Part shown: positions 1 to 64,000 of the stretch, piece after piece
How positions within the stretch are numbered: position 1 is the first letter of the stretch
Layout of the letters: every line of letters begins with the position of its first letter
Source of the DNA: Ignavibacteria bacterium
Lineage (GTDB): Bacteria > Bacteroidota > Ignavibacteria > Tepidaquicellales > Tepidaquicellaceae
Direction: 5' to 3'
DNA: 64,000 nucleotides
Assembly (NCBI GenBank): GCA_028714695.1
Contig: JAQTLX010000008.1
Location: 62,001-126,000 of the forward strand
Position numbers and translations under genes: made by a program
Notes under the pieces: model-generated
The model's database searches: none
What the model saw: only the letters and a program-made list of their open reading frames with translations
What the model was told of the DNA's origin: nothing

Positions 1-15
1 ATTAAAATAATAATT

Positions 16-372
16 ATGAGACCATTTAGCGGAAGAAATAGATTCTTTTTTGTTCCTATGTTTTTGATTGCAATTGCAGGTTTCAGCGCTATAACAATGT
101 TACTATGGAACGCTATCATACCCGATATTTTTCATTTGCCGGCATTATCTTTTTGGCAGACCGCCGGATTATTAATTCTTTCCCGTCTGCTTTTTGGGTT
201 TAAAATACCAAAGCACAGTCATCACAATCGTCACGTTGATTTACGTGAAAAATGGGAACACATGAACGAGCAAGAACGAAATGAATTTAGAAACCAATGG
301 AAAGAACATAGGTCTTGGTGGACCAAAACAAAAAACGATAACGTCAATCAACAAAATGAAGAAAATAAGTAA
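16..372 (+). CDS. small two-helix membrane protein with charged tail
   Basis: A 118-residue protein with two hydrophobic segments (about residues 10-33 and 40-62) followed by a hydrophilic tail rich in His, Glu, Arg and Trp (about 65-118, including a KHSHHNRH stretch). The family is common in Bacteroidota, often beside an extracytoplasmic-function sigma factor gene, but here the upstream neighbour lies outside the window. The tail is probably cytoplasmic or periplasmic and could bind metal through its histidines; that is inference only. It is followed 31 bases later by another tiny membrane gene and then by a gene for an HMA-like fold, which suggests one small operon concerned with envelope or metal stress. 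No catalytic motif is visible and the function is unknown. Confidence 0.75.
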   Translation: MRPFSGRNRFFFVPMFLIAIAGFSAITMLLWNAIIPDIFHLPALSFWQTAGLLILSRLLFGFKIPKHSHHNRHVDLREKWEHMNEQERNEFRNQWKEHRSWWTKTKNDNVNQQNEENK

Positions 373-403
373 TATTTAGTCTATAATTATATCATAAAAA
401 ACT

Positions 404-541
404 ATGAGCAAAAAGTCGGGTTCACCGTCTACTAATAAAAAGTCTGATAAAAATTACAATTTGCCGGACATTATAGCATCCTCAATAATTATTTTCGTAA
501 TGGGGATGTACTTTTTTGAACCTTCCGGGAAAAACAAATGA
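404..541 (+). CDS. tiny single-pass membrane protein (45 aa)
   Basis: A 45-residue frame starting with an ATG and ending just before the next start at 548. The first 18 residues are polar and Lys/Ser rich; residues about 20-38 (PDIIASSIIIFVMGMYFF) form one hydrophobic helix, followed by a short polar end. It sits between two co-oriented genes with only 31 and 6 bases of spacing, which argues for a real translated small protein in the same operon. The function is unknown. Confidence 0.5.
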   Translation: MSKKSGSPSTNKKSDKNYNLPDIIASSIIIFVMGMYFFEPSGKNK

Positions 542-547
542 ACAATT

Positions 548-841
548 ATGAATAAGAAACAATCGCTAAATATCATACGGGAGGGACCTTTATTGAAAAC
601 GCAATTACTAAACCGGAAGCAAGTAACAAGTGTATTTGTTTTTAAAACCTCTGTCCGCAATCAATCCGATATATCAAAATTAAGGCAGCAACTCAATAGA
701 GTCATTAAATACGGTAAATGGAACTTCGATCTGGAGGATTGCGACAATATATTGCGTATCGAAGGTACTTCTGTTAATACAAATGCAGTAATCCGCCTGC
801 TTAACCAATCTGGCTTTGAATGTTTAGAGTTGGAGGATTGA
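548..841 (+). CDS. HMA-like ferredoxin-fold protein lacking the CxxC metal site
   Basis: A 97-residue protein. From residue about 28 the pattern VFVFKTSV, W-x-F-D-L, ILRIEGTS and GFECLEL resembles the beta-alpha-beta-beta-alpha-beta heavy-metal-associated fold as found in Bacteroidota. The canonical metal-binding CxxC of the first loop is replaced by polar residues (SVRNQSD), so it probably does not carry copper in the classical way. Cys residues occur only at the DLEDCD and GFECLE positions. It is co-directional with two small membrane-protein genes upstream. Assignment rests on pattern recognition of the fold and is moderate; the role is not known. Confidence 0.6.
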   Translation: MNKKQSLNIIREGPLLKTQLLNRKQVTSVFVFKTSVRNQSDISKLRQQLNRVIKYGKWNFDLEDCDNILRIEGTSVNTNAVIRLLNQSGFECLELED

Positions 842-2238
<1,397 letters not shown>

Positions 2239-2264
2239 GTTTTAAAATAATCAATAATTAAATA

Positions 2265-2296
2265 TGCTGCGGCATGCCCGGAGCATGCTATAGCAG
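2265..2296 (+). terminator. imperfect hairpin after the aldo/keto reductase
   Basis: GCATGC at 2272-2277 pairs with GCATGC at 2283-2288 around a CCGGA loop, with outer CTGC/GCAG pairing across small bulges. There is no T run, so it may be an attenuator or RNA-processing site rather than a strong terminator. Confidence 0.35.
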
Positions 2297-2331
2297 AAGA
2301 ATATAATAATTATTATTGGGAGGAATAGAAT

Positions 2332-2871
2332 ATGAGCAAAAATATTTTAATAATATCATCGAGTCCCCGAAAGGGAAGTAATTCCGAAATACTTTGCGGT
2401 CAATTTTTAACGGGCGCATTGGAAGCGGGTCATCAGGCAGAAATGGTTTATTTGAAAGACAAAGAAATCAACTATTGCACAGGATGCGGGACCTGCATTA
2501 ACGGTGCAAAGGGCTGTTCACAGAAGGACGATATGAGCGAAGTACTGGAGAAAATGATTGCCGCCGATGTGATTGTCATGGCAACTCCTGTATATTTTTA
2601 TACAATGTGCGGTCAGATGAAAACAATGATTGACAGAACTTGCGCGCGATACACTGAAATCAGCAATAAGGAGTTCTATTTTATTGTAACTGCTGCTGAC
2701 AACAGCAAACCTGCCATGAAAAGAACTATCGAGGAATTTCGTGGATTTACATATTGTCTTAACGGCGCAAAAGAAAAAGGAATTATTTACGGTACGGGGG
2801 CTTGGAATAAAGGTGAAATAAAAAATTCACCTGCGTATAAAGAAGCGTTCCTGATTGGGTCATCGGTTTAG
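2332..2871 (+). CDS. flavodoxin-like NAD(P)H-dependent FMN reductase
   Basis: A 179-residue cytoplasmic flavoprotein of the NADPH-dependent FMN reductase / iron-sulfur flavoprotein group. The N-terminal IISSSPRKGSNS loop is the FMN phosphate-binding signature, and TPVYFYTMCGQMKTMIDR is the second flavin-contact segment. A CTGCGTC cysteine cluster (about residues 49-55) with a further Cys nearby resembles the compact cluster of iron-sulfur flavoproteins, though whether a cluster is bound is not certain. The start is supported by GGGAGGAATAG upstream. It lies 93 bases after the aldo/keto reductase and before the DUF362 gene. Confidence 0.9.
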   Translation: MSKNILIISSSPRKGSNSEILCGQFLTGALEAGHQAEMVYLKDKEINYCTGCGTCINGAKGCSQKDDMSEVLEKMIAADVIVMATPVYFYTMCGQMKTMIDRTCARYTEISNKEFYFIVTAADNSKPAMKRTIEEFRGFTYCLNGAKEKGIIYGTGAWNKGEIKNSPAYKEAFLIGSSV

Positions 2872-2966
2872 AAATTAATTATTGCCTGAAATATAATTAA
2901 TGTATTTCGCATTATTTAAAAAATAACAATTTTGTTTTTAGCACAATTAAAATTAGGAGAAAAAGT

Positions 2967-3971
2967 ATGAGCAGATTTTTAAAAACCCCGTCTGTTATAA
3001 TACTGTTGTTAATAGTTTTTTTCGGTATCAGCGCATTTTATTATAAAAGTAACGATTCGAAAAAAGCAGCGAATACAAATGTATTAAAGAATTCCGATAA
3101 ACCGATCGTTTATATGACAAAGGATATCAGTTCTGACGGATTGATTGCCGTCTATAAAAAGTTGGGACGCAAATTGCCGGGTAAAGTGGCGGTTAAAATC
3201 AGCACGGGAGAGCCTGGCGGAGAAAATTATCTTTCACCGGATTTAATTAAAGAACTGGTTCAAAACGTAAACGGAACAATTGTCGAATGCAATACTGCTT
3301 ACAAGGGTCAGCGCTCAAGTACCGAACAGCATAAAAAGGTTGCGGAGGACCACGGTTTTACTGCCATAGCGCCTGTAGATATAATGGATGAAGAAGGTTC
3401 TATTTCTTTGCCTTTTGAAAAAGGCGTGAATATTAAGGAAGATTTTGTCGGCTCGCATTTTAAAAATTACGATTCCTACATTATACTTTCGCATTTTAAA
3501 GGACACAGGATGGGCGGATTCGGCGGCGCGATGAAAAATATGTCCATCGGAATCGCTTCGGCGAACGGGAAAATGTGGATTCATACCGCCGGAGTAACCG
3601 ACAATACGAGTGACTTTACAAAGGCTTTCGTTACTCCTCAGGATAAATTTCTGGAATCAATGGCAGAGGCGGCAGGCGCTGTAATGTCATATCTTGGAGA
3701 TAATATTTTATTTATCAGCGTAATGAATAAACTTTCGGTAGATTGCGATTGCAGTTCGAATCCTGCGGCTCCGACAATGAAGGATATCGGAATTCTGGCA
3801 TCACTCGATCCTGTGGCGCTAGATCAGGCTTGCGTTGACTGGATATACAAAGTGCTCGACGGGCATGATTTGATTAAACGTATGGAAGAGAAAAACGGTG
3901 TCCACACTCTTGAATATGCAGAGAAACTTGGATTAGGCAGCAGGAGTTACGAACTTGTAATTATAGATTAA
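2967..3971 (+). CDS. membrane-anchored DUF362 protein
   Basis: A 334-residue protein with an N-terminal hydrophobic segment (residues about 8-27), so probably anchored with the body outside the cytoplasmic membrane. The rest matches the DUF362 fold: VAVKISTGEPGGENYL near the start, HFKGHRMGGFGGAMKNMSIG in the middle and ILASLDPVALDQACVDWIY near the end. DUF362 proteins are often fused to 4Fe-4S ferredoxins; that part is absent here. Their biochemical role is not established. AGGAGAAAAAGT precedes the start. It belongs to the redox cluster beginning at 1255. Confidence 0.85.
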   Translation: MSRFLKTPSVIILLLIVFFGISAFYYKSNDSKKAANTNVLKNSDKPIVYMTKDISSDGLIAVYKKLGRKLPGKVAVKISTGEPGGENYLSPDLIKELVQNVNGTIVECNTAYKGQRSSTEQHKKVAEDHGFTAIAPVDIMDEEGSISLPFEKGVNIKEDFVGSHFKNYDSYIILSHFKGHRMGGFGGAMKNMSIGIASANGKMWIHTAGVTDNTSDFTKAFVTPQDKFLESMAEAAGAVMSYLGDNILFISVMNKLSVDCDCSSNPAAPTMKDIGILASLDPVALDQACVDWIYKVLDGHDLIKRMEEKNGVHTLEYAEKLGLGSRSYELVIID

Positions 3972-4024
3972 ATCTCTGGATTAGTTTGTAGTCTGCGAAT
4001 AAGATAATAATATATAATTTTTGT

Positions 4025-4918
4025 ATGATGCATTTTAGAACAATAAGCGAATTGGATGAGGCGGAGGGATTTCCTCCGCCTGAACATCCTTTAATCAGTT
4101 TGAATGTATTGACACAGTCCTCTCCATTTAAAAAAAACATCGAGTTTTCATGCGATTTCTATATTATTTGTTTTAAGAAACTTAAATCCGGTGAATTGAT
4201 ATACGGGAAAACAAAATATGACCATGACAGAGGCTGGATGTATTTTACAAAGCCAAGACAAATACTGCTTACACGCGGTCTTGAAATAGCCGAAAAAGGA
4301 TTCGTTATCCATTTGCATGAAGATTTTTTAATGGGGCATCCTTTATTTTCTGAAATCAGGAAATATAATTTTTTTGATTATGAAACTAATGAAGCCCTTC
4401 ACCTTTCACCAAGAGAAAAAGAAACTATATGGTCTCTTTTTAATAAAATGGAAAAGGAATATCGCGATAATCCGGATGAGTTCAGCAAATCTATTATACT
4501 GTCACACCTTGATTCAATTTTGAAATATGCGCAGCGATTCTACAAGAGACAGTTTGTTGACAGAAAACCGTTAACGGGAGTAACGATTACAAAATTTAAT
4601 GAGTACCTGAATGAATATTTTGGAAAAAGAGTTGTTACGGAAAAAGGATTGCCTACCGTAAATAACGCGGCTTCAAAACTTAACCTGTCCTCGAAATACT
4701 TAAGCGATTTATTGAAACAAGAAACCGGGAAAACTGCTCTGGAACTGATACATCTGTACGTAATTGCAGAGGCTAAAAATTTACTCGTTGAGGGCGGGCG
4801 CAGCATTTCGGAAATTGCATATAGACTTGGCTTTGAGAATCCGCCTTACTTTTCAAGACTCTTTAAAAAAGAAACCGGCGTAAGCCCTAAAGAGTATAAG
4901 AACAGGCTGCTGAATTAA
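4025..4918 (+). CDS. AraC-family transcriptional regulator
   Basis: A 297-residue regulator. The N-terminal half (about 1-180) is a cupin-like sensing domain of unknown ligand. The C-terminal ~100 residues carry the two AraC helix-turn-helix motifs: a first one around AASKLNLSSKYLSDLLKQ and a second around SISEIAYRLGFENPPYFSRL, ending in the family signature FKKETGVSPKEYKN. It lies 53 bases after the DUF362 gene in the same direction and probably controls the aldo/keto reductase cluster; this is inferred from position. The start could be either of two adjacent ATG codons (4025 or 4028). Confidence 0.92.
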   Translation: MMHFRTISELDEAEGFPPPEHPLISLNVLTQSSPFKKNIEFSCDFYIICFKKLKSGELIYGKTKYDHDRGWMYFTKPRQILLTRGLEIAEKGFVIHLHEDFLMGHPLFSEIRKYNFFDYETNEALHLSPREKETIWSLFNKMEKEYRDNPDEFSKSIILSHLDSILKYAQRFYKRQFVDRKPLTGVTITKFNEYLNEYFGKRVVTEKGLPTVNNAASKLNLSSKYLSDLLKQETGKTALELIHLYVIAEAKNLLVEGGRSISEIAYRLGFENPPYFSRLFKKETGVSPKEYKNRLLN

Positions 4919-5001
4919 TACATATTGAGGTCTTCCAGATTGATAGGGAAGTCTCGGCTGCATTTGTGATAACCGGTATATAAAGTAATTACACTATATG
5001 G

Positions 5002-5988
5002 TTATTTCTTTGTTAGTTTCTCGATGTTTAATCTGACGCATTCCAGATATAATTTCCTTGCCTCCGTGTTGAGAAACGAATTGTTTAAAAGATATTCAAT
5101 CTCACTGTACCTCGAAACTATATCTGACAAAAATTTTTCCACTCTGTTTTTTTTAATCCCGATTTTCATACCGAACTGATAGAAATCCTCATATAAAAAA
5201 TGTGCATTTATTTTGTAACTTTCTGTCTCGTAAAAATCTTTGAAAAGGTTTAGTGCTATTTCCGCGTCCTTCGGATAATGAATTCGTGTGTTTAATAAAT
5301 CATAAGCCGGACTAAATACATAATCGTTGAAAGAAATATCTTTAATCAGTGAAAAGTTCTTCATGTGTGCATCGCCGTTACTTACCAGATAATTAAAAAT
5401 AATTACTTTGAAGTATTTCTCAACCTCTACAGGATATGGTCGGCAGACGGCTTTTAATATTTCTGCCATCTCCTCGTAACTCAAATTGTACTTGTATTCT
5501 ATGCCGTCATTCTCTTCTGTTTTTCCCGCGATTTGAGCAAAATCCTCTATCTGAATTTTTTTTCCGTCATCATATCTGTCAAATCTTTTTGTCAAATAGC
5601 ACGGTTCTTTTGAGTCTTTGAAAAACACAAGCGCATTGTGCGCAGCATTAATTCCGAATATTTGAGAAGCGATTTGCATAGTGAGATGCTCGTTCGCAGG
5701 AACCTGGTCTGCGAAATTCATTATGGAATTCGGATGAGGTTTGATAATATATTCCCCTCCTTTTTCCGTAAGTTCGAGATTGCTATTGCTTATTTTTATC
5801 GAGTGCTTCGGTTGAACTCCGGAAATTGAGATTCTACCGCTTTGTTCCAATACAATTTGTTCATACACCGGTTTAGAAAAAGTCAATATCGGGCTTATTT
5901 TTCTTCCTCCGAATAGTTTTTTCCTGCACGGTATACAGAATGTATTATAACCGGGCTTCAGGCAGGACGGACAATTATTAATTATCAT
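5002..5988 (-). CDS. hipT: HipT/HipA-type serine/threonine kinase toxin
   Basis: A 328-residue HipA-like kinase. Known relatives inhibit translation by phosphorylating an aminoacyl-tRNA synthetase. The N-terminal subdomain of full HipA is absent and is encoded separately by the next gene upstream, as in HipBST systems. Visible motifs: a CPxC...CIPC zinc-ribbon-like start (C6, C9, C18, C21); a Gly-rich loop SISGVQPKHS with Ser54-Ile-Ser56, matching the phosphorylatable SIS motif described for HipT; YLTKRFDR; and the catalytic loop SNGDAHMKNFS followed by SPAYDLL. It overlaps hipS by four bases (ATGA), indicating translational coupling. The kinase assignment is firm; the target is not determined. 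Confidence 0.92.
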   Translation of the reverse strand: MIINNCPSCLKPGYNTFCIPCRKKLFGGRKISPILTFSKPVYEQIVLEQSGRISISGVQPKHSIKISNSNLELTEKGGEYIIKPHPNSIMNFADQVPANEHLTMQIASQIFGINAAHNALVFFKDSKEPCYLTKRFDRYDDGKKIQIEDFAQIAGKTEENDGIEYKYNLSYEEMAEILKAVCRPYPVEVEKYFKVIIFNYLVSNGDAHMKNFSLIKDISFNDYVFSPAYDLLNTRIHYPKDAEIALNLFKDFYETESYKINAHFLYEDFYQFGMKIGIKKNRVEKFLSDIVSRYSEIEYLLNNSFLNTEARKLYLECVRLNIEKLTKK

Positions 5989-6317
5989 TTTATCTCTTTT
6001 AATGTTATCGCTCCGATAGTATCAGTAGAAGCAGTTTTTATTAATCTTGTAAAATAATCTTTTTCATCTATTCTCAGCGTTCTGCACTGAATCTCTTTGT
6101 TTACACCTTCAGATAATAATCCGAAGAAAAACGGAAACAAAAATTCCGATACGAATTGTTTTTTGCTTTTTGGAAATGAAATAGAAATTGCGGGTTTGTC
6201 CTTATCGTTAAAATATTTATCGTTATAAGTAAATATATATCCGTTCTTAGTTTTTACCAAATCACCTGCTAGATACTCATTACAAAAAACTTCGGCTCTT
6301 TGTTCATTCATTTGCAT
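5985..6317 (-). CDS. hipS: HipS-like (HipA N-terminal domain) antitoxin subunit
   Basis: A 110-residue protein matching the N-terminal subdomain 1 of HipA (pattern: strand-rich start, F-x-YNDKY, AISISFPKSKK, then FFFGLLSEGVNKE). In HipBST systems this separate piece, HipS, is the neutralising antitoxin. It overlaps hipB by 14 bases and hipT by 4 bases, so the three genes form one transcript in the order hipB-hipS-hipT. An alternative start two codons downstream (6311) is possible. The subunit role is inferred from family knowledge and gene order. Confidence 0.88.
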   Translation of the reverse strand: MQMNEQRAEVFCNEYLAGDLVKTKNGYIFTYNDKYFNDKDKPAISISFPKSKKQFVSEFLFPFFFGLLSEGVNKEIQCRTLRIDEKDYFTRLIKTASTDTIGAITLKEIK

Positions 6318-6510
6318 TCAGATTAAATGTTAATCCTAACGAATTTAAAATTTTCAGTAATTGGACTATAGTTGGATTTCCTTTCCCGGATTCAATATTT
6401 TTCAAACTCCTTACGGAAACTCCTGAAATTTCAGCAAGATCATTCTGAGTTATATTCAAAGATTTTCTTCTTTTCTTTATTGTTTCACCTAATACAATTA
6501 AATTGTCCAT
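6304..6510 (-). CDS. hipB: HipB-like XRE-family DNA-binding protein
   Basis: A 68-residue helix-turn-helix protein of the XRE/Cro type (LGETIKKRRKSLNITQNDLA, then ISGVSVRSLKNIESGKGNPT). It is the first gene of the HipBST operon and likely represses it by binding the palindrome at 6528-6551, just 18 bases upstream of its start. In HipBST systems HipB contributes DNA binding while HipS gives most of the neutralisation; whether that holds here is not visible in the sequence. Confidence 0.92.
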   Translation of the reverse strand: MDNLIVLGETIKKRRKSLNITQNDLAEISGVSVRSLKNIESGKGNPTIVQLLKILNSLGLTFNLNANE

Positions 6511-6527
6511 TGATATTATTTATTATC

Positions 6528-6551
6528 AAAAGTGCTATATGTAGCACTTTT
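6528..6551. promoter_or_regulatory. HipB operator palindrome
   Basis: A 24-bp inverted repeat with half sites AAAAGTGCTA and TAGCACTTTT around a TATG centre, directly upstream of hipB. Two degenerate relatives follow (AAAGTGCA...TTCAC at about 6589-6607 and AAAGTGCA...GAGCATT at about 6659-6680), suggesting cooperative operator sites for autoregulation. Binding by HipB is inferred from position. Confidence 0.75.
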
Positions 6552-6876
6552 ATATAAATATAGATACAATTCTCCTGATAAGCAATAGAAAGTGCAACAT
6601 AGTTCACATAATAGATGGATATTCAAAATAAACAAATGTATAATACCAAAAGTGTAATAAAGTGCACTATACGGAGCATTATAGTTGAAAATATCATCAA
6701 AATGGAAAATTTGATGAGGAAAATCCTAGAAAAACAAATTACGATGATTTTTAAATCTTCGGTTTGCTTTGTTATTCAAAGATTCTTGCGGCGGTATTAC
6801 AACCATATAATAATATATTCGCGAAAATAAGTAATGAAATACATTATATTTCCAATTCAATCCAAAATAAAAACTA
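6552..6876. other. 325-bp region upstream of hipB, no supported gene
   Basis: It contains the two degenerate operator-like repeats described with the HipB palindrome. A 71-codon plus-strand frame at 6615-6830 has low-complexity, basic, AT-driven composition and overlaps these repeats; it has no recognisable domain and is probably not a gene. Confidence 0.5.
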
Positions 6877-7566
6877 TTATTCCGGTTCAGGCTCTGCATC
6901 TATTTCAGTTTTCGCTCCTTTATAAAAGAAAAAAGAAGTTACGATAAGCGGCACGGAAACTAAAACTATAGTTGTAATTTCATTCTGCAGCGGGATTGAA
7001 TTTCTAAATGATGCTATAGTTCTAAATATACCTGCAGTTATACCGATAACTCCAAATACTATTGCAGCAATCATCGGTTTCCTTAATCCGAAATAACTGA
7101 CTGCCATTAATGCTATTCCCGGTAATGCAATTAAGAATCCTATCGGTTGAAAATTGGAATCGAACAAAATAAATAATGTAATCAATAAACCGAAGAAAAA
7201 TCCGCTTCTGAATCCTGCGGTTTTATAATCACGCAGCATAATCAGTCCTACAACCGCCTTTGCAAGCAATGCAATGATTAGTATGTTGTTATATTGATCT
7301 CCGCGTTTTCCTTGAAATACATCGATAAGGGAAAATACAATCATCGCTACTATAACAATAGTCAGAGCAATGTTGCCCGACTGAAACTGTATTGTCTTCT
7401 GTCTTTCATCAGCATATTTATTCCCGCCGCCAAATGCAAGAATTGTCGGGCGCAATAAATAAGCAACTACGAGTAAACCCAGGAAAGCATTATTAATAGC
7501 CCCTAACACAAGACCGATTATGAAAATAACCGAAGCATACCAGGAAATTTTATCCCATTTAAACAT
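6877..7566 (-). CDS. polytopic membrane protein
   Basis: About 229 residues counted from the ATG at 7566 (MFKWDKISWYAS), which I prefer over a start 11 codons upstream because it gives the usual short 8-base overlap with the HTH gene before it. About eight hydrophobic helices span the length, ending in an acidic Glu-Pro tail. No catalytic motif is seen. HTH-plus-membrane-protein pairs of this layout are common in Bacteroidota and Firmicutes; the membrane partner may be the regulated target or the sensor. The function is unknown. Confidence 0.8.
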   Translation of the reverse strand: MFKWDKISWYASVIFIIGLVLGAINNAFLGLLVVAYLLRPTILAFGGGNKYADERQKTIQFQSGNIALTIVIVAMIVFSLIDVFQGKRGDQYNNILIIALLAKAVVGLIMLRDYKTAGFRSGFFFGLLITLFILFDSNFQPIGFLIALPGIALMAVSYFGLRKPMIAAIVFGVIGITAGIFRTIASFRNSIPLQNEITTIVLVSVPLIVTSFFFYKGAKTEIDAEPEPE

Positions 7567-7768
7567 AATCTTTTTCCTCCAATTTAAAAAGTTCTTCAAC
7601 TGTTGTACCGAGTTTATCCGCTAACAATAATGCAAGTTTTACAGATAGATTGTAATCCCCGCGCTCAATCGCTACTATAGTCTGCCGGGATACGTTTACT
7701 AAATCTGCCAATTTCTGCTGGCTGATATTCCCATTTTCAAATCTGTATTTCCTTAAATTTGTTTTCAT
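7559..7768 (-). CDS. XRE-family HTH transcriptional regulator
   Basis: A 69-residue Cro/C1-type regulator of the short YozG-like class. The helix-turn-helix reads SQQKLADLVNVSRQTIVAIE, followed by LGTTVEELFKLEE, typical of small regulators paired with a membrane protein. It overlaps the downstream membrane gene by eight bases. A palindrome 53 bases upstream (7821-7842) is a likely autoregulatory site. Confidence 0.93.
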   Translation of the reverse strand: MKTNLRKYRFENGNISQQKLADLVNVSRQTIVAIERGDYNLSVKLALLLADKLGTTVEELFKLEEKDYV

Positions 7769-7820
7769 AAACTCGTATTAATGTCTTAAATTCTATACAA
7801 AAGTAAAGTTTGTTTTACAA

Positions 7821-7842
7821 AATGTCAAGTATATTTGACATT
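7821..7842. promoter_or_regulatory. operator-like inverted repeat upstream of the HTH gene
   Basis: A perfect 8-bp inverted repeat, AATGTCAA and TTGACATT, separated by six bases, lies in the promoter region of the minus-strand HTH gene. It is a candidate binding site for that regulator. Confidence 0.6.
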
Positions 7843-7987
7843 ATGTGTGTTTAAATGTTCTAGAGTTTTACCCGAAAGAGTTTCGGGAGAAGATTTTAAA
7901 TATATCAAATACTTTTTAGATTAATAAAAGAGGAATAAATAAATTGAAACACGAAAACATGTTTTTGAATTAATGCAGCCAAATTAA

Positions 7988-8018
7988 AAACCCGGCAAAC
8001 AATTGATTTGCCGGGTTT
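7988..8018 (-). terminator. strong rho-independent terminator
   Basis: A perfect 12-bp stem (AAACCCGGCAAA with TTTGCCGGGTTT) around a seven-base loop. Read on the minus strand it is followed by a T-rich run. It lies 25 bases after the stop of the metallophosphoesterase gene and terminates that transcript. Confidence 0.88.
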
Positions 8019-8043
8019 AATCAAAAATTATACATTATAAAAA

Positions 8044-9759
8044 TTATTTCTTTATCGGTGTTCCGTAATCTTTTATCTTTGCTTGCATTTCAGGACTCAA
8101 TTGTTTTACGAGTTCTGCATTATAGGATACTGAACCGGTCGGCAATGGTTTTTCGGTTAATCCGTAAATCTGACCGGAAGCAATCGCGTATGTGCGGCCA
8201 ATTTCTGCCTGCGAACCTTCTTTTATATTTGGGTCCACATTAATTGTAAATATCGAAATTGTGTTATCGCTGTTGCGGACAATATCAAATGTGCGGAATT
8301 GCTCGGGGAATTCTCTTAATGATTTTGTTTCAACTTCCCAGAAACTGTTTTCCGGATGCGCTGCATCCGTTGATGGGAATGCGGTTACATTGTTAAGATG
8401 TCTGTGTCCCGCTACCCAGAGTATTAAATTAGGGAATGACTGCAATTGTGCAACGAGATCTTTTTCGCTCTTATAACCTTCCGCCGGATTCCAATCCATC
8501 GGGGTATCATAACAAACACCGATGGGAATATGCGCGGAAATTATCATCAACTGATTTGCTTCCTGACCTGCCTTTAATTGTTTCATCATCCACTCATAGC
8601 GGCCTTTATTAAGTTCGCCGTGTCCGAATATGCCTTCTTTTACAGGCGCATCTGAATTATCCTGTGTGTCATCAAGAACTATAATCTTTAAAGGTAAGTT
8701 TGATTTGGGTTCAAATGAATAACAGGCTCCGAATACGTTTTCCGGATTGCTCTGAATAAACCCGTGTCCCTTCGGCTCTGAAATCGTATTGCTGAATTCG
8801 TTTAAAACTTCCATTGTCGAAAGCGAACGACGGTTTGCGTCGGGCGGAATAGTCGGAATATTTTTCATCTTTGCAACTACGCCTGAGCCGATTATCGGAG
8901 CATAAAGTTTACTGCAATCATAAGTGCCCGTTGAGTAAGTGCGTTCATTCATTGCATTCGGGTCTTTATCTAAAATAAAACCAAGTTGAAGAATTGAATC
9001 TCCAACCAAAGCCTTCTTCATACGGTCATTTAGCGGCTTTGAACCTAGCCAGAAATGATCGTGATTACCCATCGTTGCATACCACGGAATTGATTTGTCG
9101 AGTCCCGCGGCTTTAAATATGTCCTGATAATCATTATTCGGTCCCGGAATCGGGTCGTCCTTAATTCCTGAATCAGGATTTATTTCTTTGCCGTCAAGTA
9201 CATCTATAAACCATCTTACTTCATTATACTGAGTACTGTTTGCCATATCACCCAGCGCTATGCCAAAATCAAACGGATTTTCTCTATGAAGATCATTAAT
9301 AGTCTGTACCGCTGCATCGAGCATTTGTGTGGTATATAACATTAAAGGCGAACAAACTGAGATTCCGTTTTCTCCGACATAAGGAGCAAAAAATAATGCC
9401 TGCCCGGGAGATTCTTTATCGGTTATATGAATGTCGGTCATTGTAAAAAAACGGAGCAGCGTTGCCGCGTTTGATACCGATGTATTGACATAACCGGCGG
9501 GCATAAGATCAAGACGTTTTTGAATCGGCAGACCCGGTCCATAATGCCATTTGCCGTATCCATATTTTTCGAAATTCGCAGGATCGTCTATGCGTACTGC
9601 GGGAACCACCGGTACGAAATCAGGAACGATTGTCCTGTCTTGTGTCGTAAATACTTTTGAATTTAACTGATTAGTTGCTTGCTGCGAATTACAATTACTA
9701 ATTAATACGAATCCTATTAATAGCATTGTGCAAATCCAAATACTGTTTCTTCTTCTCAT
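8044..9759 (-). CDS. lipoprotein metallophosphoesterase (PPA1498-like family)
   Basis: About 571 residues from the ATG at 9759, which gives a clean lipoprotein signal (MRRRNS, hydrophobic core, then lipobox ending in Cys before NSQQ). An upstream ATG at 9792 would add 11 residues. Metallophosphatase motifs occur in order: FFTMTDIHIT (D-x-H), ALGDMANS (GD), MGNHDHFW (GNHD), ISAHIPIG and VAGHRHLN (GHxH). This is a binuclear-metal phosphohydrolase, likely tethered in the periplasm or at the cell surface. It resembles the TIGR03768 family; the substrate is unknown. It is followed in the same direction by a terminator, and preceded by a HAD-family lipoprotein phosphatase, so both may act on related extracytoplasmic substrates. 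Confidence 0.88.
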   Translation of the reverse strand: MRRRNSIWICTMLLIGFVLISNCNSQQATNQLNSKVFTTQDRTIVPDFVPVVPAVRIDDPANFEKYGYGKWHYGPGLPIQKRLDLMPAGYVNTSVSNAATLLRFFTMTDIHITDKESPGQALFFAPYVGENGISVCSPLMLYTTQMLDAAVQTINDLHRENPFDFGIALGDMANSTQYNEVRWFIDVLDGKEINPDSGIKDDPIPGPNNDYQDIFKAAGLDKSIPWYATMGNHDHFWLGSKPLNDRMKKALVGDSILQLGFILDKDPNAMNERTYSTGTYDCSKLYAPIIGSGVVAKMKNIPTIPPDANRRSLSTMEVLNEFSNTISEPKGHGFIQSNPENVFGACYSFEPKSNLPLKIIVLDDTQDNSDAPVKEGIFGHGELNKGRYEWMMKQLKAGQEANQLMIISAHIPIGVCYDTPMDWNPAEGYKSEKDLVAQLQSFPNLILWVAGHRHLNNVTAFPSTDAAHPENSFWEVETKSLREFPEQFRTFDIVRNSDNTISIFTINVDPNIKEGSQAEIGRTYAIASGQIYGLTEKPLPTGSVSYNAELVKQLSPEMQAKIKDYGTPIKK

Positions 9760-9913
9760 AATAGTTTTATTTATTAAAAAGTTATTAGTCATTTTGTTAA
9801 GAAATATTGAAATCTGTTTATTCGTATTCTCTGCATATTAAAACGGTAAAATTAAAATCGCATTTGTGGCAGACTTCAAAGCGTAACCCTTGAAGCGAAT
9901 CCATTTTGAAAAA

Positions 9914-10957
9914 TTATTTTTTTTCATACGAATAAATAATCTTCCAATCTTTTTTCATGTCTACGACCGTCCATCCTTTTGCGTTTGCCTCGTCAAGCGC
10001 TTTGTCAAAAAGCCATAAAGGTGATTCTCTGTCATACGCGTATTCTCGTTCGGCATCAGTATGGTGTACGAAAAGCGCAAACCTTAATCCGCTGCCGCCC
10101 ATAGTCCATTGCATCATTTGTAAATCACCGTCGGAATTACCGAATGAAGCAATCGGTCTTCTCCCTATATATTGATAAATTCCGATCGGTTTGTTGGCTT
10201 TATCATCCAACAAAAATATTTCCGGTAATTGGACTATCACCGGTTTACCGTCGCGCATCTCAAATTTCATTTTAAAACTTGTACCTATCGTTTGTTCGGG
10301 CGGGATACCGTACACCTTTTCTGCCCATGGTCGCATAAAATCCGAAGTTCCGCCTGAAACTATGTAAGTTTTAAAGCCGTTATTTCGTAAGTATGTCAGC
10401 AGTTCAAGCATCGGCTGAAAAACCATATCAGTGTATAACTTGCCTGTCCCGTGATACTTAGCCGTATCAATCCAGTCTTTTACAATTTTTGAAAATTCTT
10501 CGGTTGTGTAATCCGCGCTGACTGTCATCACCAAATTATCTATTGATTCCGCTCCGCTTTCCAGAACGGTTTTAATATCATCTTCAAGAACCGCTTTGAA
10601 CGGCTGTTTGGTTTTCCATTCGGGGTGATTCGGCGCCATTGCTTTTATCCGGTCGAAAGTAAAAACCATCTGAAAATACATCGGCTTTTCAGGCCATAAT
10701 GTACCGTCATTGTCAAATGTCGCGATACGCTCTGCAACAGGTACAAAATCAGGTGAATCTTTTTTGGTCACTTTTTCTACGAAATTGATTATTGACTTCT
10801 TGTGTTCAGTATCATTCCATGAAGGAAGCGGATCCGATGAGATTGATGTTGTATTGCTGTCTTTCTGTTGTGTGGAATTTTTCTTACAACCTGTGTTCAT
10901 TACTAACACAAATGCAATTAAGATTAATGGATAAATCCATACTCTGTTTCTTTTCAT
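9914..10957 (-). CDS. lipoprotein HAD-superfamily phosphatase
   Basis: A 347-residue protein with a lipobox ending at Cys24 (LVMNTGC). HAD motif I is FDNDGTLW (nucleophile Asp82, acid/base Asp84), motif II is the YIVSGGTS segment, and motif IV is FGNSDGDLQMM. A member of the secreted haloacid-dehalogenase-like hydrolases; likely a phosphomonoesterase acting outside the cytoplasm. It lies upstream of, and in the same direction as, the metallophosphoesterase, with a 154-base gap to its preferred start. Confidence 0.88.
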   Translation of the reverse strand: MKRNRVWIYPLILIAFVLVMNTGCKKNSTQQKDSNTTSISSDPLPSWNDTEHKKSIINFVEKVTKKDSPDFVPVAERIATFDNDGTLWPEKPMYFQMVFTFDRIKAMAPNHPEWKTKQPFKAVLEDDIKTVLESGAESIDNLVMTVSADYTTEEFSKIVKDWIDTAKYHGTGKLYTDMVFQPMLELLTYLRNNGFKTYIVSGGTSDFMRPWAEKVYGIPPEQTIGTSFKMKFEMRDGKPVIVQLPEIFLLDDKANKPIGIYQYIGRRPIASFGNSDGDLQMMQWTMGGSGLRFALFVHHTDAEREYAYDRESPLWLFDKALDEANAKGWTVVDMKKDWKIIYSYEKK

Positions 10958-11251
10958 GATTTCAATTTTATTAATTATTTGTATATCGCTGATAATATGA
11001 GTTTACTAAATACATCGGCAATTTTAATGCCATATTATTTACTGCAATAAATATTATTTTTTCATATTCTAAATACTAAATGATTGATATTCTAATCATT
11101 TCCTAACTCATAATGGGAAATTCTGTCTCATTTTGAGACTGATTGTGATAGTTCTATGAGTTTATATGCTTATATTGCGGTAAAGTCATGGCACAATAAT
11201 TGTCAATTAATATATTGAAAATTTGAAAATTATTAAACAGTGAAAACACTT

Positions 11252-12115
11252 ATGAAAACTTTTTTTGTGATATTGTTTTTAGTAACTTTTGCAGTTACTG
11301 CGTCATCGCAATATAGCACCGATAATTTAACGGAAAAGAATTTCAAACAATCTTCGATTAAATCGGATATACTGTCCGATATTAGCAGTACACATTATAA
11401 ACCTGAAAAGTGCAAAGACATTTCTTTCAATGTGAATTTATATTTATGGGCTTTATCTTTGGATGGCGTAACTGCTTTACCCATTAATAATGCTTCAATA
11501 CCTCAAACACCCGTTACAAGCGTGAAAATGGGTTTTTCTGACGCGGTTAAATACGTTAAAATGGCTGCAATGATTGAAGGCGCTTTCCGGTTTAAAAACT
11601 ACAGATTTCTTTACGATGTGGATTATATGAAATTAGAATACAATGGAAAAGTTCCTCTTGAATCCGGTTTCTTATCAGCGAAACTTACTGCAAAACAGTT
11701 CTCAGGCGATTTTAGTCTCGGGTACTCAATTCCTACTAAGAATAAAAATATTTTCCTGACCGGATATGCGGGTACAAGAGTTACATCACTTAATAATACA
11801 CTCGATTTACTTTATGAGGAACAAAACGTTTTTTCTGCGAACAAATCAAAAACATGGTTTGACCCGATTATCGGAGCGGATATCACTTTGAATCTGTCAA
11901 AGCACTGGTTTTCATATCTTAAAGGCGATGTAGGCGGATTCGGCGTTTCTTCAAAATTCACAGGCTCACTTCTTGGAGGTGCGGGATATAAAATAACGGA
12001 ACACTTTAATACTACTCTCGGTATTAAATATCTCTACATAAATTATGACAAAGACTATTATCTGTGGAAAGTAAACCAATACGGATTGCTTATTTCCGCA
12101 GGCTATATGTTCTAA
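11252..12115 (+). CDS. outer-membrane beta-barrel protein
   Basis: About 287 residues from the ATG at 11252, which begins a clear signal peptide (MKTFFVILFLVTFAVTASSQ); a GTG at 11240 is an alternative. After a linker rich in Ser and Lys the protein alternates amphipathic strands and ends in an aromatic strand, GLLISAGYMF, as in outer-membrane porin-like barrels. No specific family is recognised. It is transcribed away from the two lipoprotein phosphatases. Confidence 0.75.
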   Translation: MKTFFVILFLVTFAVTASSQYSTDNLTEKNFKQSSIKSDILSDISSTHYKPEKCKDISFNVNLYLWALSLDGVTALPINNASIPQTPVTSVKMGFSDAVKYVKMAAMIEGAFRFKNYRFLYDVDYMKLEYNGKVPLESGFLSAKLTAKQFSGDFSLGYSIPTKNKNIFLTGYAGTRVTSLNNTLDLLYEEQNVFSANKSKTWFDPIIGADITLNLSKHWFSYLKGDVGGFGVSSKFTGSLLGGAGYKITEHFNTTLGIKYLYINYDKDYYLWKVNQYGLLISAGYMF

Positions 12116-12329
12116 ATTATTGCCGAACAAGTTTATTCAAATAAGGTGATTTCCCAAAACCGCCTTCTCATGAATTACTTCGTATTGGAATTCGGTTATT
12201 ACATAATTAATTTCCTGTTATCTCGTTTCTATTAAAACGTTTTCAGGCAGAAGGGTTGATGTATTTATCATTTCACATTTAATATTCTCAAATTAATTAT
12301 TAATTTCTGTTAATCATTTTTTTTGCACT

Positions 12330-14120
12330 ATGAAAAAACTCATAACAATTTCAGTTCTGCTAATTGTTTTGTTTCCTTTTGTCTCCTTTTCTCAAACCTT
12401 TACAAAAATCACTACAGGCGCCATTGTGAATGACGGCGGGTGGTGTTACGGCTGCTGCTGGGCTGATTTCAACAACGACGGATATCAGGACCTCTTTGTT
12501 GTGAACAACCAATCAACGAACAAGAATAATCTTTTATACATGAATAACGGCAACGGCACATTTACAAAAGTGACCTCAGGAATAGTAGTGAATGACGGCG
12601 GAAGTTCATACGGTTGCACGTGCGCCGATTATGACAACGACGGATACATTGATATCTTTGTCGCAAACTACGGCGAGAATAATTTTCTGTATCACAATAA
12701 CGGGAACGGTACATTTACTAAAATTACTACGGGCGCGATAGTCAGTGACGGCGGCAATTCTACGGGCTGCGCATGGGGAGATTATGACAATGACGGGTAT
12801 GTTGATTTATTTGTCTGCAACCGCAATCAGCCGAACTTTCTCTATCACAATAACCGCAACGGCACATTCACAAAAATAACAACGGGTGCGATTGTAACAA
12901 ACAACAGCAATTCGGGAGGATGCGCATGGTCGGATTGTGATAATGACGGATATCTTGATTTATTCGTTGCGAATGCGGGACCTGCCGCGGACTTTCTTTA
13001 TCATAACAACGGTAACGGGACATTCACGCAAATCACAAGCGACCCGGTTGTAACCGATGTGCTGAATTCAAGCGGCGGCAGTTGGGGAGATTATAATAAT
13101 GACGGATACATGGATTTATTCGTTACGGGAGGAGTGATAGGCACTGGCTTCGACCGTTTATTCAGGAATAACGGCAATGGTACATTTACAAAAATTACAA
13201 CTGACCCTGTCGTAACATACAACCACTGGGCAGGCGGTTCAAGTTGGGGTGACTTTAATAATGACGGCTATCTCGATTTATTTGTGGGGGGCTATGACGG
13301 AATCAATCTTCTTTTTTCAAACAACGGTAATGGAAGTTTTACAAGAATTGATACAGGTATAATAGTAACCGACGGAAATTACAAAGAAGGCGCGGGCTGG
13401 TGCGATTACGATAATGACGGGAGTCTGGATTTATTCGTAGCGAGGAATAATTATTTCGGCGGCAATAATTGCTTATATCACAATGAAGGCAACGGCAATA
13501 AATGGATAAACATAAAATGTGTCGGAATGGCGAGCAACAAAGCGGGTATTGGTGCAAAAGTTCTATTGAAAGTAACTATAAACGGCACTGCCGTTACACA
13601 AAAAAGAGAAATATCGAGCCAGTCAGGCGGAAACATCAGCGGACAAAATAGTCTAAATGCATTTTTCGGATTGGGCAATGCAGCAATCATTGATTCGCTG
13701 AAAATTGTCTGGTCGAGCGGAATAATAGACAGATACAGTCAGATTCAACCGAACGAATTTTTAACCGCCATTGAAGGGCAGGGAATATCAAATGTCGGAC
13801 CCGTAAAAAACGATTCGCCCTTAGGATATAAATTATTCCAGAATTATCCGAATCCGTTTAATCCTGTGACAAAAATAAAATTCTCAATTACAGAAAGCGG
13901 AAAATGGAAAACGGAAAATGGTTTGGTGACAGTAAAAGTATACGATGTACTTGGAAAAGAAATTGCTACCATAGTAAACGAAAAACTTCGACCCGGAACT
14001 TACGAAGTCCCATTTTCAATTAATCAATATTCCGGTAATCAATTACCCAGCGGAATATATTTTTACAAACTGACAGCAGGGGACTTTACTTCAGTTAAGA
14101 AAATGATTTTGATAAAATAA
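12330..14120 (+). CDS. secreted VCBS/FG-GAP repeat protein with T9SS sorting domain
   Basis: A 596-residue extracellular protein. A signal peptide (residues 1-21) is followed by seven or more repeats of about 60 residues carrying DFNNDGYxDLFV calcium-binding FG-GAP/VCBS motifs, predicting a beta-propeller. An ASPIC/UnbV-like segment (about 385-480) follows, then the C-terminal type IX secretion sorting domain from about 505 (FQNYPNPFNPVTKIKFSI to KKMILIK). The protein is expected to be exported by the Por system and attached to the surface or released. A role in adhesion is inferred from the family. Confidence 0.93.
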   Translation: MKKLITISVLLIVLFPFVSFSQTFTKITTGAIVNDGGWCYGCCWADFNNDGYQDLFVVNNQSTNKNNLLYMNNGNGTFTKVTSGIVVNDGGSSYGCTCADYDNDGYIDIFVANYGENNFLYHNNGNGTFTKITTGAIVSDGGNSTGCAWGDYDNDGYVDLFVCNRNQPNFLYHNNRNGTFTKITTGAIVTNNSNSGGCAWSDCDNDGYLDLFVANAGPAADFLYHNNGNGTFTQITSDPVVTDVLNSSGGSWGDYNNDGYMDLFVTGGVIGTGFDRLFRNNGNGTFTKITTDPVVTYNHWAGGSSWGDFNNDGYLDLFVGGYDGINLLFSNNGNGSFTRIDTGIIVTDGNYKEGAGWCDYDNDGSLDLFVARNNYFGGNNCLYHNEGNGNKWINIKCVGMASNKAGIGAKVLLKVTINGTAVTQKREISSQSGGNISGQNSLNAFFGLGNAAIIDSLKIVWSSGIIDRYSQIQPNEFLTAIEGQGISNVGPVKNDSPLGYKLFQNYPNPFNPVTKIKFSITESGKWKTENGLVTVKVYDVLGKEIATIVNEKLRPGTYEVPFSINQYSGNQLPSGIYFYKLTAGDFTSVKKMILIK

Positions 14121-14179
14121 ACTTTTATGAATTTAATATAATTTTCAGTAATATTTTTCCGTAATCTACAAATAGTATT

Positions 14180-14565
14180 ATGCCGTCATCAATAATTCTA
14201 TCGTCGGTTCTCATTTCTTTCGCGCTGGTTTTTTATTTTCTCGGAATCTGGGCTGAAAGGTTTGCCCATTATCTTAATTCGTGACATGTGATTTCATTCT
14301 GGTGCGGATTACTTTTTGATACTCTTGGAACGTTGACAAGGCACAGGCTAAATTCAGGTCATTTTAAATTATTCGAACCGCTTACTTTTGCCGGACAAAT
14401 TTCGCTCGGCTGATGCTGTCTCATGCAATATGTGGCAACCCGGGTAATAAAGAACGGACTGAAAAATCAAGAAAAGAGTTCAGCAAATACAGTCTTATTG
14501 TATGGGTCGTCTGGTTGATACCATATTTCGGCGGTATGTATCTTGGAATGAGTAAACATATTTAA
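14180..14565 (+). pseudogene. broken HsmA-like (TIGR03987) small membrane protein gene
   Basis: The frame from the ATG at 14180 encodes a recognisable start (SFALVFYFLGIWAERF), then an in-frame TGA at 14282-14284 at a place where relatives have a Trp-containing motif, then WCGLLFDTLGT. A second break near 14413 moves the reading to another frame that continues with KEFSKYSLIVWVVWLIP to the stop at 14565. Together the pieces resemble a four-helix membrane protein of the TIGR03987/HsmA family. One stop plus one frameshift indicates decay, unless they are sequencing errors. Confidence 0.6.
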
Positions 14566-14590
14566 TATTTCCGAACATTAATCTTTAAGT

Positions 14591-16309
14591 CTATTTCAAC
14601 ATTCTTTTTAACTCATTAGTGAATTTACCTTCGGGCTCTTCGGATAATTTTCTTTTATATTCATTATATAATGTCTCTTTATCTGAAGTCATGCCTGACT
14701 TGATAATATCCGCATTGAAAATCAGATTGTAGGAAGAAATGTATTTGTATTCATTTGCTTTTATTATATCATGAAATTTATCCGTGTTTTTCACGAAAAC
14801 AAATGATTTGTCGTCCCAGTAAACCAGTTTCCATTTATCGGGATTAGTACATAAATATGATATCAAGTTCTTTTTAATGACGGCGGCATTCTTGCTTAGA
14901 TAAGGGTTGCTGTAAATAACGTATTCAATTCCTTCGGACGAAAGTTTGTTCTCAAATCCGGGCTGTTTTTCATCAATCGATTTATAGTTAAAATAAATTG
15001 AATCGCTCAAATTTCTGCTGTCAATATAATTCATTTTACCGGGGAAGGACCATATGAAATATCCGCCCGTGCTTAAATTATTAAAAACTTTTCCCGACAT
15101 ATTCGGTATGTTTTCCTTTCGTAAAAAATCCATAGCACCCGAGGGATAGTTTTTTTCATTTATCCCGAATCCTGTTTCTCTGAAGGATGTATCAAGAAAG
15201 TTCGAATAAATATTGTTATTAAGTATAGAGTAATCCAGATAAATAAGTAATAAAATCACAATCAGTTTGGTAAAAACGCTGTTCTTCTGAAACCGTTCCG
15301 GTTTTACGAATTTTGAAAACAAATAAACAATTGCGGCAGTATAAAACGGAAATACTATTATCAAAAAATCCGTAATGAATCTTACACTCCGCGTCGAATA
15401 AACAGCAAAAACTGCGAAAATCAATGACGGAAAATAATCTTTTACCGAATATGAATAATAAAAAATTAATATGCCGGAAAACAGAATTACGAAATATATT
15501 TTAATATTTATGGTTGTTTGAACTGCGAATGGTGATTTCCATTCGTTAATCATTTCAAGCATAGCCATGTTTGAATGATTTAATGCGTATATATATGTGT
15601 CGATAAATCCGGGATTAATCAGCATCGCAGCCAGCGACCCCAAAAAAACTAATACCAAAGTCTTTATTCTTCTGATGTCGGATTTTTTTTGTTTCTTGTA
15701 ATCATAAAATTCATACAGAACAAATAATGAGAAATATGAAATCCCAAGTATGACACCCATATGCATATTGCACCATATCAAAAACATAAGAGGAAGAAAG
15801 AAAAACATTTTCCCGGATTTGTTATCGTCCTTGTAACGAATTAGCGTATATATCAGGATTGAAATGAATAAATATGAAATTAAATGCGGTCTTATTGAAA
15901 ACCTCACAAAAATTCCAAATATAAATAAGACTGTAAATAAACAGAAAGGCGCCAATTTAACTTTCATTGTCCTGACCGAAAGAAATAGAAAATAAAATAT
16001 GCCGAGAATCAATAACGTACGGAATATTGAAAGCAAAACAAACCCGCCTGCATTGTATATCGCGTACGTTGTAACGTCCCATCCCCACTCGAAAGGAACC
16101 CATTTCGCAGACCCTGATGATATGCTGAAAACATCCTGTGAGGGAACCGACATTGTATTTACGATATATCTTCCTGTGGCAAGATGCCAGAAGAAATCAT
16201 CGTCATTGGAAATTTTGTAAGAAGATATTAATATAATGAAAGCCGCAATAGCAGCAAAAATAAGAAGCGAAAGTATATCAACAGGGCTTATTTTTTTAAT
16301 AAAATTCAT
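14591..16309 (-). CDS. large polytopic membrane protein, GT-C glycosyltransferase-like
   Basis: A 572-residue protein with about ten transmembrane helices in the first 370 residues and a soluble C-terminal part. The first outside loop contains DDDFFWHLATGRYIV, which matches the acidic D-x-W-H-x-x-G-x-x-I loop typical of Bacteroidota membrane proteins related to GT-C glycosyltransferases. The C-terminal part (about 400-520) includes a GGYFIWSFPGKMNYIDSR segment seen in the same proteins. It could act on lipid-linked sugars at the membrane; no sugar or acceptor is indicated. It is not in an obvious operon. Confidence 0.65.
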   Translation of the reverse strand: MNFIKKISPVDILSLLIFAAIAAFIILISSYKISNDDDFFWHLATGRYIVNTMSVPSQDVFSISSGSAKWVPFEWGWDVTTYAIYNAGGFVLLSIFRTLLILGIFYFLFLSVRTMKVKLAPFCLFTVLFIFGIFVRFSIRPHLISYLFISILIYTLIRYKDDNKSGKMFFFLPLMFLIWCNMHMGVILGISYFSLFVLYEFYDYKKQKKSDIRRIKTLVLVFLGSLAAMLINPGFIDTYIYALNHSNMAMLEMINEWKSPFAVQTTINIKIYFVILFSGILIFYYSYSVKDYFPSLIFAVFAVYSTRSVRFITDFLIIVFPFYTAAIVYLFSKFVKPERFQKNSVFTKLIVILLLIYLDYSILNNNIYSNFLDTSFRETGFGINEKNYPSGAMDFLRKENIPNMSGKVFNNLSTGGYFIWSFPGKMNYIDSRNLSDSIYFNYKSIDEKQPGFENKLSSEGIEYVIYSNPYLSKNAAVIKKNLISYLCTNPDKWKLVYWDDKSFVFVKNTDKFHDIIKANEYKYISSYNLIFNADIIKSGMTSDKETLYNEYKRKLSEEPEGKFTNELKRMLK

Positions 16310-16657
16310 TTAGCGGCTTAAAATTCACAATTTAATTTCATGTATAACCGGTCCTTTAAAACTCTATTAAATAAATTAAAAATAATATTTGAATTCCGAA
16401 AGCGAAAAAAAGGAATTAATATATACTGTACTTTTTTTTATGACTATTTTCTTGCTAAACGAAATTAATCTCTGATTTTCGAAATGCGCTTTATATTTGC
16501 CGGCAGTTAAATGAAATGAATATTAAGAATAATGCCTGTATTGCAATTCTAAACTTGCTATAATAACTAAGAGATCTAAAGTTTATAATTTTTATTTCAC
16601 TGAAAATTCGTGATATTATTTGCTATTTTTCCCAATTAATAAAATAACGGCAACTTT
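16310..16657. other. 348-bp divergent intergenic region
   Basis: No gene is seen. A TATATTTG at 16492-16499 matches the Bacteroidota -7 element (TAnnTTTG) and could start transcription toward the barrel gene at 16658. The -33 element upstream is weak. The rest is AT-rich. Confidence 0.4.
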
Positions 16658-18334
16658 ATGAAGAAAATATTTTTTCTTTCTTTATTACTGGCATTATCGT
16701 TTAAATGTTTTGCACAGATTGAGAATGTTCAACTGAAATTTCCCGTTTATACTTTCCTTAAAGAAATGAGCGTGAAAAAAATCATACATTATGATGATGA
16801 TAATCCGAACCTGTCGAGATTTGAAGTTGCTGATTTTCTAAAAATAATTGAATCGAAGAAACAAGAACTGAGCCGTACTGAAATTAAACTCCTTGAAGAA
16901 TATAAGGTTGAGTATATCCCCGAGGAATCCAACAGTTCGAATACATGGAATATGTTCGGAAGCGGTAAAAAATTTGCCGATAATATGATTGACGGCTTTT
17001 TCTCAAATAAACAAAAGTATATCTTTTCAACAGGCAAACCGGGAAACAATCTGTTCGTTGAAGGTATTGGAAATGTTTATCTCGGTCATGAATTTAAACC
17101 GGACAACAAAATTAATACTATTATGATGGACGGTTTCGTCGGTTTAAGAGGAACGATGTTTAATCATCTCGGTTATTATCTGGACCTCGGAAAAGGAATG
17201 ATGTTCGGTCAGAAAGACCTTGCGCCTTTGATGGAACCCCGCATGAGAGTTGATTTTAAATTTAATGAAGATAAAGAGAAACTTAGAAACTATGATTATA
17301 CATCTGCAAACCTGAAGTACTATATCGAACCGACCGAAGGATTGGGATTGTCTATACAACTTGGCAGGGAAAAAACAACTCTTGGCTACGGATACAGCGG
17401 AAAAACTATTCTGTCCGGAAATAATCCTGACCTGGATATGATTAAATTGAATGCAAAATACGGTATTTTAAGATACACGACAATTTTTGCTTCAACAGTC
17501 GGCTATTTCTCGCCAATCAGAGACCAAAGATACACAAAATATATCTCTATGCAGAGAATGAAAATCGCGATTCCTGATTTATTCGATATTGGCATAACAA
17601 GCAATGTCGTCTATAACGGACGAATCGATTTCGCTTATATAAATCCGATTTTATTCTGGACATTTGCGGAAAAATCTCTTCAGGACAGGGATAACAAGAA
17701 CTTTGCCCTCGATTTTCAGACAAGATTATTTAAGAATGTCGAACTGCAAGGCACTTTGTATGTTGACGATGATGAGTTGTTCGGGCTGGTAACCGGAAAA
17801 ATAAATAAAGGTGAAAAATTTGCTTACCAGATTGGAACAATGATATACGAACCCTTATCCGTAAAAAACCTTTCTTTCTCAATCGAGTATACAAAAATCC
17901 GGCCTTATACTTATTCCCATTATGATATTAAAAACGATTATACTGCCTATGGTCTGAGCATGGGGCATCCCTTAGGACCGAATGCGGACGAAATATTTAC
18001 ACAACTCAATTATAATATAAGCAACTGGGGCAGACTTGGACTGGAATACAGATACCGGAGAAAAGGAAACAATTATTACGATGCCGGTGGAAATCTTGTG
18101 AATGTCGGCGGTGATATTTCACAGACATTCAGAGACAGTATCGACAATCCGGATGCCCGCTTTCTTGAAGGAGAAAGGGTAAATACTCAAATTGTAACTT
18201 TAACTTTCAGGTTTATTCCGATTAGAAACTACATTTTTGACTTTTCATACATCTATAATATCAACAGTAATATAACAAAAGGCTTTAAAACGGATTTGGG
18301 TTACGCTTTTGTCAAAATGAGCGTATTATATTAG
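16658..18334 (+). CDS. outer-membrane barrel protein, Wzi/capsule-assembly-like
   Basis: A 558-residue protein with a signal peptide (residues 1-19), an alpha-helical periplasmic region (about 25-110, with SRFEVADFLKIIESKKQELS) and a long beta-rich region that ends in an aromatic strand. The layout (short helical domain, then an 18-strand-like barrel with patterns such as LGREKTTLGYGYSGK and DFAYINPILFWTFAEKS) matches capsule-assembly Wzi-family proteins in Bacteroidota. Wzi is a surface lectin that holds capsule; here that role is inferred, as no polysaccharide locus lies nearby. A strong -7-like element lies about 160 bases upstream. Confidence 0.75.
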   Translation: MKKIFFLSLLLALSFKCFAQIENVQLKFPVYTFLKEMSVKKIIHYDDDNPNLSRFEVADFLKIIESKKQELSRTEIKLLEEYKVEYIPEESNSSNTWNMFGSGKKFADNMIDGFFSNKQKYIFSTGKPGNNLFVEGIGNVYLGHEFKPDNKINTIMMDGFVGLRGTMFNHLGYYLDLGKGMMFGQKDLAPLMEPRMRVDFKFNEDKEKLRNYDYTSANLKYYIEPTEGLGLSIQLGREKTTLGYGYSGKTILSGNNPDLDMIKLNAKYGILRYTTIFASTVGYFSPIRDQRYTKYISMQRMKIAIPDLFDIGITSNVVYNGRIDFAYINPILFWTFAEKSLQDRDNKNFALDFQTRLFKNVELQGTLYVDDDELFGLVTGKINKGEKFAYQIGTMIYEPLSVKNLSFSIEYTKIRPYTYSHYDIKNDYTAYGLSMGHPLGPNADEIFTQLNYNISNWGRLGLEYRYRRKGNNYYDAGGNLVNVGGDISQTFRDSIDNPDARFLEGERVNTQIVTLTFRFIPIRNYIFDFSYIYNINSNITKGFKTDLGYAFVKMSVLY

Positions 18335-18430
18335 ACTTTTAGACCGTTTTTGACTTAATTGATTTACTTTAAAAAGTCAAGCCATATTTCCGCTAATAAA
18401 TATTACATATATTTTTAAAGGGGTATTTTT

Positions 18431-18438
18431 TATATTTG
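18431..18438 (+). promoter_or_regulatory. -7 promoter element of the redox operon
   Basis: TATATTTG matches the Bacteroidota -7 consensus TAnnTTTG and lies 70 bases before the first gene of the electron-transfer operon. The -33 element is not clear. Confidence 0.4.
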
Positions 18439-18507
18439 AATAAATTTACTGTTTAAAATGATTTCCCTAAAATCATATCTAAATTATAAAACATACGGAG
18501 CCGTACT

Positions 18508-19374
18508 ATGTATAATTTTTTATCATTAATCCTGAATTGCCCGCATTGCGGTCATTCATTAATGGATTCCGAGAATCTCGTTGACAATGAAGCAAGCATT
18601 ATGCTGCATATCGATATCGGCAAGAAAAAAGGCGACATAAATCTCAGTTCAATTTACGGGAGTTATAATTATGTATGCACAATCGATACTCCGAAAGATG
18701 AAATTGCCGTGTTTTCCTGCCCTCATTGCGGAAAAGACGTTAATACAACAGCGGAATGTAACGTGTGCAAAGCCTCGATGATTACTCTCATTCTCGATAT
18801 GGGCGGCAAGATTAATTTCTGCTCTAGAAGCGGATGTAAAAATCATAATGTCGAATTCGAAGATCTCAATAATGCATTGAGGAAAATGTATCAGGAATAC
18901 GGATACCAAACGGTTCATATTCACGAGGATGAAGAAATTGAACCTGTTCCCGAAGTTCCCGTAAATGAGGATAAAGAAACTATTGAAAGCGGTGCGTTTT
19001 TATATGCATACTGTCCGCATTGCCGGAGAAGTCTCATTGAATCCGATATGCTGAAACTTAAACTGGTTAATGATAAAAATGAAGCCGGATACGTTCTGCT
19101 AAGCCCGTATCTGAACGTGTTTTCCTCGAAATCAACAGTCTTTCTTGCGGAAGGTAAACCCGTGGATGACCTGAGGTGTTTCCACTGCGATAAAAGTTTG
19201 ATGGTGGAGGATAAATCGTGCGAAGCGTGCGGTTCTCCTGTCGCTGCAATATCGATCAGCGCCCGTTCAAAACTAATTGACTTTTTCATTTGCTCTAAAA
19301 AAGGATGCAGATGGCACGGCTTGAGCGAAGATGATATTAATGAAATAAAACTTGAAGACAGCCTGGAATGGTAA
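18508..19374 (+). CDS. double zinc-ribbon protein preceding NfnAB
   Basis: A 288-residue cytoplasmic protein made of two similar halves (about 8-125 and 165-288). Each half has CPHC, then a second pair of CxxC knuckles separated by a short linker, then a C-x4-C-x-x-H ending (FCSRSGCKNHN in the first, FICSKKGCRWHG in the second). These should bind several Zn2+ ions. The second half is clearly homologous to the N-terminal ~140 residues of the NfnB-like protein encoded two genes downstream (shared LSPYL, CDKSL/CKKSL and WHGL positions). It may serve as an assembly or docking partner of the oxidoreductase; that is inference. I do not recognise a named family. Confidence 0.75.
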   Translation: MYNFLSLILNCPHCGHSLMDSENLVDNEASIMLHIDIGKKKGDINLSSIYGSYNYVCTIDTPKDEIAVFSCPHCGKDVNTTAECNVCKASMITLILDMGGKINFCSRSGCKNHNVEFEDLNNALRKMYQEYGYQTVHIHEDEEIEPVPEVPVNEDKETIESGAFLYAYCPHCRRSLIESDMLKLKLVNDKNEAGYVLLSPYLNVFSSKSTVFLAEGKPVDDLRCFHCDKSLMVEDKSCEACGSPVAAISISARSKLIDFFICSKKGCRWHGLSEDDINEIKLEDSLEW

Positions 19375-19423
19375 TCTCTTGCTTGGGGGGCGTCAAATTT
19401 TTTAATAAATTAATTTATCAAAA

Positions 19424-20248
19424 ATGTATCAAATTATCCGTAAGCAATTACTTGCAAAAGGTTCGATAGTTCGATTTGATATTAATGCTCCCAGAATTGC
19501 GGCGAAGGTTAAAGCGGGACAGTTTGTAATTATAAGAGTTAATGAAACGGGAGAAAGAATTCCGCTTACTGTGGCGGATAAAGATGCTTTCTCCGGTACC
19601 ATTACTATAATTTTTCAGGTAGTCGGTAAATCCACTGCACTGATGAGATCTCTGAAAGAAGGCGATATAATAAAAGACGTTGTTGGTCCGCTGGGCAAAC
19701 CTGCCGATGCGGAAAAAATCGGTACGGTTGTTATGGTAGGCGGCGGAACGGGTATTGCAATTCTGCATCACGTTGCGAAAGCATTCAAGGAAGCCGGAAA
19801 TCATGTGATCGGTATTCTCGGCGCAAAAGATAAAGACCTTCTCATTCTCACGAATGAAATGTCGGCAATCTGCGACGAAATTGTAATTACTACTGATGAC
19901 GGAAGTTTCGGCGAAAGGGGATTTGTAACTCAGCCTCTTAAGAAATATCTTGATGAACGTTATGATATTAAACTTGTATATGCAATCGGTCCTATCATTA
20001 TGATGAAGAATGTCTGCAGCCTTACAAAGAAATATAATATACTTACAATGGTGAGCCTCAATCCCGTAATGATAGACGGCACGGGAATGTGCGGCGGCTG
20101 CAGGGTTACTGTAGATAATAAAACTCAGTTTTGCTGTGTCGACGGTCCGGATTTTAACGGTCATCTTGTTGATTTTGATGAACTCGAAAAAAGGAATTCA
20201 ATATATCTTAAAGACGAGAAAGATTCGCTTCTGGCTTCAATAAGGTAA
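19424..20248 (+). CDS. nfnA: NfnA-like ferredoxin-NADP+ reductase subunit
   Basis: A 274-residue flavoprotein of the sulfide dehydrogenase/NfnA family. The N-terminal part is an FAD-binding ferredoxin-reductase domain (RIPLTVADKD, GPLGKP), the middle is an NAD(P)-binding domain (VMVGGGTGIAILHH), and the C-terminal loop DGTGMCGGCRVTVDN with a further Cys (CCVDGPDF) holds a [2Fe-2S] cluster. In the heterodimer this subunit carries the FAD and [2Fe-2S] and exchanges electrons with NADH. The gene lies 26 bases before the NfnB-like gene, as expected for a cotranscribed pair. Confidence 0.9.
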   Translation: MYQIIRKQLLAKGSIVRFDINAPRIAAKVKAGQFVIIRVNETGERIPLTVADKDAFSGTITIIFQVVGKSTALMRSLKEGDIIKDVVGPLGKPADAEKIGTVVMVGGGTGIAILHHVAKAFKEAGNHVIGILGAKDKDLLILTNEMSAICDEIVITTDDGSFGERGFVTQPLKKYLDERYDIKLVYAIGPIIMMKNVCSLTKKYNILTMVSLNPVMIDGTGMCGGCRVTVDNKTQFCCVDGPDFNGHLVDFDELEKRNSIYLKDEKDSLLASIR

Positions 20249-20273
20249 TTTTTATTAATCTAAGTTTATCAAT

Positions 20274-22058
20274 ATGTTCGAAGACGTAAAATATTTGAAG
20301 TTCAAGTCTTACCTGAACACTTATTGCCCTCACTGCAGGAATACTTTTAACGTAGAGGTAAAAGACAGAAAGTATATTCAGTTTAAAGCAATCTATCAGG
20401 GTGATGATATTGATTTAAAACTCAGTCCGTATCTCGACGTATTTGATGTCGAATCTACGAAACCTATTACCAAAGATGACCTTCTCGATGATTTGTTGTG
20501 TCCGCGCTGCAAAAAAAGCCTTATTGTTCCGGACAAACAATGCGGAGAGTGCGGCTCGTCCGTAGCGGAAGTTACAATCGCTGCATTTTCAAGACTTCTG
20601 CCTTTCTATATGTGCATGAAACACGGCTGTACTTGGCACGGTCTCACTAAGGCGGACGAAAATAAAATAAAACTGAAAATTCCTCGTCAGGAAATGCCTG
20701 AACAGGATATGAAACTTAGAATCGCTAATCACGGTGAAGTGCCTTACGGTTATACAACCGAACTTGCTCAACTCGAAGCGGGTAGATGCCTTCAATGCAA
20801 AGAACCAAAGTGCGTGAACGGATGTCCCGTTAATGTCGATATTCCCGGATTCATAAAACTTGTAAGAGAAGATGATATTGACGGCGCGGCTAAGAGAATA
20901 AAAGAAAGAAATATTTTGCCCGCAATATGCGGAAGAGTATGCCCCCAGGAATCGCAATGCGAAGCATTATGCATTCTGGGTATAAAAGACAGACCCGTTG
21001 CAGTCGGCAATCTGGAAAGGTTTGTCGCTGATTTTGAAAGAAAAATGGATTTGGTTAAAGTCCCGGCTATATCAACAAGATTGAACAGAAAAATCGCTGT
21101 CGTCGGCTCGGGTCCATCAGGACTTACAGTCGCGGCTGACCTTATTCAGTTAGGCTATTCCGTAACAATTTTTGAAGCGCTCCATGAAGCAGGCGGAGTT
21201 CTTGTTTACGGAATTCCTGAATTCAGACTTCCGAAAACAATTGTCAACTTCGAAATTGATTTTCTGAAACAAATGGGAGTCCGTGTCGAGATGAATACTG
21301 TTATCGGCAGAACAATCGAAATGGATGAATTGCTTCAGAACTTCGATGCTGTCTTTATCGGCGTTGGAGCGGGTTTGCCCGTTTTCATGAACCTTCCGGG
21401 TGAAACACTCGGCAATGTGTTCTCGGCAAATGAGTATCTTACAAGAATGAATCTTATGAAAGCCTATAAATTCCCTGAATACGATACTCCAAAACCAAGA
21501 GGCAACAGAGTGGTCGTATTCGGCGGCGGTAATGTCGCGATGGATTCCGCAAGAACCGCAATCAGAACGGGTTCAAACGAAGTGATGATTGTTTACAGAC
21601 GTTCAAGACAGGAACTTCCGGCGAGACATGAAGAAGTAAGACACGCCGAAGAAGAAGGCGTTAAATTCATGCTCCTTACAAATCCGGTAAGATATTTGGG
21701 CAATGATCAGGGTGTATTAAAAGGTGTCGAATGCATAAGAATGCAGCTCGGCGAGCCCGATTCATCTGGAAGAAGAAGACCTGTGCCGATTGAAGGTTCA
21801 AATTTCGTTATCGACTGTGATATCGCTGTTGTAGCAATCGGTAATACATCGAATCCGATTCTATTCCAGACTGCTTCCGATATCAAAAGAAATAAATGGG
21901 GGAACGTTGAAGTCAATCCCGAAACAAATGAAACATCTAAAGAAAATGTCTACGCAGGCGGAGATATCGTGACAGGTTCGGCTACGGTTATTCAGGCAAT
22001 GGGCGCGGGAAGAATAGCGGCGAATGCAATTCATAAAAAATTATCAAAAACGCAATAA
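20274..22058 (+). CDS. nfnB: NfnB/GltD-like oxidoreductase with N-terminal zinc-ribbon fusion
   Basis: A 594-residue protein. Residues about 1-140 are a zinc-ribbon module (CPHCRN, CPRCKKS, CGECGS, CMKHGCTWHG) homologous to the second half of the protein at 18508. Residues about 150-594 are a full GltD/NfnB-type oxidoreductase: Cys clusters CLQCKEPKC and CGRVCPQESQCEALC for two [4Fe-4S] centres, an FAD site VAVVGSGPSGLTVAA and an NADPH site VVVFGGGNVAMDSARTA, ending AGGDIVTGSATVIQAMGAG. Such proteins exchange electrons between NADPH, ferredoxin and the NfnA subunit. The fusion lengthens the protein by about 140 residues over typical NfnB. Confidence 0.92.
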   Translation: MFEDVKYLKFKSYLNTYCPHCRNTFNVEVKDRKYIQFKAIYQGDDIDLKLSPYLDVFDVESTKPITKDDLLDDLLCPRCKKSLIVPDKQCGECGSSVAEVTIAAFSRLLPFYMCMKHGCTWHGLTKADENKIKLKIPRQEMPEQDMKLRIANHGEVPYGYTTELAQLEAGRCLQCKEPKCVNGCPVNVDIPGFIKLVREDDIDGAAKRIKERNILPAICGRVCPQESQCEALCILGIKDRPVAVGNLERFVADFERKMDLVKVPAISTRLNRKIAVVGSGPSGLTVAADLIQLGYSVTIFEALHEAGGVLVYGIPEFRLPKTIVNFEIDFLKQMGVRVEMNTVIGRTIEMDELLQNFDAVFIGVGAGLPVFMNLPGETLGNVFSANEYLTRMNLMKAYKFPEYDTPKPRGNRVVVFGGGNVAMDSARTAIRTGSNEVMIVYRRSRQELPARHEEVRHAEEEGVKFMLLTNPVRYLGNDQGVLKGVECIRMQLGEPDSSGRRRPVPIEGSNFVIDCDIAVVAIGNTSNPILFQTASDIKRNKWGNVEVNPETNETSKENVYAGGDIVTGSATVIQAMGAGRIAANAIHKKLSKTQ

Positions 22059-22138
22059 AGAATATATTATAATTTTTAAATATCGAATATAGATTCACTT
22101 CTATATCATTTCACAATTATTAATAAATATTAATTCAT

Positions 22139-22699
22139 ATGAGAGTAGCGCGTATTAATAAAAAGGAGACTGCTCCCGGGTTGGGGGGAAAAGTCGACTT
22201 GAAATTACTGGACCCACTGGTTAAGAAATATAAAGGAAAAAAAGGCAACTTAATTCCATTGCTGCAGGGAACACAAAATATGTACGGGTATATTCCTCCC
22301 GAAGCGATGCATATAATTTCAAAGGAAACGGGTTTGAAAGTCAGCGATATGTACGGTGTCGTTACATTTTATGCACAGTTCAGATTGAATCCTGTCGGCA
22401 AACATATTATTAAAGTTTGTCACGGTACGGCATGCCACGTTCAGAATGCAAAAGCGGTAACCGAAGATATTCAGAATTTTCTGGAAGTTAAAGACGGCGG
22501 CACAACACCCGATAATATATTCACGCTTGAAACAGTTGCCTGCCTGGGATGCTGTTCACTCGCTCCTGTAATGATGATAGGCGACGAGACATACGGAAAA
22601 CTGAGCGGTAAAAAAGCGGTAGAAGTCATAAAAGAAATAAAACGAAAAGAGACTCTTCAGCAGAAAAAGAGTTTAACTGAAAATATATCAAAGAATTAA
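22139..22699 (+). CDS. NuoE/HydC/HndA-like thioredoxin-fold [2Fe-2S] subunit
   Basis: A 186-residue subunit with the NuoE layout: a four-helix N-terminal part (PLLQGTQNMYGYIPPEAM) and a thioredoxin-like part with cluster ligands in CHGTACHV and CLGCCSLAPVM. In bifurcating hydrogenases and related NAD(P)H:ferredoxin complexes (HydC, HndA, StnA) this small subunit sits next to the NuoF-like flavin subunit. The gene is 16 bases before the NuoF-like gene. The product is cytoplasmic. Confidence 0.9.
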   Translation: MRVARINKKETAPGLGGKVDLKLLDPLVKKYKGKKGNLIPLLQGTQNMYGYIPPEAMHIISKETGLKVSDMYGVVTFYAQFRLNPVGKHIIKVCHGTACHVQNAKAVTEDIQNFLEVKDGGTTPDNIFTLETVACLGCCSLAPVMMIGDETYGKLSGKKAVEVIKEIKRKETLQQKKSLTENISKN

Positions 22700-22715
22700 A
22701 ATGAATTGCAGATAA

Positions 22716-24494
22716 ATGGCACAAACAAAAATAATAGTAGGACTTGGAAGCTGCGGAATTGCAGCCGGTGCAGGAAAAGTGTACGAAGAACTGCAGCGAA
22801 TTAAAGAAGCCGACAGCCTTGATTTTGAACTGAAAAAAACGAGTTGCATAGGCATGTGTTTTAAAGAACCTCTCGTTGAAATAGTCGATGAATCGGGTTC
22901 ATACCTTTACGGAGAAGTAGATTCGAAAAAAATAAATGAAATCGTAGAAAAACATATTGTAAATTTCACGCCCGTAAAAGAATATGTAGTAAAATCGGAT
23001 AATCAGGAAACAAGTTTTGATAAATATTTCGAAGGACAGGTTAAAATAGCGCTTAGAAACTGCGGTTATATCGATCCTGAAAATATTGATGAATACGAAT
23101 CACGCAACGGCTATCAGGCAATTAAAAAAATTGCAAATGAAAAAGTCGGTGTTCAGGATATAATTAAATCGATTCTCGATTCGGGTCTAAGAGGAAGAGG
23201 CGGCGGGGGTTTCCCGACAGGACTGAAATGGAAATTTGCAAATAACAACAGGTCAAAAGAAAAATATATTATCTGCAACGCTGACGAAGGCGATCCGGGT
23301 GCATTCATGGACAGGTCGGTACTTGAAGGCGATCCGCATTCGGTTATCGAAGGTATGATTATCGGCGCTTATGCAATCGGCGCATCGGACGGTGTTATAT
23401 ACTGCCGCGCTGAATATCCGCTTGCAATTAAACGTCTGAATATCGCCATCGGTCAGGCACGTGAGAGAGGATATCTCGGAAAAGATATTCTCGGTATTGA
23501 AGGCTTTGATTTCGATATGTATATAAAAGAAGGTGCCGGCGCTTTTGTATGCGGTGAAGAAACTGCATTGATTGCATCAGTAGAAGGCGAAAGAGGTATG
23601 CCGAGAAAAAGACCTCCGTTCCCCGCTGTATCCGGTCTCTGGAGAAAACCGACGAACATCAATAACGTTGAAACCTATGCTAATATTCCCTGGATTATCA
23701 CAAATGGTGCTGCAGCGTATGCTAAATACGGAACAGAGAAAAGCAAAGGAACTAAAGTATTTGCCCTTACCGGTAAGATTAAAAACGGCGGACTTGTTGA
23801 AGTCCCGATGGGTATTACGATTAAAGATATTATTTATAAACTCGGCGGCGGTATAATAGACGACAAGAAATTCAAAGCCGTACAGTTGGGTGGACCTTCA
23901 GGCGGCTGTATTCCTGAATATCTGTCCCATACAATTGTAGATTATGATTCCGTAAATGCTACGGGCGCTATCATGGGCTCGGGCGGTATGGTGGTTATGG
24001 ATGAAACTACATGCATGGTTGATATCGCGCGATTTTTCCTTGAATTTACGTGCAAGGAATCCTGCGGTAAATGTACGTTCTGCAGAGTTGGTACCAAACG
24101 AATGCTCGAGATTCTCACAAGAATTACCGAGGGAGAAGGCAAAGAAGGCGATATAGAAAGACTCGAAGAACTTGCTTACCAGATTAAAGACGGTTCGCTC
24201 TGCGGTCTCGGTCAAACAGCGCCGAATCCCGTTCTTACTACAATCAAGTATTTCAGGGATGAATATGAAGCCCATATAAGAGATAAAAAATGCCCGGCGT
24301 TGAATTGTAAAAAACTTCTTACTTATGAAATTATAGAGGATAAATGTACGGGCTGTATGGTTTGTAAACGCGGATGCCCGACAAAAGCAATAACGGGCGA
24401 AAAGAAAATGCCGCATCTTATTAATCAGGAACTTTGCATTAAATGCGGAGATTGTTACTCCAAGTGTAAATTTGATTCTATTAGAATCTTCTAA
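22716..24494 (+). CDS. NuoF/HydB-like NAD(P)H-binding flavin/FeS subunit
   Basis: A 592-residue protein: an N-terminal thioredoxin-like [2Fe-2S] region (about 1-95, with GSCGIAAGA and SCIGMCFKEP), then the NuoF core with the NADH-binding GRGGGGFPTGLKWKF and FMN loop CNADEGDPGAFMDR, a [4Fe-4S] motif ESCGKCTFCRVGT, and a C-terminal pair of ferredoxin-type clusters (CTGCMVCKRGCP and CIKCGDCYSKC). This order is that of the beta subunit of bifurcating [FeFe]-hydrogenases (HydB, HndC) and of Stn-type transhydrogenases, where the FMN is the bifurcation site. No hydrogenase catalytic subunit is encoded in this cluster. Confidence 0.92.
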   Translation: MAQTKIIVGLGSCGIAAGAGKVYEELQRIKEADSLDFELKKTSCIGMCFKEPLVEIVDESGSYLYGEVDSKKINEIVEKHIVNFTPVKEYVVKSDNQETSFDKYFEGQVKIALRNCGYIDPENIDEYESRNGYQAIKKIANEKVGVQDIIKSILDSGLRGRGGGGFPTGLKWKFANNNRSKEKYIICNADEGDPGAFMDRSVLEGDPHSVIEGMIIGAYAIGASDGVIYCRAEYPLAIKRLNIAIGQARERGYLGKDILGIEGFDFDMYIKEGAGAFVCGEETALIASVEGERGMPRKRPPFPAVSGLWRKPTNINNVETYANIPWIITNGAAAYAKYGTEKSKGTKVFALTGKIKNGGLVEVPMGITIKDIIYKLGGGIIDDKKFKAVQLGGPSGGCIPEYLSHTIVDYDSVNATGAIMGSGGMVVMDETTCMVDIARFFLEFTCKESCGKCTFCRVGTKRMLEILTRITEGEGKEGDIERLEELAYQIKDGSLCGLGQTAPNPVLTTIKYFRDEYEAHIRDKKCPALNCKKLLTYEIIEDKCTGCMVCKRGCPTKAITGEKKMPHLINQELCIKCGDCYSKCKFDSIRIF

Positions 24495-24509
24495 TATGGA
24501 AAATGGGCG

Positions 24510-24952
24510 AATGGAAAATAGTTTGAATAGTATTTTTCATTAAACATATGGATGGTAAAACATATAATTTTGAAGATTTGGAAGTTTGGAAAGAAGGAAG
24601 ATTATTAAGGATAGATGTTGAAAATGTTGCAAATAATTTACCTATTGACGAAAAATATAAACTAAAAGACCAAATGATAAGAGCATCAAGGTCAATAACG
24701 AACAACATTGCTGAAGGATACGGGAGATTTCATTATCAGGAAAATATCCGGTTCTGCATGCAAAGCAGAGGCTCTGCCTATGAGTTACTTGATGATTTTA
24801 TTATTTGCAGAGATAATAATTATTTAAATCAGCAGGAATTTGATAAATTAAAAAACAGATGCGAATCTGTCATTAAATTATTAAACGGTTATATCAATTT
24901 TTTAAAAAGGCAAAAAGAGAGTGGTTCTTAATACCATTTTCTATTTTCCATT
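24510..24952. repeat. inverted-repeat-bounded unit carrying a four-helix-bundle gene
   Basis: The 12-bp sequence AATGGAAAATAG at 24510-24521 recurs inverted at 24941-24952 (CTATTTTCCATT), each within a longer run of related copies (left from about 24496, right to about 24965). The arms enclose exactly the four-helix-bundle gene and lie between two subunit genes of one electron-transfer operon, so the unit looks inserted. No transposase is present. Confidence 0.6.
24548..24931 (+). CDS. four-helix-bundle protein (23S rRNA intervening-sequence type)
   Basis: A 127-residue protein of the four-helix-bundle family first known from intervening sequences in 23S rRNA genes. Typical motifs are FEDLEVWKEGRLL at the start, DQMIRASRSITNNIAEGYGR in the centre and SRGSAYELLDDFIICR after it. 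It probably forms a pentameric RNA- or nucleic-acid-binding bundle; the cellular role is unknown. Its position between the NuoF-like and the 1238-residue fusion gene, bounded by inverted repeats, suggests it came in as a small mobile cargo. It is co-directional with the operon. Confidence 0.92.
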   Translation: MDGKTYNFEDLEVWKEGRLLRIDVENVANNLPIDEKYKLKDQMIRASRSITNNIAEGYGRFHYQENIRFCMQSRGSAYELLDDFIICRDNNYLNQQEFDKLKNRCESVIKLLNGYINFLKRQKESGS

Positions 24953-25019
24953 TTCTATTTTCTAAACTAAGATTTGTAAACAGAATTTATAAAAAGTATA
25001 AAAGAAAAGTTATTAAACG

Positions 25020-28000
25020 ATGGACAACAAATTAAACATAGTACTAAACGGAAAGATAGTTAACGGATTTCAGGGTGAAACAATTTTGCAGCTCGCTAAA
25101 AGATACGGTACGGAAATCCCGACACTTTGCAATGATGAACGTCTCGAACCCTTTTCATCCTGCTTTGTATGCGTCGTTGAAGTAGAAGGTATGAGAGGTC
25201 TCCAGCCGGCATGCTCCACGAAAATAGTGGAAGGTATGAAGGTCAATACCGACAATGAAAAAGTCAGAAAATCGCGCAGAGCCGCTCTTGAACTACTGCT
25301 CAGCAATCACTATGCGGATTGTACCGCGCCCTGCAAACAAACTTGCCCGGCAGGCGTTGATGTACAGGGGTATATTGCTTTAATGAATAAAGGCAAATAC
25401 CGCGACGCGGTTGGATTAATAAAAAAAGTGAATCCTCTTCCCGCAATCTGCGGAAGAGTCTGCGTCAGACCCTGCGAAGTTGCATGCAGAAGAAATCTTC
25501 TCGAAGGTAAAGGCGTCGGCATTGATTATCTGAAGCGCTATGCTACCGATATGGATTTTGCATCAGACGATAAATATATGCCTGAAGTGAAACCGCCTAC
25601 AGGCAAGAATGTTGCGGTCATCGGTGCAGGTCCGGGCGGATTGACATCGGCTTATTACCTCGCTCTCGAAGGACACAAAGTTGAAATATTCGAAGCAAGC
25701 CCGCATCCGGGCGGTATGCTCAGATACGGTATTCCTCCGTATAGACTTCCGAACGAAATTATAGATAAAGAAACGGAAAGCATCGAACAACTCGGTGTGA
25801 AAGTAAACTATAATACAAAACTCGGCGGTAACCTGAGTTACAAAGATTTAAAAGAAAAATTCGATTCGCTGATTCTCGGTATTGGCTCTCAAAACGGAAC
25901 CAGCATCGGCTGCGATAACGATAAAGCCGAGAACGTTCTTTCCGGAATCGATTTCCTCAGAAATATGGAAATGACAGGGCAGAGATACGATTTCTCGGGC
26001 AAAAAAGTGGCGGTCATCGGCGGCGGTAATACGGCTATGGACTGCTGCAGAACATCGATGAGATGCGGAGCGGAAAAAGTTTATGTGATTTACAGACGTA
26101 CGGAAAAAGAAATGCCGGCAAATCCTATCGAAATTCATGAATCGAAACTCGAAGGTATCGAATATATGTTCCTTACTGCTCCCGCCAAAGTGAATGTGGA
26201 TGAAACAGGAAAACTTAAATCGCTCTCCTGCTATAAAATGCAGTTAGGCGAACCCGATGCATCCGGAAGAAGAAGACCAGTGAAAGTTGACGGCTCGGAA
26301 TTCGAAGTCGAACTCGATTATATACTCGCTGCAATCGGACAAAAAACAAATGTGAATTTCCTCGATGATATAAATAAGTTCTCTGATGAAAAACTAATTG
26401 TGAATAAATGGGGCGATATTGATGCTGATAAAAAAACACTTCAAACTTCCGTGAAAAATATTTTTGCCTGCGGCGACGGCGTCACGGGACCTGCTACTTT
26501 GATTGAAGCAATCGCACAGGGCAGAAAAGCAGCCGTAAGTTGCAATCAGTATCTCTCAGGTTTGCCTCTTACCGGTGTGAAATATGAATTTATAAGCAGA
26601 AGAGACAATTTCGAGAAACAACAACCGGAAGATTATAAAGGCAAATTCGGCGGACAGGAAAGAGAAGAAATGCCGACTCTCGATCCTAAAAAAAGAAAGA
26701 ATTTTATTGAAGTCGAACTGGGATATAACGATAAAGCGGCGCAGGAAGAAACTAACAGATGTCTCGAATGCGGATGTACTGAATATTATACATGCGACCT
26801 GAAACGTTATTCATCCGAATATGAAGCGCATCAGAATAAATTTGAAGGAGAATATAAAAAACATGAAGTCGATTTCAGACATCCTTTCATTGAAATTGAT
26901 AACAATAAATGTATTCTGTGCTCAAGATGCGTAAGAATCTGCAAAGACGTTGTCGGCGCAAATGCCCTCGGTCTTGTCAACAGAGGATTCGAAACATACG
27001 TCGCTCCGAGTATGGGAAAAGAACTTCTCGATACGGAATGCGAATCCTGCGGTATGTGCATCTCTACATGCCCGACAGCAGCAATATCCGAGAACTTCAA
27101 ATTCAAACCCGGTCCTCTCGAACTCGAATCGTTTGAAACTATCTGTAACTATTGCTCCACAGGATGTACTATTAAAGTACACCATCATAACGGCTTCGTA
27201 ATGAAAGTAACTGGCGGCGAAGGTACGATTAACAAACTCGGCAGCATATGCCGTTTCCCGAAATTCGGCTATGGTTATCTCAACGACGGAAATAGATTAA
27301 TGAAACCGCTGCTTAAAGTTAACGGAAAATTCGAAGAAATAACTTTCGAAAAAGCATTTGATGTTATTGAAAAGAAAATCAAATCGGTCGAGCCGGATGA
27401 AAATGCTTTCTTCGCCGGTGCAAGAATGTCTAACGAAGAACTTTATCTCGTACAGAAATTTGCACGTGCGGCTGTGAAGACAAATAATGTCAGCAGTTTC
27501 CATTACCTGAACAGGGGAGATGCTTACAGAAACATCACTGACGGAAATGTACCGTTCGCACAGATTAATAGCGCGAACACGGTTTATGTTTTGGGCTCAG
27601 AAACAAATTATGAAAATGCCGTTGTCGGATTTATGATTAATAATGCTAAGACAACATGCGGAACGAAGGTCGAAGTAATCACAAACAGCGAAAAAGACAG
27701 AAATATTAATAAAGCAAGTAAAGTACTCTATGTGAAGTCATATTATCACTTCTTAAAAGCAGTCAATCATTTCATCCTGTCGAACGGACTCGAAAACAGC
27801 GTATTCCTAAAAGACAACGTGAAAGGATTCGATGAATATAAGAAATCGCTTCTGACCGAAGAATTCAACGACCTGCTTAAACAGTCCGGAGTGTTCTTTG
27901 AAAAGAGACTCATTGACTTTGCAACGGAATTCAATAATGATTCAAAAGCAATAATAGTATTCGCTGAAAGACATATATCGTCTGAAACGGCTAAAGAATT

Positions 28001-28736
28001 GTTTAATCTTATCCTCATCACGGGCAAATACGGAAAATTTGCAAGCGGTTTGATTGCCCTGAAAGAAAAAAATAATTCACAGGGATTGTTCGATATGGGC
28101 ATCCAGCCGGAATACAGCGTGGGCGGCAAACGAGTGGATGATTCGTCTTACAACGAACAGGCAAAAAAAGTATGGGGTGTCAGCAGTCTGCCCGAAAACA
28201 CAAATGATATTCATGGACTTCTCAGTGCCGGAAAAATTAAAAACTTATTCATATACGGCGAAGATCCTGTAGGTTGTGCCTTAGACAAAAAGAAAACAGG
28301 CGAATTGCTTGATAAGGCTGAATTTACTATGGTACAGGATTATTTCCTTTCGGAAACGGCTCAGAATGCGGATCTTGTATTGCCGGCGTCTTTTCCTTTT
28401 GAAAGCGGCGGAAGTTATTCGAATACACAGAAGTTCATACTCACGTTCGATAAAGAAAGAGAATCTAAACTTGAAAAAAGATCCTTTGCACAGTTAATTG
28501 ACCTGATGAATAAATTCGGTGTGAAAAATAAATTCGACCTGACTCATAATATCACGATTGAAATTGCAAATCTTCTTAAAGGCGGTTTAGTTAATGAGAA
28601 CGGTGCACAGAAAACACTCGAAATAACAAGAGATGACAATGATAACAGAATCTTTGATTACGGATGCGACTATCTTACGAAGAGATTTGAAGAATATTTC
28701 AATAAACATGTTGAAGAATCAAAATCATTAAATTAA
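25020..28736 (+). CDS. FeS / GltD-like / molybdopterin-fold fusion oxidoreductase subunit
   Basis: A 1238-residue multidomain protein. In order: a [2Fe-2S] domain (C37, C48, C51, C65); a NuoG/GltD-type cluster region (HYADCTAPCKQTCP and CGRVCVRPCEVAC); a GltD-like flavin domain with FAD site VAVIGAGPGGLTSAYY and NAD(P) site VAVIGGGNTAMDCC (about 195-520); a Cys-rich linker; two [4Fe-4S] sites (CILCSRCVRIC, CESCGMCISTC); and a molybdopterin-oxidoreductase fold (ICNYCSTGC onward). The Cys or Sec that ligates Mo/W in formate dehydrogenases is not seen: the aligned region reads VSSFHYLNRGDAY. The last domain may therefore be non-catalytic, as in NuoG. With the preceding NuoE- and NuoF-like genes the set resembles the Stn-type NADPH/NADH/ferredoxin complex, enlarged by the C-terminal domain. 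No hydrogenase H-cluster motif is present. Confidence 0.88.
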   Translation: MDNKLNIVLNGKIVNGFQGETILQLAKRYGTEIPTLCNDERLEPFSSCFVCVVEVEGMRGLQPACSTKIVEGMKVNTDNEKVRKSRRAALELLLSNHYADCTAPCKQTCPAGVDVQGYIALMNKGKYRDAVGLIKKVNPLPAICGRVCVRPCEVACRRNLLEGKGVGIDYLKRYATDMDFASDDKYMPEVKPPTGKNVAVIGAGPGGLTSAYYLALEGHKVEIFEASPHPGGMLRYGIPPYRLPNEIIDKETESIEQLGVKVNYNTKLGGNLSYKDLKEKFDSLILGIGSQNGTSIGCDNDKAENVLSGIDFLRNMEMTGQRYDFSGKKVAVIGGGNTAMDCCRTSMRCGAEKVYVIYRRTEKEMPANPIEIHESKLEGIEYMFLTAPAKVNVDETGKLKSLSCYKMQLGEPDASGRRRPVKVDGSEFEVELDYILAAIGQKTNVNFLDDINKFSDEKLIVNKWGDIDADKKTLQTSVKNIFACGDGVTGPATLIEAIAQGRKAAVSCNQYLSGLPLTGVKYEFISRRDNFEKQQPEDYKGKFGGQEREEMPTLDPKKRKNFIEVELGYNDKAAQEETNRCLECGCTEYYTCDLKRYSSEYEAHQNKFEGEYKKHEVDFRHPFIEIDNNKCILCSRCVRICKDVVGANALGLVNRGFETYVAPSMGKELLDTECESCGMCISTCPTAAISENFKFKPGPLELESFETICNYCSTGCTIKVHHHNGFVMKVTGGEGTINKLGSICRFPKFGYGYLNDGNRLMKPLLKVNGKFEEITFEKAFDVIEKKIKSVEPDENAFFAGARMSNEELYLVQKFARAAVKTNNVSSFHYLNRGDAYRNITDGNVPFAQINSANTVYVLGSETNYENAVVGFMINNAKTTCGTKVEVITNSEKDRNINKASKVLYVKSYYHFLKAVNHFILSNGLENSVFLKDNVKGFDEYKKSLLTEEFNDLLKQSGVFFEKRLIDFATEFNNDSKAIIVFAERHISSETAKELFNLILITGKYGKFASGLIALKEKNNSQGLFDMGIQPEYSVGGKRVDDSSYNEQAKKVWGVSSLPENTNDIHGLLSAGKIKNLFIYGEDPVGCALDKKKTGELLDKAEFTMVQDYFLSETAQNADLVLPASFPFESGGSYSNTQKFILTFDKERESKLEKRSFAQLIDLMNKFGVKNKFDLTHNITIEIANLLKGGLVNENGAQKTLEITRDDNDNRIFDYGCDYLTKRFEEYFNKHVEESKSLN

Positions 28737-28745
28737 AATAATCTT

Positions 28746-29201
28746 ATGGAAACATTTAAAAACGTGGATGAAATTCTCGATTTCGCTATTGAATCCGAGC
28801 AGAAAGCAGTAGATTTTTATAATGATCTCGCCGGAAAAGTGAAAAACGAAGAAATGAAAAGTGTATTCGTTGAGTTTGCTCTGGAAGAAGTGAAACACAA
28901 AGCAAAACTAACGAAGGTGAAACAGGAAAGAGTTTTTGACATTCCCGCGGAAAAAATTCTGGACCTGAAAATCAGCGATTATGTGGATTCTGTAGTTATT
29001 AAATCCGAAATGAGTTATCAGGAAGCCCTGATAGTTGCAATGAACAGGGAAAAAGCAGCATTCAACCTTTACACCCGCCTTTCAACAAAGACAGATGTGC
29101 CGGATTTGAAAGCCCTATTCCTCTCGCTTGCTCAGGAAGAATCGAAACATAAACTCCGTTTTGAAATGGAATACGATGAATTTGTTCTGACGGAAAACTA
29201 A
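28746..29201 (+). CDS. rubrerythrin-type ferritin-like diiron protein
   Basis: A 151-residue four-helix diiron protein. Two pairs of ligands are visible: Glu in AIESEQKA with EEVKH in the first half and Glu in NREKAAF with EESKH in the second. No C-terminal rubredoxin domain is present, so it is the erythrin-only type. Such proteins reduce peroxide or handle iron and protect oxygen-sensitive FeS enzymes. It starts nine bases after the 1238-residue subunit and is the last gene of the operon, before a strong terminator. Confidence 0.9.
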   Translation: METFKNVDEILDFAIESEQKAVDFYNDLAGKVKNEEMKSVFVEFALEEVKHKAKLTKVKQERVFDIPAEKILDLKISDYVDSVVIKSEMSYQEALIVAMNREKAAFNLYTRLSTKTDVPDLKALFLSLAQEESKHKLRFEMEYDEFVLTEN

Positions 29202-29231
29202 TAAATAAATAAATAAATCCGTTGATTTTTT

Positions 29232-29255
29232 AGCCCCGCTTGCGGGGCTTTTTTA
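29232..29255 (+). terminator. rho-independent terminator of the electron-transfer operon
   Basis: AGCCCCGC and GCGGGGCT form a tight hairpin followed by six T residues, 30 bases after the rubrerythrin stop. Confidence 0.93.
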
Positions 29256-29381
29256 TAATTTGAAATTCAAAATTTAGTATTATGAAAATAGTGCTTCACT
29301 AATTCTGTGATGATATTTTATTATAATTAAAAATTTTAAACTGTAATTTTAAACTTTGAAATTTCAATTTTGATATAAAAA

Positions 29382-29402
29382 AAGCCCGGCTTGACCGGGC
29401 TT
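29382..29402 (-). terminator. rho-independent terminator of the ferredoxin gene
   Basis: AAGCCCGG pairs with CCGGGCTT around a CTTGA loop; on the minus strand a run of seven T residues follows. It lies 23 bases after the stop of the minus-strand ferredoxin gene. Confidence 0.93.
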
Positions 29403-29425
29403 CTTTCTGAAAATAAAATCGATTG

Positions 29426-29725
29426 TTATCTGCCTACCGTATCAAGATGCTCTTTCTTTGCCATTAACTGGTCTTTCGTTTCCTGATGATCGGGGTCGGT
29501 AATGATTGCTTCAGTCGGACATGCCGGAATGCATTGAGGTTCATCGTGGAAACCTACGCATTCGGTACATTTATCCGGAACGATATATGTATGCTCTTCG
29601 GAAATTGCTGGATGTGACTCACCGCCGACAACCCATTCTTTTCCCGCTTCATATATTGCTTCATTGGGGCATTCTGCTTCGCAGGCACCGCATGCAATGC
29701 ATTCGTCTGTTATCTTTACTGCCAA
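29426..29725 (-). CDS. 2x[4Fe-4S] ferredoxin
   Basis: A 99-residue low-potential ferredoxin with two clusters: CIACGACEAECP near the start and the second motif C-x2-C-x8-C-x3-CP in CTECVGFHDEPQCIPACP, with the longer spacing typical of the Chlorobium/YfhL group. The C-terminal ~20 residues are charged. Ferredoxins of this type shuttle electrons in the cytoplasm; the convergent neighbouring operon encodes NAD(P)H:ferredoxin-type enzymes, so it is a plausible partner. It is a monocistronic gene with its own terminator. Confidence 0.95.
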   Translation of the reverse strand: MAVKITDECIACGACEAECPNEAIYEAGKEWVVGGESHPAISEEHTYIVPDKCTECVGFHDEPQCIPACPTEAIITDPDHQETKDQLMAKKEHLDTVGR

Positions 29726-29957
29726 AGTATATTACTCCTTATTTTAGTTTTGTTTATTCTTCAATTTAACTATAATATTTTATAAAATGAATGCAAAAAG
29801 TCTCAATTTTGTTTCCCTAATCCCTGATTATTTAATTAATTTAAATATTGTAAAAACAATATTATAATTGCAAAGGAACATTTGACTCTAAATAAAAGTA
29901 AAAAGTATAAACAAGTAATTTTAAATTATTATTTTGTATTAGTATATTTACAATGTT

Positions 29958-30731
29958 ATGAAAAAAATAATTACTTTTTCAATTATATTGCTGCTTATAG
30001 TCTGCAGTTACTTATATCCGCAGACGAAACCCGGTTTTGCCGTTTCAATAGGTACTACATTTGGTTCTTATGCCGGAGCGGATTTCGGAAAGACCTGGGC
30101 TGTTTCTTTCCCAAGATCAAGTTTTAATGATGATTACTATTACAAAAACTATTACTACCATCCTTCATACGACAGATATAATTTCTATAGTCCCGTGATA
30201 CTGGACCTCGGCATGGATTTTTATCTTAATAATTACGCCGCGATAAACGTTGAGTCATCGTTTATCTGGCATTTCAACGGATATCCCGACAGGCAGTACG
30301 AAACGGGAGTAACCCACGGCATGGATTATATAGATAAATGGGACAACGCGAATTTATTTGCGCTGCCCCTGTTCCTGAATCTGAAATTATATCCTCTCGG
30401 CAGACAACGGTCCTCGTTCTTTATTACTGCCGGTTACGGACAGCAGTATACTTCCGAATCCGTTGACAGGGTGAGAGAAGAATATGATTATAATTACGGC
30501 TATTCGAATTATAGATACGTTATAGGTTCCGCCGAATCAAAGAAATGGCTGAGCGGCATCAAAGTCGGACTTGGATTTGTATATCCGATTTCTCCGTTTA
30601 TGTCAGGCGAAGCGGAACTTAAAGTCACCAATTTCTTCCCGCACAGAAATACTGCATCGCCGCTTGCTATGAACTCATCGACAAATATTACGTTCATAGG
30701 CATCACGACAAAATTGTATTTCGGTTTCTGA
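29958..30731 (+). CDS. Tyr-rich outer-membrane beta-barrel protein
   Basis: A 257-residue protein with a signal peptide (residues 1-21) followed by a Tyr-rich stretch (DDYYYKNYYYHPSYDRYNFY) and alternating strands such as YAAINVESSFIWHF and LNLKLYPLG, ending in an aromatic strand, TTKLYFGF. It fits a small outer-membrane barrel. No named family is recognised. Confidence 0.7.
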   Translation: MKKIITFSIILLLIVCSYLYPQTKPGFAVSIGTTFGSYAGADFGKTWAVSFPRSSFNDDYYYKNYYYHPSYDRYNFYSPVILDLGMDFYLNNYAAINVESSFIWHFNGYPDRQYETGVTHGMDYIDKWDNANLFALPLFLNLKLYPLGRQRSSFFITAGYGQQYTSESVDRVREEYDYNYGYSNYRYVIGSAESKKWLSGIKVGLGFVYPISPFMSGEAELKVTNFFPHRNTASPLAMNSSTNITFIGITTKLYFGF

Positions 30732-31083
30732 TTTCTTATACCTCGTGTAATCTTTATTTGCGCGGCATAATCCCATTCCGTAACGCAATTTTTTATTTAA
30801 AATTTGTAGTTTATAATTGTTTTTAAGGAACTTTTATAGATTATTTTTTAGTTTTAGACCTCAAGGGGAGTAATCTTAAAGTTAAATAATTTAAGATGCT
30901 ATGATTAATATAATTGAACCTGCCCGGCAAGCAGTATCTTTTCTCATTTCATCTCAAACCACAAACTTTAAGCATACTTAAAGAACAAAAATTATTTTTA
31001 CAAACATACGCAATATCTTAATACCGGTTAATTCCGGAACAGGTTATTGCAATGGTTTTAAATATTAAGTAAAGGGTAAAAAA
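30732..31083. other. 352-bp intergenic region with one short hairpin
   Basis: No gene is visible. A perfect inverted repeat, ATCTTAAA (30873-30880) and TTTAAGAT (30890-30897), lies in the middle. The remainder is AT-rich and probably holds the promoter of the secreted protein gene at 31084. Confidence 0.45.
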
Positions 31084-32733
31084 ATGAAAAAACAATTAAC
31101 GTTTTTGCTGATTGCTATATCTATTTTATTTTCTTCTTCGGTTTCTTTTTCACAGATTACTTCGAAAATTAGCGGTAACTGGGGTTCCGCCAGCACCTGG
31201 GCAGGCGGTAATGTGCCGACATCAACCGACGAGGTAATTATTTCTGACGGCACAACTGTTACTATTAATGGTTCCGCCTTTTGTTGGGATATCAAAATTG
31301 GTCAGGGTGGTGTCCAGCCTGCAAAATTAAAATTTGACGGAAATTCAAGAACTTTATCTGTATCGGGCATTTTTTCAGGGTTTATTAATATTGCCTCCAA
31401 CGGGACTCTGCAGTCAACTTCAGGAGTGCCGCAGACAATAAATGTTGCCGGCGATTTTACTAACAACGGAACATTTACTCAGGGTACGAGCAATAATTTT
31501 AATATGACCGGTTCGTTTATACCCGCGGGCATATACGGCTCAAATATTACTTTCAATAATCTTACTATAAATAATTCCGGAGGTATTTCGCTCGGTACTG
31601 ATATTACAGTGAACAATAGTTTGACTCTAAGTAGCGGTTTGTTGAGTTTGAAACAATACACGGCTTCGATTTACGGCAGCATTACAGCCGTTTCTCCGGG
31701 TACTTCTAAAATGATTGTGCTTGATGACGGTACGAATTTCGGAACACTGAAATACAAAGTTCCCGCAAACACATCATATCTATTTCCTGTCGGCGATACG
31801 AGAGGAACTACGGAATATTCACCCGTAACGGTTAACTTCGCTTCGGGAACAAACTCGTCTTCATTTATATCTCTTTCAATGCAGAATCTTAAAGACCCCA
31901 ATAACACAAGCGTGTCTAACTATCTTAAAAGAGCGTGGACAGTTACTCCTGCAGGATTAAGCACATTTAATTATAATATTACAATTAATTACGTTACGGC
32001 GGATGTCGCGGGAAATGAAAATCTTATTTATATCGGAAAATATTCCGGCGGTGCATGGACGGTCTTGGGTCAGCCTAATACCGGAACAAATTCATATACA
32101 TCATCCGGTCTCACAAGTTTCAGTACATTTACCGGAGGAGAAAACGGTGCATTGCCCGTTCAACTCAGTTCGTTAAACGGTATTGCAAACGGACGGAATG
32201 TGGAATTGAAATGGGTAACATCGTCTGAATTAAATAATTCGGGCTTCGAAATTCAAAGAGCATCTCTTGATAAAAACGGAAATGCTTCCGAATATAAAGT
32301 CGCGGGATTTGTAAAAGGAAATGGTTCAACAAACTCGCAGACTTCTTATAATTTTTCCGATAATAATCTGGTATCGGGAAATTATAAATACAAACTTAAA
32401 CAAAGCGATTATAACGGCAACTATCAGTTCTTTGAATTGTCTTCAACGGTTGTAATCGGTTTGCCCGGAAAATTCAACGTTTCGCAGAACTATCCGAATC
32501 CTTTCAATCCGTCTACGAAAATAAATTATGATCTTCCGGCAGATACTAAAGTGTCGCTTGTCATTTATGACATTTCGGGCAGGGAAGTCGCAAAACTGGT
32601 CAATAACGAACAGCAGACAGCGGGCTATCATACTGCCGAATTCAATGCAGGAAGCCTTTCAAGCGGAGTGTATTTCTACAGTCTTATGACTAACGGCGCA
32701 AAACTCACAAAACAAATGATTCTCATAAAATAA
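31084..32733 (+). CDS. secreted surface protein with T9SS sorting domain
   Basis: A 549-residue extracellular protein. A signal peptide (1-23) precedes a G8/beta-helix-like region that starts GNWGSASTWAGGNVPTSTDE, a motif seen at the start of many Bacteroidota secreted proteins, with repeated Asn/Thr-rich strands. Residues about 355-460 form a fibronectin-like domain (VELKWVTSSELNNSGFEIQR). The C-terminal type IX sorting domain runs from SQNYPNPFNPSTKINYDLP to KQMILIK. Export by the Por system and attachment at the surface are expected. The ligand is unknown. Confidence 0.92.
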   Translation: MKKQLTFLLIAISILFSSSVSFSQITSKISGNWGSASTWAGGNVPTSTDEVIISDGTTVTINGSAFCWDIKIGQGGVQPAKLKFDGNSRTLSVSGIFSGFINIASNGTLQSTSGVPQTINVAGDFTNNGTFTQGTSNNFNMTGSFIPAGIYGSNITFNNLTINNSGGISLGTDITVNNSLTLSSGLLSLKQYTASIYGSITAVSPGTSKMIVLDDGTNFGTLKYKVPANTSYLFPVGDTRGTTEYSPVTVNFASGTNSSSFISLSMQNLKDPNNTSVSNYLKRAWTVTPAGLSTFNYNITINYVTADVAGNENLIYIGKYSGGAWTVLGQPNTGTNSYTSSGLTSFSTFTGGENGALPVQLSSLNGIANGRNVELKWVTSSELNNSGFEIQRASLDKNGNASEYKVAGFVKGNGSTNSQTSYNFSDNNLVSGNYKYKLKQSDYNGNYQFFELSSTVVIGLPGKFNVSQNYPNPFNPSTKINYDLPADTKVSLVIYDISGREVAKLVNNEQQTAGYHTAEFNAGSLSSGVYFYSLMTNGAKLTKQMILIK

Positions 32734-32739
32734 GTTTTA

Positions 32740-32813
32740 TTGCTGTAAAAACTATCAGGTGCGTGTCCCATGGTCCCCCGGGACATCACCTGACGGTAAT
32801 TTTATAACAGCAA
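32740..32813. repeat. three-tier intergenic hairpin
   Basis: Nested inverted repeats: TTGCTGT (32740-32746) with ACAGCAA (32807-32813), TCAGGTG (32755-32761) with CACCTGA (32787-32793), and TGTCCC (32764-32769) with GGGACA (32780-32785). The loop is C-rich. There is no T tail. It could be a processed RNA element, a terminator of unusual form or a REP-like palindrome. Confidence 0.6.
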
Positions 32814-32862
32814 GGAATTATTTCTCGGTTCCAACCGTTTGTATATTAAAAACACCATAATG

Positions 32863-33639
32863 AAGAGATTTAGAAAATATTTTGTCTTTGTTCTTCTCAT
32901 ATTATCCCAGCAACTTATGTCACAAATCAAAACCGAATATATCGCTTACAAAGACGGAGATGTTGTCCTCGAAGGCTATCTTGCTTACGATGTATCCCTT
33001 AAAACAAGCGCGCCCGGAATAATCATTGTTCATGACTGGATGGGTGAAAGTAGTTTTACGAATGAAAAAGCCGAAGCGCTGGCAAAACTCGGCTATGTAG
33101 GGTTCGCGGCGGATATTTACGGCAAGGATTTCAGACCTAAAAATCAGGATGAAGCAGGCAAACTGGCAGGCATATACAAGAATGACAGACAGTTGATGAG
33201 ACGTAGAATCAATCTCGCGTTAGACGAAATCAAAAAACAAAAATTCGTTGACCCGGATAAGATTGCAGTAATGGGATATTGTTTCGGCGGCACAGTCGCG
33301 CTTGAACTCGCAAGAAGCGGAGCGGATGTAAAAGGAACTCTTACATTTCACGGAGGTCTGGATACTCCAACACCGCAGGATGCGAAAAATATTAAAGGCA
33401 AAGTTCTTGTAATGCATGGCGGCGATGACCCCTTTGTGCCGAGAGAACAGGTAAATGCATTCGAAAAAGAAATGAAAGACGCCGGAGTCGATTATCAGTT
33501 ATTCATTTACAGCGGCGCGGTTCACAGTTTCACAAACCCCGCCGCGGGAAACGATAACTCGAAAGGCGCTGCCTATAACGAGAAAGCGGATAAGCGTTCG
33601 TGGGAAGCAATGAAAACTTTCTTTAAGGAAATATTTTAA
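32863..33639 (+). CDS. exported dienelactone hydrolase-family protein
   Basis: About 258 residues from the ATG at 32863, which starts a signal peptide (MKRFRKYFVFVLLILSQQ); an upstream ATG at 32839 adds eight residues. The alpha/beta-hydrolase triad of dienelactone hydrolases is visible: nucleophile Cys in AVMGYCFGGT, Asp in HGGDDPFVP and His in GAVHSFTNP. These enzymes cleave ester or lactone bonds; here the signal peptide places it in the periplasm. Members of this subgroup are common and their true substrate is usually unknown. Confidence 0.93.
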   Translation, partial: KRFRKYFVFVLLILSQQLMSQIKTEYIAYKDGDVVLEGYLAYDVSLKTSAPGIIIVHDWMGESSFTNEKAEALAKLGYVGFAADIYGKDFRPKNQDEAGKLAGIYKNDRQLMRRRINLALDEIKKQKFVDPDKIAVMGYCFGGTVALELARSGADVKGTLTFHGGLDTPTPQDAKNIKGKVLVMHGGDDPFVPREQVNAFEKEMKDAGVDYQLFIYSGAVHSFTNPAAGNDNSKGAAYNEKADKRSWEAMKTFFKEIF

Positions 33640-34058
33640 GAGCAGAATCTAGAATTCAGTAGTTAGAAGTTAGAATAAAAAATAATAAATTAGTAAGAAT
33701 ATAAAATACTAACTTCTAACTTCTAACTTCTTTTCTTGAGTGTACGCCCGCTCTCATTGAGGTATATGGGGTCGGGAAATATAGTATCACGTATCATTAC
33801 TGATACTTAAATGTTACCAATAATTTTGCATTTCGTCTTAATGTATACAAGAATTCAAAAACCCAATATTATTATTTCGCACTATGTCTTACTTCAATAT
33901 GCCCTGAATGCGAAGTGTTTTGTGTGTGATTTTGCAAAATTGTATTTGCTTCTTCTTCGGACATCCCGGACCCAATTTCTTTTTTACACGAGTCGCATAC
34001 AGCAATATATGTGACATTCATTTGAGTTGTTTTCTTTTCCTTTTTCATTATTTTATGA
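33640..34058. other. 419-bp gene-free region with short-period repeats
   Basis: It contains AGTTAGAAGTTAGA (33661-33674) and its perfect inverted copy TCTAACTTCTAACT (33715-33728), which sits in a run of three AACTTCT-type units. Short plus-strand frames at 33811-34296 overlap the end of the minus-strand barrel gene and look spurious. No RNA gene is recognised. Confidence 0.5.
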
Positions 34059-35417
34059 TTATAGTTTTAGAAATGATATCGGGAAAGAAAAACGCATTCC
34101 TAATTCATTTCTTTTTAAAAAAGAACTATTTGAATTATTAATATCGTACAAATCAAAAAGTTTAAAATATAACTCAGAGTATAGTATTGAATTTCCTTCT
34201 GAGTCTTTAAAATTTTTAAAACCGTATAATAGCCCTATCCCTGCATTCCATATTGGCTGTACGTATTGCCCGAATATAATTTCAGGGAAAAAATGAAGAG
34301 AAGTATTGTCAAATGAAATAAACTTATAAAAATCTAAATATATTTTTCCTCCAAGTAATTTATCCTTATATTCCCCCATATATGCAGTTATGTCCTTAGT
34401 TTTGACCCTGTGATTTATTGAATCTCCATATTGATAGGTATCATTTAGTTCGATTTTGTCCAGTTTATCAAAATTATCTCCGTAAGTTAAATTACACCCA
34501 ACTGATAAATAATTATAATTCATAATATTTCTTGAATCATAATTGCAGCGATTATATTCGAAATTTAAATAATAAGAACTGCTTTTTATACGTGTGATTT
34601 GGTTATCGAATGATACTGATGGATTGAATTTGTTAAAACTATTGCTTATAAAACCACCTGCTATGCTTACCCAATCGAATCTTAATTTTGGAAAATCGAG
34701 TTTTTCAATTAATGATTTTTCTTCAGATGATATTGTATTATTAGTATTATCCTTCATTTTTATAATATCAATGGAATCTAAAATGTATACACTTAAAGAA
34801 TCTTTATAAAATTGCAATGTTTTCTTTTTGTTCTTTATGCTGTCAATTTGATTCATGGTCAAATTATTTCTATAGAGTGATTGAGTCAGTTTATTGATAG
34901 AGTCGTTTAATTTGTATGTTTTAGTTTTGCATTCGTCAGAAATCCGTATTTTATTCATATCCTTATCATTGTAATATACAGTAAGTTTTTTTATGTTTCG
35001 TTGCAGATTTTTACCAACTTCTAAGTCATACTGAAGATAGTGTGAATAGGGTAATAAATAGCTGTACTTTACTTCAAAACCTAAATTACTATTTAATTCG
35101 GATTTGTTGAATATCGCAAATATTCCGTCTGTAATGACTCCGTAAATATTAACTGATACCCAATCACTATTTCCAAAATATTTTGTCCCGTTAAAAGCTA
35201 ATTTGCCTTCCTTAATATCTACCGATGCAAATGTTCCTATGGTTGTTTTTCTGCTGTTGTTTGCTACATCATAGAAAATTCTGTTTATGCATGTATAATA
35301 CTGACTATCAGATAGTATCCCGGATACCTTACTCAGTGTATCGTGGTCTTGAGCAAAGATTAAATTATAACAACAAATCAGTACGTTAAAAATCAAAATT
35401 ATAAATTTTGTTTTCAT
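34059..35417 (-). CDS. exported protein, probable outer-membrane barrel with coiled-coil insert
   Basis: A 452-residue protein with a signal peptide (1-22). Residues about 155-245 are Lys/Asn/Ser rich and helical (TYKLNDSINKLTQSLYRNN, QIDSIKNKKKTLQFYKDS), likely a coiled coil. The flanking regions alternate aromatic strands, and the protein ends in LGMRFSFPISFLKL, compatible with a barrel. It lies eight bases downstream of the transmembrane protein gene at 35426 and is probably cotranscribed with it. The function is not recognised. The composition is more AT-rich than neighbouring host genes, which may indicate transfer. Confidence 0.6.
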   Translation of the reverse strand: MKTKFIILIFNVLICCYNLIFAQDHDTLSKVSGILSDSQYYTCINRIFYDVANNSRKTTIGTFASVDIKEGKLAFNGTKYFGNSDWVSVNIYGVITDGIFAIFNKSELNSNLGFEVKYSYLLPYSHYLQYDLEVGKNLQRNIKKLTVYYNDKDMNKIRISDECKTKTYKLNDSINKLTQSLYRNNLTMNQIDSIKNKKKTLQFYKDSLSVYILDSIDIIKMKDNTNNTISSEEKSLIEKLDFPKLRFDWVSIAGGFISNSFNKFNPSVSFDNQITRIKSSSYYLNFEYNRCNYDSRNIMNYNYLSVGCNLTYGDNFDKLDKIELNDTYQYGDSINHRVKTKDITAYMGEYKDKLLGGKIYLDFYKFISFDNTSLHFFPEIIFGQYVQPIWNAGIGLLYGFKNFKDSEGNSILYSELYFKLFDLYDINNSNSSFLKRNELGMRFSFPISFLKL

Positions 35418-35425
35418 AATTAGTT

Positions 35426-36094
35426 TTATATTTTAAAACCATCCGAGTTCAATTCATTTTGGTATAATTCACAAAACGCAATGCCATCATTTGTCAAATA
35501 AAACTGCTGGCTTGGCATATTTTGTTCTACAAGTTTAGCCCTATACAAAACGTTAATTGAGGCTATAAAATCCTGGTATTCATTATTTGTCGCTAATAAT
35601 GTGAAAGTCCATCTGTTCTCGTGATTACCCGATTTGTCTGCTCTCTGATATTTCCAAAATGTACTTAATATTTTGTTTATCATTTTATCTTTTAAAAGTA
35701 TTTTCAATTCTTCGAATTTATTTTTATCATATTGTATTTTCTTAGCGCCTAATATGCCTAGACCTCTTTTCGCTGATAAATCTGTACTCTCCAATTGTTT
35801 GGTTTCTAATGTCTTAATATTCACGTTGCCGGTTGATATAGTTATTTCTTTAATTCGACCTATAAGCACCGAAATTTGTTTTTTGAAAATAATCAATAAA
35901 ATTATTACCACTATCGGCCAAGCATACGCCGATATTAATTCCGTTACGGGTTTTATCCATTCAACATTGTAATCTTTTTTGGATAATATTGTTTCGGATG
36001 TTTGTTTAACCGTGGTGTCGGTTTTTGTTATGCGTATTCCCGCTGAATCATAAGTTGTTGTGACAACAGTTCGAAGTGTCGATGTTGAATCCAA
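35426..36094 (-). CDS. single-pass membrane protein with C-terminal winged-helix-like domain
   Basis: A 222-residue protein: a Thr-rich polar N-terminus (1-50), one transmembrane helix (about 55-73, AYAWPIVVIILLIIFKK), a linker (VNIKTLETKQLESTDLS) and a globular C-terminal part (about 120-222) in which DFIASINVLYRAKLVE and FYLTNDGIAFCELYQ look like a winged helix. It might be a membrane-bound sensor or regulator. It is upstream of and close to the gene at 34059. No family is recognised. Confidence 0.6.
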   Translation of the reverse strand: MDSTSTLRTVVTTTYDSAGIRITKTDTTVKQTSETILSKKDYNVEWIKPVTELISAYAWPIVVIILLIIFKKQISVLIGRIKEITISTGNVNIKTLETKQLESTDLSAKRGLGILGAKKIQYDKNKFEELKILLKDKMINKILSTFWKYQRADKSGNHENRWTFTLLATNNEYQDFIASINVLYRAKLVEQNMPSQQFYLTNDGIAFCELYQNELNSDGFKI

Positions 36095-36567
36095 TTTATC
36101 CTCCTTTTTACTTTAAGCGTTTCAAATGTTGAAAAACACTCGCAGAAAATCTTAAATCGGAATTTATTAACTAATGCCAGATTGAGAACTTGCTGATATA
36201 TCTTGTAAGGAATATATTGCCGAAAGTATTAACAGTGGTTTTAATTACAATTGATATTATGTAGAATAAGGTTAATAGTCAAGTAAAATTATAGTATATA
36301 TTTTTTTGTGACATGCAAATACTATGCTATAATTAGAAAATGTAGTGAAAATATCCTATGGGTGGCATGACACTTAGTTAATAAAGCGGCGTAATGCCCT
36401 TAGGACTTAGTTTGTATAAAAATAAAAACGATGTGATAATCCGTAAGATATTATTTATTTGTACTTGCTTTTATCACTCCGTAATAATATATCATTTACT
36501 GAAACAAACTCCTGCCCCTTCACGAAGGGTCTTCGATTCGCTGCCACAAATCATCAACTCCTAACTC
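36095..36567. other. 473-bp gene-free region
   Basis: It contains a CCCTTC/GAAGGG hairpin (36516-36529) and, at its right edge, four tandem copies of AACTCCT (36556-36583) that run into the last codons of the GIY-YIG gene. No reading frame is supported. Confidence 0.5.
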
Positions 36568-36583
36568 CTAACTCCTAACTCCT
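36556..36583. repeat. 4 x 7-bp tandem repeat
   Basis: Four perfect copies of AACTCCT. Their reverse complement resembles the AGTTAGA-type units at 33661-33728, suggesting a dispersed short-period repeat family. The stop codon of the GIY-YIG gene lies inside the array. Confidence 0.8.
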
Positions 36584-36933
36584 TTTCTCTTATTATACCC
36601 CTTTTCATCAAACGGCTGAAGTTTTTCGATTATCATTTCTTCCAGTATCTCAACTTCCTTTTTATTGTCTATTGCAGGGTCCTCTGATTCCTTTAAAACC
36701 TCAAGAATCTCGAACGCGAAATTTTCTTCCCCGAATTTCTTCCAGTCTTCCTGAAGTTCTTTGTTCGCATGACCGCCCATCGTCAACTGGAATTTGTGTC
36801 TGTTCCAGATTGCATCAAGATTCATACTGCTGCCAATGAATATTTTTCCGTTTGAAATGTTCTTTATCTGAAATACTCCCATCGGAAACTTCATTCTCTT
36901 GTACTGCTCTTTTATTTCTTTCTTTGTCGGCAT
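36568..36933 (-). CDS. GIY-YIG nuclease-domain protein
   Basis: A 121-residue protein with a GIY-YIG-type fold. The two signature tripeptides appear in modified form as GVF (MGVFQIKNISNG) and FIG (KIFIGSS), followed by WNRHKFQL and a KFGEENFAFEILE segment typical of the family, with a Glu-rich last helix. Such small solo proteins are widespread in Bacteroidota and their target is unknown. Its 3' end overlaps the tandem repeat at 36556-36583. The true start may be an internal ATG (MKFPMGVF). Confidence 0.8.
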   Translation of the reverse strand: MPTKKEIKEQYKRMKFPMGVFQIKNISNGKIFIGSSMNLDAIWNRHKFQLTMGGHANKELQEDWKKFGEENFAFEILEVLKESEDPAIDNKKEVEILEEMIIEKLQPFDEKGYNKRKGVRS

Positions 36934-37098
36934 TTGTCGATTTATTTTCTAGTTAGATATTATTATTTGTAAAATAAATATAATTAAGTGCATACCATTC
37001 ACTATTAGGAATAAATGAGTTATATATATTATCTTGTTACCCTTTGTACTTAGTGGTAAAATTAATTTGTTTTTTTATCCTATTAGTATACCTGAGTA

Positions 37099-37800
37099 TT
37101 ACAACTCCCTCATCGCGCATTTCTTCTTCAACTGAGAAAGATGCCATGTTATGTTTATTTCTTTAGGACATACTTCTACGCAATTGAATATCGTATGGCA
37201 GCGCCAGAGTCCGTCGGGCGTGTCCACAACGTCAAGTCTCTCCGCCTGCGCGTCATCACGGCTGTCGAAAACAAATCTGTACGCTTTCAGCATTGCCGCT
37301 GGTCCGAGGTAAGCATCGTTTGACCACAGCGACGGGCATGAAGCCGAACATGCTCCGCAAAGTATGCAGTTCACCGCTTCATCTATCAAAGCCCTGTCTT
37401 CCTGACTCTGATATCTTTCCTTCACCGGAGGCTGTGTCTTTGCAATTAAATACGGTTTTACAACTTCATATTTCGCGAAGAAACCGTCCATGTCAACTAC
37501 CAAATCCTTTATAACCGGAAGCGACGGCAGCGGGTCTATCTTTATATATTTTTTCTTAAAGTCCTGTACCAGCACCTGACATGCAAGCATGTTCTTTCCG
37601 TTTATCATCACTGCGTCCGAACCGCAAATGCCGTGCGAACATGACCTTCTGTATGTCAGCCCCCCGTCTATATCCCACTTCACCTTATCAAGACAGTCGA
37701 GTATCCTGAATGTCGGATCAACATCAATCTCATATTCTTTCCTGTAAGGTTTCTTGTCCTTTTCCGGGTCAAACCTTTGAATTGATAATGTAACTTTCAT
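37099..37800 (-). CDS. sdhB: succinate dehydrogenase/fumarate reductase iron-sulfur subunit
   Basis: A 233-residue SdhB. The [2Fe-2S] ligands are in CSHGICGSD and MLAC (C54, C59, Asp62, C74); the [4Fe-4S] and [3Fe-4S] ligands are in CILCGACSASCP and later CVEVCP. It passes electrons from the SdhA flavin to quinone. The start overlaps the last base of sdhA, and it is the last gene of the operon sdhC-sdhD-(insert)-sdhA-sdhB. Confidence 0.97.
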   Translation of the reverse strand: MKVTLSIQRFDPEKDKKPYRKEYEIDVDPTFRILDCLDKVKWDIDGGLTYRRSCSHGICGSDAVMINGKNMLACQVLVQDFKKKYIKIDPLPSLPVIKDLVVDMDGFFAKYEVVKPYLIAKTQPPVKERYQSQEDRALIDEAVNCILCGACSASCPSLWSNDAYLGPAAMLKAYRFVFDSRDDAQAERLDVVDTPDGLWRCHTIFNCVEVCPKEINITWHLSQLKKKCAMREL

Positions 37801-39545
37801 TAGTATTTCCTCTCCTGTGGTTGATATTTTAATATTTTAACGGGTTTGTATTTTAATTCAATGCCTTTCTCCGTTTTGAAAGCAATCGTGTGCTTAAGCC
37901 AGTTCACATCGTCGCGTTTCGGATGGTCGATTCTCCAGTGAGCGCCTCTGCATTCCTGCCGTGCAAGCGCTCCTGTTACAATCGCATCGGAATATTCAAG
38001 CATGTTGCCGAGTTCGATTATTTCCTGAAGTTCGGTATTGAAAACTTTTCCTTTGTGCATCATGTGAACGTTCTTGTATTTTTCCTTTAGTTCGTGAATC
38101 GTATCGAGCATCGACAACAAATCTTTTTCATTGCGGAATACGCCGCATTTATTTGTCATCTCTTCTTTAAGCCTGACGCGTATTTTATCCGCGTTTTCTC
38201 CCGATGTCGTCGCGTATAATTTCTTAAACTTCTCAATATCTTTTTCTTCCGCATTTGCAGGCAGTGTACCGAATTCCGCGTCACGCAGATATTTTACAAT
38301 TGTCTTTCCTGTTCTTCTGCCGTGAACCACTGCGTCAAGCAGTGAATTCGTTCCGAGCCTGTTTGCTCCGTGCACCGATACACATGCGCATTCGCCTGCA
38401 GCAAAAAATCCTTTAACAATATTTCCTTTCTCGTCTGCAAGTACGTTGCCGAAAAGATTTGTCGGAATTCCGCCCATCGAATAATGCGCGGTCGGAAGTA
38501 TCGGGATCGGCTGCTTAACAGGGTCTATTCCCGCGTATGTTTTTGCGAATCCCGTAATTTCAGGAAGACGCTCTTTCAGTTTCGCTTCGCCAAGATGCGT
38601 AAGATCAAGATTTACGAAATCTTTTCCGTCAATCCCTCTGCCCTCGTTTATTTCAGTCTGAATGCTCCTCGTAACCATATCGCGAGGAGCAAGTTCCATT
38701 ACGGTCGGCGCATAATTTTTCATAAACCGTTCGCCGTCCTTGTTGACAAGAAAACCGCCCTCGCCGCGTGCGCCCTCCGTTACAAGTATTCCCAGCGGAT
38801 ATAAACCTGTCGGATGGAATTGTACAAACTCCATATCTTCAAGAGGTATTCCCGCTCGGAATGCAATCGCGACGCCGTCGCCAGAATTCGCGTATGCGTT
38901 TGAAGTTACTCTGTATGCTCGCCCGTAACCGCCCGTTCCGAACATTACCGCTTTTGCGTGAAAAGTATGTATCTGACCGTCGCGTATGTTAAATGCAGTC
39001 AAACCCTTGCAAACACCTTCATCCATTATAAGCGATAGAATAAAATATTCGGAATAAAAGCGGACGTTGCTCTTAACACATTGTTCATAAAGCGTGTGAA
39101 GTATAACGTGACCTGTCCTGTCCGCTGAATAACACGCGCGCAGAACCGGAATGCGTTTCGAGTTTCCGTTCTCGTCAAAAATCTCTTTCGTGTGTCCGCC
39201 GAACTGGCGCTGCGCAATTTTCCCGTCTTTCGTTCTGCTGAACGGAACGCCGAGATGTTCGAGTTCATAAATGGCATCAGGCGCCTCGCCGCACATCATT
39301 TCAATTGCATCCTGATCGCCAAGATAATCGCTTCCTTTTACTGAATCGAAAACGTGCCATTCAACCGTGTCATGCTCTTCGTTTCCAAGCGCCGCTGCAA
39401 TACCGCCCTGAGCCGCGCCCGAATGCGAACGTGTCGGGAAAAGTTTTGATATAACACCAACATCTGCATACTTCGAAGTTTCCACCGCGGCGCGAAGCCC
39501 TGCAAGTCCTGCTCCGACAATTATTAAATCGTGTTTGTGTATCAT
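37800..39545 (-). CDS. sdhA: succinate dehydrogenase flavoprotein subunit
   Basis: A 581-residue SdhA with the FAD-binding start [15 protein letters not shown] and the covalent FAD His41 in [10 protein letters not shown]. Active-site segments include [11 protein letters not shown] and the C-terminal [10 protein letters not shown]. It catalyses succinate/fumarate interconversion at the membrane complex. It lies directly before sdhB, with a one-base overlap, and is separated from sdhD by about 1.2 kb holding a GxxExxY gene and a repeat array. Confidence 0.97.
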
Positions 39546-39583
39546 ATATAATTATTAATTAAAATTAATTTCTTAAAGAATTT

Positions 39584-39660
39584 TACCGCTAAGACACTAA
39601 GAACACTAAGTAACAATTATCATTTATTTACCACTTAGTGCACTAAGTGCACTTGGAAGA
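39584..39660. repeat. inverted single copy of the array unit plus palindrome
   Basis: At 39584-39610 the sequence carries CGCTAAGACACTAAG and AACACTAAG, the reverse complement of the CTTAGTG...CTTAG core of the tandem array at 40147-40704. A perfect 16-bp palindrome, ACTTAGTGCACTAAGT, follows at 39633-39648. With the array on the other side it brackets the GxxExxY gene. Confidence 0.65.
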
Positions 39661-39687
39661 ACTTATAAAAATTATAAAAGAACATAT

Positions 39688-40101
39688 TTATTCCAAAGGT
39701 AAATTGGAAAATTCTTCCGTCACTAATGGAACCAATTGATTTGTAATATTTTCGCAATTAAAATTAATAAGTAATCCTTTTGGCTTCATTGCTAATTTTA
39801 AGTATGAGAGTAACTGAGCTTTATGCAATGGTAATATAGTTTCAACTGCTTTTAGTTCAACAACAATAATGTCATTTACCAATACATCCAATCTTAATGC
39901 AAAATTAATTATATCATCCTTATATTTTATATTGACAGGAATTTGCGATTTTACTTCCAACCCTGCCGATTTCAGTTCGCTTAAAAAACAATGCTCGTAT
40001 ACGGATTCAATCAAACCGGGTCCAAGAATTTTATGAACTTCAATTGCACGGCCTACAATTTTATATGCTAAGTCATTGATATATTTTTGCGTAATTTCCA
40101 T
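39688..40101 (-). CDS. GxxExxY protein (PD-(D/E)xK-like fold)
   Basis: A 137-residue protein of the GxxExxY family: GPGLIESVYEHCF carries the naming motif, and LRLDVLVNDIIVVELKAVE matches a PD-(D/E)xK-type core (Asp, then Glu-x-Lys). Nuclease activity is suspected from the fold but not established. The family is commonly found next to short tandem repeats. Here it splits the sdh operon between sdhD and sdhA and is bracketed by related inverted repeats, suggesting insertion as a unit. Confidence 0.93.
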   Translation of the reverse strand: MEITQKYINDLAYKIVGRAIEVHKILGPGLIESVYEHCFLSELKSAGLEVKSQIPVNIKYKDDIINFALRLDVLVNDIIVVELKAVETILPLHKAQLLSYLKLAMKPKGLLINFNCENITNQLVPLVTEEFSNLPLE

Positions 40102-40146
40102 TTATTGTTTAAATATCCAAGATATTATTTTTTCTTATTTTATTTT

Positions 40147-40704
40147 CTTAGTGACCTTCGTGTCCTTAGTGGTTAATAAATAAATCAAATATTCTATTTC
40201 TTAGTGTTCTTCGTGTCCTTAGCGGTAAATAAATAAATATCATATTTTATTTTCTTAGTGACCTTCGTGTCCTTAGTGGTAAATAAATAAATATCATATT
40301 TTATTTTCTTAGTGACCTTCGTGTCCTTAGTGGTAAATAAATAAATCAAATATTCTATTTCTTAGTGTTCTTCGTGTCCTTAGTGGTAAATAAATAAATC
40401 AAATATTCTATTTCTTAGTGACCTTCGTGTCCTTAGTGGTAAATAAATAAATCAAATATTCTATTTCTTAGTGTTCCTCGTGTCCTTAGTGGTAAATAAA
40501 TAAATCAAATATTCTATTTCTTAGTGTTCTTCGTGTCCTTAGTGGTAAATAAATAAATATCTTATTTTATTTTCTTAGTGACCTTCGTGTCCTTAGTGGT
40601 TAATAAATAAATCAAATATTCTATTTCTTAGTGTTCTTCGTGTCCTTAGTGGTAAATAAATATCATATTTTATTTTCTTAGTGTTCTTCGTGTCCTTAGT
40701 GGTT
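40147..40704. repeat. 11-copy tandem repeat, 50-54 bp units
   Basis: Units begin at 40147, 40200, 40254, 40308, 40361, 40414, 40467, 40520, 40574, 40627 and 40677. Each has the core CTTAGTG(T/A)(T/C)C, TTCGTGTCCTTAGTGG and TAAATAAATAAAT followed by an AT-rich tail of two alternating forms (CAAATATTCTATTT or ATCATATTTTATTTT). It fills almost all of the space between the GxxExxY gene and sdhD. Spacers are not unique and units are nearly identical, so it is not CRISPR. Confidence 0.95.
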
Positions 40705-40721
40705 AAAATGTTCTAAATGTT

Positions 40722-41078
40722 CTAAAAAGACAATATCGTGTTTATTCCAATGAACCAGAACGTCAGTCCAAGCAATATCAATAATATATATATCAAATTT
40801 ATCAGCCAGGGTTTCATAGTATAATCCCTGAATACGTTCCATGTGCCGTTTAATCCGTGCCACAGGCCGAGCGTAACGAATGTAAGGTCGATGCCTTTCC
40901 AGAACGGCGAATGCAGCCTCTCCATCACCGCTTTGTATGTATGCCCGCTGTCGGGTGTCGCATGCATCAGAACGTAATGTCCTATCAAAACAAGCACAAG
41001 TATTATTCCCGATATGCGCTGCATGTACCAGTTCTTCGCGCCCGAACTTCTTGAACCGAAAAATTTATAAGTTTTCAT
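40722..41078 (-). CDS. sdhD: succinate dehydrogenase membrane anchor subunit
   Basis: A 118-residue protein with three transmembrane helices. The first (ISGIILVLVLIGHYVLMH) ends in a His typical of haem or quinone-site ligands; the second contains LGLWHGLNGTWNV and the third LINLIYILLILLGLTFWF. It anchors SdhAB in the cytoplasmic membrane with SdhC. It lies 28 bases after sdhC and 17 bases before the end of the repeat array. Confidence 0.9.
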   Translation of the reverse strand: MKTYKFFGSRSSGAKNWYMQRISGIILVLVLIGHYVLMHATPDSGHTYKAVMERLHSPFWKGIDLTFVTLGLWHGLNGTWNVFRDYTMKPWLINLIYILLILLGLTFWFIGINTILSF

Positions 41079-41106
41079 TTATCTGAGTTGTCGTTTTAAT
41101 TTTGAA

Positions 41107-41499
41107 TTAATGTAAGAATATGAGATAAGCCATTCCTGCAGTCATCAATACTCCGATTAAGTAAACGAATACAAGAATCTCTTTGTGAAATCTGGCGCCG
41201 TTGCCGAAATCAATCAGAGCAATTCTTATTCCGTTCAGTGCATGAAACATCACAAGAGCGCCGAGCAGCCATTCACCGAAAAGGAAAAACGGCGACTTGA
41301 ACATTGCCATTTCCGCATTGAACGCGCCCTCTCCCTTAAGAAGCCCCGTAAGCGCAATTATGTGCATCATAATGTAAATCGTAAGTCCAAGCCCTGTTAT
41401 CCTGTGCAGTATCCATGCCCAACTTCCGGTGTGTTTCCGGTAATTAATTAGAACTTCAACCCAGCGGGAAAAAAATGATGAGGTAGTTAGATTCGCCAT
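41107..41499 (-). CDS. sdhC: succinate dehydrogenase cytochrome b subunit
   Basis: A 130-residue membrane protein with three helices. HRITGLGLTIYIMMHIIAL is the SdhC signature with candidate haem-ligand His, and FHALNGIRIALIDFG marks the second helix. First gene of the minus-strand sdh operon. No promoter is obvious in the 248 bases between it and the tRNA gene on the other strand. Confidence 0.93.
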   Translation of the reverse strand: MANLTTSSFFSRWVEVLINYRKHTGSWAWILHRITGLGLTIYIMMHIIALTGLLKGEGAFNAEMAMFKSPFFLFGEWLLGALVMFHALNGIRIALIDFGNGARFHKEILVFVYLIGVLMTAGMAYLIFLH

Positions 41500-41708
41500 A
41501 TTTAATTATAAGTTAATATATTTTTCAATCGTAAAATTTTAAACTTATGAGGTGTTTTTATGAATTTATGAAATTAATATATAAATTAAAGCACATTTTT
41601 TCGCTTTATAAACCCCTCTAAAATTAATTTACTGTAAATTTTAACTTTATAATTATTTCTCAATTGAATTATTTCGAATCTATATCAATTTCGGTATCTC
41701 TTTTTCCA

Positions 41709-41740
41709 ATTGTATTTCTATGGTGATTTAAGTAATTTTG
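41709..41740 (+). promoter_or_regulatory. Bacteroidota-type promoter of the tRNA gene
   Basis: ATTG (41709-41712) and TAATTTTG (41733-41740) are separated by 20 bases and match the -33 (TTG) and -7 (TAnnTTTG) elements of the primary sigma factor of Bacteroidota. The tRNA begins eight bases after the -7 element. Confidence 0.75.
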
Positions 41741-41747
41741 CAATTCA

Positions 41748-41820
41748 GGGGATATAGCTCATCTGGTAGAGCGTCTGAATGGCATTCAGAAGGTAAGGGG
41801 TTCGACTCCCCTTATCTCCA
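41748..41820 (+). tRNA. tRNA-Ala (anticodon GGC)
   Basis: A 73-base cloverleaf: acceptor GGGGATA with TATCTCC, D arm GCTC/GAGC, anticodon stem TCTGA/TCAGA with loop ATGGCAT (anticodon 41781-41783), T arm AGGGG-TTCGACT-CCCCT, discriminator A. The G3:T70 wobble pair, the alanine identity element, is present. The CCA end is not encoded. The gene marks the boundary between host DNA and the AT-rich acquired region. Confidence 0.97.
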
Positions 41821-41894
41821 CAAAGCAACTCCTTTATATTTATATTACTTACCATTTCCTTATTTTAATTTAATTTTTTCTGATTTTTTTGGTT

Positions 41895-41914
41895 ATATAA
41901 CCAATTGGTTATAT
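41895..41914. repeat. 20-bp perfect palindrome beside the tRNA fragment
   Basis: ATATAACCAATTGGTTATAT reads the same on both strands and abuts the inverted tRNA fragment. A second overlapping palindrome, TTGGTTATATAACCAA, lies at 41889-41904. Such nested symmetry is typical of recombinase or replication-protein sites. Confidence 0.8.
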
Positions 41915-41944
41915 CAGACGCTCTACCAGATGAGCTATATCCCC
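41914..41944 (-). repeat. inverted 31-bp copy of the tRNA-Ala 5' half
   Basis: The 31 bases are the exact reverse complement of 41748-41778 (acceptor 5' strand, D arm and 5' side of the anticodon stem). The two copies are 135 bases apart. A transcript crossing both could fold into a 31-bp duplex that would hide the tRNA. It may be an attachment-site remnant, a phage-carried tRNA decoy or an assembly junction. Confidence 0.95.
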
Positions 41945-41948
41945 TTTA

Positions 41949-42254
41949 TTATAAAAAAAGGAATATTGCACTTTTTAATTTCCAGATTCCAGATTGAACA
42001 GTAACAAGATTTTTTAAAATCCCGTTTTCTTTCGTTGCTTCTTTTTGGATGCAACCATGAATGGAATTTTTTGTTCCAACTCTATATTTATTCATTACGG
42101 ATTTAATTATTTCACCATAACGAATACCATGTTTTTTATTTCTCTTCAGTAAGTAAATTGTTTCTTGCATTACAAGTTGTTTCAATGTGGTTTTCTTTGC
42201 AGTGTTTGAATTGCTGGTGTTTCTTTTGCTGTTTGTTCTTTTTGAGTTCTTCAT
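41949..42254 (-). CDS. small basic protein with winged-helix-like C-terminal domain
   Basis: A 101-residue protein: a Lys/Ser/Asn-rich tail (1-23), then ETIYLLKRNKKHGIRYGEII, NSIHGCIQKEATKENG and VTVQSGIWKLK, a pattern like the HARE-type winged helix. It could bind nucleic acid. It lies immediately after the tRNA fragment and is the first gene of the AT-rich region, transcribed toward the tRNA. A 680-base gene-free region precedes it. Confidence 0.55.
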   Translation of the reverse strand: MKNSKRTNSKRNTSNSNTAKKTTLKQLVMQETIYLLKRNKKHGIRYGEIIKSVMNKYRVGTKNSIHGCIQKEATKENGILKNLVTVQSGIWKLKSAIFLFL

Positions 42255-42932
42255 TTCGTAACCTTTCTTTTTAGTTTGTTTGTTTTGTTAGTATAAACAT
42301 ACCGACCATTATAAGACTTGTCAATAGTTATATTCGGCTGCAAATGCAATGCTGACGGGCTTTGCAGACAATTTGAATATATTAATAGTAAAAGGGGAAT
42401 AATGGAACAGATATCAAAATAATTTTTATCGCTTATCCTGGGGCATCTGGGTGAAAATTGGGGCATTTTACAGGCATATTTTGAATGTTTTGAAAGGTGT
42501 TAGGCTGTCAAAATTATGGTATTTTGAAGTTCTTTGACAAGACTGGGTGTTCTTTTAATGGTTTTTCAATCGTTTTACATTAGTTTTTATACGATATTTT
42601 CTATAAGTTTTTCTAATATAATTAAGATTATATTTAATATTTTATGTATTTTATAAGTATCTGCAAGTATTTTCATTATTTCTTTTACTTCATTAATGAT
42701 TTCAATAATCATTTTCTTATAATTCATTATTCAAAAATTAAAATTATTAAAAGTGCTGCAAATGTTCTGCAGTTGTTTTTATAACCCAGCCTTGTCAAAG
42801 AACTTTGTTGCGTATGCAACTTAATAAAAATTTTTATAAAATCCAAATGACCTCATATATAGAGTGTATTGGATATAAAAAACCCTGAATTTATCTTCAG
42901 GGTCATCATATAATAATATTCTGTTATCTGAA
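42255..42932. other. 678-bp AT-rich gene-free region with long inverted repeats
   Basis: A 22-bp arm at 42527-42548 (containing TTCTTTGACAAGACTGGG) recurs inverted at 42784-42805 with one mismatch. The 235 bases between them are extremely AT-rich with scattered short palindromes. A 71-codon minus-strand frame at 42251-42466 has no recognisable features and is doubtful. The region could be a replication origin, a pair of divergent promoters or a small palindromic element. Confidence 0.6.
42882..42903 (-). terminator. rho-independent terminator after the lipoprotein gene
   Basis: ACCCTGAA pairs with TTCAGGGT around a six-base loop, and a T run follows on the minus strand. It lies 29 bases after the lipoprotein stop codon. 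Confidence 0.9.
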
Positions 42933-43409
42933 TTATTTCTTATAGATTTTAAAATTCTTTACTTTAATCCATTCACCTATATTGAATACTATCGTTTGGC
43001 TTTTTATATTAAATGTGTTATTTGGATAATTAATTTTATAAGCATATCTCAAATCATTTCTTCCAAGTTGATAAAATTCTCTAATAGTAATTCTGGAATG
43101 ATTTGTAGAATCATAAAAAAACAAATTAAAATCTGGTCTGGTGTTGTTTGATTCTATATAATTACTTTCAAGTAAGAAATAAATAATTAAACTATCAGTA
43201 TTCGGCATTATGAAATTATCTATTAATGTAATTGTATGGTTTGCCATTATACTGTCTGCTGTGCAATATAAACTATCAACCAAATCTTTTTGGAAAATCA
43301 ATATTTCATTGTTTGTTGGTTCTGGAATGATTGGATTTGAGTTTTTATCACATCCAAATATAAATGCTGAAATGATTAATATAAATAATATTGTAATAAT
43401 TGTTTTCAT
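42933..43409 (-). CDS. small lipoprotein
   Basis: A 158-residue protein with a lipoprotein signal (MKTIITILFILIISAFIFGC, Cys20). The mature part starts with a Pro/Asn-rich linker and continues as a small beta-rich domain (ITLIDNFIMPNTDSLIIYF). The domain is not recognised. It has its own terminator and diverges from the protein-kinase gene. Exported lipoproteins are common lysogenic-conversion or island cargo, but a phage link is not shown. Confidence 0.75.
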   Translation of the reverse strand: MKTIITILFILIISAFIFGCDKNSNPIIPEPTNNEILIFQKDLVDSLYCTADSIMANHTITLIDNFIMPNTDSLIIYFLLESNYIESNNTRPDFNLFFYDSTNHSRITIREFYQLGRNDLRYAYKINYPNNTFNIKSQTIVFNIGEWIKVKNFKIYKK

Positions 43410-43636
43410 TTGTTTTAAATCTCCTTTAATTTATATATGGTCAGGAACCTAAGAGGAAATATTTCCGATATCACCCCGTAAATTTCGCTCCTTTTTATGG
43501 TCAGAATATTATCCTTTTTATGCTAATTCCACTATTATAAATAGTAATTAAGTTACTTTTTAAATAAATATTTAATTTGACAGTTATTATTTATTAATAT
43601 TTTTTTAAATTGGCTTAATTAACATACACTATAATT

Positions 43637-45157
43637 ATGCTGATATCAAAAAATACTAAGATATACGGTTTTGAAAAGGAAGTATATAAAATCATAAGCG
43701 AAATTAATACTGGCGGTTTTGGAATTGTATATAAAATTGAAAAGGAAAAAGATAAAAGTATTTATGCTTTAAAAACTATATTAAATAGTTTGAATAAAGA
43801 TAATATTGAAGCGTTTCTGAATGAAACTAAAATGATAAGCAAAGTCGAACATAAAAATATCATTAAATATTACTTTGTTCATGATGGTTCTCTATATCCA
43901 GAATTACCTCCTTATATAATAATGGAATATGCCAATCAAGGAACATTACAAAATATAATACAGAAACACCGTGAAACAAAAAAGCATATCGAAAAAGATA
44001 TATTAGCAAATTATATTACTCAATTAATAGATGGTATTGAGGCGATTGATTCTACATTAATTCATAGAGATATAAAACCAAATAACATATTAGTCTGTGA
44101 TGAAATATTGAAAATAACAGATTTTGGTTTATCGAAAATGGCAGAGGAAGCAACTAGAACATTAACATTTAAAGGTTTCGGTCAGCAAATGTATATGTCA
44201 CCAGAATGCTGGAAGGGTGATAAGAATAATATTCAAATGGATATTTATTCGATGGGAATAATTTTTTATCAATTAGTTACATTAGAATATCCATATAAAG
44301 TTGAAAATCAAATGGATATTGAAAATTGGAAAAAGGCTCATTTATATCAAACTCCAGAATTACCAGAGAAAATAGTCCCTGATATAGATTTGAAAATATC
44401 ACAGGTGATTATGAAAATGTTAGAAAAAAGTATTTCAAAAAGATATAAAAATTGGGCAGATATTAGAAAAGATTTAAACAAAGATGTAACTAAAACAACT
44501 GGAAATCCATTCTTGAAAGAGGTAATAACCAGCAGACTGGAAAAAGATAATAAATTGACTCAAGAACAATTAGCACAGGCTAAAAAAGACAAAGATATTC
44601 AGGATAATAATGAGTTAATCCATTATCAATTTATAGAAGGAATTGTCCACCCTATTAAAAGCATAATTGATGAGATTAATGAAGGGTATATTAAAGGGAA
44701 AATTACTTTTGATTTTTCAGATAAACCAAATAATAAATTAAGAGGCAAAATAGTTCTCATTTCTGGTGTAACCTTGTATATAGAAATTGAATTATTGTAT
44801 GATGATAATTTTTACAGAGACATTCCAAATGGATGGGGAGGAACAATGAATAAATTGTCAAGACCTGTTTTAAATGGTGAAAAAATTACAGCCTGGGGAT
44901 TTATAAAAAGTTATGAAAATGCTGGATATAATTTAATTCTTGTCGAAAATAAAAACGACATGTATGGAACATGGCATATGCTTATTAATAAAAATAGTGT
45001 ATTTGGAAGAAATCCTAGAAATCCAGAACCTTTTCCTTTTGAATTTAGAGAAATTGAAAAAGAAATCGGATATATTCATATAACTCACATATACACGACT
45101 GTAGTTAAATCTTTTGATATAAATGAAATAATCGGTTTAATTAAACATTATAATTAA
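43637..45157 (+). CDS. serine/threonine protein kinase with C-terminal domain
   Basis: A 506-residue protein. Residues about 12-300 are a complete eukaryotic-like kinase: Gly-rich loop INTGGFGIVYK, Lys46 in YALKTI, Glu63 of helix C, catalytic loop LIHRDIKPNNILV (Asp145), DFG at 162-164, YMSPECWKG and a C-lobe MLEKSISKRYKNWADI. All catalytic residues are present. The C-terminal ~190 residues (about 315-506) form an unrecognised domain that contains an OB-like VLISGVTLYIEIELLY stretch, with no transmembrane helix, so the kinase should be cytoplasmic. It heads a cluster of small genes and diverges from a lipoprotein. A stress, signalling or phage-defence role is possible but not shown. Confidence 0.93.
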   Translation: MLISKNTKIYGFEKEVYKIISEINTGGFGIVYKIEKEKDKSIYALKTILNSLNKDNIEAFLNETKMISKVEHKNIIKYYFVHDGSLYPELPPYIIMEYANQGTLQNIIQKHRETKKHIEKDILANYITQLIDGIEAIDSTLIHRDIKPNNILVCDEILKITDFGLSKMAEEATRTLTFKGFGQQMYMSPECWKGDKNNIQMDIYSMGIIFYQLVTLEYPYKVENQMDIENWKKAHLYQTPELPEKIVPDIDLKISQVIMKMLEKSISKRYKNWADIRKDLNKDVTKTTGNPFLKEVITSRLEKDNKLTQEQLAQAKKDKDIQDNNELIHYQFIEGIVHPIKSIIDEINEGYIKGKITFDFSDKPNNKLRGKIVLISGVTLYIEIELLYDDNFYRDIPNGWGGTMNKLSRPVLNGEKITAWGFIKSYENAGYNLILVENKNDMYGTWHMLINKNSVFGRNPRNPEPFPFEFREIEKEIGYIHITHIYTTVVKSFDINEIIGLIKHYN

Positions 45158-45161
45158 ATTT

Positions 45162-45374
45162 ATGGAAACATTTCAAAAAGGCGATATAGTATTACACAAA
45201 ACAAACAATGTCATTCCAATGATTGTCATTGATATAATTGATGGAAAGGTTAAATGCAGATGGATTGAAAGTTTAATAGTAAAACATAAGGGATATGAAA
45301 TTAAGGAATTTGATTTTGATCCTGTTGAAATTACAAAGGAAATTGAAAACACTTTTGGGGGAACTACATTTTAA
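45162..45374 (+). CDS. small DUF2158/YodC-like protein
   Basis: A 70-residue protein with the YodC-type pattern: FQKGDIVLHKTNNVIPMIV, then GKVKCRWIES and an acidic C-terminal part. Such proteins are small SH3-like barrels of unknown role, often next to regulators or islands. It starts four bases after the kinase stop, so it is very likely cotranscribed with it. Confidence 0.75.
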   Translation: METFQKGDIVLHKTNNVIPMIVIDIIDGKVKCRWIESLIVKHKGYEIKEFDFDPVEITKEIENTFGGTTF

Positions 45375-45400
45375 TTAAAACAAATTGAAGGAGCTTTAAA

Positions 45401-45616
45401 ATGAAATTCGCAGATGTTTTTAACAAAGTAATTGCATTAGATAATTTATTAACTTCAGAGACATTTGATTCCGCTTCTTACGGTCCAGGTTTAATGATAT
45501 ATTATTCAGGAAAAAAAGAACCTTTGTTTATTCATTTTGAATCTATGGAAAAAGCAGAGGAAGCAAACAAAAAATTAATCGAAGAATTAAAAAATGCAGG
45601 TTACATAAGTAAATAA
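45401..45616 (+). CDS. small conserved-type hypothetical protein
   Basis: A 71-residue protein (MKFADVFNKVIALDNLLTS, then FIHFESMEKAEEANKKLIEE) preceded by a clear AAGGAGCTTTAAA ribosome-binding site. Predicted alpha/beta with an amphipathic last helix. It lies in the kinase cluster with a 26-base gap upstream and seven bases to the next gene. The function is unknown. Confidence 0.65.
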   Translation: MKFADVFNKVIALDNLLTSETFDSASYGPGLMIYYSGKKEPLFIHFESMEKAEEANKKLIEELKNAGYISK

Positions 45617-45623
45617 AACCATT

Positions 45624-46265
45624 ATGACACTATCGGAAAAACAAAAGAAATACGTAAATCAGTTATTGCTAGGTGAAATAACTGATATATTTAGTTTTAT
45701 CGGGAAAAACATTGAATTGGAAGAAGCAAAGGAAAAATCTGATTATGATTCACTTGTATATCGTATCAAAACTGGTTGGGGTAAACCATTTTTAATAAAA
45801 GATGTGGAGGATGTTTATAATTCATTATTGAATTTTTTGGTATTAATAGAAATGCTTGAAAAAAAAGGATTGGTGTTTATTCGGAATCTTAACGATAAAT
45901 ATGATATTAGTTTCCAAACAATATCGATAGTTCATGCTGATAAAATTCTGCTCATCAATTCATTAATCAAAGATTATGAATATCGATTGATATTTCCCAC
46001 ACCTGAATTATTTGATTTTGCAAGAAGGGGTTTTATCTCTCAAGATGAATATTTCAGCATTGAGGAGAATAAAGATAGGAAGAAAGCACAAAAACTAACT
46101 TTAATTATTGCAATAGCATCAATTATTTTTGGATGTATCACAACATCATTTCAATATTTCACTTATTCAAAAGAACGTGAGGTCATAATTAGTAAAAATA
46201 AAGATACTTCAAAAATAATCATTACAGAACCTGTTAAGATATATAAAGATAGCACTAATCAATAA
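45624..46265 (+). CDS. single-pass membrane protein of the kinase cluster
   Basis: A 213-residue protein. The N-terminal ~150 residues look like a soluble helical/winged-helix region (DVYNSLLNFLVLIEMLEKKG), and one transmembrane helix lies at about 155-177 (LTLIIAIASIIFGCITTSF) with a short Lys/Thr-rich tail after it. It could be a membrane-tethered substrate or effector of the kinase; that is inferred from position only. Confidence 0.65.
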   Translation: MTLSEKQKKYVNQLLLGEITDIFSFIGKNIELEEAKEKSDYDSLVYRIKTGWGKPFLIKDVEDVYNSLLNFLVLIEMLEKKGLVFIRNLNDKYDISFQTISIVHADKILLINSLIKDYEYRLIFPTPELFDFARRGFISQDEYFSIEENKDRKKAQKLTLIIAIASIIFGCITTSFQYFTYSKEREVIISKNKDTSKIIITEPVKIYKDSTNQ

Positions 46266-46292
46266 CATTTTTATTAAATTAAAAAAAATATC

Positions 46293-46481
46293 ATGATTCG
46301 TTTAGTTTCTGCAGCTGGAGATGTTGTTATAAATGTATCTAATATTTCGTATGTTACTTTCGCTTCAAACTCATGCAATGTCCAATTTGAAAAAGGGCAT
46401 GTTATAATACTCTTTTATGAGTCTAACCCAGAACTAACTGATATGGAAACTGCAATAACATATTTTGAAAATCTAAAATAA
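46293..46481 (+). CDS. small hypothetical protein ending the kinase cluster
   Basis: A 62-residue protein (MIRLVSAAGDVVINVSNISY, with FEKGHVIILFYESNPE), with a strand-rich pattern resembling small DNA- or ligand-binding barrels. It is 27 bases after the membrane protein gene and precedes a terminator-like hairpin. The function is unknown. Confidence 0.5.
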   Translation: MIRLVSAAGDVVINVSNISYVTFASNSCNVQFEKGHVIILFYESNPELTDMETAITYFENLK

Positions 46482-46580
46482 TACTATCAGTCGATAATAT
46501 TCTGGTAACAAAACCATAAAAATCTGTTTTCAAAAACAGTTTACAATATATAATTAATTTTATATATTTGTATAACAACT

Positions 46581-46631
46581 AAAAAGAAAAATGAAAATGG
46601 CATCCGTGCCTTATTATCGTTTTTCTTTTTT
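46581..46631. terminator. terminator-like hairpin closing the kinase cluster
   Basis: An outer A-run/T-run pairing (AAAAAGAAAAA at 46581-46591 with TTTTTCTTTTT) encloses GGCA-TCCG-TGCC (46599-46610). The T-rich side follows the stem, so it could terminate in both directions. It lies at the border between the kinase cluster and the phage genes. Confidence 0.6.
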
Positions 46632-46654
46632 TATTTATATTTCGATGAAAATAA

Positions 46655-46676
46655 AATATTTTGACAACATTTTTTT
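46655..46676 (+). promoter_or_regulatory. 22-bp repeat containing TTGACAACAT, copy 1
   Basis: The 22 bases (AATATTTTGACAACAT followed by T6) occur identically at 50515-50536. TTTGACA resembles a -33/-35 element. Both copies lie at the start of gene groups, so they are probably promoters of the element. Confidence 0.65.
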
Positions 46677-46682
46677 CAAATG

Positions 46683-46705
46683 AAAAGTTTTTCGATACTA
46701 TTTAT
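46683..46705 (+). promoter_or_regulatory. 23-bp leader box, copy 1
   Basis: The sequence AAAAGTTTTTCGATAC followed by TATTTAT is identical to 53935-53957. In both places a GC-rich hairpin starts about 30 bases later. It is a candidate phage promoter or transcription-start element. Confidence 0.7.
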
Positions 46706-46733
46706 ATTAATCTCCAAAGTTTAAATAATATAT

Positions 46734-46798
46734 GGCGGTGAAGAAATAAAGGTCCTCATAAACCTGCATCCACTTCACCGCCAAATTAAAAGGATGCA
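46734..46798 (+). ncRNA. structured phage leader RNA 1
   Basis: A 10-bp stem, GGCGGTGAAG (46734-46743) with CTTCACCGCC (46773-46782), encloses an inner GGT...ACC hairpin with CATAA in its loop. TGCATCC (46765-46771) in the loop can also pair with GGATGCA (46792-46798) outside, which would make a pseudoknot. The related hairpins at 53987-54019 and 56191-56214 share the GC-rich stem and CATAA loop. Confidence 0.6.
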
Positions 46799-46813
46799 AA
46801 TTATCGAAAAATT

Positions 46814-46839
46814 GGTTTCGTATTAATTAATATTTATTT
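46814..46839 (+). promoter_or_regulatory. GGTTTCGT leader motif before the 46840 frame
   Basis: GGTTTCGTATTAATTAATAT lies 26 bases before an ATG. It is the leftmost member of the recurrent phage leader motif. Confidence 0.55.
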
Positions 46840-47118
46840 ATGGATGCACAAATTATGAAACCAAACACCTTTTATTGTAATAAATCAACTGAAATCCCAT
46901 CGTCAATTTCGTCTTTAATGTTGCGTTTTTTTAATAAAATCAATTGCACATCTAAGGGTATATATCAAATTCATTCCTTGTATTCTACCATAGATTTTAA
47001 GAGAAAAATTTATACAAAATTCTCTTTTCATTCTAGTGCACATCTAAGGGTATATATCAAATTCATTTCTTATCTTAATACCATAGTTTTTTTAGGAGGG
47101 ATTTTTCTATATGAATAA
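46840..47118 (+). CDS. possible small leader gene, doubtful
   Basis: A 92-residue frame that starts 26 bases after a GGTTTCGT motif, as several real phage genes do. Its interior, however, is built from the 31-bp direct repeats at 46945 and 47037, and its composition is Ser/Ile/Phe-rich with no domain. It overlaps the next gene by eight bases. It may be a genuine leader peptide or only regulatory DNA with an open frame. Confidence 0.3.
   Translation: MDAQIMKPNTFYCNKSTEIPSSISSLMLRFFNKINCTSKGIYQIHSLYSTIDFKRKIYTKFSFHSSAHLRVYIKFISYLNTIVFLGGIFLYE
46945..46975. repeat. 31-bp direct repeat, copy 1
   Basis: TGCACATCTAAGGGTATATA and the following 11 bases recur exactly at 47037-47067, 92 bases away, with a further ACCATAG shared downstream. 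The pair lies just before the replication-type gene and could be iterons or operators. Confidence 0.9.
47037..47067. repeat. 31-bp direct repeat, copy 2
   Basis: Exact second copy of 46945-46975, ending 43 bases before the start of the polymerase-like gene. Confidence 0.9.
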
Positions 47119-48310
47119 TTCTTCTTTAATACAGCGAATAGAGACGAATTTCCAGACAGAATTTGAGAAACTGAATATAAGACAAAGGTATAATCTATTA
47201 TTTATCTTAAATTATTCTCTTTTAGGGAAAAATTATCATGAATTATATTCCAAAAATGATGAAGTATTTATTCTTGTAGCTGATTATATGAGAAAGAAAA
47301 TCAATTTTAGGAACTGGAAAACTATAATTAAACCGTTTTTTATCTTGTCAAATCCAAAATTCTATAAAGGGACGGCTAGGGGATGGACTTATTCTTATAA
47401 ACTCAAAAAAATCATAAATTCACATCAATTAAATGAAAATTATATAAGAGAAAATAATAAACAAAATGAAATTAAGATAAATGTAGAACAGGGACTAGAA
47501 GATGCCAAATTATTAATGAAACTGGTGATGTTGGGATCGGATGGAATTGACGAATATAACAGGATATTCAAACCGAAAAAAGAAATTACAACATTAGCAG
47601 AATTGAAAGCAAGAAAGAACGGTTTAATTATGATTTTGGAAAATGTAAATACAATTAGTTATGAAGAAAAGAAAACAGGTCGTCTATTTCTCATTTCAGC
47701 ATCAAATTTACAAAAATTCTATTCCGAATTGAGAAATAGATTATTTAAGGATATGGGTTATTATGATTATGATATAGTAAATGCTCATTACACTTTATTA
47801 AGAGAATGGATGAATACGGAAGGGTTTAAAACTGATGAATATATTTGTTTGAATAAATACATCAATCAAAGAGACGAGATTATAGACGAATTATCCAATC
47901 AATTCAAATTAAGCAAAGGGAAGATAAAAGAAATATTTCTGGCATTATTAAATTCAGGAGTGAATAATAATTATAATTCAGTTTTTGAAGATATGAAAAA
48001 AAGTAAGATTGATGACGTGTTATCTCATAGTTTTATAATCAATCTCAAAAAGGAAATAGCAGAAATAAAAGAACTGGTTTATTATTATCATTTCAATTCT
48101 GGAATTGTAAGGAATAAAGTAATGGCTCATCTCCTTCAGAATTTAGAAAGTCAGGTATTGAATATAATATGTTCTGAGTATTCAAATTCGATTGTTCTAA
48201 AAATGTTTGATGGCTGGGTATCAAATGAAAAAATATCAGTTCAGGAAATCGAAAGATTGGTAAAGACTAAAATAGGTTATGGTGTAAAATTTAAGGAGGT
48301 GAATTTATGA
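47111..48310 (+). CDS. polymerase/primase-like phage replication protein
   Basis: A 399-residue protein. Three widely spaced motifs match palm-type polymerases: RLFLISASNLQKFYSELRNR leading to DYDIVNAHYTLL (Asp221, motif A-like D-x-x-N-A-H), a Lys-rich SKGKIKEIFLALLNSG (motif B-like, Lys271/273), and LESQVLNIICSE leading to IVLKMFDGWV (Glu346 and Asp367, motif C-like). The D-x-x-N-[AC]-H arrangement occurs in divergent viral replication proteins. No helicase or zinc domain is present. It follows two 31-bp direct repeats and is preceded by AGGAGGGATTT. It overlaps the next small gene by four bases. A replication role is inferred; it was not assigned to a named family. Confidence 0.6.
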   Translation: MNNSSLIQRIETNFQTEFEKLNIRQRYNLLFILNYSLLGKNYHELYSKNDEVFILVADYMRKKINFRNWKTIIKPFFILSNPKFYKGTARGWTYSYKLKKIINSHQLNENYIRENNKQNEIKINVEQGLEDAKLLMKLVMLGSDGIDEYNRIFKPKKEITTLAELKARKNGLIMILENVNTISYEEKKTGRLFLISASNLQKFYSELRNRLFKDMGYYDYDIVNAHYTLLREWMNTEGFKTDEYICLNKYINQRDEIIDELSNQFKLSKGKIKEIFLALLNSGVNNNYNSVFEDMKKSKIDDVLSHSFIINLKKEIAEIKELVYYYHFNSGIVRNKVMAHLLQNLESQVLNIICSEYSNSIVLKMFDGWVSNEKISVQEIERLVKTKIGYGVKFKEVNL

Positions 48311-48604
48311 AGGACGATTTAACAACATTGGGAGCTGGTAATTATTTAAAGTATCTGAATGAGTTACTTAAATCTAAATTGGATGCAATAACAAGAAAAT
48401 AAAAGAACTATGGAATATTATTCAAGACGATGAAGAAATATATAATAGAAATAAGGATGGTTTATTTTATCATTTTGACAAGATTGCAGAAAGAAAAATA
48501 AAAGAACTGAATATATCTGCTATTGAGGCTTTTTCCTTCTGCATCGCAAATTATTCAAATATAAAAAGAGATTATATAATGAATATGGTAAGAACTAAAA
48601 AGTG
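48307..48604 (+). pseudogene. small phage gene with a -1 frame break
   Basis: From the ATG at 48307 a 31-residue frame (LTTLGAGNYLKYLNELL) stops at 48402. In the -1 frame, directly across an A-rich tract (AGAAAATAAAAG), a protein-like reading continues (IKELWNIIQDDEEIYNRNKD to the TGA at 48602-48604) without a start codon of its own. One inserted A would join both parts into about 100 residues. This is a frameshift mutation, a sequencing indel or, less likely, recoding. The function is unknown. Confidence 0.45.
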
Positions 48605-48616
48605 ACTGGAGTCAGA

Positions 48617-48651
48617 AATAGGTTTCGTATTTTTTTATAATAGGAACGTAA
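48617..48651 (+). promoter_or_regulatory. GGTTTCGT leader motif
   Basis: AATAGGTTTCGTATTTTTTT, then ATAATAGGAACGTAA up to the ATG at 48652. Nearly the same sequence precedes the tail chaperone gene at 58256. Confidence 0.6.
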
Positions 48652-48801
48652 ATGGATAAAAAAGAATTAATTGAAAAAGAGTTACAACCCGCTGGGGACA
48701 TCGAAATAGAACATCAAATGGCAGATGAATTATTGCTGGAATATATTGATGACGAAGAAATTAAAAATAAATATGATAAAGTTGAAAAATGGTATGCATA
48801 A
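48652..48801 (+). CDS. small acidic phage protein (49 aa)
   Basis: A 49-residue frame (MDKKELIEKELQPAGDIEIE, ending KWYA) preceded by the GGTTTCGT leader motif and followed immediately by another copy of the motif before the next gene. The placement between two motif copies supports a real gene. It is helical and acidic; the function is unknown. Confidence 0.55.
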   Translation: MDKKELIEKELQPAGDIEIEHQMADELLLEYIDDEEIKNKYDKVEKWYA

Positions 48802-48837
48802 AATAGGTTTCGTTCTTTTTATAAAGGAAAATAAAAA
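48802..48837 (+). promoter_or_regulatory. GGTTTCGT leader motif
   Basis: AATAGGTTTCGTTCTTTTTA followed by TAAAGGAAAATAAAAA up to the ATG at 48838. Confidence 0.6.
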
Positions 48838-49617
48838 ATGACTTCGAAAATTCGTATATATATTTATATAGCAATTGCAGTGATTATTGCTGGATTTGTG
48901 GCATATCATTTTTATATAGTCAATGACTTGAAAAATCAAGTTGATGAATGGAAACTTGAAGCAAACAAACAAGGTATTGCTTTACGCATTTCAGATTCAC
49001 TTTGGAAATATACTGCATATATAAATGAAAAGAAAATGGATAGCATTATCAGTTCTAATAAAGATATTTGCGCACTGATTAAAAAGGGACAAGAAAAACC
49101 TTTGATTGTTACAAATACCATAGAAAGAATTTATCTTGAAAAAATTCCAGCAGATACAACTATGCAGGATCCAAAAGATACTACATATAGAATTGCTACA
49201 GCAAAGGACAAACAAGGATGGTATGAGTTCGAGGCGAAATATCAAATTGTTAAACCTTGGAATTTTGAATTTAGTAAAATGTTGATGCATGATAAATTAA
49301 CGCAGGTTACTACACAATTGCCAAATGGAAGAATTGCTGTATATACAAAAAATGTTAATCCATATGTTCATTTAGATTCAGTTGAAACATTAATAGACCC
49401 AGTGATGATTAAAACTCCCGAAATAGGTCCAAAATGGCAATGGCAAATGTCAGGATTAGTTAATCCTGTAAACAGAGAAACTGATTTGCAATTCGGAATT
49501 TTTGCTCCTATGAAATTAGGTGCAGTAGTGTCTTATTCTGTTTACAAAAATAATATTTTTGTTCCACCTCCAAAAGAAGGGTTTAAAATTGGATTATCGT
49601 TTATAAAGAATTTCTAA
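48838..49617 (+). CDS. phage inner-membrane protein with N-terminal anchor
   Basis: A 259-residue protein with one N-terminal transmembrane helix (residues about 7-27, IYIYIAIAVIIAGFVAYHFY), a coiled-coil segment (about 28-75) and a soluble domain that ends with aromatic strands (AVVSYSVYKNNIFVPP). The layout resembles membrane proteins of Bacteroidota phages of unknown role (DUF6808-like); a spanin-like lysis function is a possibility only. It is bracketed by GGTTTCGT motifs. Confidence 0.65.
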   Translation: MTSKIRIYIYIAIAVIIAGFVAYHFYIVNDLKNQVDEWKLEANKQGIALRISDSLWKYTAYINEKKMDSIISSNKDICALIKKGQEKPLIVTNTIERIYLEKIPADTTMQDPKDTTYRIATAKDKQGWYEFEAKYQIVKPWNFEFSKMLMHDKLTQVTTQLPNGRIAVYTKNVNPYVHLDSVETLIDPVMIKTPEIGPKWQWQMSGLVNPVNRETDLQFGIFAPMKLGAVVSYSVYKNNIFVPPPKEGFKIGLSFIKNF

Positions 49618-49622
49618 AATGC

Positions 49623-49658
49623 AAATAGGTTTCGTTTCATTTTATAAGAAATAAACAA
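49623..49658 (+). promoter_or_regulatory. GGTTTCGT leader motif
   Basis: AAATAGGTTTCGTTTCATTT followed by TATAAGAAATAAACAA up to the ATG at 49659. Confidence 0.6.
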
Positions 49659-49880
49659 ATGAAAGATTTTAGAAACAAAAAGGAAAAGGGAACAGCTCGA
49701 CAAGCATTATTATTATCATTCTTTGGAGAAGATACATTAAGAGTAATTGAGATAAACGGTTTTATATTGCAAAAATATTTTGATAACAACACACACCGCT
49801 GGGAAGTCGGCGTATATACACCAGAAAGTTATAAGAAATTTTCAGATTATAAAAATAAATATATTAAAAAGGAGAAATAA
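49659..49880 (+). CDS. small phage protein (73 aa)
   Basis: A 73-residue basic protein (MKDFRNKKEKGTARQALLLS, then YFDNNTHRWEVGVYTPESYK) preceded by the leader motif and followed by an AAGGAG site for the next gene. No domain is recognised. Confidence 0.6.
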   Translation: MKDFRNKKEKGTARQALLLSFFGEDTLRVIEINGFILQKYFDNNTHRWEVGVYTPESYKKFSDYKNKYIKKEK

Positions 49881-49881
49881 A

Positions 49882-50226
49882 ATGGAATGGGAAATAATAA
49901 AAGAAAACTCAAAAGATTATTGGTTGGAACTGAAAGGCTGGGACGGTGGTGAAAAATATCCTTTTGGTGAACTTGATAAAAGAACAAAAATATATTCAGT
50001 TCATATTGCTTGCAAATGGGATGGTTGTATAGATTATAGAACTTATAGCAATGGTTATAGTTATGACCATGAATGTGATGATGATTGCCCTTGTTGTCAG
50101 GATTATATTCATATTTGTGATATTGATGAATTTATAAAAGATTTGCAGCAGTTGAAAAAAGTTGCTATTCAATATTATAAAGGAAAATCTGGTGAAGAAT
50201 ATTGGAAGGAGGAACAAAATGTTTGA
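49882..50226 (+). CDS. small phage protein with Cys-rich patch
   Basis: A 114-residue protein from the ATG at 49882, chosen because AAAAAGGAGAAATAAA precedes it; a longer frame from 49780 is less likely. It contains HIACKWDGCIDYR and a HECDDDCPCCQDYIHICD cluster that could bind a metal ion. The function is unknown. It overlaps the next gene by eight bases. Confidence 0.65.
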   Translation: MEWEIIKENSKDYWLELKGWDGGEKYPFGELDKRTKIYSVHIACKWDGCIDYRTYSNGYSYDHECDDDCPCCQDYIHICDIDEFIKDLQQLKKVAIQYYKGKSGEEYWKEEQNV

Positions 50227-50497
50227 CTTTTTAGAACAAGGTGAAAATATTTTGAAAAACAAATTGTATCGTATAGTTAAAAGATATTTTTCTAAAGATT
50301 TTTCTAAAGATAATCCAGATTTATTTTATTCTTGGCTTATAACCATCAATAGTGATTATCCAGATTTTATTTATAACATTGATTGGATGCAGTTGTTGAA
50401 TACGAAGTCTCAATATAATATGGAAATGTATTATAAAGAAATTTTAGAAGACATGTTATCCGATAGAATTGTAAAAGTCATCCCCAAATCGGACTAA
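50219..50497 (+). CDS. small phage protein beginning MFDFLEQGE
   Basis: A 92-residue protein from the ATG at 50219, which has GGAAGGAGGAACAAA directly upstream. Its first residues MFDFLEQGE match the gene at 52424 (MFDFIEQGE), pointing to a paralogue pair or a duplicated N-terminal module. The remainder is aromatic and helical. The function is unknown. Confidence 0.6.
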   Translation: MFDFLEQGENILKNKLYRIVKRYFSKDFSKDNPDLFYSWLITINSDYPDFIYNIDWMQLLNTKSQYNMEMYYKEILEDMLSDRIVKVIPKSD

Positions 50498-50514
50498 ATA
50501 AGGTTATTCTAAAG

Positions 50515-50536
50515 AATATTTTGACAACATTTTTTT
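50515..50536 (+). promoter_or_regulatory. 22-bp repeat containing TTGACAACAT, copy 2
   Basis: Identical to 46655-46676. It precedes the gene at 50588 by 52 bases; TATTTATTG further down resembles a start-proximal element. Confidence 0.65.
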
Positions 50537-50587
50537 GAGGGTTTCAATAAAGTTAAATGTATTTATTGAAAAAGGGAAAAAGACAAA

Positions 50588-50788
50588 ATGAAACTGGGAA
50601 AATTAAAAAATAAACTAAATAAATACAAAGACAATAATCTGGAAGTCTTAATTTCGGATTTGGGAAGTTACATCGAACCGTATCCGAATTTAAGTCAAGC
50701 AAAAAAATATATTGATAGTGCAGAGTTTGACGATGACTTGCAAGAAGATTTTGTTTACGAAAAGGTTTTGTTGCTCAATAAAAAGTAA
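50588..50788 (+). CDS. small phage protein (66 aa)
   Basis: A 66-residue protein (MKLGKLKNKLNKYKDNNLEV, then SAEFDDDLQEDFVYEK) that follows the 22-bp promoter-like repeat and starts a run of eight tightly spaced small genes with Shine-Dalgarno sequences. No domain is recognised. Confidence 0.6.
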   Translation: MKLGKLKNKLNKYKDNNLEVLISDLGSYIEPYPNLSQAKKYIDSAEFDDDLQEDFVYEKVLLLNKK

Positions 50789-50801
50789 CAAGGAGATTAA
50801 A

Positions 50802-50966
50802 ATGAAAAATCTAAGTAAAAAAGAAAAAATAAAAATATTATATGATTATGTAAAAGAAATTATTGAAGGTGAAAAATGGGAATTGAAAATCGGAACACCT
50901 TTAGTAACAACCGCCGCTGGATTTACAAAGCCAGGGAAAAAATATTTTATTCTTAGGGAGAAATAA
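50802..50966 (+). CDS. small phage protein (54 aa)
   Basis: A 54-residue protein from the ATG at 50802 (MKNLSKKEKIKILYDYVKEI), supported by AAGGAGATTAAA directly upstream; the longer frame from 50712 overlaps the previous gene. It ends KPGKKYFILREK. The function is unknown. Confidence 0.55.
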   Translation: MKNLSKKEKIKILYDYVKEIIEGEKWELKIGTPLVTTAAGFTKPGKKYFILREK

Positions 50967-50967
50967 A

Positions 50968-51134
50968 ATGACAAACCAAACCTTCCAGTTTATAATTGGA
51001 TGTTTGGGAAAAATGCAAAGTTGATTGGAAGAATTGAAGACTTAATTTTAACGATTGCAGGAAATACAGCAACACAAACTGAAATATGTGAGGTTTTACA
51101 TGAAGTAATAGAAAAATTAAAAGCGGAGAGATAA
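50968..51134 (+). pseudogene. small phage gene with a frame break after the start
   Basis: The ATG at 50968 has a good GGGAG site, but its frame stops after 18 residues. In the -1 frame a convincing protein continues (NWMFGKNAKLIGRIEDLILT to a TAA at 51132-51134). One extra A in the AAA tract just after the start would restore a single frame of about 55 residues. Translation from an internal ATG at 51000 (44 residues) is the alternative. Probably an indel, real or from sequencing. Confidence 0.5.
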
Positions 51135-51137
51135 ATA

Positions 51138-51407
51138 ATGAACTGGTTTAAGAAAAAACAAAAAGAAATTAAATTAAAAATGACGCCTATAGACTATTCA
51201 ATAGTGGAGAATTGGGGGACTGTTAAACCGAGTGAAGAATATATGCAAATATTATTTGAACATATATACAATCAATATAACAAGCCCAGACTTTATAAGG
51301 TTGATGAATTTGGAAATGAAGTAAAAGAAGAAAAGGAAAAACAAGAAGAACCAAAAGAAATAAAAACAGTAAATGTTTCAAAAGAAACCGAACAATTTAT
51401 ATTATAA
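51138..51407 (+). CDS. small charged phage protein (89 aa)
   Basis: An 89-residue protein: a basic start (MNWFKKKQKEIKLK), an aromatic middle (EEYMQILFEHIYNQYNKPRL) and a Lys/Glu-rich tail. A GGAGAGATAAATA site precedes it. Predicted helical; the function is unknown. Confidence 0.6.
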   Translation: MNWFKKKQKEIKLKMTPIDYSIVENWGTVKPSEEYMQILFEHIYNQYNKPRLYKVDEFGNEVKEEKEKQEEPKEIKTVNVSKETEQFIL

Positions 51408-51419
51408 CGGAGACATAAA

Positions 51420-51683
51420 ATGGAAAAACAAAACAAAGAAGAATTAAAAAAATGGAAGGAAAAAATAGAAAAGGGTTTCACCGATGCCCCGAGATTTGCA
51501 GGAATACAATATTCAATCGGAGAAGATGGGGAAAAAAAATTAGAAAGCGTTTCTTTGATGTCAGAAAGCGATTGGATGCAAGTAAATATGCCAAGCATTA
51601 TTTCAAATTCTGGAAAAATGCAGGAAATAAAAAAAGATAAATACGATGGTTTCGTAAGACTTTGTCAAGATTTGTTAAAGTAA
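51420..51683 (+). CDS. small phage protein (87 aa)
   Basis: An 87-residue protein (MEKQNKEELKKWKEKIEKGF, then FAGIQYSIGEDGEKKLESVS) with a GGAGACATAAA site upstream, 12 bases after the previous gene. Predicted alpha/beta; no domain is recognised. Confidence 0.6.
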   Translation: MEKQNKEELKKWKEKIEKGFTDAPRFAGIQYSIGEDGEKKLESVSLMSESDWMQVNMPSIISNSGKMQEIKKDKYDGFVRLCQDLLK

Positions 51684-51699
51684 AAATAAGGAGATTAAA

Positions 51700-52059
51700 A
51701 TGATAACAGTGACAACACAAACAATAATAGTATTAACATTAGGTTTTTTAGCCATCGCTGGTTCTGTTATACTGTTGTTTTACCTTTATAAAATTAATAC
51801 TAAATATTTAAATAAATTACAAGATTATGTAATAAGTAAAGGTTATAAATGGGGAAAATATTTGGAAACAGAGTATATATTTGGCAATAAATACTATCGT
51901 ATAAAGCATGGTGATTATTTAGTTTACATTTGTGAGGCAGTTGATGATTTAAATACTGAATTACCAGTTGATGAGGTGTTAAGGGTTATGAACCTCAATG
52001 TTGAACTTTTCAGAAATGTTTATGGAATTGATTTAAATATATCAGGGGAAATAAAATGA
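51700..52059 (+). CDS. small phage membrane protein (119 aa)
   Basis: A 119-residue protein with one N-terminal transmembrane helix (about 8-30, IVLTLGFLAIAGSVILLFYL), followed by a soluble domain (YCRIKHG-like region KYYRIKHGDYLVYICE and an acidic C-terminal part). AAGGAGATTAAA precedes the start. It overlaps the next gene by four bases. The function is unknown. Confidence 0.6.
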   Translation: MITVTTQTIIVLTLGFLAIAGSVILLFYLYKINTKYLNKLQDYVISKGYKWGKYLETEYIFGNKYYRIKHGDYLVYICEAVDDLNTELPVDEVLRVMNLNVELFRNVYGIDLNISGEIK

Positions 52060-52316
52060 ACAATTTAACTAAAGAACAAAGGGAAGAATTAAGTTCAATT
52101 GCTAAACAAATACATGAATTAGCTGGGGATGAAATCATAAATTATACTTTTCCATTCGCAGGATATAATTACACAGCAAAAGGCGTATTGGAAAATGAAC
52201 CAGTTGGTGCAGATGCGTATAAATTTAACATTGTTAAAATTATAAATAATTATAAAGCACCAATAAAAAGGTATTCGTTTGTAGAAAGAATTAGGATATT
52301 GTTTAGGGGGAAATAA
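52056..52316 (+). CDS. small phage protein (86 aa)
   Basis: An 86-residue protein (MNNLTKEQREELSSIAKQIH, then FPFAGYNYTAKGVLENEPVG) with a CAGGGGAAATAAA site inside the end of the previous gene, so translation is probably coupled. No domain is recognised. Confidence 0.6.
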   Translation: MNNLTKEQREELSSIAKQIHELAGDEIINYTFPFAGYNYTAKGVLENEPVGADAYKFNIVKIINNYKAPIKRYSFVERIRILFRGK

Positions 52317-52317
52317 A

Positions 52318-52431
52318 ATGGCAAAACAAGAAATTATAGGAACACTTAAAGGAATTAAAAAAGCAATAGAAAATATTCAAATTATAATTCGAAATATAGA
52401 ATATGAATTAGAAAGGAGTGAATATGTTTGA
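52318..52431 (+). CDS. tiny phage protein (37 aa)
   Basis: A 37-residue helical protein (MAKQEIIGTLKGIKKAIENI) with TAGGGGGAAATAAA upstream. It overlaps the next gene start by eight bases, the same overlap seen at 50219, which supports a real coupled gene. Confidence 0.5.
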   Translation: MAKQEIIGTLKGIKKAIENIQIIIRNIEYELERSEYV

Positions 52432-52627
52432 TTTTATAGAGCAAGGTGAAAAGTTATGGAAGAAATATAAAAATCCTATATCATTTAAGGATGCACAAAA
52501 TATGATTCGAGTATTGGAAGTCGACATAGAACCAGGATGGCGTCATCTTGATACACCAGCAACATCAGGTTTGAATTTTCTCTTTTATGACGAAACTGGT
52601 GAAGTAATATTTCAAAGAAGATATTAA
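52424..52627 (+). CDS. small phage protein beginning MFDFIEQGE
   Basis: A 67-residue protein from the ATG at 52424, chosen because GAAAGGAG lies at proper distance; a GTG two codons upstream would bury that site. Its first nine residues match the start of the gene at 50219. The middle (VLEVDIEPGWRHLDTPATSG) is different. The function is unknown. Confidence 0.6.
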   Translation: MFDFIEQGEKLWKKYKNPISFKDAQNMIRVLEVDIEPGWRHLDTPATSGLNFLFYDETGEVIFQRRY

Positions 52628-52642
52628 TAATAGTTTTCTTCC

Positions 52643-52665
52643 ATTCCAGATTAACCATCTGGAAT
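52643..52665. promoter_or_regulatory. 9-bp-stem hairpin before the phosphoesterase gene
   Basis: ATTCCAGAT pairs perfectly with ATCTGGAAT around TAACC. No T tail follows; the hairpin ends 16 bases before the TTG start of the phosphoesterase gene and may limit its translation or mark a processing site. Confidence 0.6.
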
Positions 52666-52681
52666 ATTATTGGAGAAATAA

Positions 52682-53473
52682 TTGAAACAAGATGAAAACT
52701 CAATCAATCAAATTTTAAAATCAGTTCCGAAAAGTGTCAGTGACGAAATAAAGAATTATATATTAGATAGTAACAAGTATAAACAAATTGGAATTATAGG
52801 CGACCTGCACATTCCATTTTTAGATAACAAAAGTTTCAATACCGCAATAAAATATTTTCATAAAATCAAAATCGATTGTTTGATAATCAATGGCGATTTT
52901 ATCGATGCATATCAACTTTCAAAATATTTACGCAATCCCGCCAAATCGGACCTTCAAAATGAATTAGATTTTGCCACAAAAATATTAGCAATATTAAGAC
53001 AAATATTTCCAAAAATTAAGATTATCTATAAACTAGGTAACCATGATGCCCGTGTAAAAAAGTTTATTTACCAACATTCCGAATTATTGAATTTAAGGTG
53101 TCTGAAATTGGAAAACCTATTAGAATTAAAAAGATATGATATTGAATTAGTAGAAGAAAAGCAATTAATCCAGTATTCAAATTATATAATAGCTCATGGA
53201 GATGAAATTGCAGCGAGTGGAATAAATCCAGCCCGATTAACTCTAAACAAGAACTATACAAATCTGATATTTTGTCACCTGCATCGAATTGACGAATTTA
53301 AACACAAAACCAGAGATGGAAAAATGTTAGAAAGCTATTCGGTTGGGGCGATGTGTTTAAATATGGATTATTGGTTACATAATAATTGGTGTAATGGAGG
53401 CTTAACAATTACAAATAAAAAAGGAAAAATAAGTATAAATAATTTCAGAATAGAAAATAAAGAAATAGTTTAA
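52682..53473 (+). CDS. calcineurin-like metallophosphoesterase of the phage
   Basis: A 263-residue protein that starts with TTG (no in-frame ATG nearby; TTGGAGAAATAA precedes it). Metallophosphoesterase motifs are all present: GDLHIPF (D-x-H), INGDFID (GD), KLGNHDARVKK (GNHD), IIAHGDE and FCHLHRIDEF (H-x-H). Phage members of this family can process nucleic acid or nucleotides. It lies between the small-gene block and the structural genes, where terminase genes often lie. The substrate is unknown. Confidence 0.85.
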   Translation: MKQDENSINQILKSVPKSVSDEIKNYILDSNKYKQIGIIGDLHIPFLDNKSFNTAIKYFHKIKIDCLIINGDFIDAYQLSKYLRNPAKSDLQNELDFATKILAILRQIFPKIKIIYKLGNHDARVKKFIYQHSELLNLRCLKLENLLELKRYDIELVEEKQLIQYSNYIIAHGDEIAASGINPARLTLNKNYTNLIFCHLHRIDEFKHKTRDGKMLESYSVGAMCLNMDYWLHNNWCNGGLTITNKKGKISINNFRIENKEIV

Positions 53474-53501
53474 TAAAAGGTTTCATTCAGATTCACAAAT
53501 A

Positions 53502-53915
53502 ATGGAGAAAGCAGTGGGGAAAACAAATAAAAGTTTAGCAGAAAAAACAAGAAACGGAAATTTATTCTTATTTAAGAAAAATTTCACAGAGCAGGATACA
53601 AAAATATTAGCAATGCTACAAATTGAAAAAGTAGCGGATGCTTGGAGACTTTCGGAACTTACAAATATTTTCATCACATCAGTCCGCAGGAGCTTGACAG
53701 GATTGAAACAATTAAATAGCATAAAAGAAGTTGGAACAAAAATTGGTATCGCAGGAGCTAGAAATACAGAATACGCATTATGGAGAACCACATCAGAAGA
53801 AATAGAAGAATTTAGAAAAGCAAAAGAATTAGAAGAAAGAGAAACAAAAGATTTAATTGATAAATGCAAAAATCTATTAATAAATAAAGAAGAAATGAAA
53901 AATATGACTGTATAA
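53502..53915 (+). CDS. winged-helix-type phage protein
   Basis: A 137-residue protein. The central part (FTEQDTKILAMLQIEKVADA, then LSELTNIFITSVRRSLTGLK) has a helix-turn-helix/winged-helix pattern, and the C-terminus is a charged helix (EEIEEFRKAKELEERETKDL). It could be a DNA-binding regulator or a terminase-small-like protein; neither is proven. A GGTTTC-containing leader lies upstream, and the gene is followed by the 23-bp box at 53935. Confidence 0.55.
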   Translation: MEKAVGKTNKSLAEKTRNGNLFLFKKNFTEQDTKILAMLQIEKVADAWRLSELTNIFITSVRRSLTGLKQLNSIKEVGTKIGIAGARNTEYALWRTTSEEIEEFRKAKELEERETKDLIDKCKNLLINKEEMKNMTV

Positions 53916-53934
53916 ATTTATTATTTTCGGATTT

Positions 53935-53957
53935 AAAAGTTTTTCGATACTATTTAT
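53935..53957 (+). promoter_or_regulatory. 23-bp leader box, copy 2
   Basis: Identical to 46683-46705. It precedes the head genes and is followed after 29 bases by a GC-rich hairpin, so it probably drives the late operon. Confidence 0.7.
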
Positions 53958-53986
53958 TTATATACGACAATATATGTAATTCAAAT

Positions 53987-54019
53987 GCGGAGGTTGGCAT
54001 AAAACCGTAAATCCTCCGC
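53987..54019 (+). ncRNA. structured phage leader RNA 2
   Basis: GCGGAGG (53987-53993) pairs with CCTCCGC (54013-54019), with an optional inner GGTT/AACC hairpin whose loop holds CATA. A GTTTTCGTTTTATTTTAT element follows before the protease start at 54054. Confidence 0.6.
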
Positions 54020-54053
54020 TTATAAAGTTTTCGTTTTATTTTATTCTGGATAA

Positions 54054-54869
54054 ATGAAAATGGAATTACTAAAAACTAATAAAGACTATTTTTCCGAAAA
54101 CAAACCAACGATAGTTGATGCAGAAAAAAGAATATTGAAATGCTTAATATCTGCACAAACACCAGATAGAATAGGTGACATTGTAATTAGTAAAGGTGTT
54201 GATTATTTGAATTTTGAAAAAACTGGAGCCAATGTATTATTTAACCACAATCCAGATGCTATAATCGCACATTCGTTATGGATACGCCCCGAAACAGACG
54301 GTTTATTATCGTCTCCGAAATTTGATGACGACCCTTTATCTTCCGAATTATTTAAAAAAGCAAGTGAGAGACCTTTTGGTTGGAGTGTAAGAATAGGCAT
54401 GGATCGAAATGATATTCAAAAAACCGAAGACGGGTTCAGGCAAATCAACAAATCAGAATTGATAGAATATTCATTAACCCCTATACCTATGCATCCTTCT
54501 TGCGTGACAAAAAGTTTGATTGAAGAATGTTTGAAAAACTCCGAACATGAATTATTGGTAGACTATTATGAAAAAGAATTGAGATACTATGAGTTAAAAG
54601 ACGAAATTGAATTATTTAAAAAATCAATTACTGATAGAGACCTGAAAATAAAAAATCTGGAAGATATTTTAGGCAATCCAAAAACTGATAACGATTTAGA
54701 AACAAAATATAAGGATTTAGAAAAGAAAAATACTGAATTGTTTGATAAAATAGCAAACATGAATAACGTTTTGAATATTTATAAAAACAAAATTGACAAG
54801 ATAGAATTTAACAAAACCTTTCATCAAATCCATGAACTGGTAAAGACAGAGTTAGGAAAATATTTTTAA
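54054..54869 (+). CDS. HK97-type prohead protease with coiled-coil C-terminus
   Basis: A 271-residue protein. Residues about 25-160 are an S78-type prohead protease: SAQTPDRIGDIVISKGVD, LFNHNPDAIIAHS (catalytic His), PFGWSVRIGM (catalytic Ser region) and LIEYSLTPIPMHP. From about 165 the protein is a long charged coiled coil (DLEKKNTELFDKIANMNNVL), which resembles a scaffold segment, so protease and scaffold functions may be combined. It cleaves the capsid-protein delta domain during prohead maturation. It lies about 190 bases before the capsid gene. Confidence 0.88.
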   Translation: MKMELLKTNKDYFSENKPTIVDAEKRILKCLISAQTPDRIGDIVISKGVDYLNFEKTGANVLFNHNPDAIIAHSLWIRPETDGLLSSPKFDDDPLSSELFKKASERPFGWSVRIGMDRNDIQKTEDGFRQINKSELIEYSLTPIPMHPSCVTKSLIEECLKNSEHELLVDYYEKELRYYELKDEIELFKKSITDRDLKIKNLEDILGNPKTDNDLETKYKDLEKKNTELFDKIANMNNVLNIYKNKIDKIEFNKTFHQIHELVKTELGKYF

Positions 54870-55063
54870 TATATAATATTCCATTTCTCAATGATTGGGG
54901 AAGTTAGAAATTAGTTTATTGTTCCTTTGGGGATATTCATTTGAATAATGCATAATTCAATAAAATATTAGAAGGATAAAACAATAGATAATTTCAGGGG
55001 CTTTAGATTTAAAAGGAATGATGAATAAGAATAGTTTTTGATGACATTTATAATGAGAAAAAA

Positions 55064-56158
55064 ATGGGTAAAGAAGTAGAAAATAAAGAAGTTCAAACTT
55101 CAGAAAATAAAGGAATAAATATTGCAGAAGAAATTAAGAGTGCAGTAAAGTCAGCAGTCGATGAATTAAAAGCAAAAGATACAGTTGACGAGAAAAAAAG
55201 AGTTGGTTTTAATACAAGTGAAAATATTTCTTTAGGTGAAAGTATTTGGAAAGTATATAATAATGAAGAAAAAACCATAGAACTTAAAAGCACTGGTGTC
55301 ATATCATCCGCAACATTAGGTGGAAATGTAGCTCCAACACTTCCAGGAAATAGTTTATACCAATCTCCAAATGAATTTGGTTTAGCAAGACGTATTTGTA
55401 GAATTGTTCCAGTAAACGGAAAGGCACAAGATTTTTATACAGGCACAGACCTTGCAACTTATACCACAGCAGAAGCAGCAGCAATGACTGGAACTAATTT
55501 TGTATATGGTAAAGTAACATTAACCCCAGCAAGATTTGCAGGTGATTATATCTTTTCAAAAGATTTAGAACAAGATGCAGTTATCAACTTGCAAAATGAC
55601 GCAAGAATTGGTTTTCAAAAAGCATTAAACGCTCAAGAAGACGCTTTATTGATTTCCAGAATTGAAGCACTTCCAAATGCAAACACACTTACAGCATCCG
55701 TCACTGGTAACATTACAGCATCCGTAACAAGTCTTGACATATTTCCTCAATTGATTGCAGGTGTTGAAGGCAACAATGCAGCATTTGAAAATGGTTGTTT
55801 CATTTGCAATCCAACAGTTTATTGGTATTTCTTCCAATTGAAGAAAACAACTGGCGATCCAATGATTGACTTTAATACAGCAACACAAACACTTTACATT
55901 TATGGAAAACCTGTTTACAAAACAAACAAGATGGCAGGTGTAACAACGACCACAAGTGGAAAAACCGTTCTTGCATATGGTGATTTTAATTATATGTTAT
56001 TCGGTGACCGTGGTGTTTATAATTTTGAAGTCGCAAGAGAAGCAACAGTCGGTGGTGTCAATTTATGGGCAGAAAATTGTATAGCAATTAAATCAGATGA
56101 AAAAGTAGATATTCAACCAGTTGATGATAACGCTTTTATGGCTTATGAATTAAAATAA
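55064..56158 (+). CDS. HK97-type major capsid protein
   Basis: A 364-residue capsid protein. The first ~75 residues are charged and helical (a delta-domain-like region that the protease would remove). The HK97 core follows: VISSATLGGNVAPTLPGN, RRICRIVPVNGKAQDFY, FAGDYIFSKDLEQDA, then GCFICNPTVYWYFFQLKKTT and the final VGGVNLWAENCIAIKSDEKV. It forms the icosahedral head. The start is at the ATG after GAGAAAAAA; the gap before it is AT-rich without a gene. Confidence 0.93.
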   Translation: MGKEVENKEVQTSENKGINIAEEIKSAVKSAVDELKAKDTVDEKKRVGFNTSENISLGESIWKVYNNEEKTIELKSTGVISSATLGGNVAPTLPGNSLYQSPNEFGLARRICRIVPVNGKAQDFYTGTDLATYTTAEAAAMTGTNFVYGKVTLTPARFAGDYIFSKDLEQDAVINLQNDARIGFQKALNAQEDALLISRIEALPNANTLTASVTGNITASVTSLDIFPQLIAGVEGNNAAFENGCFICNPTVYWYFFQLKKTTGDPMIDFNTATQTLYIYGKPVYKTNKMAGVTTTTSGKTVLAYGDFNYMLFGDRGVYNFEVAREATVGGVNLWAENCIAIKSDEKVDIQPVDDNAFMAYELK

Positions 56159-56190
56159 GATTTTTTGTTTTTCATTGTTTTATAATCTCC

Positions 56191-56214
56191 GCGGGGTGAC
56201 ATAAATCATCCCGC
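56191..56214 (+). ncRNA. hairpin with CATAAA loop before the connector gene
   Basis: GCGGGGTGA pairs with TCATCCCGC (one G-U) around the loop CATAAA. It is the third GC-rich hairpin with this loop type in the phage region and lies 27 bases before the connector gene. It could also stop or process the capsid transcript. Confidence 0.65.
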
Positions 56215-56241
56215 ATTTAAAAATATTACGGACAGAAAATA

Positions 56242-56868
56242 ATGATAGAAAATATTGCAAAATATGACAAGCCTAGTTCAACTCAAATCATAACTTTAGA
56301 AGAAGCACAAGCCTATCTAAAAAATTCTGATGTGAGTTTAACAGGCTTAATTACTTCATTCGTAAATTCTGTAACAAATACATTTGAGGATTATTTAAAT
56401 TCTGGTTTATCTGCTGCAAGTTATACAGGTGTTTATGACTCTAATTTATATATCGAAACTAAAAATTATCCGATATTAGATGTCACCAAAATTTATTACA
56501 GAACTAATAATAATAGTTGGATTGAATATGACAGCAACACAATGAATAATATGATTGTAAGTGATTATTCAATATCGTTTCAGAATTATGGATGTATATT
56601 TAATGCTACATTACCATTTTACGGATTTGAAAAAATAATTAAAATTGAATATAGGGCTGGATGGGATGTAATTCCAGAAAATATTAAATTAGAAGCAAAA
56701 AAATATGTAGCGTATTTATTGCAAAAAAGCCCGCACGGAACAGGAACAGAAAACCTACAAAGTTTAAATTTAGGAACTGGAGGTTTTAGTCAATCTGCAC
56801 AATATTTATCAAATCCAGAGAAATCCTGGCAAAGTGTTTTAGACAATTATAAAAGACCAGTAATATAA
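56242..56868 (+). CDS. phage head-tail connector protein (gp6-like)
   Basis: A 208-residue protein of the gp6/YqbG-like connector type: an N-terminal helical region (IITLEEAQAYLKNSDVSLTG, SFVNSVTNTFEDYLNS), a beta region (YPILDVTKIYYRTNNNSW) and a helical end (LEAKKYVAYLLQKSPHGTGT). Connectors of this type join the portal to the tail. The order capsid - connector - tail terminator supports it. It ends four bases before the next gene. Confidence 0.75.
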   Translation: MIENIAKYDKPSSTQIITLEEAQAYLKNSDVSLTGLITSFVNSVTNTFEDYLNSGLSAASYTGVYDSNLYIETKNYPILDVTKIYYRTNNNSWIEYDSNTMNNMIVSDYSISFQNYGCIFNATLPFYGFEKIIKIEYRAGWDVIPENIKLEAKKYVAYLLQKSPHGTGTENLQSLNLGTGGFSQSAQYLSNPEKSWQSVLDNYKRPVI

Positions 56869-56872
56869 TAAT

Positions 56873-57577
56873 ATGCCAACAACTAGAACAAATATATTAA
56901 ATACGTTATCAAGTGACCTTGCACAAATTCTTCCGCCAAATGGATATATAAATTCAATGAAGTATGTTAAAAATGGTGCTTTGATGCCAAATGAAATTCC
57001 GATTGGTATGTATCCTAGTGCTGGATTTGTTGTAAATTCAGACGAACCTTATAAATATTTGACTGAAGATTTAAATTTGGAAGTAAGAAAATTAGATATA
57101 AGTATTGTAGTTTATACAAATGAAGAAAATAAACCTGTTGCAATAGAAAATATGATTTGTGACATGAACAAACTGTTTAAAGACGATGATTCAATTTTAC
57201 CAATTTATCAATCACAAATAAATCAAATTGACGGTGTATGGAGTGAAGAAAATATTCGTTGTTTGAATATTGGAAAAATAAGTCAAATAACAGAAGCTGG
57301 ATTAATTCATTATCCAATTAGCATTTATTATTTATCAGAATTTAACGGAAATGCAAACGGTTCAAATGAATTACCAGTCATTCCGAATATATTAGAAGGA
57401 TATAGTTTAACAAGTCATCAGCATAATCAATATACATTGACAGGTGACTTTATAAATTTAGAAAATCAAGTTGCAAGCATTATATGGACAGGAAGTGTTA
57501 GCGGTATAAGCACAACGGCAATGTTAGGAACACAAACAGCAACGTTTACGAACGGCTTGCTTACCAGTTTAATTTAA
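56873..57577 (+). CDS. putative tail terminator with C-terminal extension
   Basis: A 234-residue protein. The first ~155 residues have a tail-terminator-like pattern (NILNTLSSDLAQILPPNGY, then EVRKLDISIVVYTNEENKP and YPISIYYLS). The last ~70 residues form a separate, Thr/Gly-rich segment that begins SLTSHQHNQYTLTGDFI, like a short fibre or head-fibre piece. The assignment rests on order between connector and tail tube. Confidence 0.55.
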   Translation: MPTTRTNILNTLSSDLAQILPPNGYINSMKYVKNGALMPNEIPIGMYPSAGFVVNSDEPYKYLTEDLNLEVRKLDISIVVYTNEENKPVAIENMICDMNKLFKDDDSILPIYQSQINQIDGVWSEENIRCLNIGKISQITEAGLIHYPISIYYLSEFNGNANGSNELPVIPNILEGYSLTSHQHNQYTLTGDFINLENQVASIIWTGSVSGISTTAMLGTQTATFTNGLLTSLI

Positions 57578-57677
57578 AAATAATATAATAATATTTATAT
57601 ACATAAGTCTTACCAAAAGTTTTCATATCTCAATAATAATCATTTTCGATTTATTTTATACAAAAGGAATAATAAAA

Positions 57678-58208
57678 ATGAACGTAAATAAAACAGCATC
57701 AGCAGTTGATCCAAATGGTGGTGGTATCTTGTTAATTCAAAGTAAAGCAGCAGGAGTGCAACCAGTCATCAATATGGGATTTGTAGCAGATTCCGAATTT
57801 AAGGATGTCACAGGACAAAAAGACCTTGATGAAGAAACTGGGGCAACATTTAAAACAATCAATGAAAAAAGAACCGTAACATTGGATACAACCCTTTGGC
57901 AATCTGATACAAACATGATGAACGCCATCGAGGAAATGAGAAATGGTGATTACATACTTGCTTGGAAAAAATCAGCATTGTTAAATCAATGGATATTAGC
58001 AAACAATGTTACAGTAAAACCAGACTTCGTTTTTAAAACGGGCGATGGTAAAATCAAGGTTACATGGAACATAGCAGAAAATCAAACAGAATGGACATTG
58101 TCTGGGACTGCTTTGACTGCATCGTTAAGTGCAGGATGGGGAATTACAGGAACTACAGCAACAGGGGCAACAATAGCAGTTGGTAAATATCACACATCAA
58201 TTCAATAA
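57678..58208 (+). CDS. major tail tube protein
   Basis: A 176-residue beta-rich protein typical in size and place for a siphovirus tail tube subunit (NMGFVADSEFKDVTGQKDLD, EKRTVTLDTTLWQSDTNMMN, then IKVTWNIAENQTEWTLSGTA). It would form stacked hexamers around the tape measure. A leader motif of the TTTTCG...TTATTTTATA type lies upstream. The assignment follows from order and fold pattern. Confidence 0.75.
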   Translation: MNVNKTASAVDPNGGGILLIQSKAAGVQPVINMGFVADSEFKDVTGQKDLDEETGATFKTINEKRTVTLDTTLWQSDTNMMNAIEEMRNGDYILAWKKSALLNQWILANNVTVKPDFVFKTGDGKIKVTWNIAENQTEWTLSGTALTASLSAGWGITGTTATGATIAVGKYHTSIQ

Positions 58209-58215
58209 GAATATT

Positions 58216-58255
58216 TATTGGTTTCGGTATTTTTTTAAAATAGGAAGTAAAAACA
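58216..58255 (+). promoter_or_regulatory. GGTTTCG leader motif
   Basis: TTATTGGTTTCGGTATTTTT, then TTAAAATAGGAAGTAAAAAC up to the ATG at 58256. It is nearly the same as the copy before 48652. Confidence 0.6.
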
Positions 58256-58735
58256 ATGAAAGAATATGTCTATAAAAATATTGTGCTTAAACCGAGGGTA
58301 ACTAATTATATTAGTTATAGAATACCTAGTATAGAATTTAAGGAAAAGTTTAAAAAATACAAAAAGGAAAAAATCGGTGATATTGACGATAGATTTAATG
58401 AAGAATTAATAAAAGCAACATTAAAAAGTAAAGAAATTAGAAAAGCGTCTCAAATAAACGATAAGGAAAAATATGAAGACATTTTATTTGAAGAAAATCC
58501 AGAATTATTTACTGAATTTATTATACAAGATATCAATAAAAAGGAATTTCTGGAAAGATTCTTTTTAGAAAACAATTTAGAAAATACCAAAATACTATTT
58601 AATATTGTTTTTGAAAATGAAAAGGATATGAAATATGACATAAATACTGAAGAAGACTATAAAGAATTTTATGATTTAGTGATGGATGTTTTCAACGATT
58701 TTTTTTTCTCAAAGCAATTGAAGAAAGTAACCTAA
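58256..58735 (+). CDS. tail assembly chaperone, short form
   Basis: A 159-residue helical, charged protein (LKPRVTNYISYRIPSIEFKE onward) between the tail tube and tape-measure genes, the usual place of the gpG-type chaperone. Its end contains the slippery sequence T TTT TTT (58699-58705). Reading through in frame gives this short form, which stops at 58733-58735. Confidence 0.75.
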   Translation: MKEYVYKNIVLKPRVTNYISYRIPSIEFKEKFKKYKKEKIGDIDDRFNEELIKATLKSKEIRKASQINDKEKYEDILFEENPELFTEFIIQDINKKEFLERFFLENNLENTKILFNIVFENEKDMKYDINTEEDYKEFYDLVMDVFNDFFFSKQLKKVT

Positions 58736-58995
58736 TCAAATTAGCAAAAGATAGTTTCAAAAAGTATAAAATAGATGAAGTTCCAGATATTGAAATAGAT
58801 TTTCCAAAATATAATGATAATGAAGAATTGGTCGCCATTGATTTTATGATTTTCAAATTATGCGAATGGTATAATAGAGACAGAATATGGGTAATGAATA
58901 ATTGTGACGTAATTGATTATATAGAACAAAGTTCATGGCGCCAAATGGAACATTATTATGAATGGAAAATAAATAAGGATATGATGAAAAGATGA
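58256..58995 (+). CDS. tail assembly chaperone, -1 frameshift long form
   Basis: Slipping back one base at T TTT TTT (58699-58705) joins the first 150 residues to a 96-residue frame (LKAIEESNLIKLAKDSFKKY, ending YYEWKINKDMMKR, stop at 58993-58995) that has no start of its own. This gives a 246-residue gpGT-type product. The arrangement matches the programmed -1 frameshift conserved in long-tailed phages. The nine-T tract could also be a homopolymer error; family precedent favours a real signal. Confidence 0.72.
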
Positions 58996-59408
58996 TAAAC
59001 ATTAACCTAAATAGTGAACAAACATTCCAGAATATTGAAAAATCAATTGACGATAAAGCAAAGGATATAAATAAAAAGTTAGTAAAGGCAAAAGAAAAAA
59101 TTGCTGAAATGATTAAGGAAAGTATCGAACAAAATTTATATTCTGGATTGGATTATAGAGGTAATATAGTTGCTCCGAAAAAAAGAGGTGGGCGTATATT
59201 CTTTGAAACTGGTGAACTATTCAAATCGGTCTTTAATCAAAATGTAAATGAATTTTTATCAACTATTTATATAGGTTCAGCAAGGGATGTAATAGTAGGT
59301 TATTTGACTAATGGAACTGAAAATATGGTATCAAGACCTTTTTTTGGTTTAAATCCAGATATAGATGAAAAAGTAGAAAAAATAATCTCAGATATATTTA
59401 AGCAATAA
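58992..59408 (+). CDS. phage tail/virion morphogenesis protein (gp10/gpG-like)
   Basis: A 138-residue protein: a helical charged start (FQNIEKSIDDKAKDINKKLV), a middle with DYRGNIVAPKKRGGRIFFETG and GELFKSVF, and the ending VSRPFFGLNPDIDEKVEKII. The RPFFGL motif is typical of HK97-gp10 or Mu-gpG-like virion proteins. It overlaps the long chaperone form by four bases (ATGA). Confidence 0.7.
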   Translation: MININLNSEQTFQNIEKSIDDKAKDINKKLVKAKEKIAEMIKESIEQNLYSGLDYRGNIVAPKKRGGRIFFETGELFKSVFNQNVNEFLSTIYIGSARDVIVGYLTNGTENMVSRPFFGLNPDIDEKVEKIISDIFKQ

Positions 59409-59470
59409 AAAATAAGTCTTCTAGGTTTCCTTCCAAATGTTTTCTTCTCTTTTTACAAGTGGTAATATTC

Positions 59471-61840
59471 TTGGCAACAAATACACAGCAAATAAATGTA
59501 ACAACCTCCGCAGATATTCAAGGTCTCAAAGATTTGCAGAAAGCAGTTAGGGATGCGAGAGACGCATTTGTAGCAACATCAAAAGATGTAAATGCAAACG
59601 CCGATCAAGTCAAACAAGCGGGACAAAAATACACACAAGCCGCAAATGAATTAAAGGCAATGAATGCCCAATTAAAAGATTTGCGAGGTAGTGCAAAAAT
59701 GTCTGGTCAACAATTATTGGAAATGTATGAAAACATTACAGTTATAACAGCAGGGATATCAATTGCAATAAAGAAAATTGTAGAGTTAACAAAAGAAATT
59801 GGAAAACTTGCACTTGAAGGAGCAATGGAAGAAAATATGCGAAATTTCTTTGATAAGATGAATGGAGGTTCTGAAGAAGCTGGAAGAAAATTTGCAAAAT
59901 TAAGACAAGTTACAGCAGGAACGTTTACAGAAAAAGAAATTTTGCAGTATATCAATCGTTTAGACGAATTAGGCTATTCAACAGAACAAAGCACAAAAAT
60001 ATTAAGTCAATCCCATGAAATGTGGAAAAATAATGGAAGGGATATTCAAGATAGCACAAATAAAATAATTCAGTTCATTGAAACAGGCAGGGGCAGGGCT
60101 TTAAATAAAATCGGAATCGATGTATCAAAAATTAATCAAGAAATGGAACGCCTTGCAAAAACTCAAGGAGCTACATTAAAGAATTATGATGACGAAAACT
60201 TAAAGTTGTTGAGAAAAGAAGCATACTTTAATGTAATGAAAAAAAGTTATGACGATATTAATGAAAAAGAAAAAACCAACGCAGATTGGATTAAATGGGT
60301 CGGTGCTGCATATGAAGATTTAAAAGATATAATTGGGGCATTAATAGCAGAAGGAATAGTTCCTTTCATTCAATATGGAAGTAAAGTTATAGATAAAGTA
60401 AAAGAAATAATATTAGAAGTATTTGGCGGTAATGAAGAATTTAAGAGAATGAAAGATGCAGTAATTAAACTTATTAAAGAAGGATTAGAAAGATTATGGC
60501 AAATATTTGAAGAAAAAATTGCTCCAAATTTAAAAATATTTATTCGTGATATAAAAAATATTATTGAACAAAATCCTGAATTAATTTCAGCACTTGCAAA
60601 AGTCACTAGTATTCTAAATGAAATGGCAGCAGCTGAATTAGGTTTTCTTTTAAGAAATTTAGGAAAAGTATTAGATACACTTCATAAAATCGGAAGCTGG
60701 ACACCTGGTGGAATTGTGATGAGCATATTAGGATTGGATGATACAGGTGACTTTACAGTAGACGAAAACGGTAATTATAAAAGTAAAAAAGAAAGTATCG
60801 ATTATGGAGAAAAACCAGCAGATTTAATTCCAAAACGTGAAAGCGGTTTAAAAGATACTATTAAAGAACTTGAAGATATAAACGATAAAATAAAAGAGGA
60901 TAAGGAAAAAGAACATTATACACCAACCAAATTTTCTAAGGATAAAGGAAAAGAAGAAACACCAGAACAAATAGAAGCAAAAACATTAGATGCAATAATC
61001 AATAAATATAAAGATAAAATCAAATTACTTGATTTAGACAAGTCTGGTAATGCTGAAATTAGATTTGAGAGACAAAAGGCACTTGAAGACGCTGAAAAAG
61101 AATTAAAACTAAATTATTTATCATTGCAGTATGATAAAAATAAAGTAAAGAATTTAGACGAACAAGATAGAATATCAAAAGAAATAAATAAAACTTTTGG
61201 TCATTCTATTCAAGCTCAAAAGAAAGAGTCTGAAGCATTTGTTTTTAGTGATTCAAAAGCAAAAAGATTAAGTCCAGCAGATAAAAATACTAAAGCACAG
61301 GAACCAGTTTATGATTATAAAAAAGCACAGGAAAAAGTTCAGGCAATAATGGATGTAGCAACACAAACAGTAAATATATTAGGACTAGGCGCGGACTCAT
61401 TTATAGGGAAAATGATTTCTGGATTTCAACAAGTCACCGAATTGGCTGATAGTGTTGTAAGTATGCTTGCAAAATTAGGCGCAATCGGTGGAAATGCTGC
61501 AAGTGGAGGAATATTTGGACTTGTTGGAAGTCTTTTTGGGTTTGCTGAAGGAGGTTTCACAGGAAATTTACCAACAAATGCAGTGGCTGGTGTTGTTCAT
61601 GGCGGTGAATATGTCATAAAAGCAAGTGCAGTTACACCTCAAACTATACCACTTTTACAGGCAATAAACGGAGCTAATCCATATTCACAAATTGCAAAAT
61701 ATGCATCAGGCGGTTATGTCAACAGGAGTGTAAATAATAATAATATCTATTTGGCAGGAACATTGGATGGACAAAAATTCCATCAAGTCAATGAAAAGAA
61801 GTTTCGTATGATACAAAATGCAACTATGATGAAGGGGTAA
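59471..61840 (+). CDS. tail tape measure protein
   Basis: About 789 residues. I prefer the TTG at 59471 because it lies at the same distance from the leader motif as the ATG in other genes; a GTG at 59459 is the alternative. N-terminal coiled coils (LQKAVRDARDAFVATSKDVN) lead into hydrophobic helices in the middle, a long charged region, then Gly/Ala-rich hydrophobic segments (GAIGGNAASGGIFGLVGSLF) and the tape-measure ending GFAEGGFTGNLPTNAVAG with VVHGGEYVIKASAV. The length fixes tail length, so a fairly short siphovirus tail is expected. Confidence 0.93.
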   Translation: MATNTQQINVTTSADIQGLKDLQKAVRDARDAFVATSKDVNANADQVKQAGQKYTQAANELKAMNAQLKDLRGSAKMSGQQLLEMYENITVITAGISIAIKKIVELTKEIGKLALEGAMEENMRNFFDKMNGGSEEAGRKFAKLRQVTAGTFTEKEILQYINRLDELGYSTEQSTKILSQSHEMWKNNGRDIQDSTNKIIQFIETGRGRALNKIGIDVSKINQEMERLAKTQGATLKNYDDENLKLLRKEAYFNVMKKSYDDINEKEKTNADWIKWVGAAYEDLKDIIGALIAEGIVPFIQYGSKVIDKVKEIILEVFGGNEEFKRMKDAVIKLIKEGLERLWQIFEEKIAPNLKIFIRDIKNIIEQNPELISALAKVTSILNEMAAAELGFLLRNLGKVLDTLHKIGSWTPGGIVMSILGLDDTGDFTVDENGNYKSKKESIDYGEKPADLIPKRESGLKDTIKELEDINDKIKEDKEKEHYTPTKFSKDKGKEETPEQIEAKTLDAIINKYKDKIKLLDLDKSGNAEIRFERQKALEDAEKELKLNYLSLQYDKNKVKNLDEQDRISKEINKTFGHSIQAQKKESEAFVFSDSKAKRLSPADKNTKAQEPVYDYKKAQEKVQAIMDVATQTVNILGLGADSFIGKMISGFQQVTELADSVVSMLAKLGAIGGNAASGGIFGLVGSLFGFAEGGFTGNLPTNAVAGVVHGGEYVIKASAVTPQTIPLLQAINGANPYSQIAKYASGGYVNRSVNNNNIYLAGTLDGQKFHQVNEKKFRMIQNATMMKG

Positions 61841-61851
61841 ATATAAAATAA

Positions 61852-63672
61852 ATGTTTGAAGATATCAAAATAACAGTTCAAGGCTGGGAATGGGATAGTC
61901 AAAAAATAGAAAATGATTTTTATAAAATTTCATTTTTTAATCCTAGCGATGCAGAACCTTTAACAGATGAAATTGATATAACCCCTTATATAATCAAAGA
62001 TAGTATTTCAGAATTGACATTTTCATTGGAAGACTTTTTTAGTGGAACTACAAACGAAAAGTTTTTTAGAGCATCGGATTTTTCATTTACTGTTTCGGAT
62101 TTTCTTCAAATTGACGATTCAAATGCAGCAGAACCAATGGCAGTCCGTGATTGGTTTTTCCTTGTTCCAAATGGTGAATTTAGCGGAGACACAACTTATA
62201 TAAAATATTTAGTAAAATTATATTATAAAAATAAATTGACTTGGATGGGTAATATTCCCCCAGAAATGTTTGATGAAGAAATAAATAATTCAGATTCATC
62301 AGGTTATCAAATTAAAATAACAGCAGTAGGACTAGAAAAAGAGTTTGAAGATTATTTTACAAATATAAAATTAATTGATTTTAGAGATGACCCGAAGAAT
62401 GTTGATCTTTGGATTGGCAATACAAATTATGCAATCCCTTATGGTAGCGGTCAACAATATCCAGTAAGATGGCAACAATTAGATATTATATTGAATAAAA
62501 TGTTTGTTACTGCTGGTGGCGTAACAACTGGAATAAATTTAAATCCAGTAAATCCAAATAAATTATTGGATAATGCCAGATGGATTTTATTTAGAGATAG
62601 ACACTTTTTCAAATATGCTATAAATGAACCAACGTATAATCCAAGACCACACTTCAGATTAAAAAATGTTACTTGTTCGTTTGATGAAGCGTGTGCAAAT
62701 GGCGATTCTTGTTACGATTGGTTTAGAAAAATATGTAATTCAATGGGATGGATATTTCATTTTCAATTTTTAGAATCTGGAACATCCAAAATGATGAAAT
62801 TAGTAATTAAAAATAGATATGATACAACCTCAACGAACCCAGAAAATTATATAAATGTAAATAGAAACAATTTATTGAATCCTTATACATTAAGAAAAAA
62901 AGCAAATAGAATAAATTATCCTTTCATTGCTTTGAAGAATGGGGGATGGACTGCTGCAAATAGTTTAGTAAATATAAATGGTAGCCGAATATTTATTATA
63001 AGCAATGATAGTAGAATACCAATATGGACAGATTGGTTTGATAATATTGCATTTGAAGGAAGGGGATTTCCTACAATGCTTAGATATTGGTGGGATAATG
63101 CAGATTGGATTAAATTATTAAATTCAGAAAATAATGAAATTGCATTTGAAATAAATAAAGATGGTGTAAATGACGTATGGGCTTTAGATAAATATATGAC
63201 AAGTAATAAGAATGTATTATTAATTGATGGCGGTGTTTCAAGTTCAAAAATGCGATTAAATATTTATAATAGATGTAATGACGGTTCAGATGGTTCTACA
63301 CCTTCAAATTCACAATTGGATTATTCTGGAAATTACGGAAATATGTTGGCATGGACATATAATTATCAGAGAAGTATGGGCGAAGATTGGGATTTGGTTT
63401 ATTGTTATTGTGATTATGTAAAAGGAATAAATATGTATAATCAATATCCTGGGGCGGACTCAATGTTTGTAAAAAATTTAAGAGCTTTATTGAAAACAAA
63501 ATATAATGTAGCAACTGATTGTTCAATCAATCAAATCGAAACGGATATATTAAAAACCGTTCATTTTGAAGAGGACAACGATATTTATAAGAATGAAAAT
63601 TTTTCTATAAGTGAAATGAAAATAGATTTTATAAATGACAAAACAAGTTTTAGTCTGATAAACGTGGAATAA
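61852..63672 (+). CDS. large phage tail protein
   Basis: A 606-residue protein directly after the tape-measure gene (11-base gap). N-terminal strands resemble distal-tail or tail-hub proteins (FEDIKITVQGWEWDSQ, YLVKLYYKNKLTWMGNI). The middle has CYDWFRKICNSMGWIFHFQF, reminiscent of hub folds of gp27/Tal type. The assignment rests on position and strand-rich pattern; no precise family is recognised. Confidence 0.65.
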   Translation: MFEDIKITVQGWEWDSQKIENDFYKISFFNPSDAEPLTDEIDITPYIIKDSISELTFSLEDFFSGTTNEKFFRASDFSFTVSDFLQIDDSNAAEPMAVRDWFFLVPNGEFSGDTTYIKYLVKLYYKNKLTWMGNIPPEMFDEEINNSDSSGYQIKITAVGLEKEFEDYFTNIKLIDFRDDPKNVDLWIGNTNYAIPYGSGQQYPVRWQQLDIILNKMFVTAGGVTTGINLNPVNPNKLLDNARWILFRDRHFFKYAINEPTYNPRPHFRLKNVTCSFDEACANGDSCYDWFRKICNSMGWIFHFQFLESGTSKMMKLVIKNRYDTTSTNPENYINVNRNNLLNPYTLRKKANRINYPFIALKNGGWTAANSLVNINGSRIFIISNDSRIPIWTDWFDNIAFEGRGFPTMLRYWWDNADWIKLLNSENNEIAFEINKDGVNDVWALDKYMTSNKNVLLIDGGVSSSKMRLNIYNRCNDGSDGSTPSNSQLDYSGNYGNMLAWTYNYQRSMGEDWDLVYCYCDYVKGINMYNQYPGADSMFVKNLRALLKTKYNVATDCSINQIETDILKTVHFEEDNDIYKNENFSISEMKIDFINDKTSFSLINVE

Positions 63673-63677
63673 ATATA

Positions 63678-64000
63678 ATGGCAATCAAAAATTATGTTGA
63701 CGGATGGCAAAATCCAAAATTTATTATAAGAGATTCTGAAGGCAATGAAATTGAAGTAATTGAATTAATGCTTACTGGAGCGGAAGGATTAGTCAGGGAT
63801 ATGATTCCGAATATTTTAATTCATCCTTTAGCAAGCGGTGACATTGTTGCGGTTCCTAAAGGTTTCCATTACACTTTTACTCTAAGTTATCAAGAATATT
63901 CACCAGCAGACAATACTTTAAAAATCGGTAGAATATGGGATTACTGGCAGGATGGACACGAAATAATTTTGTTTCCAAGAAAAGAAATATTGTCTAAATA
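63678..64000 (+). CDS. phage tail protein, truncated by the window end
   Basis: An open frame from an ATG at 63678 (MAIKNYVDGWQNPKFIIRDS, then IPNILIHPLASGDIVAVPKG) that runs past position 64000 without a stop. Strand-rich, follows the large tail protein with a five-base gap and is likely a further distal tail or baseplate subunit. Confidence 0.6.
   Translation, partial: MAIKNYVDGWQNPKFIIRDSEGNEIEVIELMLTGAEGLVRDMIPNILIHPLASGDIVAVPKGFHYTFTLSYQEYSPADNTLKIGRIWDYWQDGHEIILFPRKEILSK

Follow-up and report, generated by a model that had tools for sequence, protein, structure and literature searches.

Prophages in tRNA genes, elements that carry either the 3′ half or the 5′ half of their target tRNA, and short inverted copies made by template switching are all known already, and the locus described here has something in common with each. 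It lies in a window of 64,000 nucleotides, by which we mean the whole stretch of DNA analysed (G000:C8:62001-126000, in a genome of 3.85 Mb and 37 contigs), and judged by protein motifs the host may belong to Ignavibacteria or relatives. The anticodon-centred tRNA elements found by Islander (PMC4383910) share with it a direct repeat of part of the tRNA, a crossover in the anticodon stem-loop, an integrase gene at the junction and a restored tRNA, to which the window adds the remaining half of the tRNA, copied in inverted orientation. Islands that restore the 5′ half account for 159 of 3,919 in that work, a layout rated as rare in bacteria (PMC4383910). Such elements, among them the archaeal pTN3 type (PMC8371274), also bear the 5′ half of their target, and their layout is present in the same integrase family, but their 5′ half is direct and makes a working tRNA whereas that in the window is inverted and makes none; the fragment displaced here is the 3′ half. 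Phages with tRNA-dependent lysogeny such as Fionnbharth (PMC10865867) likewise have phage tRNA sequence of the attB-target type, but there a whole phage tRNA replaces the broken host tRNA, whereas in the window no more than 31 nt are present and attL restores the host tRNA; ARAGORN, run on the prophage pieces scanned, gave the restored host gene only. Short-range template-switch mutations (PMC7954356, PMC8794818, PMC8604942) also turn a small inverted copy of nearby sequence into an inverted repeat with little other change relative to a relative, as the alignment with a sister prophage shows here, although the three cases that we describe have common end points set by the tRNA. The literature searched holds no description of an inverted, non-shared tRNA half next to attP. 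Because Islander, the largest of the surveys, drops opposite-orientation fragments, using them to gauge false positives (PMC4383910), inverted copies would go unrecorded in it, and more cases may be overlooked since island finders discard such fragments.

At this site in the window lies the attL of a temperate phage, which a tyrosine integrase has inserted in the anticodon region of tRNA-Ala(GGC); the features are as follows.

41748 to 41821, plus strand: tRNA-Ala(GGC), host 5′ half joined to the prophage-borne 3′ half at attL (ARAGORN; genome search)
41777 to 41822, plus strand: att core, a 46-bp direct repeat from the anticodon stem-loop to the tRNA 3′ end, 100% identical to attR
41777 to 64000, no strand: left 22 kb of the 34.7-kb prophage (G000:C8:103777-138493), with the capsid gene inside the window and those for portal, terminase and integrase beyond it
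41823 to 41888, no strand: P′ arm spacer, conserved in the sister prophage (alignment with the sister)
41889 to 41898, plus strand: arm-type repeat TTGGTTATAT, P′1 (exact repeat; two more in the P arm beside the integrase gene)
41895 to 41904, minus strand: arm-type repeat, inverted, P′2 (exact repeat)
41905 to 41914, plus strand: arm-type repeat, P′3, which forms a 20-bp palindrome with P′2 (exact repeat)
41914 to 41944, minus strand: inverted copy of tRNA-Ala nucleotides 1-31, 31/31 identical; an apparent insertion relative to the sister
41949 to 42254, minus strand: Y gene, coding for a 101-aa basic protein predicted to be winged-helix; its stop codon is 4 nt from the copy

This tRNA-Ala is the single tRNA that ARAGORN reports in the 64-kb window and the sole GGC tRNA-Ala found in a similarity search of the genome. 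The first-pass annotation took the usual direct copy of the 3′ end to be absent, which is wrong: the search that it proposed for another junction beyond 64 kb, run on the whole genome, places a second copy of the tRNA 3′ half about 34.7 kb away and past the window end (attR, G000:C8:138448-138493). Since this direct copy stands beside a tyrosine integrase gene, the two junctions are an ordinary attL/attR pair. The integrase (C8:137183-138244; PF00589, E 2e-31; phrog_1, E 3e-54) starts about 200 bp from attR, and attachment sites in its family lie 65-225 bp upstream of the integrase gene. The 34.6 kb of DNA between the junctions has a GC content of 28.5% and encodes an HK97-type capsid, a portal, a terminase large subunit and the tyrosine integrase, so that the locus shows what is looked for in a tRNA-targeting tyrosine-integrase prophage: an integrase gene at the junction, a direct tRNA repeat at both ends, a whole tRNA at one of them, arm-type repeats flanking the core to left and right, and phage structural genes between the junctions. 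The earlier suggestion of an unusual attachment site thus holds in one respect, the extra inverted 5′ half, but the 46-bp identity to the 3′ half, the arm-type repeats and the position of the integrase gene beside attR are of the standard tyrosine-integrase type. A single-sequence scan with the integrase gave no matches, and terminase-based scans returned distant phages only, or none.

The tRNA-Ala stays whole because the phage supplies its 3′ half, and because the common core begins in the anticodon stem the integrase crossover presumably falls in the anticodon loop, ATGGCAT. The native terminator of the tRNA is now on the attR side, the prophage (window 41823-41913) having cut the gene off from it, and no intrinsic terminator was found in the phage sequence between the tRNA and the inverted copy; with the native terminator displaced and none found in its place, read-through into the copy is possible. 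Near attL the prophage also carries a serine/threonine protein kinase gene (43637-45157, plus strand; Pfam Pkinase, E 1.5e-44), a possible lysogenic-conversion or defence gene.

The inverted copy itself is as first described, with 31 tRNA bases (41748-41778) recurring exactly in inverted orientation 135 nt downstream; block-shuffled local sequence gives a best 31-mer match of at most 19/31. The inverted-repeat arms can be extended to 43 nt (41736-41778 and 41914-41956, 91% complementary), but the 12 nt outside tRNA nucleotide 1 are A/T-rich and match at 8/12 only, and because of this weaker match the copy is taken to start at the mature 5′ end of tRNA-Ala. The reported change from host to AT-rich DNA is also borne out, with GC falling from about 0.34-0.46 to 0.24-0.28 at the site. 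Among 80 distinct tRNA loci checked over distances of up to 1.5 kb, an inverted 5′ half was found at the window and in one of the relatives taken up later only, and an exact search for the 31-mer in genome contig and viral contig collections gave no match.

The palindrome noted next to the copy is present too (41895-41914, ATATAACCAATTGGTTATAT) and consists of two TTGGTTATAT repeats head to head. TTGGTTATAT occurs seven times in the whole prophage against 0.4 expected, and five of these copies flank the core, two in the P arm and three in the P′ arm (at 41889, 41895 in inverted orientation, and 41905); judged by position, they are most likely the arm-type sites of the integrase. Repeats of other sequence again stand on both sides of the core in two further prophages considered below (ATTACCCA in G003c56 and CGAACCAA in G294). 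The small, basic, predicted winged-helix protein Y, whose gene adjoins attP in several of these phages, is a candidate recombination directionality factor. Comparison with Pfam and PHROG gave no convincing family, its predicted model has no significant match in the PDB, and Y-based scans recovered only G294 and a few weak matches.

A second prophage in the same genome offers a close comparison. It occupies tRNA-Thr(CGT) on contig C2 with a 45-bp direct repeat, and its integrase and Y are 80% and 87% identical to those of the window prophage. When the two are aligned inward from the tRNA, the spacer, the arm sites and the Y gene match in the same order and orientation, and the only difference is that in the window the last arm site is followed, ahead of the Y stop codon, by the inverted 5′ half. 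No degenerate 5′ half is detectable in the sister (the best match is 14/31, with a null maximum of 18). Because the sister is collinear across this spot and lacks only the copy, the alignment is best explained by an insertion that took place in the lineage of the window prophage. The copy equals the tRNA-Ala allele of this species at 31/31 positions, including GCTCATCTGG, which is in no other tRNA-Ala fetched from relatives, and the identity at these private variants indicates that it was gained recently and in this host; for the same reason it is unlikely to have been brought from another host.

Similar inverted 5′ halves occur in two other prophages, each matching its own target and lying 70-150 bp past the tRNA end. 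The IMG/VR provirus IMGVR_UViG_3300024274_000087 (G294), whose integrase and Y are 55% and 47-48% identical to those of the window, is in tRNA-Pro(GGG) with a 45-bp direct repeat, and the 5′ half of that tRNA-Pro follows the Y stop codon directly, inverted and matching at 28/31 over nucleotides 4-34. The second, G003:C56, is a prophage of the same genus that targets tRNA-Phe, with an integrase of 29% identity; about 70 bp past the tRNA comes the 5′ half of tRNA-Phe in inverted orientation (27/31, nucleotides -3 to 29), with the AGTAGGT D-loop of its host, where the tRNA-Phe region of G022 reads AGTTGG. The outer ends of the three copies are thus at -3, +1 and +4, and the inner ends at 29, 31 and 34, the edge of the anticodon loop; for a random segment of 20-60 nt the probability of both ends falling in those ranges is about 0.018. 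The arrangement is less uniform in other respects. The window and G294 have their arm sites between the tRNA and the copy, whose place in the gap after Y differs slightly from one to the other, whereas in G003c56 the copy is between the arm sites and the tRNA. The G294 copy has a broken D-stem, tRNA stems are broken by mismatches both in this copy and in that of G003c56, and in the latter element the tRNA and the copy have a terminator-like hairpin between them and the nearest phage gene points away.

Among the 13 elements with both ends resolved and with the window layout, in which the integrase gene is beside the displaced 3′ half, three have an inverted copy of their own 5′ half and ten do not, and we therefore rejected the idea that the copy is a conserved part of the whole integrase family. 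With G033c48 and six 5′-half elements these make up 20 resolved elements. The 5′-half elements (6/20) supply a 5′ half themselves, a stub of the host 5′ half being left behind, and are in G105 (tRNA-Pro), G105b (tRNA-Arg), G195 (tRNA-Arg), G033 (tRNA-Arg), G230 (tRNA-Leu) and G003 (tRNA-Ala); the mirror case, an inverted 3′ half, was seen in none of the four tested. A single integrase family thus includes 3′-half elements, 5′-half elements, and 3′-half elements with an inverted, target-matched 5′ half, which is of interest because it is poorly understood how temperate phages switch tRNA targets and which tRNA half they carry.

Because two other prophages have the same arrangement with different tRNAs, the inverted 5′ half appears, on these comparisons, to recur in this integrase lineage as a by-product or feature rather than to stem from faulty assembly. 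Amplification is known to produce inverted joins as artefacts, which counts in favour of the chimeric assembly proposed in the first-pass annotation, but the phage backbone is homologous to the sister on both sides of the 31-bp insert, the match ends at tRNA nucleotide 1 without running into host DNA, and the arrangement recurs in the two other assemblies; of all the explanations considered, an assembly or amplification artefact is the one to which we give the least credence. The proposal of a tRNA decoy or antisense RNA acting on tRNA-Ala has also found no support and seems very improbable. A read-through transcript of the tRNA and the copy would fold to a very stable hairpin (-87.6 kcal/mol, z -11), with no terminator found between them, but such a hairpin is a trivial result of any inverted repeat. 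No promoter above chance is seen at the window site, the broken D-stem in G294 and the intervening hairpin and gene direction in G003c56 are at odds with such an RNA, and the copy always equals the integration target, which a decoy would not need.

The reading that we favour, though tentatively, has the copy arise in the lysogen through a fold-back error in copying, as a by-product without function; it would not be used in integration, since the 7-bp crossover sequence is not kept beside it. Once the phage is in a lysogen the host 5′ half would be only about 135 bp off on the same molecule, and a replication or repair strand could fold back, copy it and return in a short-range template switch, the ends of the copy being fixed by the tRNA gene's structure together with the cut that the integrase makes at the anticodon loop. 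The copy would perhaps be maintained because inserts are tolerated in the gap that separates the arm sites from the neighbouring gene. We regard fold-back at attL as the simplest cause since the source is near only in a lysogen and the sister differs by the insert alone. The three copies match the targets of their own elements in three different tRNAs, their place relative to the arm sites varies as an accident predicts, and the absence of a copy from 10 of the 13 comparable elements fits as well; an inverted, target-matched 5′ half has been gained at least three times, later than or along with integration. Against this, the gain is deduced from one close sister, in which a loss would fit too, the junction microhomology is just 1-2 bp, and template switching alone does not predict common tRNA end points in three independent copies, so the clustered ends need a further reason, which may lie in how the tRNA gene folds or in the cutting of the anticodon loop by the integrase. 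A copy that recurs with fixed ends points to a specific error or rearrangement at lysogen attachment sites, one that should lend itself to being reproduced.

The main rival to fold-back copying, which we hold to be unlikely, is that the copy is a vestige: the phage would once have carried the 5′ half of its target or the whole tRNA, much like 5′-half elements and phages with tRNA-dependent lysogeny, and a rearrangement at the anticodon crossover would have made it a 3′-half element with the 5′ half left behind, inverted. The routes envisaged are inverted integration followed by repair, or an inversion made by the integrase with a phage-borne tRNA. Confirmed elements of the same integrase family do use a 5′ half of their own to restore the tRNA, in segments that start near tRNA nucleotide 1 as the copy does, and the copy has the orientation of such elements (sense towards the integrase gene) with its inner end at the crossover. 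This accounts for the ends but not for the missing overlap or for the sister, in which spacer and arm sites agree with those of the window, orientation included, but the copy is absent; the 7-bp crossover overlap is kept beside none of the three copies (0/3), though the 31 bp in the window are perfect, and the copy sits at differing points of the post-Y gap in G294 and the window. For lack of the overlap beside any copy we do not favour an integrase-made inversion with a phage tRNA as the sole cause. It is doubtful, too, that the 31 bp are a functional attachment or regulatory part, acting in the control of integration or excision, or a small invertible segment by which the tRNA is kept or expressed from either strand. 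A target-matched copy does recur in three prophages, and the 31-bp inverted repeat that the host and phage 5′ halves make around the tRNA 3′ half could flip and leave the tRNA whole, but the copy is missing from the sister and nine other working-looking elements, its place relative to the arm sites is not conserved, and two of the three copies have the stem-breaking mismatches. A bolder form, which strikes us as improbable, is that in this integrase lineage the phages hold on to the two halves of their target tRNA, oppositely oriented and placed around the P′ arm, as a two-way, tRNA-preserving attachment module; if true, the tRNA would survive integration or inversion in either direction.

Partial tRNA copies were also noted at several further places. 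Outside attR of the sister prophage (G000:C2, L087 11570-11870) are three tandem degenerate tRNA-Thr 3′ ends with the terminator of that tRNA, as if they were scars of repeated integration, and just upstream of the prophage-bearing tRNA-Phe of G003:C56 (L224 3840-3890) the 5′ half of tRNA-Phe occurs once more, this time interrupted, and was probably left by an earlier 5′-half element. G117:C14 (L057/L225) is a composite tRNA-Asp locus, where a GIY-YIG-like gene lies close by, parts of the tRNA are repeated and a 5′ half in direct orientation precedes an integrase gene, and in G031:C80 (L206/L053, about 2684-3219) three tandem tRNA-Asn 5′ halves, with spacers of about 160 bp and no 3′ half, stand directly before an integrase gene.
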